A stretch of DNA of 29,401 nt. It comes from a virus. Made by a program: the position numbers and the translations under genes. Numbering within the stretch: position 1 is the first letter of the stretch; the number at the start of each line of letters is the position of its first letter. The stretch covers positions 1-29,401 of the IMG/VR virus record IMGVR_UViG_3300002228_000007, one strand, 5' to 3'. The notes under the pieces are model-generated. The model was given only the letters and a program-made list of their open reading frames with translations, made no database searches and was not told the origin of the DNA. Of this stretch, positions 1 through 29,401 are shown in pieces.

Positions 1-331
1 GCGGTAGCTTGATCTGTCAGCGCATTAATCTGGTCATACAAAGCACGATTGCTTTCGTCGATCGCTTCACGCTCGCGACGCCGTAATTCCTCGGTATCAC
101 CCAGCAATTGCAGCAACTGATTCTCTAAACCGATCCGCTGCTGAGCTACTTGTTCACGGGCAGCAGCCAGTTCTTGCTCGGCAGACGCTGCGGCTTGCGC
201 AGCGGTAGCTTGATCTGTCAGCGCATTAATCTGGTCATACAAAGCACGATTGCTTTCGTCGATCGCTTCACGCTCGCGACGCCGTAATTCCTCGGTATCA
301 CCCAGCAATTGCAGTAACTGATTTTCTAAAC
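1..331 (-). repeat. 201-bp tandem repeat inside the tape measure gene
   Basis: Bases 1-130 recur at 202-331 with only two mismatches (114/315 and 123/324), giving a period of 201 bp, or 67 codons, in frame. The first copy is cut by the window edge, so more copies may lie to the left. The encoded unit is a heptad-like coiled-coil segment followed by an Ala-rich linker. Similar repeats are common near the C-terminal part of tape measure proteins. Confidence 0.9.
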
Positions 332-3300
332 TTAGGCGCTCGCTGGCAATTTCTGCCGCCGACTTAAACGCAGGCAGCATAGCCAGAATAGAATCAGTAA
401 ACGGTTCAAGCCCCGCTTTTTGCACATCGGTCAGGCCGCCAAACAGCGCCTGCAGCGCTTCAATGCCGCCTTGCGCTGCGGTCTCAACAATGTCGATATT
501 CAAACCGACAGCGGCGAGGGCATCGCGCAGTGGCTTCATGCCATCGGCAATACCTAAATCGGTATCAAAGGAATAAGCGGAATTGGCGTAGTCTTCTAAT
601 TGCTTGTAATAATCGTCCAGTAAATCGCTTGACGTGGTGAGGGCGGTAAAGGCTTCTTGGTGTGCGGTAGTCGATAAGTCTAAACCCGACACGTAAGCCT
701 TTAATGCCTGAGTACTTGTCGGTAGCGCAACATCAAGTCGGTCAAACAGGCTAGCAACATAGTCTTGGGTCTGAGCAAACTTCTCAGCGTCAGTGAGTAT
801 AAAGTCGGTAAAGCTGCTAACGTTGCTTGCAAACTGTTCAAGCCCACCCGCAGCAGTTGTTAAGTCATCTGCTATCTGTAGGATTTGCTCATCAGTCCAG
901 GCGCGAGTTGTATTTTGTGTTACCGGCCGGTCGCCACGATCACGACCAAACAAGTCGCGAATACTGCTACTGATTCCGCCGAAGAAATTTTCAACATTGC
1001 TTTTCTCTGACGAGAGCGAGATGCCGAGCGCTGCCGCCGCGTCTTTGAAGATAACAGTTTGGGTTGCAACACGAGTCAGAGTTTCAAACAAACCTTCGCC
1101 GACATTCTGAAAATTAATCAGCGATGGAATAACCGTCAGCGCCACTTCATCGGCAAACGCACTTAAGACAGATTCAATTTCCTTTTGAGCGTCCTCAGCG
1201 GATAGACCAAACGTGGAAACTTGCAGCCCTTTAAAGTCACCTAGTGCGCCAGTGTTGCCAACGCCAATCGCATCAACAGCAGCAAATACAGACTCATAAA
1301 TGCTGCTAATGACTTGCCCAAACTGCCCGGCAATCTCATCACCCAAGCCTTCGGTTACTATGCTGTTGCTTGTTTTTGTGCCGTGGCCTAATTTACGCTT
1401 TTTGGTTTGGATATTGGCATACACAAATGCGTTAACAATGCCGTCGTCAATAATGTCAGCAACACTGCCGCCAAGGATCTGTAAACCCTCGTCGACTTTA
1501 GATGAGCTTTTAGAGCCAAATGCACCAGCAACGCTACTTAATGCGCCAAACGTGATCTTATCGACAAATTTATCAATCTCATCCCCAGTGTAAATATCGC
1601 TGCCAACACTGCCCAACGAATATCCCGTTTGCGCACCAACAAGGCCACCATCAAAATCTAACTGCCGGCCGAGTAAATTACCCAGCCCAGCAATATTCGC
1701 GTTGAGTGTGCGCAGCTCAATGAGCATGCCATTGCTGACTTGCAAGCCTTGCGAGAGATGGTCTTCCATCAGTTCGAGTGACTTAACTGCGCTGTCAGAT
1801 TTAGCCGACGAATCGCCCAGTACGGTGCCTGTACCTTGGCGTTGCTGGGCTTGTTGCGATGTCGACAACCCACCGCCACCAGAACCGCCAAATATACTTA
1901 CGCCCAGCGCGCCTATCGCCGCAATCGTTGCACCCAAGGCAGCTAAATTAAGTGGGAACGGTAAACCAACCATCGACGATACAGCAGCAGCCACGCCAGA
2001 CGAGGCGGCTTTAACACCGTCAGCCGCAACATGAGCAACGGTCTCGGCTTCAATCAAGCCGAGCTTCACGCCCAAATTGCTAATGGCAAATGCTAACTCT
2101 GCAGCCCTAAATGCCTGCTCAACTTTCTCAAGGTTTTTGTAGCCGGCTGAACCTTCATCAAAAAACTGTTTGCTCGATGCGGCCATGTCGCCATACAGGC
2201 CAACTTGCGCGGTCTGATACTTAATCGCCGCTTCGCCACGTTTCTTTTCATCGGCCTTAGGATCTTGCAGCGCTTTATTATAAATTTCCTGAACATTAAT
2301 CAGTTCACCAAAGCCATCAACAAACGTAGCCAATGCTTTAGATGCATCGTTAAAGCCATCAACTAGGCCGTCGCCAATACTGGCATTTAAGAAGGCATCC
2401 ATTGCGCCTTCATGTTCATCAGCTAAACTTTTTGCTTCTTTCGCAGCAGCCTTACTCTCGCTAGCCGTGCGTTTCAGAGAGTCCTGCAATAAGAGCTGCT
2501 CACGCTGCAACTGGCTTGCGTGATTAAACTGCACGGCAAAAGCTGCATCTTCAACCGTCATGCCTTGTTTAACCAAGCCTTGCTGCTCTCGTAACAGCGC
2601 AACACTTATCGTTAGATCTTGGATTTCTTTTGTGGCCCGATCACTTGCAGCCTTCTGATCCGCCGCCTCTTTTGCAGCCTTAGCCGCTGCGGTTTCAGCC
2701 GCCGCTTGATCCTTTCTGGCTTGGATTGTTTCACCAACAACAATGAGTTGGTCTTTAGCAGCGCCGATTTGGCCTTTAACGGCGGCAATATTTTCCATGA
2801 TGCCGCTTTTGTTACGGCCATGTGCTGCCGCAAGGTCGCCCTGCAGCGCAATTAATTTAAGTGTTTTTTCGCCAAGTAAATCTACATATAGCGCTTGAGC
2901 GCTTTGCAATGATTCATCGCTTGCAGATTTAGCTGCCGCCGTAAATTCACCAATCTGGCGGGCTGATTTTTGCGCTGCCGTGCCAGCGTAAAAAATACTA
3001 TCTCGGAAATAATAGACTCCAGCGGCTGCAATGATGGCAAGGCCAACCGGGCCACCAACCAGCGCCATAGCGCCGCTTAAACCCGCCATTGTGGCAGTGC
3101 CAGCCCTAGCCACAATCGTTGCTCTTGCCATCGATGCAGTTAGCGCCGTTGTGGCTGCCGTCGCTTTAAGCTTAGAACCAGTTGCTAATTCTTCGGCTGC
3201 GGTAATTTGCAACTTTGCAGCCTTAGCATCATGCAGTGCCAGTGTTGCTACTTTGGTCGCAGCGGCGCTTTGCTCAGTGGCTAGGGATGATGCCTTTAGC

Positions 3301-4715
3301 GACGCTATGTATTGCGCTTCAGCCGACGATAAGTTCTTAGTCAACGACGCAAGTTCGAGCCGAGACTGCGCCAGCCGGGTAGAGGCCATTTGCAAGCCTT
3401 TGGCAGATATTTGAGCGCGTAGACGCTGCTGCTCTAGTGCCATTTCCGCCTTAACTTGCTCTACCGTATAGCGAATATTACCTAAGCTTGCTGCCGCTAT
3501 TGCGGCCTCATTTCGCAGCTTGGCGGCGGCAGAGGCTTGCTCTCTCGCTGTAGCAACTTCAGTCATTGCTGAGCGTGTTTTTTGCCTTGCTATAGTTGAC
3601 GCCAGCGCTACTTGCTCTTGCGCTTCGCGAGCTGCTGCGGCAGTAGTTGTCGCCGTCATGGCAAGCGCTCGACCTTTCTCGGCAGCGGTGCTACCTAGCG
3701 TGACAACATTGCCTTTCGCTAGCTGCATCATATACGCAGCTTGCGCAACCCGAGCACTAGCAAAACTTGCAATAACAGGCCCAGCAAATTTCGCGACGAT
3801 CAACCCGCCAGCTACAGTCGCCGCATCTCCAATTTCATGGATTGCATCTGAGTCGATCCCACTTATTGCTGTTGCCAAATCACTAATCGTGCCTGCCATT
3901 GCAGACATGGCATCCGTCTCATCGTCGATTAAACCTAAGGCTTTTGAGATGCTGTTGAGTAGCTGTGTATTTGCGCGCTCAACAGATAGGGGAATCTCTT
4001 CAAATTCTTTGGCTATTTCGGGAGCCTGTTTAAGCAGTGTCTGAAAGATGTCTTTACTGAGAATGTCACCTGCATTAACAGATTGCTTTAATGTGCCTGG
4101 AAGCAATCCAAGACCAGATTCAATTCTTTTAGCAACTTCGGGTAGCTGCTCAAGGATGGAGTTAAGTTCTTCCGCCTGGGGTTGAGGCATTGCCAAAGCC
4201 TGGCTAAATTGCCGCAGACCACTTGCCATTTCCTCTTGGGTTGAGCCACCAATAACACCCAATTTTTGGACTGTATCGGTCAGCACCAACATTTGTTCAT
4301 TTGTACCGTTAAGTGCTTCCTTAGAACGGCTGAACGACTGAAATACCGATACTGTGTCCCGCAGCGCTGCACCGTTATCTTGGGTGACAGCGTAAAGCTG
4401 CTGCGACATTTCGACATAATCGCCAGTGGAGCGCGTAGCGGTTTTAATGCGCTGATCAAGCACATTGTATTGATCGGTAAGCTGCACATACTCGTGGAAT
4501 AAATAGCCAATACCCAGCGTGGCGATCACACCACGCAGAGAGGTAAACGAGTTTGATAATTGCTGATTGGCGGAGGTAGCTTTATTCGTTTCAACAGTAT
4601 TTTTACTGACATCGCCAGAGAGGTTTTTTACGGCCGTGCGCGTGCCATCCAGACCGCGCACAACAAGCTGGTCGCCTTTGAGTTCAAGCTGTAGTCCAAA
4701 TTTAACGTTGCTCAT
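1..4715 (-). CDS. Tail tape measure protein (partial, runs off left edge)
   Basis: The frame is open for at least 1,571 codons from the ATG at 4715 to the window edge, so the C-terminus is missing. Tape measure proteins set tail length and are the scaffold around which the tail tube assembles. The first ~270 residues resemble the tape-measure N-terminal domain found in lambda-like phages. Very long Ala/Gln/Glu-rich coiled-coil stretches follow, interrupted by hydrophobic Gly/Ala segments at about residues 540-570 and 905-950, as expected of proteins that later help DNA cross membranes. The part nearest the edge carries a 67-residue repeat (motif LLQLLGDTEELRRR and RALYDQINALTDQ). The start overlaps the stop of the upstream chaperone frame by 14 bases. 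The length and the position after G/GT make the call firm; the exact domain limits are inferred. Confidence 0.93.
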   Translation of the reverse strand, partial: MSNVKFGLQLELKGDQLVVRGLDGTRTAVKNLSGDVSKNTVETNKATSANQQLSNSFTSLRGVIATLGIGYLFHEYVQLTDQYNVLDQRIKTATRSTGDYVEMSQQLYAVTQDNGAALRDTVSVFQSFSRSKEALNGTNEQMLVLTDTVQKLGVIGGSTQEEMASGLRQFSQALAMPQPQAEELNSILEQLPEVAKRIESGLGLLPGTLKQSVNAGDILSKDIFQTLLKQAPEIAKEFEEIPLSVERANTQLLNSISKALGLIDDETDAMSAMAGTISDLATAISGIDSDAIHEIGDAATVAGGLIVAKFAGPVIASFASARVAQAAYMMQLAKGNVVTLGSTAAEKGRALAMTATTTAAAAREAQEQVALASTIARQKTRSAMTEVATAREQASAAAKLRNEAAIAAASLGNIRYTVEQVKAEMALEQQRLRAQISAKGLQMASTRLAQSRLELASLTKNLSSAEAQYIASLKASSLATEQSAAATKVATLALHDAKAAKLQITAAEELATGSKLKATAATTALTASMARATIVARAGTATMAGLSGAMALVGGPVGLAIIAAAGVYYFRDSIFYAGTAAQKSARQIGEFTAAAKSASDESLQSAQALYVDLLGEKTLKLIALQGDLAAAHGRNKSGIMENIAAVKGQIGAAKDQLIVVGETIQARKDQAAAETAAAKAAKEAADQKAASDRATKEIQDLTISVALLREQQGLVKQGMTVEDAAFAVQFNHASQLQREQLLLQDSLKRTASESKAAAKEAKSLADEHEGAMDAFLNASIGDGLVDGFNDASKALATFVDGFGELINVQEIYNKALQDPKADEKKRGEAAIKYQTAQVGLYGDMAASSKQFFDEGSAGYKNLEKVEQAFRAAELAFAISNLGVKLGLIEAETVAHVAADGVKAASSGVAAAVSSMVGLPFPLNLAALGATIAAIGALGVSIFGGSGGGGLSTSQQAQQRQGTGTVLGDSSAKSDSAVKSLELMEDHLSQGLQVSNGMLIELRTLNANIAGLGNLLGRQLDFDGGLVGAQTGYSLGSVGSDIYTGDEIDKFVDKITFGALSSVAGAFGSKSSSKVDEGLQILGGSVADIIDDGIVNAFVYANIQTKKRKLGHGTKTSNSIVTEGLGDEIAGQFGQVISSIYESVFAAVDAIGVGNTGALGDFKGLQVSTFGLSAEDAQKEIESVLSAFADEVALTVIPSLINFQNVGEGLFETLTRVATQTVIFKDAAAALGISLSSEKSNVENFFGGISSSIRDLFGRDRGDRPVTQNTTRAWTDEQILQIADDLTTAAGGLEQFASNVSSFTDFILTDAEKFAQTQDYVASLFDRLDVALPTSTQALKAYVSGLDLSTTAHQEAFTALTTSSDLLDDYYKQLEDYANSAYSFDTDLGIADGMKPLRDALAAVGLNIDIVETAAQGGIEALQALFGGLTDVQKAGLEPFTDSILAMLPAFKSAAEIASERLSLENQLLQLLGDTEELRRREREAIDESNRALYDQINALTDQATAAQAAASAEQELAAAREQVAQQRIGLENQLLQLLGDTEELRRREREAIDESNRALYDQINALTDQAT

Positions 4716-5061
4716 CTCTCAACTCTGTAAATGCGTCCAAGGCGTGGTTTTGTAAAACCGTAAGGTCTCGCCACAGCTGGTCAGTTTTTTCTTCATCCAA
4801 AGCCCGGCATTCCGGCATGTGGCGGGCGCGGATCTCGACTTGATCCCAACGCATACCCATTCTTACAATCTCACCCAGCGGGCTAATTAGGCTGTCCCAT
4901 TGCCGACTGCAGGCAAGGAACAAACTAAATACAGGCCAGTTGCACTCCATAACCAGAATGCCTTCCTTGGCGATTTCATCCTCCTGATTCAGCCAAGCAA
5001 GGTCTTCTTCACTTGCCCCTAATTTTCGGTACTGCTCGCGCACGCGGTCGGTGTTAGACAC
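4702..5061 (-). CDS. Tail assembly chaperone T part (DUF1799-like), probably made as a G-T fusion
   Basis: The 119-residue frame opening at a GTG resembles the phage DUF1799 family (central ECNWPVFSLFL and GMRWDQVEIR stretches). It sits where lambda T lies, between G and the tape measure. No Shine-Dalgarno sequence precedes the GTG. The same frame is open upstream to 5142, inside the end of the G gene, where a slippery heptamer occurs. The natural product is therefore likely a 288-residue G-T fusion: 148 residues read from 5567 to 5124, then 140 residues from 5124 to 4702. Such fusions bind the tape measure and recruit tail tube subunits. Independent translation from 5061 is possible but less likely. 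Confidence 0.82.
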   Translation of the reverse strand: MSNTDRVREQYRKLGASEEDLAWLNQEDEIAKEGILVMECNWPVFSLFLACSRQWDSLISPLGEIVRMGMRWDQVEIRARHMPECRALDEEKTDQLWRDLTVLQNHALDAFTELRDEQR

Positions 5062-5078
5062 GGTGCGCCAATCACCAT

Positions 5079-5567
5079 TTAGCTCTCGCCACCCACTTGC
5101 CCAGCCACAGGCAAGGTCACGGAGTTTTTTGAGCGAGCAGCTTCACCTCCCTGACTTTCTTGGTGGGCTTTCATAACAGCTTCGCGGATCATCTTTTGGC
5201 CCAGTAGCTGCCGCTTGGTGTCTTCGGTGTACGGCAATGGCTGGCCATCTTCACCGGTCAGATCGTCGCCCCAGCCAAGCCAGATGTCGGCATACAAATC
5301 GATTTGGTGATTAGCAATAATTTCAGAGGTGCGCAGTGCAGAGACTTCGCTTTCTGCTGCTTCCGCCGTTAGTTGATCGATTTTTTCTTGGGCCTTTGCC
5401 AGCAGCGCATTCGCCTCGGTCATCGACAAATGTTTGAAGTGGCCGGTAAAACGATGGGTATCAAATTCGCCTTCGCCGTCGGCATTCATCACCGGCACTT
5501 TCACGTCCACAGGCCAGTGATAGCTTTTTAATAACTTGATCGAAAATCCAGAATTTGCTTTGTTCAT
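5079..5567 (-). CDS. Tail assembly chaperone G-like protein
   Basis: The gene encodes a 162-residue acidic-to-neutral protein between the tail tube gene and the tape measure, the position of lambda G. It starts at an ATG preceded by GGAG. The N-terminal ~50 residues look like a small beta domain (KVPVMNADGEGEFDTHRF), followed by a helical region (residues 50-90). The family is poorly conserved in sequence, so the assignment rests on position, size and the frameshift site near the 3' end. By analogy with lambda, most product would be the short G form and a few percent the G-T fusion; the ratio cannot be read from sequence. Confidence 0.8.
   Translation of the reverse strand: MNKANSGFSIKLLKSYHWPVDVKVPVMNADGEGEFDTHRFTGHFKHLSMTEANALLAKAQEKIDQLTAEAAESEVSALRTSEIIANHQIDLYADIWLGWGDDLTGEDGQPLPYTEDTKRQLLGQKMIREAVMKAHQESQGGEAARSKNSVTLPVAGQVGGES
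5124..5151 (-). promoter_or_regulatory. Programmed -1 ribosomal frameshift signal (A AAA AAC with internal Shine-Dalgarno)
   Basis: Reading the minus strand, the G frame contains the heptamer A AAA AAC at 5130-5124, correctly phased as X XXY YYZ. A strong Shine-Dalgarno-like GGGAGGTGA lies at 5151-5143, 12 bases upstream, as in the dnaX frameshift cassette. The -1 frame is closed by a TGA at 5145-5143 and is open from 5142 onward, while the G frame stops at 5081. A shift must therefore fall within this ~60-base window, and this is the only slippery heptamer I see there. Confidence 0.85.
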
Positions 5568-5596
5568 GAGTACTCCAATATTGTGTTAACAGGCGA

Positions 5597-5800
5597 TTAA
5601 CGCCGGTTTAATCGCCTCGCAACACGCTGCGCTTTACGAGCAGCCTTCTTGCAAGGCTTGGCTTTTGTTTTGTAATGAACGGGAATTCGTCGCGCATGCT
5701 CTGGGTACCAACACACCCCATCAACATGCGACCTATGAAGTAAGAATGGCGCTGGCGTTACCGCCAGTGCCACTCCTAATGCCAACGCTGCGCGCCGCAT
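5597..5800 (-). CDS. Small basic protein with signal-like N-terminus, unknown function
   Basis: The gene encodes 67 residues and starts within the stop of the tail tube gene (TAATG overlap), so translation is probably coupled. Residues 1-20 form a hydrophobic Ala/Leu stretch after two arginines, like a signal peptide or membrane anchor. The remainder is very basic, ending in a Lys/Arg-rich tail (KKAARKAQRVARRLNRR). Two cysteines are present. I do not recognise a family. Its location between tube and chaperone genes suggests a tail or late function, but it could equally be a small membrane-active accessory protein. Confidence 0.6.
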   Translation of the reverse strand: MRRAALALGVALAVTPAPFLLHRSHVDGVCWYPEHARRIPVHYKTKAKPCKKAARKAQRVARRLNRR

Positions 5801-6750
5801 TACAAATGCGCGAAGGTGTAGTCGTTACCTTTTGCCGTGGCAATCACGTTGCAACTGAGCGTCAGCATCGCAATGCCTTTCTCAAAGCTGCGCTCCACGT
5901 TCGATACCTCAACTGCTGGGGCGGCATATTGGAAGATCCGGCCCTCATGGGTCACGTCAATGCCATGCTGCATACTGAAGGCATCCACCGTATTGGCGCG
6001 GGCAATCTCCCACCAGTTGTCTACGCCCACATCTTCCTCGCGGAATTTCACGCTCATTGTGGCCTTGCGGCTAGACTGCACAATTTCTTCCTGCCCGATT
6101 AGCGCTAAGTACTCCGCAGGCATTGCCTGAGTAAAGTCGAAACTCGCGCCATTAAGAGCAACGCCGTGCAGGGTAAAATCTTGCACCGTGGCTTTGGTCC
6201 AGGGCAGCGGTTTGAGCACGCCCGCAAAGTCGATTCCGGTCAGCCCGCCAATGACTTTTGCTGGGGCTTTATACAAACCAAGGCCGCTGAACTTCAGCAC
6301 AGGCAAGCCGGTGCTGCTAAAACTGAATGAAATAGACCCGCGCACCCCAAGCAAGGTGTGCTTATGCTCGCCCACCATATAAAAAATAGTGCCGCTGTCT
6401 TGGTCGCTGGTGGCCAAGGTGTAATCCACAGAGGTGTCTGCCGTTACCACGCCAGCGTGGGAGCTGATTTCGTACACCGCACTGTAAGCCGGTGCCACAC
6501 CAGCATCGCCAGAACCGTTCAGATAAATGCTGAACTCCACGCTGCAATACGTGTTGATCCGAGCACTACCTTGATGGCCCAAAAAGCCAACCATATTGTT
6601 TAGCTCGGCAACATCGCCTTCCAGTGCGCGCACGGTAATGTCATGCACCAGCAAGGCGTTGGCACCGGCGGGTGCTTCCTCTGTGCCGTAAGTGGTTTCC
6701 ACTTTCAGGGCAATGACCTGTTCTTGCTCTCGCAGTAATATCGCAGTCAT
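5800..6750 (-). CDS. Major tail tube protein (siphovirus type)
   Basis: The 316-residue protein begins with MTAILLREQEQVIALKVETT and a conserved YGTEEAP segment. These are typical of phage tail tube proteins of the TTP family, which polymerise as hexameric rings into the tail tube. Much of the sequence is beta-strand-rich (residues 120-180 and 250-310). The gene follows the gp37-like tail completion gene and precedes the chaperones. No sheath gene lies between gp37 and this gene, as it would in contractile-tailed Mu. A ribosome-binding site AGGAG is 11 bases before the ATG. The length, longer than lambda V, suggests an extra C-terminal domain. Confidence 0.82.
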   Translation of the reverse strand: MTAILLREQEQVIALKVETTYGTEEAPAGANALLVHDITVRALEGDVAELNNMVGFLGHQGSARINTYCSVEFSIYLNGSGDAGVAPAYSAVYEISSHAGVVTADTSVDYTLATSDQDSGTIFYMVGEHKHTLLGVRGSISFSFSSTGLPVLKFSGLGLYKAPAKVIGGLTGIDFAGVLKPLPWTKATVQDFTLHGVALNGASFDFTQAMPAEYLALIGQEEIVQSSRKATMSVKFREEDVGVDNWWEIARANTVDAFSMQHGIDVTHEGRIFQYAAPAVEVSNVERSFEKGIAMLTLSCNVIATAKGNDYTFAHL

Positions 6751-6752
6751 GA

Positions 6753-6959
6753 TTATTTAGACTCCTGTTTTGCGCCCGGCGCGGCGGACTTGGTTGCCAC
6801 GCGGGTCGGACTGACCTTGCCGGTCTCGGGGTTAAATGCATAACGACCACCACGGGTAATTTGTTGCAGCTGCTCAGCGGTAGGTCGCAGTTTCTTTTTG
6901 GGCGCCGCCACGGGTTCTGAGCTGGCTGGCGCGGCGGTTTTCTCGGTTTGTTTAGTCAC
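6753..6959 (-). CDS. Small phage protein downstream of gp37, gp38-like position
   Basis: The likely start is the GTG at 6959, because GAGGAA lies 8 bases upstream and longer readings would overlap gp37 extensively. This gives 68 residues overlapping the gp37 stop by 8 bases. The N-terminal half is Lys/Ala/Pro-rich and probably disordered. The C-terminal half has a conserved-looking core (LRPTAEQLQQITRGGRYAFN). Mu encodes a small gp38 at the equivalent position, but I cannot show homology. Its role is unknown. Confidence 0.68.
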   Translation of the reverse strand: MTKQTEKTAAPASSEPVAAPKKKLRPTAEQLQQITRGGRYAFNPETGKVSPTRVATKSAAPGAKQESK

Positions 6960-7395
6960 TGTTTGGTTCCTCGTGTCGCTCGACAATGTATTCGTCTTGG
7001 TGAAAATGGGCGCCATCCACAAAATCAAATAGCGCAGAGGGGCCACGGGTAAATGGCATATCAAAGTCCGGTGGCACCCAGCCAAACAGCTTGTCTTTTA
7101 CGGCTTGGCGAATCTCATCCATTGCCGCATTGGTGCGCTCGCGGGTTCTGTCATTGGCCACGCGTACCACGGTGATAATGGCGACGTGGTAAACCAACTT
7201 TTGCAGCACCGGCGTGCCTATTGTGTGCAAATCACCCTGGGGCACTTCGCGCAGCGGTATTACAAACACCGTGGGCGTGGTGTTGGGCACTTTCAGCTTG
7301 TCGCCCTGACGCAAATCAGCAAATCCTGCCGCGCCCTGAATAGCCTTAATCTGGCCAATAGCCGCTAGGCGAGCTTCCACATCTGTAGCCAACAT
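6952..7395 (-). CDS. Mu gp37-like protein (DUF1834), tail completion
   Basis: The 147-residue protein matches the pattern of Mu gp37/DUF1834: an N-terminal helix (VEARLAAIGQIKAIQGA), a beta segment with FVIPLREVP, and the HVAIITVVRVANDR strand followed by a helix. Family members act in head-tail joining or tail termination at the top of the tail. It overlaps the stop of the gp36-like gene by one base and is followed by the small gp38-position gene. The gp36-gp37 order is that of Mu, which supports both calls. Confidence 0.85.
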   Translation of the reverse strand: MLATDVEARLAAIGQIKAIQGAAGFADLRQGDKLKVPNTTPTVFVIPLREVPQGDLHTIGTPVLQKLVYHVAIITVVRVANDRTRERTNAAMDEIRQAVKDKLFGWVPPDFDMPFTRGPSALFDFVDGAHFHQDEYIVERHEEPNSD

Positions 7396-7811
7396 CAGAA
7401 ACCACCGCCGTTAAACACTTGTCGGCCACCTTCAAATTGCGCCTCACCAACGGTTTGCGAGTCGCCAGATAAATCCAAATTGTTCGCGCTAAGTTTTATT
7501 TTTCCGTCAGCCACTGACTGTAAAAACTTGATTGCTCGCTCGTATCGTTTATTAACCTGCTCAGTGGCCTCATTGTCATAAAGCCGGTACCGGGCAATAT
7601 CACATGCATAGCTTGTGACTACGGGTGGCACATTACTCAGCGGTAAACCGTAGCCACCGCTGGTCAGGTAAATATCAATTTCATTACCCGCATCAGCAAT
7701 GGCCGCAGCAATCTTAACCGCATCAAGACCACCACTGCCGTCCGGTGCGAGATCCTCTATCTCATCCAGAGCGAAGCGATCAATCAGATCCTGCTGAGTG
7801 AGGTAAGCCAT
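7395..7811 (-). CDS. Mu gp36-like head-tail connector protein (DUF1320)
   Basis: The 138-residue protein opens with MAYLTQQDLIDRF, the hallmark of the DUF1320/Mu gp36 family. Helices follow with the motif ACDIARYRLYDNEA, where these proteins resemble gp6-type connector rings. It would sit under the portal and bridge head and tail. The C-terminus is Gly-rich (FNGGGF). It begins 2 bases after the stop of the FluMu-domain gene and its stop overlaps gp37 by one base, so the three are one translational unit. Confidence 0.9.
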   Translation of the reverse strand: MAYLTQQDLIDRFALDEIEDLAPDGSGGLDAVKIAAAIADAGNEIDIYLTSGGYGLPLSNVPPVVTSYACDIARYRLYDNEATEQVNKRYERAIKFLQSVADGKIKLSANNLDLSGDSQTVGEAQFEGGRQVFNGGGF

Positions 7812-7813
7812 GC

Positions 7814-8242
7814 TTACTCAGCGCCCGCGTCTGAATGTTCAACTGAGCACTCTTCAATTTCTAAGCGCGGCTCATTGGCCAAGGCCTCAGCTTGCTCGGC
7901 GGTTAAATCCGCAATGGCGATCGCTTTCGGTTCACGGGTAAAGGTATAGCCAGCACGCCGAAATGATTGAATGCCACGCTTGGTGCGAATCGTCACCACG
8001 CCCATGTCTTCTGGGGCTGTGTTTGGCGGGGTGCTCTCTACCGTTACCACTGGAGCAGTTTCAGGCTCGCTGATTTTTACAGGCTCAGCTGCAACAGATT
8101 GCTCTGCCGCTGCCGGTTGTGCCGGCACGGTTTCTGCTGTGGTCTTTACTTCCATATCAGCAGTAGTGCTTTTCTCCTGCTCTGCAGGTGAGGCTGCCGC
8201 TATTGCCGGTGCCTTGGTAGCAGTACTTTTTGCTCGTGCCAC
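7814..8242 (-). CDS. Mu gp35-like protein with FluMu N-terminal-type domain
   Basis: I chose the GTG at 8242 because AAAGGAG lies exactly 6 bases upstream; an ATG at 8284 would put that ribosome-binding site inside the gene. The 142-residue protein has a low-complexity Ala/Pro/Glu/Thr-rich first two-thirds, probably disordered. A compact C-terminal domain follows (about residues 90-142: TIRTKRGIQSFRRAG, then TAEQAEAL), resembling the small FluMu domain of Mu-like prophages. Position between the major head protein and gp36 agrees with Mu gp35. The domain is thought structural; its exact function is unknown. Confidence 0.8.
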   Translation of the reverse strand: MARAKSTATKAPAIAAASPAEQEKSTTADMEVKTTAETVPAQPAAAEQSVAAEPVKISEPETAPVVTVESTPPNTAPEDMGVVTIRTKRGIQSFRRAGYTFTREPKAIAIADLTAEQAEALANEPRLEIEECSVEHSDAGAE

Positions 8243-8326
8243 GTCGTACTCCTTTGTTAAAAATGCCGCCACCCGCGTGGGCAAGTGGAGGCTAAGATCA
8301 CCTGGGTAGGTGCGTTCTTATTGGTA

Positions 8327-9229
8327 TTAAGCCGCCGACAACCAAGGGTTTTTAATCAACGTTGAGCTGCCAGCCCATTCGTTGGTTTCACCACCGGCCG
8401 CTAGCGTGTTCACAATCACTTTGCGTGCAGAACCTTCAAGGCTGTTCGGAATCATGGTGTGAGTATGCGTTAAGCCCATCGGGCGATCGTAATCGCCGCG
8501 CAAGCCTTGCAGGCGGTTACGGGCGGCTTCGTAGTTGGCCGCGTTGAAGGTTTGCTTACTGCGTACAACCAGCTGCCACAGGCCTGCGCCTACATTCGCA
8601 CGCGCATCCACGCCAAACATAAACTTGTCCGTCTTGAATACGTCGGCGTCGTTAAGATTGTTGATCGCACGGAAGTCATAGTCGCGCCGGCGTTGGAAGA
8701 TCAACGGCTTAATTGCGCGACTCAAGTCCATCACATACCACGCAGGGCCAGCACCGCCCATGTCGTTAGAAGTGGACGTTTCTTCGCCATCGGCATCCAG
8801 TACTAAATGGTCTGTATCAAATAAAGGCTGGCCGTCATAGCAAATCGGGTTACTTTCCAACACTTCTACTGAAAGCTGCACAGGGTGCTTGCGTGTGCTC
8901 ATGCCCATGTCGCGGTAAAAAGGTTCGTAAAGTCCATACGAATCGTCTTCGATACTGTCCCTTGGCACGCCAATGGTCAGTTCAAACTTGCGGTTTTTAA
9001 TTGAGAAGTCGCCAGATTCCAATCCATGAATCACACGATCACCAATCCATTCACGCATGCTGGGCAACTCCTTCAAGAAGGGGTAGACCTCTTTGCTGGT
9101 ATTGGACGGCACCACCATGCAGTAGTGCTCGTAGATCATCGCGTCATTTTCTAAGCTGCCAAAGCCCGTTTGAAACGCTGTGTTGTAGCCAGTAAACAAA
9201 ATTTGAAGGTTGCTAGGAGTTAAATCCAT
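8327..9229 (-). CDS. Major head (capsid) protein, Mu gpT family
   Basis: The 300-residue protein begins with LTPSNLQILFTGYNTAFQTG, which is characteristic of the Mu gpT-like major head subunit. Further family features are the SMREWIGDRVIHGLESGDF segment, the PRDSIEDDSYGLY loop and the PLFDTDH motif near residue 140. It adopts the HK97-type fold in this family and forms the capsid shell. The start has AGAGGA about 10 bases upstream. Upstream neighbours are the decoration protein and the protease/scaffold; downstream are the gp35-gp37 homologues. Confidence 0.95.
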   Translation of the reverse strand: MDLTPSNLQILFTGYNTAFQTGFGSLENDAMIYEHYCMVVPSNTSKEVYPFLKELPSMREWIGDRVIHGLESGDFSIKNRKFELTIGVPRDSIEDDSYGLYEPFYRDMGMSTRKHPVQLSVEVLESNPICYDGQPLFDTDHLVLDADGEETSTSNDMGGAGPAWYVMDLSRAIKPLIFQRRRDYDFRAINNLNDADVFKTDKFMFGVDARANVGAGLWQLVVRSKQTFNAANYEAARNRLQGLRGDYDRPMGLTHTHTMIPNSLEGSARKVIVNTLAAGGETNEWAGSSTLIKNPWLSAA

Positions 9230-9267
9230 GATTAAAAAATCCTCTCGGGGAAAAAGTTAAGCGACCC

Positions 9268-9699
9268 TTACAGCGCCGCGCCAGAGGTCGGATCAATCAT
9301 CACCCACACCCCGTTTTCGTCTACGTGGTCAATAATCCCCGCAATACTGCGGGCACCTGTGTCATCAGTAAGAGCAACCGTCTGATCGTCGACCAAGTAA
9401 CAGAGTTGGCCCACGTCCGTGAGGGCAATCTCGTCTGCGGCGGCGCTGTTCGCAAACCGGAAGCAACCGCGCTCCACTACAATAGTGTCCGCGCCGTTGG
9501 TGCCGCTGGTGTTGTCGAGTTCGCGGTTAAAGCGACCCACGGCAATCTTGCCTGTTGCGGTAGTTGCGGGTTCGACAAAGCCGCTGGCGTTTAATACCGC
9601 GATGGCACCCGCAAAGGCATGCACAGATGCGGCGATGAGATAGCCGCGAGCAAGGCCAGCACGCGACGGGGTATTGCGGTTTTTAGTAGCTGCAGTCAC
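9268..9699 (-). CDS. Probable capsid decoration protein
   Basis: The 143-residue protein starts at a GTG with AGGAGG 9 bases upstream. It lies between the protease/scaffold and the major head gene, where many transposable siphophages encode a head-decoration or stabilisation protein. The sequence is small-residue and beta-rich. Its C-terminal half (LCYLVDDQTVALTDD, then SIAGIIDHVDENGVWV) resembles DUF2190-like decoration proteins. Such proteins bind the outer capsid surface after expansion. The identification is by pattern and position and is less certain than the neighbours. Confidence 0.7.
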   Translation of the reverse strand: MTAATKNRNTPSRAGLARGYLIAASVHAFAGAIAVLNASGFVEPATTATGKIAVGRFNRELDNTSGTNGADTIVVERGCFRFANSAAADEIALTDVGQLCYLVDDQTVALTDDTGARSIAGIIDHVDENGVWVMIDPTSGAAL

Positions 9700-9739
9700 G
9701 GTGACGTGCCTCCTGGGTTAATCAGATTTTTACTAACGC

Positions 9740-10834
9740 TTAAGCGTTAGCGGCTTTAGATTTTTTGAAATCGTCGGGGCTAATCCCCATGTTTTTGCAA
9801 ACCGCCAACTCGTCTTTGCTCAGCTCGCCTTGCTGCTCATCGCCGTCGGGCTTTTTACCTTGTGTCTGGCTAGACTTAAGCGCGGCAATAGACGGGCTGT
9901 CTTTTAAATGGGCTTTCAACACGGCAAGGCCTTGGCCGCGCAACCACTCGGCAGTGGCCTTGCCAGCAATGCGGCCGTCGTCCAAACCTTCTTTAACAAG
10001 GCGATCCATTTCAGCGGTGTCGCCACCGGCTTTTAATGCGGCCAATTGAGTCTGGGTTTCATCAAAAACGGCCTTAGGCACAAACTGGCTCATGTCTGGC
10101 TGGGCGGCAGTAGCAGCCTTGCCTTTAAGTGCGGCAACGGCTTCTACTGCATTGCTGTTTTCGCCTAAGTCCAAGCCTTCCTTTAAAGCAGCCAACTCGG
10201 TAGCGCCCGATTTCAGCGCAGCCAGTGCAGTTTCAATATCGGCGTCGGTGGCATCGGCGGCTAAGCCAAGGCTTTTAATTAATTGATCGCGTTTCACTGC
10301 GTCTTCCTCTTCGGTTTCGTCAGAATTGGCGGCCATACGAGCAGCTGCCAGTACAGCAATGGCATCGTCTATGGCCGGGGCATTGGTTAACGCCAAATGC
10401 AACAGGTCGAGAACTTCACCGGTCTTGGCGTTATAGGGAAATACAGGGGAAAGATAGCGGTACTCGTCATCGCCAATCGCTTTAGCGGCAGCGGTATTCC
10501 AATCTACGCGGCCATATAGGCCATCGTCGCGCCACTCTAAAGATTTGGCATCTACCCAGCCTGATGCTGGCGCAGGCTTACCATTCTCTTCGGCAAGCAG
10601 GGTTTGGTGTTCGTAGTCAATAACGATGTCGGTGCTACGGGTAGCAGCGAGGGCAATGACTTTGCGGGCGCCAGCCTCGGTTAATAGCCAAGGGCCTTTG
10701 CCAGACATGGCACCGCGAGGTGCATCAAATGTACCGGCTGGGATTAAACGCTGCATTGAAATACCGGCTTGAACCCGCAGGGCACAAACGGCAACACAAA
10801 CAGCGTTGGATTTAAGAGCAGCAATTCGTTTCAT
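9740..10834 (-). CDS. Mu gpI-like head maturation protease with C-terminal scaffold
   Basis: The 364-residue protein combines a Mu-like prophage I protease (residues ~25-170) with a scaffold region. The QRLIPAGTFDAPRGA segment, followed by IVIDYEHQTLLAEENG and ALTNAPAID, matches the family. The C-terminal half is Ala/Leu/Lys-rich and helical, with repeated AALK motifs, as expected of an internal scaffold (Mu Z-type). It directs shell assembly and is cleaved when the head matures. The ATG at 10834 is kept because related proteins have ~25 residues before the PAG motif, though the ribosome-binding site is weak. A 320-base gap lies upstream. Confidence 0.9.
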   Translation of the reverse strand: MKRIAALKSNAVCVAVCALRVQAGISMQRLIPAGTFDAPRGAMSGKGPWLLTEAGARKVIALAATRSTDIVIDYEHQTLLAEENGKPAPASGWVDAKSLEWRDDGLYGRVDWNTAAAKAIGDDEYRYLSPVFPYNAKTGEVLDLLHLALTNAPAIDDAIAVLAAARMAANSDETEEEDAVKRDQLIKSLGLAADATDADIETALAALKSGATELAALKEGLDLGENSNAVEAVAALKGKAATAAQPDMSQFVPKAVFDETQTQLAALKAGGDTAEMDRLVKEGLDDGRIAGKATAEWLRGQGLAVLKAHLKDSPSIAALKSSQTQGKKPDGDEQQGELSKDELAVCKNMGISPDDFKKSKAANA

Positions 10835-11154
10835 GCCGCCATAATCTCAAGGCAGCGGGCATTGAATAAGGTGAAGCGCTTCAGCAGTAAGGAGATGTTG
10901 CGGGGGAATTTACAAAAGCGCGCTCAGAGTAGCCCAAAGCGACCAAGCTGGCAATTTCAACTCGGCGCCACAATCGGCTTGTGTGCGTATTTAGCCCGCG
11001 CACTGCTACCGTTGCCGCCAGCTACCCATCAAAATCGCATACAAGGGAGTTTAAACACCTTTTAAACGGGGTCTTTGATCTGAGCTTGGGTGTGATTTAC
11101 CATTCGCGGCCCATTTTAGCCATTTTGGCTAGATCGTTTCTGCTATCGTTGCTC
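10835..11154. other. 320-base intergenic region, no convincing gene
   Basis: This stretch separates the gpG-like gene from the protease and is unusually long for this compact operon. A plus-strand frame (10981-11166) lacks a ribosome-binding site and overlaps the upstream gene, so I do not accept it. The region holds the palindrome GTTTAAAC (11049-11056) with a second TTTAAAC 11 bases away (11061-11067), and a short inverted repeat AGCCAAAATGGCT near 11118-11130. A promoter or an old deletion remnant are both possible; nothing decisive is visible. Confidence 0.5.
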
Positions 11155-11616
11155 TCAGAGCGATAGGTGGCGTTTGATGATATCCACCACCTCGTCGCGG
11201 TGGTCGGCTGTTAATCCGGCATAAGGTCGCGCCGGAATCTTCACCTTGCGATTTTTACCGGCCATGCCACCAAAGTGGTGTATAGCGGCATAGGGTTTAT
11301 TGCTCGCGGCCACCGCATGACGGTTAGACCAGCTGGGCGCAAAGCTCGACGCCAGTCCGCCCTGGCTAATTTGCAACATCTTGCCCGGCCATGTTTTGCG
11401 CTCAATCCGCAGGGCCGTCGTCACGGCAGACAACGGCTGCCAAACCTCGCCGGTCTCTGGATCAGCCTCTTGATCAAAGCTCTCTTCAATGCTGTCGGCC
11501 AGCGTTGCCGATATCGCTCGCATGGCGGGCGTCATATCATCTATCTGGCCTAGCAGCTTGCGCAATGCAGCTTCAACATCGTCCCCAACAATGGATATGG
11601 CGATCTCAGCGCTCAT
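11155..11616 (-). CDS. Phage virion morphogenesis protein, Mu gpG-like
   Basis: The 153-residue protein fits the phage virion morphogenesis (Mu gpG / gp31) family. It has helices at residues 12-50 (ALRKLLGQIDDMTPAMRAI), the conserved GEVWQPLSAVT motif, and the NKPYAAIHHFGG and IPARPYAGL motifs near the C-terminus. Family members act in head-tail completion. The start has GGGGAG 9 bases upstream. It lies 150 bases downstream of the MuF gene, as in Mu order gp30-gp31. Confidence 0.9.
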   Translation of the reverse strand: MSAEIAISIVGDDVEAALRKLLGQIDDMTPAMRAISATLADSIEESFDQEADPETGEVWQPLSAVTTALRIERKTWPGKMLQISQGGLASSFAPSWSNRHAVAASNKPYAAIHHFGGMAGKNRKVKIPARPYAGLTADHRDEVVDIIKRHLSL

Positions 11617-11766
11617 GGCTTATACTCCCCAATAAGGATCTGTGGCAAATAATCTCGCTGCGAATGCCGCACCTTCGGGTGTGCCCTGTGCCTGGCAGGG
11701 CGGTGTAACCACGCTAGTGATGCGAGCCTAGCGCACAGACCCCATCGGGCTATCAGGCGCAGCCCA
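11617..11766 (-). other. Structured 150-base intergenic region
   Basis: Between the MuF and gpG-like genes I see no open frame of merit. On the minus strand two stem-loops can form: CGCTAG with CTAGCG around 11715-11735, and GCCCTG with CAGGGC around 11680-11700. Neither is followed by a run of T, so neither looks like an intrinsic terminator. They may affect mRNA stability or spacing of expression. Confidence 0.4.
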
Positions 11767-13059
11767 CTATTTTTCAGCACGCAGCACCTCTCCGGTTTTC
11801 AAATCTTTATCCCGCGTACCTTCCCGCACTGGATGATAGCTAACCAAAAACAGCTCATTATTTTCAGTAGCCTTAAGCACCAATCGATAACGCTGCTCTT
11901 CAGCCAAATGATAAAAAATGAGATTCTGACCATTACGCACCACGTCTGTCGCGTTGTTAATGGCGCTTTGAATTTGCTGGTAGCTACTTAAACTCACCGG
12001 CTGGCCAGCACGGTTTATTAACTGCTTGGCCAAGGTGTCTTCGCTTAACAGTACTTGATTAGTGGCTATGCCTATGTCGGCTTGCAAGGCAGGGTCAACA
12101 GACGCCACCGGCAGCCACTCTTTAGATAAATACGGGCGTGTGTTTTTTAGTATCTCGGCTTGTTTCAGGCTGGAGTACTCGGCAGCCACTCTATTCACAA
12201 CGCCTTCAATACGACGATAAAAATTCTCAAACGGTGGGCCGCTTACCGCACCTTCAATGTACTGCTTGGCAGTTTCAAAAGGGTATTGATCCAAGTCTGG
12301 CTGCCAATGCGCTGCGCCGGGGTTATAGCTCCATCCCGCGCCTGGCTTAAACGTGTCGCCATCACCAAGGTCATAGCCGGTCACCGGCCGCGTTTCGCCA
12401 GTGCGCTTGCTAATCAGCTCCATCGACTCCCGCAGCTTGCCGTCAGAAGACTCAACAGTCAGGCCTTTCTGCTTCACTTGCTTTTCAGTAAGCGCTCTTA
12501 CGCGGCAGCGGCAGCCCCAATCATTGGGCGGGTACATACTTTGCCAAATCGGGTCGTCCCAACGAAACACCCGCTTATGCATTGCACGGTGCTTGGTGCG
12601 GGTCGCGGCATCATCAATGGCAATGTACTGCCAGTACGGCCGCTCGCTCGCATTCTCTGCCATGCCTTGCCAGCGGCCAGCCATATAAGCAGTTTGCAGG
12701 TTGGTGCCGTAAATGGTTTTTAATCGGCGTACGCTGCCAAGCTGTATAACCTCGGCAACACCTTCAGAGTTCACGGCGACTTGCTTACCCCACCAGCCCT
12801 TATTGCGCAGGGTAGGTTCAAGGTCTTTTTTGAACTGGGCAAAGGTAGTGCCATTGGCTATGGCGCCGTCGACCGCGCCGCGAATATCTTGCAGCACATC
12901 TAGCCGCGCTACCTTGGCCACGGTGAAGGCTTTAGCGTTTGCCTCTTGATAGGTGTCGTACCAGTTCCACGAGATGCGATGGCCTTTCATACGGAAGTAC
13001 TCCACGGCTTTGGCGGGGGCTAAAGTGAAGGCGTAGCCTAGGTCTACTGGTTCAGGCAT
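11767..13059 (-). CDS. MuF-type head morphogenesis protein (Mu gp30) with C-terminal nuclease-like domain
   Basis: The 430-residue protein carries the SPP1 gp7/MuF domain at about residues 50-190. The signature is TIYGTNLQTAYMAGRW, then RTKHRAMHKRVF and PPNDWGCRCRVRAL. MuF proteins are minor capsid components near the portal and may enter the host with DNA. The region after residue ~285 is not needed in the minimal family. Its sequence (VLLSEDTLAKQL, then FYHLAEEQRYRLVLKATE) resembles the phage barnase/EndoU/colicin/RelE-like (PBECR) nuclease domains fused to MuF. The nuclease assignment is inference from pattern. The gene lies just downstream of the accessory island and 41 bases after the 70-residue membrane protein. 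Confidence 0.88.
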   Translation of the reverse strand: MPEPVDLGYAFTLAPAKAVEYFRMKGHRISWNWYDTYQEANAKAFTVAKVARLDVLQDIRGAVDGAIANGTTFAQFKKDLEPTLRNKGWWGKQVAVNSEGVAEVIQLGSVRRLKTIYGTNLQTAYMAGRWQGMAENASERPYWQYIAIDDAATRTKHRAMHKRVFRWDDPIWQSMYPPNDWGCRCRVRALTEKQVKQKGLTVESSDGKLRESMELISKRTGETRPVTGYDLGDGDTFKPGAGWSYNPGAAHWQPDLDQYPFETAKQYIEGAVSGPPFENFYRRIEGVVNRVAAEYSSLKQAEILKNTRPYLSKEWLPVASVDPALQADIGIATNQVLLSEDTLAKQLINRAGQPVSLSSYQQIQSAINNATDVVRNGQNLIFYHLAEEQRYRLVLKATENNELFLVSYHPVREGTRDKDLKTGEVLRAEK

Positions 13060-13101
13060 GTGGTGTTTGTCGTGTTAGTCATAGTGCTAATGAGCCTTTT
13101 G

Positions 13102-13314
13102 TTACTGCCATAATTTATCCAGTACTCGGTCAATCGGTATATATATCCAATCGTTCCATTTCCAAATAATTGTCGCGCTAAAAAAGCCAGCCCAATAGGC
13201 ATCACAGTAAATTGCAAGTAGTACGGAGACTACGCAGGATGCGGCTATAAAAAACATTCCAACCAATACGATTAAGTCGCCTTTGTTCGATATTTTTGAG
13301 CAATCTATTTTCAT
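13102..13314 (-). CDS. Small two-helix membrane protein, unknown
   Basis: The gene encodes 70 residues with two predicted membrane helices (about 13-35 and 38-56) and a charged ending. The N-terminus is short and polar (MKIDCSKISNKGD). I recognise no family. It is the island gene closest to MuF and points the same way as the late operon, so late transcription would include it. It diverges from the 113-residue membrane protein gene, with 62 bases between their starts. The size resembles immunity, superinfection exclusion or holin-like proteins, but there is no direct evidence for any of these. Confidence 0.6.
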   Translation of the reverse strand: MKIDCSKISNKGDLIVLVGMFFIAASCVVSVLLAIYCDAYWAGFFSATIIWKWNDWIYIPIDRVLDKLWQ

Positions 13315-13376
13315 GTGCTTACTCTGGGGTTCTGACGTATATTTTGACCTTTCACTTTTCGAGAGACCTCTTGCTC

Positions 13377-13718
13377 ATGGAAGCAATCATAACTTTTCTA
13401 ATGGCACTGCTAACTATTGTTGCCGCAATGGCAGTGGCAGCAAAAAACATTGCTGAGTACAAACTGGCCAAAATCAAGCTGACGATCGAAGCCAAACAAA
13501 GGAGCACTGAAGATACTGCATCAAACAGCAGCCACTTCACCTCTAAGGCCAACAACCTTGGTTCATTGTTCGGGTTACTTGCCATTATGTTATCCATTGC
13601 TAGTTTGTTCCTCACCTCAGTGACTTCTGACACAGCGCCTTTGACAGCCGGTAAACTTGCCTCGATCGTTGAGAGCGTTCTGGTTTTTATGAGTGGAGCC
13701 TACTTATTAACCCGCTGA
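13377..13718 (+). CDS. Small three-helix membrane protein on opposite strand, unknown
   Basis: I chose the ATG at 13377 because it begins the first membrane helix directly (MEAIITFLMALLTIVAAMAV); an upstream ATG at 13296 would add 27 residues and overlap the divergent gene. The 113 residues comprise helix 1 (1-22), a charged, probably cytoplasmic amphipathic stretch (25-58), helix 2 (62-83) and helix 3 (90-111). It is read against the late operon, so it must have its own promoter. A minus-strand frame covers the same DNA, but it is shorter, has no good ribosome-binding site and looks like an antisense image of these helices. Function is unknown. Confidence 0.62.
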   Translation: MEAIITFLMALLTIVAAMAVAAKNIAEYKLAKIKLTIEAKQRSTEDTASNSSHFTSKANNLGSLFGLLAIMLSIASLFLTSVTSDTAPLTAGKLASIVESVLVFMSGAYLLTR

Positions 13719-13729
13719 TAATAAATGGC

Positions 13730-13915
13730 TTAAAACTCCAGCATGGTGGCGTGCCGTAAATCTGTACAGCCGACCCACACCAATTGTCGTTTACCTAATT
13801 TATTTCTGCGCGGCAGCAGATCCTCTGCCTCCCACCAAGGAAATCGCAATACAATATTTTTTCCTGTATTACAGCTGTGGACCCGACTTAACTCCCTTCT
13901 ATAATCTAAGTCCAT
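13730..13915 (-). CDS. Small soluble protein downstream of the 169-residue membrane protein
   Basis: The gene encodes 61 residues and begins with GGGGAAGG directly before the ATG, one of the strongest ribosome-binding sites in the island. It lies 12 bases after the 169-residue membrane protein and is probably co-transcribed with it. The sequence is hydrophilic with aromatic spots (VLRFPWWEAEDLLPRR) and two Cys, with no membrane helix. I do not recognise a family. A two-gene operon of a membrane protein plus a small soluble protein could be an effector with a regulator, but this is speculation. Confidence 0.6.
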   Translation of the reverse strand: MDLDYRRELSRVHSCNTGKNIVLRFPWWEAEDLLPRRNKLGKRQLVWVGCTDLRHATMLEF

Positions 13916-13927
13916 TGCCTTCCCCGC

Positions 13928-14437
13928 TCATTGACCTAACCAAGCCGCAAGGCCCGACCAAGCAACGGCAAGAGAAAGAACAAAAAGCTGGGCAATGAAC
14001 GCGGATATTGCACCGCGCAAGCACCAACCGAAGTGTTTGTTTTGACTCAGCAAAGTTTGGGTAACATAGCTGTAGTCAGACAGCATTTTAGAATATGCCA
14101 AGCCCTCGTCACCTTTTACTAGGTAGCCCTCGTACCAGCGTTCATAAGAATCTGGCCCTGGCAGCGGCGCGATGGACGGAGAATAGGCTTTAGCTGCAAA
14201 CCAATAGATTGCTACAGATGCTAAACACACCAACCCAAGTAGAATAGACTCCACGTTGTACCCCGTGGTTGACTCGGGCAGAAACTTCGCCGCAGAGATG
14301 ATGCCAACCAATGCGGTTGACGACACGCAAACAACACCTATTCTTTTACGGAGCATTTCGTTAAATTCAAGTGCCGTAGCAAGGTTCTCGCGGGCCTGCT
14401 GGAATACGTTGTTTCTCAAATTATCTGACCAATTCAC
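13928..14437 (-). CDS. Three-helix membrane protein with cytoplasmic helical loop, unknown
   Basis: The 169-residue protein starts at a GTG with AGGAG 6 bases upstream. An N-terminal helical stretch of ~32 residues precedes two close membrane helices (34-54 and 64-84). A ~55-residue polar loop with a YERWYEGYLVKGDEGLAYSK segment follows, then a final helix (142-166). The layout resembles small membrane effectors such as SLATT-type proteins, in which a helical pair is joined to a soluble helical part. I cannot show homology. The 54-residue plus-strand gene starts only 11 bases away in the opposite direction. The island location suggests a prophage-carried accessory function, such as exclusion of other phages. 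Confidence 0.72.
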   Translation of the reverse strand: MNWSDNLRNNVFQQARENLATALEFNEMLRKRIGVVCVSSTALVGIISAAKFLPESTTGYNVESILLGLVCLASVAIYWFAAKAYSPSIAPLPGPDSYERWYEGYLVKGDEGLAYSKMLSDYSYVTQTLLSQNKHFGWCLRGAISAFIAQLFVLSLAVAWSGLAAWLGQ

Positions 14438-14448
14438 AAGGAACTCCT
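14438..14448. promoter_or_regulatory. 11-base spacer with a ribosome-binding site on each strand
   Basis: AAGGAACTCCT separates two divergent starts. On the plus strand AAGGA lies 6 bases before the ATG at 14449. On the minus strand AGGAG lies 6 bases before the GTG at 14437. Each gene's leader must therefore begin inside the other gene, so the two mRNAs are complementary at their 5' ends if both are made. Confidence 0.75.
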
Positions 14449-14613
14449 ATGTCTAACAATGAACAAGACAAGCCCAGCGCCAATACAGATGCCGGTGAAT
14501 CTACACCGCCACTGACTCCTCCAGGTGATCCGGCGCTAGAGCCTGAAACTTCGCTGGCAGTCAATTCTGCGTCAAAAAATCTCGACCGTAGTAGGTCAGG
14601 GCGAGACGAATAA
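14449..14613 (+). CDS. 54-residue disordered Pro-rich protein divergent from the membrane protein
   Basis: The frame runs ATG to TAA with AAGGA 6 bases upstream. The product (MSNNEQDKPSANTDAGESTP, then a Pro-rich LTPPGDPALEPE stretch and a basic SKNLDRSRSGRDE end) is hydrophilic and almost certainly disordered. It is too short to judge by codon use alone, but the ribosome-binding site is good. It opposes the late operon and starts 11 bases from the 169-residue membrane protein. It may act as a partner or regulator of that protein, or its mRNA may act as antisense RNA. It could also be spurious. Confidence 0.55.
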   Translation: MSNNEQDKPSANTDAGESTPPLTPPGDPALEPETSLAVNSASKNLDRSRSGRDE

Positions 14614-14680
14614 CGTCATTCGTGAGAACGACCTCACGTCGGTAGTGGTGACTATGATGCCTGATTTTCTGCTCAGGCAT
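14606..14680. repeat. Cluster of short inverted repeats at the island boundary
   Basis: Three perfect inverted repeats occur here: ACGAAT/ATTCGT (14606-14623), CGTGAG/CTCACG (14621-14638) and ATGCCTGA/TCAGGCAT (14657-14680). The last overlaps the portal stop codon, so on the late transcript it forms a stem directly at the 3' end of that gene. None has a T-run, so terminator function is uncertain. They mark the junction between the island and the portal gene. Confidence 0.6.
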
Positions 14681-16250
14681 TCAACCGCCCCCACGTCTCA
14701 GCCACAAAAAACAAGCGCGTCAGGGTATCTTCAATCACGCTCACGTCTAAGTCTGGATAGAGGTCGCTAAGCTCATCTTGAATGGCGTCGTAATTATCAC
14801 CCGCCTGTATGCGATCCATAATCGGTTTAAGCAGCGCTTCTGCTTGGCCTTGCTGTGCGGCAGGGTCAATGGCGTTTATTACGTCATCTAAGGCCGATTG
14901 AGGACTGTTTGAAGCGCCTTTAAGCGCAGCAAGGCCAATGCGCAAGGCAGCGTCTTGGGCTGGTGGCGCAGGCAGTTTTGCAGGCTCTTGCTGTTTCGGG
15001 GCAATGGTCAGCACGGTGTCATTGTCGCCCGCTTCAGGGATCCCAGACTTCTCATGAAACCACCACATGGGGATCCTCGCGCCCATCGCCACAAACTTGG
15101 GCAAGGATTCCGACAGCACCGCAAAGTCTTCGGTCTCGCCCATGTCCAGTTTGAACTGAGGCGCCCGGCGCCGATCGTCAATACCAAAGTTAAGCGAGGC
15201 CATTGGCCACAGAATGTCGCGGTTAATGGTGCCGCCGTATTGGCGAATGTCAGAGCGAATTAAACTTTGCAGGCCGCGCTCATGCACATTGCCAAGGGCG
15301 TTGGTATTCGTGCCTTCGCCGGTACCAGACGTTAACGTTCCTCCCAATATCACCTTAGCTTTTGCACGCTCACACCAATCCATCATCACCTTGAACATAT
15401 CCGACTTGCCGTCGGCGGCGTCCATAAACTCAATCTTCATACCCTCTGGAATAATCCCGGCGGCATTGCTGCCAAGGCTGGTCACAGCTCGCAGCAGGGT
15501 AAGTTTCTCTTTGTCTGATGCATTGCGCGGGTACTGGCCCACGCGGGCTGGTATGCCGTAAATCTCAAGCAACTGAGCCAAGTCACCCAGCGCGTAGTTT
15601 TGAAACAAGTAGGGCCACGCCAACATGCGACAAAGGCCTGATCGCGCAATGTAGCCTGGCTTGGCTTTGTGTCGGTGCTGTACCCAGCCCAACGGCCACA
15701 GCTCAGCCCCATTCTGGCTATTGTCCCGCAGGGTAATGCTGTTTTGATTTTCTGAGTGCAAACGAAACCAACCGTGAGGGCGAAGTTCAGGCTGCTCTAT
15801 ATAACGCATGTCGCCGTCGCGATCCCAGCACAGCTCAAGGTTTGCCCAACCGTGGCCAAGAGCTGCACCCATATCAATAATCAAATCTTCTACTTCAATG
15901 CCGTCAAAGGCTTCGGCGGCTTGGTCTGCGGCTTTCTTCTCTGCACGGGTGGCATTGTCTGGCGGCACAATCTGCCATTCTAATTCCGCCGCCAGCTGGC
16001 GGCGCTTGGCAAGGTCGCTGCCAATCTGCGGGTCTTTTTCCTCCATGTCTTCAAAGAGTTCAGACTGCGCTTTAAGATCGCCTTTTTCTGCACCCTCAAG
16101 GATCTGGTACAGGCGCGCTGGTGTTAACCCCTTGGTTGGGTGCTCGGCAAACTCCCGGTGCAGCTGCGCACTGAGCGCGGTACCGGCGGTTTGTTCCTCG
16201 GTAAGCGCTGGGGATTTTGTATCAATTTTTTGCTTTTTGTTTTTGGCCAT
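14673..16250 (-). CDS. Portal protein, Mu gp29 family (DUF935)
   Basis: I use the ATG at 16250 (525 residues, starting MAKNKKQKID) because AAGGAAT lies just upstream; an ATG at 16274 would overlap the terminase gene. The protein matches DUF935: an early LTPARLYQILEGAEKGDL, then EEKDPQIGSDLAKRR, and a middle GGTLTSGTGEGTNTNALGNV motif. It forms the dodecameric ring through which DNA is packaged and ejected. It follows the large terminase by 13 bases. In Mu the next gene is gp30, but here the accessory island intervenes. The C-terminal ~90 residues are helical and may contact MuF or the terminase. Confidence 0.93.
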   Translation of the reverse strand: MAKNKKQKIDTKSPALTEEQTAGTALSAQLHREFAEHPTKGLTPARLYQILEGAEKGDLKAQSELFEDMEEKDPQIGSDLAKRRQLAAELEWQIVPPDNATRAEKKAADQAAEAFDGIEVEDLIIDMGAALGHGWANLELCWDRDGDMRYIEQPELRPHGWFRLHSENQNSITLRDNSQNGAELWPLGWVQHRHKAKPGYIARSGLCRMLAWPYLFQNYALGDLAQLLEIYGIPARVGQYPRNASDKEKLTLLRAVTSLGSNAAGIIPEGMKIEFMDAADGKSDMFKVMMDWCERAKAKVILGGTLTSGTGEGTNTNALGNVHERGLQSLIRSDIRQYGGTINRDILWPMASLNFGIDDRRRAPQFKLDMGETEDFAVLSESLPKFVAMGARIPMWWFHEKSGIPEAGDNDTVLTIAPKQQEPAKLPAPPAQDAALRIGLAALKGASNSPQSALDDVINAIDPAAQQGQAEALLKPIMDRIQAGDNYDAIQDELSDLYPDLDVSVIEDTLTRLFFVAETWGRLNA

Positions 16251-16263
16251 GTGAGATTCCTTG

Positions 16264-17856
16264 TTACCACGCACCCGTAATGTTCAGACCAGGATCGAAG
16301 TCAGTGTCGTCTTCATCGTCGTGTTTGGCTGAGCCATGCCAGTTATTTGCGGCTCTGGGTACAGATGTAAAATCAATCGCCACCACATCCATTAAGCTGG
16401 CGAAGTAGGCCATTGCTATCGCAATTGCGGCATCGCCGTGACGCTTCTTGTCGTCGCCGGTTTTGGCATCAGGTAGTTTGGGTATGCCCTTAATGACTTG
16501 CAGTGCCCGAAGGTCATCGAGCACGTCGCGATCTTTGGGAATCAGTATCTCGTCATCTTCAAATGCTGCCTTGAGCTTAGGCATATTGTCGAGGTACCAA
16601 GACTGACTGAGCATCACGGCTTCAATGATGCCGGCACCGTATTCGTCTACAGCTGTTTCTGCCAGATACTGACCATTGCCACGTGCATCAAACGCACCCG
16701 CCTGAAACTTTGGCAGACGATCGATGATGTACTTCATGATTTGTTCTTGCTGCTTGAACGGCACATTGCGCAATTCAACCAAGAATGGCACTACACGCTT
16801 TAGCTCTTGCGTAATGGCCATTGGCGCGAACACAGTAAAGTCGCCAGTACGTGCAAAGTCTTCACCAAAGCAATGTGGGGTGTTCGGGTGGAGCGTATTG
16901 AGAATCGGAAGCAGATTGCTTACACACCAATCCTGAATCTCGGCATAGCGAATTTTTTCAGGTCGAGCATTAAACTCGGCAGTGCCTTCATAGCGGAAGA
17001 TGGGCGCAGGTGCCATCCGCGACTCAATCAATGCCCGTGATAGATACGCACCGCCGCCAGACTTGGGCACGCAGTAATATTCTTCTTGGGCGTCTTCGCT
17101 CGTGGCCGTGTTTTTAATCAGACCGGCAACCCACGCCGCTTCGTTTTCTGCCGACCACTCTTTTTTAGTGATCTGACAAATCCGTTTATACAAACCCTGC
17201 TGACAAGCATCATCTAAGGTTATACGGTGAACGCTGTAGTCCTTTTTCTTTGCGCGGCTGTCGTTGATGATTTCATTAAAGAGGTTTTCAACCCCATTAT
17301 GGGTGCTGATTAAACGGACTTTACTGCCCCACATGGTGAGTGCCAGCGCGGCCTTGAGTACTTCAGCGAGCTGCTCGTGAAACGCAGCCTCATCTATGGT
17401 GACATTACCTTGCATGCCGCGAAGGTTAGACGGCCGTGAACTCAGCGCCTGTACTTTAAAGCCACTGGCAAAGTTAACAACAAAGGTGAGTATGTCCTTG
17501 TCTTCGTCAATCAGGATCTCTTCTTGAATCTCGCCAGCCGCTTGATCAAACAGCTTGGCCCACATCGCAACCGCGTCAATGAACTCGCGGGCCATCTCTT
17601 TATTGGAGCCAACATAGAAGTGATTGCAGCCAGCGGCCGCACGCGATGCGCCGGCACACAATGTTGCGTCGGCCGCTTCGGCCCAGGTTAAACCGGTGCG
17701 GCGTGACTTCTCCGCAATCTTAAGCTGAGACGGATCTGCAACCCAGTCGCGCTGATATTGCAAAAGGACTTCGTTTGCGTCGAAGTCCTTATACCAGTGT
17801 GAGTCGTTGACGGTGCCGCCGCCAAGGACTTTGCCAATACCGATAGCTTCTGTCAT
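16264..17856 (-). CDS. Terminase large subunit, Mu gp28 family
   Basis: The 530-residue protein is the packaging motor and headful nuclease. Its ATPase part shows the Mu-type deviant P-loop (EKSRRTGLTWAEA, residues 49-61), the Walker B VTIDEA (152-157) and the coupling motif ISTHNG (183-188). The C-terminal RNase H-like nuclease shows acidic residues in GEDFARTGD (331-339), AGAFDARG (386-393) and KRHGDAAIA (471-479). D333, D390 and D475 are the likely metal ligands. It overlaps the gp27-like gene by an ATGA and precedes the portal, as in Mu. Confidence 0.95.
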   Translation of the reverse strand: MTEAIGIGKVLGGGTVNDSHWYKDFDANEVLLQYQRDWVADPSQLKIAEKSRRTGLTWAEAADATLCAGASRAAAGCNHFYVGSNKEMAREFIDAVAMWAKLFDQAAGEIQEEILIDEDKDILTFVVNFASGFKVQALSSRPSNLRGMQGNVTIDEAAFHEQLAEVLKAALALTMWGSKVRLISTHNGVENLFNEIINDSRAKKKDYSVHRITLDDACQQGLYKRICQITKKEWSAENEAAWVAGLIKNTATSEDAQEEYYCVPKSGGGAYLSRALIESRMAPAPIFRYEGTAEFNARPEKIRYAEIQDWCVSNLLPILNTLHPNTPHCFGEDFARTGDFTVFAPMAITQELKRVVPFLVELRNVPFKQQEQIMKYIIDRLPKFQAGAFDARGNGQYLAETAVDEYGAGIIEAVMLSQSWYLDNMPKLKAAFEDDEILIPKDRDVLDDLRALQVIKGIPKLPDAKTGDDKKRHGDAAIAIAMAYFASLMDVVAIDFTSVPRAANNWHGSAKHDDEDDTDFDPGLNITGAW

Positions 17857-18440
17857 TTGGTGATTCCCAGAATCTTATTCTTGATGGTCTGCACTGCCTC
17901 AGCACTAAGGCCAGCTTCTTTAGCAACCGCTTCGGTTTCAATGACTACCTTTTCCGCAAAGGCTTTTTCGATTTCCCTAATCGTTTTTATATTCTCGGTA
18001 AGGCTCTTCTCTAGCCGCATAACTGTAAGTGACAGATTCTTAATCTGTTCGATAACACCCGGAATGGTCTCTTCGTTTAGCTCGCTCTCCATCACCTTTT
18101 CAGTCAGCTCAAAGGCGAGGGTGCGTAGCATTTCATTTAGCAGGCGGCCAACTTTGCCTTCAGGCTCACTGCCTAGCTTGCCAATCCAAACATCGGCAAC
18201 TTGGCGGCTCTGTTGCAGGCGAGCGCCAATCTCACGCATCTTAATGTCATGACGATTAACGGCATGACGATTAACGTGCGGCACTTTCTCTTCGCCAGAC
18301 CGCGCCTCATTGAAAGCATCAATAAATGCATTGGCGCGCTCGGTGGCCTCTGTTTGCGTAATACCCGGATCGCGCAGCCACGAGTTCAGGGCTTCGCGTA
18401 CAGCGGCGGGCAGAAGGTCTATGCTACTTGGGCGAGACAT
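17853..18440 (-). CDS. Mu gp27-like protein (DUF3486), likely small terminase subunit
   Basis: I start at the ATG at 18440 (MSRPSSIDLLPAAVREALN, 195 residues) rather than 18509, because related proteins start at this motif, a GGAG is upstream and the longer form would overlap gp26. The N-terminus is a helix-turn-helix-like region (DLLPAAVREALNSWLRD). The rest is long alpha-helical coiled coil. Proteins of this family precede TerL in Mu-like phages and are considered the DNA-recognition subunit. It contains a small in-frame duplication (NRHAVNRH) at about residues 56-63. Confidence 0.9.
   Translation of the reverse strand: MSRPSSIDLLPAAVREALNSWLRDPGITQTEATERANAFIDAFNEARSGEEKVPHVNRHAVNRHDIKMREIGARLQQSRQVADVWIGKLGSEPEGKVGRLLNEMLRTLAFELTEKVMESELNEETIPGVIEQIKNLSLTVMRLEKSLTENIKTIREIEKAFAEKVVIETEAVAKEAGLSAEAVQTIKNKILGITK
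18248..18277 (-). repeat. 15-bp in-frame tandem duplication in the gp27-like gene
   Basis: CATGACGATTAACGG (18248-18262) is repeated at 18263-18277 with one difference at the last base. It encodes a doubled VNRH-type unit and keeps the frame. It is likely a recent slippage event in a linker. Confidence 0.85.
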
Positions 18441-18447
18441 GGCAATC

Positions 18448-18744
18448 CTACTCCGGGCGCGGGCGGTTAATACCAGGGACGCGGGTTCTACCCAGCGCAA
18501 CGTCTTCACCTCGTGCCGTTAGCTTGGCCACTAACAAGTTGTCGCGGTCATCAACCGATACCGCGCCTTGCTCTGCCAACCAATACAGCTCCGTTCGTAG
18601 ACGGTCGCGACTCAATTGATGTGCAGTTCGAGCAGCTAACAAGCCACGAATCACGTCTTCGTTGTGGGAATAGTCCACGTCATCTTCGAGCACTTGAAGA
18701 ATGCGCAAGCGAATATCGGCTGAGAAAAAATTTTTATCGCTCAC
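18448..18744 (-). CDS. Mu gp26-like small winged-helix protein
   Basis: The 98-residue protein looks like the small winged-helix proteins at the Mu gp26 position. It has helices at residues 8-18 (ADIRLRILQVLED), 25-36 and 44-58 (DRLRTELYWLAEQGAV), followed by a short beta wing (VSVDDRDNLLVAKLT). It overlaps the DUF2730 gene by an ATGA and precedes the gp27-like gene. A role in packaging or late regulation is plausible, but none is established for this protein. Confidence 0.85.
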   Translation of the reverse strand: MSDKNFFSADIRLRILQVLEDDVDYSHNEDVIRGLLAARTAHQLSRDRLRTELYWLAEQGAVSVDDRDNLLVAKLTARGEDVALGRTRVPGINRPRPE

Positions 18745-19121
18745 TTGTCTTTACCTCCATTGATAAAGTAATCGTTCATCAGTGTTAAGGTTCTGTTCAT
18801 GCCGCGCAGCTCTCCGCTCATCTCACTCATTGTGCGCGCGACCTCGTTTACCTTTTCATGAATAGCGCCTAAATCTTCGTGATCAGGTAGGTGCTTAATA
18901 TTCTGCTCTGTTAGGCTTACGCGCTGATTCAGCTTATTCAGCCGCACATCTAAATCGCGTTTAATAACAGTGACCTTGCTATCCACTTCCTCAATAGCCG
19001 ACTTGGTAGCCGTAGAACGATTCTTCCACCACACGTAAATTGTTACACCGGCCATAAAAACCAACTGAGACACATCAAATCCAAAGCGCATTGCATCCCA
19101 GTTCACTTCATCTAAATTCAT
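18741..19121 (-). CDS. Mu gp25-like membrane-anchored coiled-coil protein (DUF2730)
   Basis: The 126-residue protein has one membrane helix at about residues 15-32 (FDVSQLVFMAGVTIYVWW). A long coiled coil rich in Lys, Glu and Asn follows (residues 40-115). This is the DUF2730 pattern of Mu-like phages. Its position between the DksA-like gene and gp26 agrees. Its function is not known; the topology predicts a cytoplasmic coiled coil tied to the inner membrane. Confidence 0.85.
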   Translation of the reverse strand: MNLDEVNWDAMRFGFDVSQLVFMAGVTIYVWWKNRSTATKSAIEEVDSKVTVIKRDLDVRLNKLNQRVSLTEQNIKHLPDHEDLGAIHEKVNEVARTMSEMSGELRGMNRTLTLMNDYFINGGKDK

Positions 19122-19123
19122 TG

Positions 19124-19333
19124 TTATCGCAGCCTTTCGTTAATTTGTTGGCACTCAACACAGAACACGGTATTTACCGCTGCTCGCCGCTCTGCTGGTA
19201 TTGGCCCACCGCAGTCCTCACAGGTGTCGCCACCCTCAATTTGATTCGCCATTTTTTGCCGGTGCCTGGCTAACGCATTCTCACGCTCGCGATCTGCAAA
19301 GAGTGCAGCACGTTCAAAGTCACTTTCATTCAC
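19124..19333 (-). CDS. DksA/TraR-family zinc-finger protein
   Basis: The 69-residue protein has the C4 zinc finger of TraR/DksA proteins: CEDCGGPIP (C38, C41) and FCVECQ (C58, C61), with the conserved IPAERR between them. Short phage TraR-type proteins bind the RNA polymerase secondary channel without needing ppGpp and shift promoter use. An N-terminal acidic helix (SDFERAALFADREREN) fits insertion into the channel. It overlaps the outer spanin gene by 8 bases and ends 2 bases before the gp25-like gene, so it is a late gene. Confidence 0.92.
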   Translation of the reverse strand: MNESDFERAALFADRERENALARHRQKMANQIEGGDTCEDCGGPIPAERRAAVNTVFCVECQQINERLR

Positions 19334-19586
19334 AGTGTGTGCTTACCCATTTATCAATCTCGTCAATACGTAGCCAGCCGTTCCACGCCCACTGGTGCAG
19401 CTTGCTGATGTACATCGCCACATCGGCCTGGCTGTATTCGCCTTCAGGTATTTGTGGCGCGTCGTCCACCGCCAACAAACCTGCTGGCACCTGGCACATC
19501 ACTGGCGTGGGCTGCACTGTAGGAACAATTTGGCCAGCACAGCCGACCAAACTCACCACTAAAACAATCAGCAACAATCGCATCAT
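19326..19586 (-). CDS. Rz1-type outer-membrane spanin lipoprotein
   Basis: The 86-residue protein has a lipoprotein signal: a hydrophobic stretch (MMRLLLIVLVVSLVGC) ending in the lipobox LVGC, so lipidation at Cys16. Two Pro-rich segments follow, as in Rz1 proteins, then a short helical C-terminus with Trp residues. It starts inside the stop of the Rz-like gene (ATGA). Together they would fuse inner and outer membranes at the end of lysis. The C-terminal part is longer than in lambda Rz1. Confidence 0.85.
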   Translation of the reverse strand: MMRLLLIVLVVSLVGCAGQIVPTVQPTPVMCQVPAGLLAVDDAPQIPEGEYSQADVAMYISKLHQWAWNGWLRIDEIDKWVSTHCE

Positions 19587-19957
19587 GGCAAAGACTCCAA
19601 GGTCTTTCGGAGCACCGGCGCAACGGGGCCGTCATCGGCCGCAGGGGATTCGTGTATGGATTGTTGCTGCAAGGTGTAACGCCGTTGGCGCTCATTGAGC
19701 ACAGCCTGTAAATGCCGCACAGACTCATCTGCAGACTTTTGTAATTCAGCCAAGCGATCGGCGCGGCTCTTACTGGCCAATGCAGCGTCTCGCCACTGAT
19801 CACGCTCGGCAACTAACGCGCCCAGCTTTTGGTCTTTGGCTTGAACCAAGTCCTGCAAACTGCCCGTGCGCCAGCCGTGGTACAGCGCCGCGCCCAAGGC
19901 CAGCAAAACTGCCACCACCGTGCCGTTGCCCAGCACCAAGCCTAAAACGCGAAACAT
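19583..19957 (-). CDS. Rz-type inner-membrane spanin
   Basis: The 124-residue protein has a single N-terminal signal-anchor helix (residues 4-27, GLVLGNGTVVAVLLALGAAL) followed by a long periplasmic coiled coil (30-100) rich in Gln, Arg and Ala. This is the standard inner-spanin architecture. It overlaps the endolysin gene by 16 bases and the outer-spanin gene by 4 bases. Gene order holin, endolysin, Rz, Rz1 is the classical lysis cassette. Confidence 0.88.
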   Translation of the reverse strand: MFRVLGLVLGNGTVVAVLLALGAALYHGWRTGSLQDLVQAKDQKLGALVAERDQWRDAALASKSRADRLAELQKSADESVRHLQAVLNERQRRYTLQQQSIHESPAADDGPVAPVLRKTLESLP

Positions 19958-20598
19958 GTGGCCCCCTTAGCACCGCCGCGCCAACCGGCAGCCACATAGC
20001 GCGGCTCAAGCTCTTTTAGAATGCGTTCGGGGTAATGCCGGTTTTCTTTAAATGCAGCGGCAGATCGCGTGGAATAATGTTCTACCGAACCCCACCAGCG
20101 CTCAGAACAAACACCGGCAGCCTCTGCTTGCCGCCGGTCTCTTGTGATCCACCCTGGGCCACCGTTGTAGCCGCTCAAGGTAAAGGCCCACTTGTCACAG
20201 TCAGGAATATCACGCGCGTGCCAGGGTTTCACACGGGCCAATATATGCAGGTCATAACGCACCATCGCCCGCATTGCCCAGCCGGGAGAGTACGGGGTGG
20301 CATTGCCGAGATCGGGATAAATTTCAGAAATCCATTTGGCGGTGGCGGGGGTAAACTGGGTAAGGCCTTCGGCATACGGACTTTTAGCATCAGAACGCCA
20401 AGAACTTTCTTGATGGATTTGCGCCGCAAATAATGCGACAGGGGCAGTAAGCCCCATCTCTTGCTGAGCAATGCGGGTAAGGTCGCGCCGGTAATGATCT
20501 GCGCGGGCAGGCACCTCAGCATACGCTGACAAACACGCAAGCAAGCCCGCTAAAACAAGCACCACCAGTGCGGCATTAAAGATCCGCGCCCAGCTCAT
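19942..20598 (-). CDS. Phage endolysin, lytic transglycosylase (SLT-type)
   Basis: The 218-residue protein has an N-terminal hydrophobic signal or anchor (residues 8-26) and then an SLT-type lysozyme-like domain. Catalytic Glu is E64 in AAQIHQESSW. GLTQFTPATAKWI (78-90) and SGYNGGPGW (142-150) are the conserved substrate-groove motifs. It would cleave the MurNAc-GlcNAc bond to form anhydro ends. The N-terminal helix suggests either Sec export or a SAR-type endolysin. Two Cys in the catalytic part may be disulphide bonded. It overlaps the holin stop. Confidence 0.92.
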   Translation of the reverse strand: MSWARIFNAALVVLVLAGLLACLSAYAEVPARADHYRRDLTRIAQQEMGLTAPVALFAAQIHQESSWRSDAKSPYAEGLTQFTPATAKWISEIYPDLGNATPYSPGWAMRAMVRYDLHILARVKPWHARDIPDCDKWAFTLSGYNGGPGWITRDRRQAEAAGVCSERWWGSVEHYSTRSAAAFKENRHYPERILKELEPRYVAAGWRGGAKGATCFAF

Positions 20599-20897
20599 AC
20601 GCCCAGCCCTAAGGCGAGAATGGAGGCAGCAATAATTAGTGCCCGTCGAATCATACTCGCGGCAAAGGCATCAGGGTACACAGCAGAGCGGTGTTCAAGG
20701 AACGCATGGGGCCGACAGTAATGAAAAATACTGCGGTCTATCCAATAGCCCAAATACGCGCCCAGCGACAGTTTACTCAATGACCACGCCAGCACGCCCA
20801 GCTGATATGGCGCCACAAAGGCAACAATGCCCGTAAAAGCCAGCGCCAAAAGCAGCCACGGCCAAATGCGCAGTTTGTCGGTTACATTCAATTTCAC
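20595..20897 (-). CDS. Putative holin
   Basis: The 100-residue protein starts at a GTG with GGAG 7 bases upstream. It has three hydrophobic stretches (residues 13-33, 35-52 and 83-99) separated by a basic central loop containing WIDRSIFHYCRPH. That topology and the position directly before the endolysin indicate a holin of the two- or three-helix type. Holins open the inner membrane to release or activate the endolysin. It is the first gene after the regulatory gap and so probably the first late gene. Confidence 0.8.
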   Translation of the reverse strand: MKLNVTDKLRIWPWLLLALAFTGIVAFVAPYQLGVLAWSLSKLSLGAYLGYWIDRSIFHYCRPHAFLEHRSAVYPDAFAASMIRRALIIAASILALGLGV

Positions 20898-21082
20898 CTC
20901 TAATCTCCAATCTGATTCAAGAATCGATACAGGAGGTTAGAATACGGTGCGTGCAGGCTTACTTGAGGTTAAAACATTTAAGTGTTGCGTGGCGCAACAG
21001 AGGGAAAGCGGGAAGATGTGCTGACAACAGTAGAACCGCAGAAGAGTACTAATTAATTGCCTCTAAGGGAAGCCTTCAATAT
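20898..21082 (-). promoter_or_regulatory. Intergenic switch region, candidate Mor-activated promoter
   Basis: This 185-base region lies between Mor and the lysis genes. It carries a perfect 7-base inverted repeat (TGTTGCG TGG CGCAACA, 20983-20999) and a TATTCT at 20944-20939 that could be a -10 element, with no good -35 element, as in activator-dependent Mu middle and late promoters. The distance from dyad to -10 is somewhat longer than in Mu Pm, so the match is approximate. No terminator with a T-run is evident after Mor. Confidence 0.45.
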
Positions 21083-21502
21083 TTACTCCAGCGGCAAACT
21101 ATACTGCTGCTTAGCGCGGTGTAGGGATTGCTGCTCTTTTAATATTTGATAAATGCGAACTTCACAAAGCTTAAATTTTCGAGCAAGTATCTTCTGATTC
21201 CGGCCATTAAATTCAGCCCAAATCTGCTGATCTCGTAAAGCAATGTGAAGCTTATCACCCGTAGGAAGGTATATCTGCATGCCACCAAAATGCTCAGCCA
21301 GCGCTAAAACCACCCAGCGCGCAAATACCGGCGCATCATCTTTACTTAGCCGTTTGTCACGCACAGACTTGTTCGTAATAACGCCAACCATCTCCACTAG
21401 CATATGCGGCCAGTGCCGATCATCGACGCTTTCAAAAGGGCTTAGATCAAGATTTAACCCATCTAAATCCTGACCAAACATATCATTTTGCTCAATGGTC
21501 AT
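21083..21502 (-). CDS. mor: Mor-family transcription activator
   Basis: The 139-residue protein belongs to the Mor/C family of Mu activators, which bind dyad DNA as dimers and recruit RNA polymerase. The family core is visible at residues 73-125: GGMQIYLPTGDK, then WAEFNGRNQKILARKFKLCEVRIYQI, with the HTH at ~105-125. It is the last early gene and sits next to the gap before the lysis operon, so it likely turns on late genes. Mu uses both Mor and C; here only one such gene is seen, so it may do both jobs. Confidence 0.92.
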   Translation of the reverse strand: MTIEQNDMFGQDLDGLNLDLSPFESVDDRHWPHMLVEMVGVITNKSVRDKRLSKDDAPVFARWVVLALAEHFGGMQIYLPTGDKLHIALRDQQIWAEFNGRNQKILARKFKLCEVRIYQILKEQQSLHRAKQQYSLPLE

Positions 21503-21936
21503 GGCTTCCTCCGATTTTGCTGACGGCGTTGGTCATGCCACAGTGCAGCAACAATTTTGCTGAGCTGTTCAGGCTTGCACCACACCAAGCGTTCAACCTT
21601 GCAGATTCGTTTTGCCAGCGCATCGCCATAGGCTTCATCGCGGTTAGTCGCATGCAGTTGGGCGCGGATTTTACCCAGCATCGCAGCACTGTCTTTGGCA
21701 GGTTTAGGCCGAGTAGGCGTATTCTCAAAACCAAGCCGCCGCATATGATCGAGCACCGCAGCGCGGCCACTGGCGTCTAACTCGGCAGCGCTACGCACAC
21801 GGCCAACGGCCCAGAGCATCGAGCGGTAAGGGCTGTCTGGGTCTTTGTCTTTGGTGTCTAAACCCAGCTTGTTCGCGCCCATGTGGATTTTGGCCAGCTC
21901 AATACTGCGGCGGTCGCGTGTTGGTTTGTTAACCAT
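21499..21936 (-). CDS. gemA: GemA-like protein (Mu gp16 family, DUF1018)
   Basis: The 145-residue protein has the family layout: an N-terminal basic helix region (KPTRDRRSIELAKIHMGAN), a YRSMLWAVGRVRSAAEL motif near residue 40, and a C-terminal segment (VERLVWCKPEQLSKIVAALW). Mu GemA alters host gene expression and DNA topology-related functions; the mechanism is not settled. It overlaps the upstream 144-residue gene by 8 bases and Mor by an ATGA. Confidence 0.88.
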   Translation of the reverse strand: MVNKPTRDRRSIELAKIHMGANKLGLDTKDKDPDSPYRSMLWAVGRVRSAAELDASGRAAVLDHMRRLGFENTPTRPKPAKDSAAMLGKIRAQLHATNRDEAYGDALAKRICKVERLVWCKPEQLSKIVAALWHDQRRQQNRRKP

Positions 21937-22363
21937 TGGCGCTCACCGGCTCGGCCACTAATGCTAGGCCGTCGATCTTTTTGAACTGACGCACGAGGCT
22001 GGCAGCGGTTGAAAAATCAGGCATCCACGTCACAATGACTTTATCGAGATTGGGGAACATCTCTTTTGTCCGTCGCACACCGAGGCTCTTTTTTATTCGA
22101 GCCTTTTTTGCAGGTGAATACAATGCTCTGCTACGTTTTCGCCAGACTTGCTTAACGAGAGGATCGTACACAGGGTCTTTGTTGCCGGGCATCCACAAGC
22201 CTTTCCAAGAACCGTCGATATACACGACCAACACATACTGATTTTCTTTAAAGCGTTCTTTATGAACTGCTATTTCATGGCCGCTTAACGTGAATTTAAC
22301 GTGCACGTAAAATCCCTTTAATCGCTCTTCAAGCTCGGCCCATTGCGCTTTGCTAATGCTCAT
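21929..22363 (-). CDS. Conserved-looking early phage protein, unknown
   Basis: The 144-residue protein is basic, with a beta-rich N-terminal half (FYVHVKFTLSGHEIAVH, then YVLVVYIDGSWKGLWMPG) and a Lys/Arg-rich middle (WRKRSRALYSPAKKARIKKS). The C-terminal part has alpha/beta character (KVIVTWMPDFSTAASLVRQF). Similar proteins occur before GemA in several Mu-like phages, as far as I recall, but I cannot name the family. The basic middle suggests nucleic-acid binding. It overlaps the neighbours by 8-11 bases. Confidence 0.75.
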   Translation of the reverse strand: MSISKAQWAELEERLKGFYVHVKFTLSGHEIAVHKERFKENQYVLVVYIDGSWKGLWMPGNKDPVYDPLVKQVWRKRSRALYSPAKKARIKKSLGVRRTKEMFPNLDKVIVTWMPDFSTAASLVRQFKKIDGLALVAEPVSANG

Positions 22364-22622
22364 TGCTGCTTGCCTCCCACACTAATCGACAGTCGGTGTC
22401 GTAGTAGTACTCGTTAAAAGATTTATCGTTGCGCGTTCGCAGGGCGGCATCTGGGAACACCTGCTGCAACTGGTCGCTATAACGCAGCTGAACGGTTACT
22501 AAATGCTCCGTGGCGGTTAGCTTTTCAACCTTGATACCCGCTTTATTAATCCGCACATATAGCGACTGAATGATTTGATACAGTCGCATCGATATGGCGA
22601 TATTGTGTTCGCCCGCACTCAT
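22353..22622 (-). CDS. Small early phage protein, unknown
   Basis: The 89-residue protein starts inside the DUF3164 stop (ATGA). It looks alpha/beta: a helix (MRLYQIIQSLYVRINKAG) and strands with HLVTVQLRYSD. There is a run of Tyr residues near the C-terminus (FNEYYYDTD). I do not recognise a family. Tight coupling on both sides indicates that it is expressed with the early operon. Confidence 0.7.
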   Translation of the reverse strand: MSAGEHNIAISMRLYQIIQSLYVRINKAGIKVEKLTATEHLVTVQLRYSDQLQQVFPDAALRTRNDKSFNEYYYDTDCRLVWEASSNEH

Positions 22623-23236
22623 AGCGCTGCAATATCCAATGCTAACGGCCGGTACTGATCGCTAGTGCCAACGCGCTTGTAAAATCGAACATAGGCCGTG
22701 GCACCGACCGATTGAATAGAATCTTTAAGGGCCTCCATCGCACGTTTCCAGCCTTCGTCATTAATCTCTAAGCGCAGCAGATCTAATACCGCTGCAGTTT
22801 TAAGCTGGCCTTTGCCATTGGTGCGAAAAGCGCGATCAACCAAAACTTTAATGTTGTCGTTAGCGCCTTCGCTCCAGCGAATGATGCAGTCATTGATTAG
22901 CTCGCGGGCCGCTTCCAATTCTTCGGTAAACGCCAGCTGCTCAGCATAGCTACGAATGACTTTGTAGCTTCCGTCGTATGTGCTAATGCTGACGTTGCCT
23001 TTTTTACCACCAAGCTTTACGTCGTATTTCTCGGCAGCGATAGAAACCAAATCGGCAATGTCGTTAAGTGCTCTGCACTTAAATGCTTTGATTTGGTCGT
23101 GCAGCCTTTCAGCTTCTTGCGCCAGTCCAAATGCAATGTCATCACGCAACTTGTCGTGCTCACGCACCTGAGCAAGAGGGATAAGATGGCCCGCAGCATT
23201 GCGGAGGTAGCCTTCTGGGATGGTGTCAGTGTTCAT
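22619..23236 (-). CDS. DUF3164 family early protein
   Basis: The 205-residue protein begins with a PEGYLRNAAGHLIPLAQVRE motif typical of DUF3164, which is widespread in early regions of Mu-like phages. The middle is helical with KYDVKLGGKKGNVSISTYDG, a family-like core. The C-terminal half is mostly helical (AVLDLLRLEINDEGWKRAME). Its function is not known. It overlaps the preceding HTH gene by 11 bases. Confidence 0.9.
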   Translation of the reverse strand: MNTDTIPEGYLRNAAGHLIPLAQVREHDKLRDDIAFGLAQEAERLHDQIKAFKCRALNDIADLVSIAAEKYDVKLGGKKGNVSISTYDGSYKVIRSYAEQLAFTEELEAARELINDCIIRWSEGANDNIKVLVDRAFRTNGKGQLKTAAVLDLLRLEINDEGWKRAMEALKDSIQSVGATAYVRFYKRVGTSDQYRPLALDIAAL

Positions 23237-23507
23237 GGTTTTCTCCAGCGTTAAATGTAGGCCGCATTCGGCGGTGGTAACTTTGAGTTTTAGGCATTGG
23301 CATCAAACCCGCTTTTCGCAACTCTGCGGCTCTTTGCATTACGGTGTGTATGGTTCTACCTAAAGCAAAACTCACCTGTTCCGGTCCGAGCTTTTCGTAG
23401 TACTCAATCAAGTACTTCTGATCGGTAATAATCCAAGGCTGGCCATGTTTATGGTGATACTCGGGGTGATACTTCATACGGCCATATCTGTCATAAGTAA
23501 CTTTCAT
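23226..23507 (-). CDS. Small HTH-like DNA-binding protein
   Basis: The 93-residue protein is basic. A short N-terminal segment rich in Tyr and His (YDRYGRMKYHPEYHHKHGQP) is followed by a three-helix region (residues 28-66) reminiscent of SANT/Myb- or HTH-type folds: TDQKYLIEYYEKLGPEQVS, then GRTIHTVMQRAAELRKAG. Similar proteins occur in Mu-like early operons. Role is probably regulatory or replication related; unproven. Confidence 0.75.
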   Translation of the reverse strand: MKVTYDRYGRMKYHPEYHHKHGQPWIITDQKYLIEYYEKLGPEQVSFALGRTIHTVMQRAAELRKAGLMPMPKTQSYHRRMRPTFNAGENHEH

Positions 23508-23848
23508 GTTGGCAACCTCAGCTGCCCACGCAGATCCGGCAGCGATTCACGCCGCATCGCGGCAACTTGTTCTAGCGAGCACATGGCTCGGTCAAATAAA
23601 TAACTGCAGCAGCGAACCAGTTCGGCCTCGTCGCGGGCCATGTAGTACCCAGAGCCTGGGTGAGCACAAACGTGCAGGCCCGCCTTGCGTAGCTCTACAA
23701 CAGCAGCCCTAACAGCGCGCTCATCACCGGCAGACACCAGCAGTGAGTCGGTAACTTCTTGCGCTAGTTTGGTTACCGTCACACCGTTTTCTTCACCGAT
23801 ATGACGACTCAACACTTGCAGCACGCGGTCAGGGCTGATCTGGCTCAT
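23504..23848 (-). CDS. Small winged-helix protein, likely regulatory
   Basis: I use the ATG at 23848 (114 residues, starting MSQISPDRVLQVLSRH), one base after the previous stop; an upstream ATG at 23917 would overlap that gene by 68 bases. The N-terminal half fits a winged helix: helices at 5-18, 24-34 (TVTKLAQEVTDSL) and 44-55 (ERAVRAAVVELRKAG), then a wing (HVCAHPGSGYYMAR). The C-terminal part is helical with the CSYLFDRAMCSLEQVAAMR stretch. It probably binds DNA. Confidence 0.75.
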   Translation of the reverse strand: MSQISPDRVLQVLSRHIGEENGVTVTKLAQEVTDSLLVSAGDERAVRAAVVELRKAGLHVCAHPGSGYYMARDEAELVRCCSYLFDRAMCSLEQVAAMRRESLPDLRGQLRLPT

Positions 23849-23849
23849 G

Positions 23850-24089
23850 TCAGTTTTGCTCCACAGTTGGAATACGCAACGCGTAAATCGGCCGCTTATC
23901 CACACCACGGCCAACACTCACAATGCGATCGCGAACAATGAGTTTGCAGACAGCGGCCTGCACTACGTCGTGCTTAACTTTCAGGGCTTCCGCCAGATCC
24001 GCGCTACCCATCGGCTGTTCTGTATCAGCTAGTCGGCTGACGATCTGAAAGCAAAGGTCTTCAAGGTAATCACTGCTATATCGAGTCAT
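23850..24089 (-). CDS. Small winged-helix protein
   Basis: The ATG at 24089 overlaps the previous stop as ATGA, so I prefer it to the in-frame ATG at 24104. The 79 residues form a compact winged helix: SSDYLEDLCFQIVSRLADTE, SADLAEALKV, VVQAAVCKLIVRDR, then a wing (IVSVGRGVDKRPIYAL). It resembles its downstream neighbour in layout. It could compete for the same operators or act in transposition control, but nothing in the sequence decides this. Confidence 0.78.
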   Translation of the reverse strand: MTRYSSDYLEDLCFQIVSRLADTEQPMGSADLAEALKVKHDVVQAAVCKLIVRDRIVSVGRGVDKRPIYALRIPTVEQN

Positions 24090-24310
24090 GCTTCTAAGCT
24101 CCACGCTTCAACTTCACAGCGGCTGTGCGCAAGCCGATAGTGAATGCAATTACAGCTCGGACACTCAACCACAGAGTCCCACGGTTCCTCGCCAACGGGC
24201 GGGCGCAGTGCTTGAAGCGTTACACCGCAATCGGGGCAGCTGTAATCAATCACCGGCACCTGCTCGGCTTGGGCGCAGCGCATTAAATGGCTCTGTTTAT
24301 CCACTAACAT
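24086..24310 (-). CDS. Small zinc-ribbon protein (1 of 2 similar)
   Basis: The 74-residue protein has two CxxC pairs (SCPDCG and CPSCNC), so it likely binds zinc. Around them lie ALRPPVGEEPWDSVVEC and a His/Arg-rich tail. GGAGGG lies 7 bases before the ATG. It shares the order C-P-x-C, ALRP, W, VV-x-C, C with the 108-residue product of 24630-24956, so they are probably paralogues. Function is unknown; nucleic-acid or protein contacts are possible. Confidence 0.75.
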   Translation of the reverse strand: MLVDKQSHLMRCAQAEQVPVIDYSCPDCGVTLQALRPPVGEEPWDSVVECPSCNCIHYRLAHSRCEVEAWSLEA

Positions 24311-24633
24311 GCCCGCACCCTCCGGGTGAAATCGCTTTTACGTGAGCGCTTAGGGCGGCAGTGATGACGCAGCGGCTCAATCGCCACACCGTTGCGGTGC
24401 GGCAGCTCATCCACTTCAGCTTCAACACGATCCACTTCAAAACTAATCGCATCGAGCCGCGCCTGCACTGCGCGTTGCGCTGGCAACAGCGGCTGGTACT
24501 CATTTTCATATTTGATTTCGTATCGTTCAGGGGCAGCAAGGTATTGCTCAAACGTCACACCGTGCGCCGACAAACCTAAACGAATGAATCGATCAGCAAA
24601 TTGGTCAATGTAGTGCGGGGCGAAAAGTTTCAT
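24304..24633 (-). CDS. Small early protein, unknown
   Basis: The 109-residue protein begins MKLFAPHYIDQFADRFIRLG. It has a Glu/Ala-rich central helix (AQRAVQARLDAISFEVDRVE) and a very basic end (RPKRSRKSDFTRRVRAC). It lies between the two zinc-ribbon paralogues and overlaps both by 4-7 bases. I recognise no family. The basic end suggests DNA or RNA contact. Confidence 0.7.
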   Translation of the reverse strand: MKLFAPHYIDQFADRFIRLGLSAHGVTFEQYLAAPERYEIKYENEYQPLLPAQRAVQARLDAISFEVDRVEAEVDELPHRNGVAIEPLRHHCRPKRSRKSDFTRRVRAC

Positions 24634-24956
24634 GGCGTCACCCCTTTAGGCACGTCACTCCGAAAGAAAAAAGGCCCAGAAACCATTACCAATCCGTCTC
24701 TAAACACTTCTCGAATATGCCGATTGCTGCAAATTGAGCACTGAACTACCGCAGACCAAAACCCATCATCTTCAATTGGCCGAAGTGCGTACAAATTTTC
24801 GAAACAGTGCGGGCAGCAATACTCCAGTAGCTCTGACTGGTTCAATTCCATGCACCTTATAATTCGGGCTGGGGTTTCAATAAATCGACGATGGATTTCT
24901 GAATTGATTTGAGCATTATCAAAGGTAAATGTTTTTGTAATTTCGTATGTACTCAT
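24630..24956 (-). CDS. Zinc-ribbon protein (2 of 2 similar)
   Basis: I start at the ATG at 24956 because GGGAG lies 6 bases upstream and it forms an ATGA with the previous stop; a start at 24989 is less likely. The 108 residues carry CCPHCF and CSICSNRH pairs around ALRPIEDDGFWSAVVQC, the same layout as the 74-residue paralogue. The N-terminal ~45 residues are extra and helical. Function is unknown. Confidence 0.75.
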   Translation of the reverse strand: MSTYEITKTFTFDNAQINSEIHRRFIETPARIIRCMELNQSELLEYCCPHCFENLYALRPIEDDGFWSAVVQCSICSNRHIREVFRDGLVMVSGPFFFRSDVPKGVTP

Positions 24957-25315
24957 GACCGTCTCCCTTCCAATTTGCTGTTTTCGCATCCGGCGCGGCA
25001 GGCTCTAAACAAACGAACTCGCATCGGGTTGATTGGTGCAAAGGGTTTGCGCTGATGATCTAGGCACTGGTTAGAGGGGATCTCGCCTAGCACTGGGCAA
25101 TACACGGTCTCGCCCATGTAGGCGCCGCGAACGCGCTTTTCAACGCTCGCCAAGTCACCGCCTGCGCCATTTTCACCGTATTTACGTTGTAGCACTTGGC
25201 TAACCACCGCAGGGCTGTAGCCAATTTCTTTGGCAACGGCGCGCTGGCCTTTTGCTGCGACTTGTTCGCGCAGGGCCAAGATCCATGCTGGGTCACTAAT
25301 CAGGTGGGCGTTCAT
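24953..25315 (-). CDS. HTH regulator with Cys-rich C-terminus
   Basis: The 120-residue protein has a helix-turn-helix in its first 50 residues (ALREQVAAKGQRAVAKEIG, then PAVVSQVLQRKYG). The rest contains four cysteines in CPVLGEIPSNQCLDHQR and CRAGC, which could bind zinc. This HTH-plus-Cys layout is common in Mu-like phage early regions as I recall, but its role is not established. It overlaps both neighbours by ATGA. Confidence 0.8.
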   Translation of the reverse strand: MNAHLISDPAWILALREQVAAKGQRAVAKEIGYSPAVVSQVLQRKYGENGAGGDLASVEKRVRGAYMGETVYCPVLGEIPSNQCLDHQRKPFAPINPMRVRLFRACRAGCENSKLEGRRS

Positions 25316-25959
25316 GCGTCACCGCCTTGCGGGCCGCGCTGCCAAACAACTTTGTTTAAGTTGGCATCAAAGAGGCTTTTAGTGCGCTGGATTTGTGGCG
25401 GCTTAGGCCCAGTCCATTTGGATGGCAACAAGCGATAGCGTGAGCGAATTGATCCACGGCCTTGGCGTACAACCACCAAGTACTTCGCTTGAGCCAATAT
25501 CTTGCAATACTCTTTAGCGCTGGCTTCAGACACTAAGTAACCATCGGCATTAATCACCGAGACAAGTTCGAGCCAATCGAATTCACCAAGGGTTTTCATG
25601 CTGCGCCACATGCACTCACGGCCTAAACCTTGGGTGACTTTGCTACCATCTTTGCGCAGGCGCGGGGTTTCAACGCCCGTGTTTTTAATTAAGGTATAGG
25701 TCGACTCAACGCAAACCCCGCGATGCTTTGGAAGCTTTTCAACACTTAAATAACCAGCGTTTAAAAGGCGTTCTAAATAGCTGTTAACGGTATGGTCATT
25801 AACCTCGACCTTGTTGTTTACATAGGAAACCAGCTGAGCCTGAGTGAAGGTGAGCAATTCACGTATGGCTCGCCAGATGGCATCTTGGGTACCGTATTGC
25901 CCAATACTGACTGGCTTACGGCCCATGCCCTTTGCGGGCTGCTTAGTAGCTACTGTCAT
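25312..25959 (-). CDS. Protein with two winged-helix repeats
   Basis: The 215-residue protein seems to hold two similar winged-helix units. Unit one (residues 25-75) has AIWRAIRELLTFTQAQLVSY, then VNSYLERLLNAGYLSV. Unit two (105-160) has MWRSMKTLGEFDWLELVSVI, then KEYCKILAQAKYLVV. Both have W-R near the start, LVS at the turn and a final hydrophobic strand, so an internal duplication is likely. It begins inside the stop of B (ATGA). A DNA-binding role in replication or transcription is inferred. Confidence 0.78.
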   Translation of the reverse strand: MTVATKQPAKGMGRKPVSIGQYGTQDAIWRAIRELLTFTQAQLVSYVNNKVEVNDHTVNSYLERLLNAGYLSVEKLPKHRGVCVESTYTLIKNTGVETPRLRKDGSKVTQGLGRECMWRSMKTLGEFDWLELVSVINADGYLVSEASAKEYCKILAQAKYLVVVRQGRGSIRSRYRLLPSKWTGPKPPQIQRTKSLFDANLNKVVWQRGPQGGDA

Positions 25960-26696
25960 ACCAGCTTCCTCGCAGGTGCTTGGCCTGTATAAAAACCGCG
26001 ACTACCCCAGCGTTTTTTGTCTACGCTGTCCCAGCCTTCTTGCTCGGCGGCAACGCGTACTTTGTCGAGGTTCACGCAGATCCGCCGCACACTGCCGCGA
26101 GCCAGTTTGGTAATTTCCCTTTGCAGATCTGGTTTAATTTCTATGCCGCGCGCGTACACACGGCAAAGGCTGGCAGTGTCTTTGTCGCCAGCAGGCTGCG
26201 CCGGTACCCAATCTAATATGCGGCCGTCAAAGCGCTCCCAGCGCTTAAGCTTGGCGGGTAGCTTTTCTTCGCCAATGAGCAGCATGGGGGCTTTGCTGCC
26301 TTCGTAAATATCGCGAATAATTTCAACCGCTTTCTTATCAACGATGTGATCCACTTCATCAATAATCAGCGGCCGCTGGCTTTGCGCTAACTCTTCGGAT
26401 ATTTGATCCGTCATTTTGTAAATCGTCGACGCAGCCGTAATGCCCATGTCGAGCAGTATGGCTTCGAGCAGTGCCTTCTTAGTCCAAGAGCTACGGCACT
26501 CCACGTAATGAGCGCGCAAGGTATTGGCAACAAACGTGGCGCTGTAGCTTTTGCCAAATCCGCTGGGGCCAAACATCACTACCATGCCAGGCAGTGACTC
26601 GGCGCGGTTTTGTGCGCGCTCCACTGCGGCCTTGGTCAGCGCCATGTTGGTTAGCGGTGCCATGCCGCTAATGTTGTCGATATCGGTGATTGTCAT
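25956..26696 (-). CDS. B: Transposition target-selection ATPase, MuB-like
   Basis: The 246-residue AAA ATPase has a Walker A (GPSGFGKS, residues 43-50) and Walker B (LIIDEVDH, 110-117). The family binds target DNA, oligomerises with ATP and stimulates the transposase. It is shorter than Mu B (312 residues) and lacks the N-terminal HTH domain; a short N-terminal segment (ISGMAPLTNMALTKAAVERA) replaces it. This form is found in other B3-like transposable phages. AAGGAAAT precedes the ATG and the gene follows A by 52 bases. Confidence 0.93.
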   Translation of the reverse strand: MTITDIDNISGMAPLTNMALTKAAVERAQNRAESLPGMVVMFGPSGFGKSYSATFVANTLRAHYVECRSSWTKKALLEAILLDMGITAASTIYKMTDQISEELAQSQRPLIIDEVDHIVDKKAVEIIRDIYEGSKAPMLLIGEEKLPAKLKRWERFDGRILDWVPAQPAGDKDTASLCRVYARGIEIKPDLQREITKLARGSVRRICVNLDKVRVAAEQEGWDSVDKKRWGSRGFYTGQAPARKLV

Positions 26697-26748
26697 GTAT
26701 TATTTCCTTGTTGTTGATTAGTCATGTAGTCGACGATCTACCGGACAG

Positions 26749-28878
26749 TCAGTTGCTGCTGGCTGTCCGTTCTAGTTCTTTGTCCCAGTCCTCCATTAGT
26801 TTTCGGTTTGTAAATTCAGGGTTTGCTTCGTTTTTCGTCCACCATTTGGCGTCGATCTGCGAAAGTGTTTCGCCTTGCTCCACTGCCTCGCCCACTCTTA
26901 GCCAGCGCTGATATGCGGTGCTTTCTGGCTGTGGTTCTTGAGGTTGCAATAGGGCTTTAACATCGGCCATCGAGGGTTCAGCTTCTTTTTCCCAATAGTC
27001 GTCGGGCGATTTGGTGTCGGGCATTTCAATATTGGCGCGAACGGGGCGCACAATTTTGCTTGCAATTGGGTCGGGTAATTCTGGCCGCGCCAAGCGCTGA
27101 GATACGCCCGCTATATCCATGCGTATTTCGGCTTTCGCTGCTTCCTTGGTGGCCTTAATGAATTTCTTGCGTTCGCGGCCATAGATGCGGCTACCATCGC
27201 TGTCACCAAAGCCCTTGGCTTCTAGGCACTCGGCAGTGGTAATAAAGCGGCCGTCCAGCGTGTAGGCGTAAACCTGCTGGTGTAGGCAGTCCGGATCAAA
27301 CCGAGCCACAATCTTGATGCCGCGATCGCCGTATTCCATTAGCTCTTGGGCAAAGTAGCGGTTACGGCCCTCACGGCCTTCGCCTGTTCTGGCGCCAGCA
27401 GCCAAAGTGAAACAACCCGTTTTATCAACACGAATGGCTTCTGCGGTTAGCAGCCACATGCGCCGCTGCGCTTCGGTTGCCTTTCGAATAGGTGCTACCG
27501 CATACGATTCGTTAAACACCTGATCAAAACTTAAAGTGCCACCGGCCATTTGGGTACGGCGCCCCACTTTGGCATTCCAGTTAATAATTTCTTCATTAAG
27601 CACGCGGACAAAATCTTCTAACGGTACGGTTTTGGAGCCGTAGTTCTCAGGCTTGGAGTTAACATTTTGGCCTGCGTAGGCACCGGCAAAATCGGGATGT
27701 CGATCAACGTATTCGCCCAAACCACCCTCGCCAAAAGCGCGCTCTATCGGCTTAGCTTGACCGCGACCTTTCGCCTGGGTACCGGCTTTATCCACGCTAG
27801 TCCAATGCACCTTTACACCCAGCAGCGGGAAGATGCCCAGCGGATCGTCTTCTTTCACTTTAAAGCGATAGCGGTTAGGTACACCACCTGTCATCCATTT
27901 GTTGGCGGCAGCGCGGGTGTTATCGATGGTGACGTGATACGGGATCCCAAACTGCTCAACCAAATCACCAAAGCTCAAGCGTATCGAGTCAGTGTTCTCG
28001 GTAAGGTCTACCCGATAGGCGAGTAATTTGCGCGAATAAATATCTTGCCAAAACCACGTTTTAGGCCGGTCTACCGTGCCGTCTGGCCACTTAACAAACA
28101 CGTTGTGCTGGTAGCCATCACCGTTGATCCATCCCAACGCGTGCATATTGCTTACGCTGCGCTCAACCGAGGGAAAACGACCCGACAGCGCATGCTCACC
28201 TTCACGGCTTAATATGCGTATCGTTGGCGGGATCCGTTCAATAGCCCAACGATTAAACGTGCGAACGGCGGGTATTACCCAGTCGTTTGCCTTGGCTGTG
28301 CGCTTAAGCCGCTCGTAACAACTCGCGATAGATGGCTGTTCAAGGCGCAAATAATCGGCCTTAAAAAAGTCCCATGCTTCAGGTGTACATTCCGCGCTGC
28401 GCTTGGGCTTGCCTTCATGCTGCGGCAACAAATGCACAAGCCAGTCGCTGCGCTCTATGCCTTTTACCAATTCCACCCACTTGTAAATGGTGGCGCGGTT
28501 TGCGCTAAACTCAGCGGCGGCTTTATCGGTAGCAGCAGATTTACCCGTGCCACTAAAAATCAGCTCCTCGCGAAAGGTTAACGCCTCTAATCGACGCTTA
28601 GCCTCTGCCTTAGCATTTGCTCCGGCGCGCTCATAGGCTTGCCATACTGCGTCAGATTGCTCTTGTTGCTTTTCTGCGGTTTGGCGAGCTTCTGCTAGGA
28701 TCAGTGGCTGCTGGATGTCTTTGGGGAGATCGGCTAATGAATAGACCTGACGTGTTCCACCCACAACCGTCTCGGTCTTGTTAGGCCATGCCTCTTTGTT
28801 GGCCCGGCGGCTAATCGTCGATTGATTAAGCCCGGTAGCGTCAACAATTTCCCTAACTGAAAACTGCCGCTCTCTCAT
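26749..28878 (-). CDS. A: DDE transposase, MuA-like
   Basis: The 709-residue transposase joins phage ends to target DNA and drives replication. Residues 1-60 form the winged HTH domain that binds the enhancer-like site in Mu (SVREIVDATGLNQSTISRR). A second helical DNA-binding region spans ~75-230. The RNase H-like core has D254 (INGDGYQH), D319 (HVTIDNTRAA) and E379 (PIERAFGEGG), matching D269, D336 and E392 of MuA. The C-terminal part (470-709) includes the beta barrel and a region that would contact B and ClpX. AGGGG lies before the ATG. A disrupted small gene lies 12 bases upstream. Confidence 0.97.
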   Translation of the reverse strand: MRERQFSVREIVDATGLNQSTISRRANKEAWPNKTETVVGGTRQVYSLADLPKDIQQPLILAEARQTAEKQQEQSDAVWQAYERAGANAKAEAKRRLEALTFREELIFSGTGKSAATDKAAAEFSANRATIYKWVELVKGIERSDWLVHLLPQHEGKPKRSAECTPEAWDFFKADYLRLEQPSIASCYERLKRTAKANDWVIPAVRTFNRWAIERIPPTIRILSREGEHALSGRFPSVERSVSNMHALGWINGDGYQHNVFVKWPDGTVDRPKTWFWQDIYSRKLLAYRVDLTENTDSIRLSFGDLVEQFGIPYHVTIDNTRAAANKWMTGGVPNRYRFKVKEDDPLGIFPLLGVKVHWTSVDKAGTQAKGRGQAKPIERAFGEGGLGEYVDRHPDFAGAYAGQNVNSKPENYGSKTVPLEDFVRVLNEEIINWNAKVGRRTQMAGGTLSFDQVFNESYAVAPIRKATEAQRRMWLLTAEAIRVDKTGCFTLAAGARTGEGREGRNRYFAQELMEYGDRGIKIVARFDPDCLHQQVYAYTLDGRFITTAECLEAKGFGDSDGSRIYGRERKKFIKATKEAAKAEIRMDIAGVSQRLARPELPDPIASKIVRPVRANIEMPDTKSPDDYWEKEAEPSMADVKALLQPQEPQPESTAYQRWLRVGEAVEQGETLSQIDAKWWTKNEANPEFTNRKLMEDWDKELERTASSN

Positions 28879-28890
28879 AGCGCGCCCCTG

Positions 28891-29102
28891 CTAATAGGTC
28901 TCATCCGACTCTCCCATCATCTTCTTCAAGTCGCGGATTTTCTGGGTTGCTTGAGCCTTAGCGTGCTCAAGCCTCCCTAGCTCAGCATTCAATGCCTCAC
29001 GACCTATTAGTAAGCGCCCACCACGAATGCCCGCCAGCCAATTAGTGAACTGATGTGAACAGCAGGCAGTTTCCAACACCGGTACCAGATAAAAGGGAAT
29101 GT
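28891..29102 (-). pseudogene. Small gene upstream of A, probably cut by the insertion sequence
   Basis: The last 62 residues (from a GTG at 29079) form a plausible coiled coil (NAELGRLEHAKAQATQKIRD) 12 bases before A. The same frame continues without a stop upstream across the presumed edge of the insertion sequence to 29146, which suggests that the original start has been displaced. Whether the GTG at 29079 is used is uncertain; it lacks a clear ribosome-binding site. The family is unknown. In transposable phages the region ahead of A normally carries Ner-type or small early proteins. Confidence 0.5.
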
Positions 29103-29134
29103 TGTATGTGTCCCCCTGTGTCAGGCTAGTTGTC

Positions 29135-29157
29135 GCCTCTAATTTTCAGTTAGAGGC
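29135..29157 (+). promoter_or_regulatory. Hairpin covering the transposase ribosome-binding site
   Basis: GCCTCTAA (29135-29142) pairs perfectly with TTAGAGGC (29150-29157) around a 7-base loop. The AGAGG at 29152-29156, 9 bases before the ATG at 29166, lies in the 3' arm. In a transcript entering from outside the element, this would hide the ribosome-binding site, as known for IS10- and IS50-type protection from read-through. Whether the element's own transcript starts inside the stem cannot be seen. Confidence 0.65.
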
Positions 29158-29165
29158 AGTAAATT

Positions 29166-29401
29166 ATGAAAGCAAGATTTACCCAATCGTTCAAAGCTCA
29201 AGCAGTGAAGAAGGCCTTCAGTCGCAGTGGCGATACAACGTTAAAGGCGGTGGCTGATTCGCTGGGGGTTGGTCACTCCACGCTCAACAGGTGGATGGTA
29301 CAATCCCGAGCCCAAGAATCTGAATCCATCACCGCTACCGAGAGCCCAAGCTTACGCCTTATGTCAAAAGAGAAAAGACCACAAGATTGGAGCTTGGAAG
29401 A
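29166..29401 (+). CDS. Transposase OrfA-like protein, partial (cut by window edge)
   Basis: The 78 visible residues start MKARFTQSFKAQAVKKAFSR and contain a helix-turn-helix (TLKAVADSLGVGHSTLNRWM, residues 25-44), the pattern of IS3-type OrfA and related transposase N-termini. A KRPQDWS motif near residue 70 is familiar from a group of such transposases in Gammaproteobacteria. The DDE part, whether fused or in a second frame, is outside the window. The family assignment is therefore tentative. Confidence 0.8.
   Translation, partial: MKARFTQSFKAQAVKKAFSRSGDTTLKAVADSLGVGHSTLNRWMVQSRAQESESITATESPSLRLMSKEKRPQDWSLE

Follow-up and report, generated by a model that had tools for sequence, protein, structure and literature searches.

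The locus examined here raised the question of whether two overlapping open reading frames (ORFs), G and T, are separate genes or are joined by a programmed −1 frameshift, and whether an internal Shine–Dalgarno (SD) sequence upstream of the slippery site takes part in the slip. The window, i.e., the whole 29,401-nt stretch of viral DNA that was analysed (positions 1–29,401 of IMG/VR record IMGVR_UViG_3300002228_000007), belongs to a Mu-like phage whose tail genes are of the siphophage kind. The genes were arranged in the order transposase, Mu F, gpT, Gp36, tail terminator, tail tube, G, T, and tape measure. The features of the locus are as follows.

5800–6750, minus strand: tail tube gene, 5' of G (Phage_tube_2, E 2.7e-8)
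5079–5567, minus strand: ORF G, predicted short form of the tail-assembly chaperone, 162 aa, located with T between tail tube and tape measure (phrog_569, E 1.7e-15)
5143–5151, minus strand: internal SD GGGAGGTGA, which holds the TGA closing the −1 frame upstream (four genomes share GGGAGG(T/C)GA with the same spacing)
5124–5130, minus strand: slippery heptamer A_AAA_AAC, in phase with G
5079–5123, minus strand: zero-frame run-on after the heptamer, 14 sense codons and TAA, overlapping the T frame (pLDDT ~35)
4702–5130, minus strand: T frame (−1) from the heptamer to its stop (phrog_680, E 1.2e-8; DUF1799, E 5.6e-4)
5059–5061, minus strand: GTG, first start codon of the T frame (GTC in relative L016, GTA in relative L045)
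3–4715, minus strand: tape measure gene, its ATG overlapping the end of T, truncated at the contig end (16 tape measure PHROGs, best 1e-60)

G and T were homologous to the RcapMu-type chaperone family (phrog_569/phrog_680, DUF1799). The G of the window by itself was below every Pfam cut-off, with a weak match to Phage_TAC_4 (E 0.021); four of seven relatives matched this family, the best at 1.5e-4. DUF1799 was found in the T of all seven relatives scanned (best E 2.6e-14). The AlphaFold models had mean pLDDT values of 79 for G and 71 for T. Both models matched a 236-aa protein of Serratia phage Scapp that is named 'tape measure chaperone' (E 4.7e-4 and 3.9e-3, respectively), which is the pattern that a G/GT pair predicts, and the G model additionally matched the 129-aa chaperone of Scapp. 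Among solved structures, no meaningful match to the G fold was found. Both phrog_569 and phrog_680 carry the label 'tail length tape measure protein', and the true tape measure is the next gene, which suggests that the two families are chaperone parts instead.

The heptamer at 5130–5124 was in the correct phase, as the initial annotation had claimed, with TC before it and TCC after it in G. The −1 frame was likewise open from immediately past the TGA at 5145–5143, inside GGGAGGTGA, to the stop at 4704–4702, and the fusion came to the 288 residues claimed. A total of 15 canonical in-phase heptamers were present in the 8,299 codons of the main ORFs of the window, and the one at 5130–5124 was the only one with a −1 frame open beyond the end of its ORF (140 codons after the shift; 38 for the runner-up). 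When the codon order of G was shuffled, A_AAA_AAC fell in the overlap in 0.24% of the shuffles and any canonical heptamer in 4%. The heptamer is of the low-efficiency type. A low-efficiency shift suits a chaperone because the G and GT forms are made at 30:1 in lambda (PMC5009743) and the chaperone shift was measured at 6–7% in an HK97-like cluster (PMC3711429). The zero-frame run-on tail is probably disordered, judging from the model. A downstream stimulatory hairpin was considered separately and was unsupported; the fold z-scores ranged from −0.99 to +0.17, the pairing differed among the relatives, and there was little covariation. The Rfam search gave no match.

Relatives were sought with the tail tube protein as bait, and the heptamer survey covered 24 tabulated relatives: phages of Rhodobacter, Rhodovulum, Synechococcus, Pelagibaca, Thiobacimonas, Vibrio, Alteromonas, Microcystis, and Agrobacterium, as well as prophages and viral contigs. 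A canonical heptamer was present in 24 of 24, in a scan that demanded one; the list was then checked for omissions, and the sole missing locus was that of a Vibrio relative, L038. The slippery run of this relative is longer by one A (around 1866), which places G and T in one frame at the predicted junction; this could be a natural fusion or a homopolymer sequencing error. The heptamer of the tabulated relatives was A_AAA_AAC or G_GGA_AAC, the latter in L045, RcapMu, RC1, and L043 among others, and once T_TTT_TTC; the X_XXA_AAC heptamers are weak. In most of the distant relatives, a stop codon stood immediately 3' of the heptamer and the zero-frame run-on was absent.

The three closest relatives were L014 (G 86% identical to that of the window; the same sequence in two contigs), L016 (a Zhongshania prophage, the same as L017; G ~70% identical), and L045 (54% identical over the whole fusion, E 4e-119). 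These three and the window all retained the SD, its spacing, a slippery heptamer, and a zero frame that runs on for 14–21 codons. In L045, three coordinated changes (AAA to GGG) turned the heptamer into G_GGA_AAC, by which the slipperiness was kept and a zero-frame Lys became Gly. A search of 293 genomes from the order of Zhongshania yielded no further copy, and scanning viral contigs for the DNA pattern of SD plus heptamer gave nothing beyond the contigs already known. Conservation of heptamer, SD, and overlap together, which had been proposed as the check on the cassette, thus held for the closest relatives; among the wider relatives the heptamer was kept, but the SD was mostly absent. The SD is, in terms of sequence, lineage-specific, and the heptamer and the predicted fusion are a family trait.

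The SD was located at the distance claimed, with exactly 12 nt between GGGAGGTGA and the heptamer. The coding strand of the window (29.4 kb) contained GGAGGTGA a single time, and the stretch upstream of the heptamer had a pairing energy of −17.0 kcal/mol with the 16S rRNA tail, compared with −7.4 kcal/mol for dnaX. The arrangement had been described as the same combination as in dnaX, and it agreed with dnaX in having a poly-A heptamer with an upstream internal SD. The agreement is partial, as the A-site codon is AAC rather than the AAG of the dnaX heptamer A_AAA_AAG and the SD is ~6 nt further upstream. E. coli dnaX reads AGGGAG-N10-A_AAA_AAG, i.e., a distance of 10 nt, whereas the distance in the window was 12 nt from the last base of the SD and 16 nt in the GGAG register. 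The dnaX stem-loop a few nt downstream had no supported counterpart in the window. Furthermore, dnaX is described with this stem-loop, an efficiency of ~50%, and a shortened rather than a lengthened product (PMC5009743). Stimulatory SD–heptamer spacings are given in three publications as 6–17 nt (PMC4066793), 9–14 nt (PMC5009743), and 8–11 nt (PMC6321510). The gaps here were 14–17 nt by the measure of PMC4066793, at the far edge of, or past, these spacings. An SD in such a position is not unheard of, because conserved SDs 5' of heptamers were found in three of 13 clusters of insertion sequences (IS) and prophages (PMC4066793). An SD-stimulated tail chaperone was not described in the literature examined, which was seen in part and included few subscription papers. 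Stimulation of the slip by this SD is plausible and would perhaps be moderate.

There is a substantial possibility, although one that falls short of probable, that the frameshift is real and the SD-like sequence incidental, having arisen from a conserved Q-G-G-E and shared descent with no stimulation. The peptide Q-G-G-E was indeed conserved in all four genomes, and the arrangement was seen in only four genomes. The RcapMu-type relatives had an SD-like stretch derived from Q-E-A at another spacing, and no family-wide SD enrichment was found: within the published spacing range, SD-like matches in distant relatives were about as frequent as background. However, CAGGGAGG(T/C)GAAG occurred at identical spacing in the window, L014, L016, and L045, the last with a fusion only 54% identical, and the sequence of the spacer varied while the SD and the spacing held. 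Moreover, all four genomes use GGA for the first Gly, a rare codon (30 of the 491 for Gly in the window), whereas codons for the same amino acid elsewhere in G agreed at 42 of 83 positions between the window and L045. Codon shuffling gave p values for the SD of 0.020, 0.050, 0.116, and 0.016 in the four genomes; the value of 0.116, that of L016, is compatible with an incidental SD when taken alone. The combined value by Fisher's method was ~0.001 if the genomes are independent, which they are not fully. In the reading of an SD that helps the slip, it is possible, with close to an even chance, that the lineage of the window, L014, L016, and L045 swapped the stop adjacent to the heptamer for a run-on zero frame and a strong SD at a longer register (16 nt) than that of dnaX, with mRNA–rRNA pairing setting the G:GT ratio.

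The second alternative was that T is a separate gene, translated from the GTG at 5061 by re-initiation or coupling 17 nt past the G stop, with the heptamer incidental. This GTG is near the G stop, and L016 also has nearby start codons. The initial annotation had held that the GTG has no ribosome-binding site; this needs qualification, because the upstream TGGTGAT can form base pairs with the 5' portion of the 16S tail (−9.7 kcal/mol). The pairing does not involve the core CCUCC, however, and the sequence was not conserved in the relatives. The GTG itself was not conserved either. The 42 nt after the heptamer and before the GTG were used for a coding test, in which silent and replacement codons were counted in each frame. 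The silent:replacement ratios in the −1 and zero frames were 4:1 and 1:4 for the window and L014, 5:2 and 2:6 for the window and L045, and 6:1 and 0:7 for L014 and L045. The comparison between the window and L016 was the exception (1:3 and 1:4). Thus, from these substitutions, the −1 frame 5' of the GTG is under protein-level constraint (KLRDLARGWAS.WRE.NG), and since this stretch precedes the non-conserved GTG, the conserved T-frame protein begins 5' of any start codon. In Alteromonas phage P24, the T frame had no start codon over 90 codons, and the heptamer was present family-wide. A separate T gene is therefore very unlikely, the GTG at 5061 is probably not in use, and conservation of the T frame upstream of any start codon is best explained by a shift. 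A start of T translation within the frame, driven by the SD, was also considered and was rejected, as the −1 frame has no ATG, GTG, or TTG ahead of the GTG at 5061. Slippage of the transcribing polymerase on the six-A run, in place of a ribosomal slip, is likewise very unlikely: the A6 run is present and L038 has a longer A run with an in-frame fusion, but the heptamer is G_GGA_AAC in L045, RcapMu, RC1, L043, and other relatives. Its three A are poorly suited to polymerase slippage, which is reported for runs of ~nine A or T (PMC5009743).

With high confidence, the sequence comparisons point to a G/GT tail-assembly chaperone with a low-rate programmed −1 frameshift, which is probably helped by the SD in this lineage. 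Most ribosomes would translate G and terminate at 5079, and a small share would slip one base back on A_AAA_AAC and read the T frame to 4702, producing the 288-residue GT. The slip is probably aided when GGAGGTGA pairs with the 16S rRNA tail of the ribosome that is translating the message. By analogy with lambda, the tape measure protein would carry a coat of many copies of G and few of GT, and the tail tube subunits would be recruited by the T part.

A frameshift has already been annotated in kin: the GenBank record of RcapMu marks a 'potential -1 frameshift' at the homologous site. The Rhodobacter phages RcapMu and RcWaterboi (genes RcapMu49-50) resemble the window in being Mu-like siphophages with the same gene order, a homologous T (DUF1799), and a canonical heptamer in the corresponding place. 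They differ in that the heptamer is G_GGA_AAC, a stop follows directly, and the SD-like AGGAGG is ~8 nt nearer. The lambda heptamer is G_GGA_AAG and differs from that of the window. The lambda G/GT pair is similar to the predicted one in comprising a short form and a −1 fusion between tail tube and tape measure, produced by a low-efficiency shift (PMC5009743); no SD was described for it in the portions of the literature examined. PaMx73, of the D3112 group of Pseudomonas aeruginosa phages, is also a Mu-like siphophage for which a −1 shift in the tail assembly genes has been predicted, but has T_TTT_TTC, 43 codons ahead of the zero-frame stop, and no SD mentioned in the accessible text (PMC4378225). 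The fusion is very probably real in this unannotated group of phages, and gene callers would split it there. The relatives represent a natural series on the tuning of G:GT, in which a weak X_XXA_AAC heptamer is combined with an adjacent stop, a near SD, or a far SD and a run-on frame.

Several other features of the window were observed. A 67-aa ORF (5597–5800, minus strand) lay between the tail tube gene and G, its start overlapping the tail tube stop; it had a hydrophobic N-terminus and a basic C-terminus and was without any family match, and a similar 68-aa ORF was present in L014. The region that separates the Mu F-like gene from the portal gene (13102–14437, minus strand) held three small ORFs; these, one of them of 169 aa and apparently membrane-bound, had no family matches and no matches in the defence library. 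The contig end cut the tape measure gene within a 201-nt direct repeat (1–139 and 202–340, 96% alike; window 1–340), and the contig probably stops here because the assembly broke in this repeat. At the right end, the N-terminus of an IS-type transposase (29166–29399, plus strand; HTH_Tnp_1, E 1.1e-8) was located on the opposite strand past the phage transposase gene, and this region is flanking IS or host DNA.
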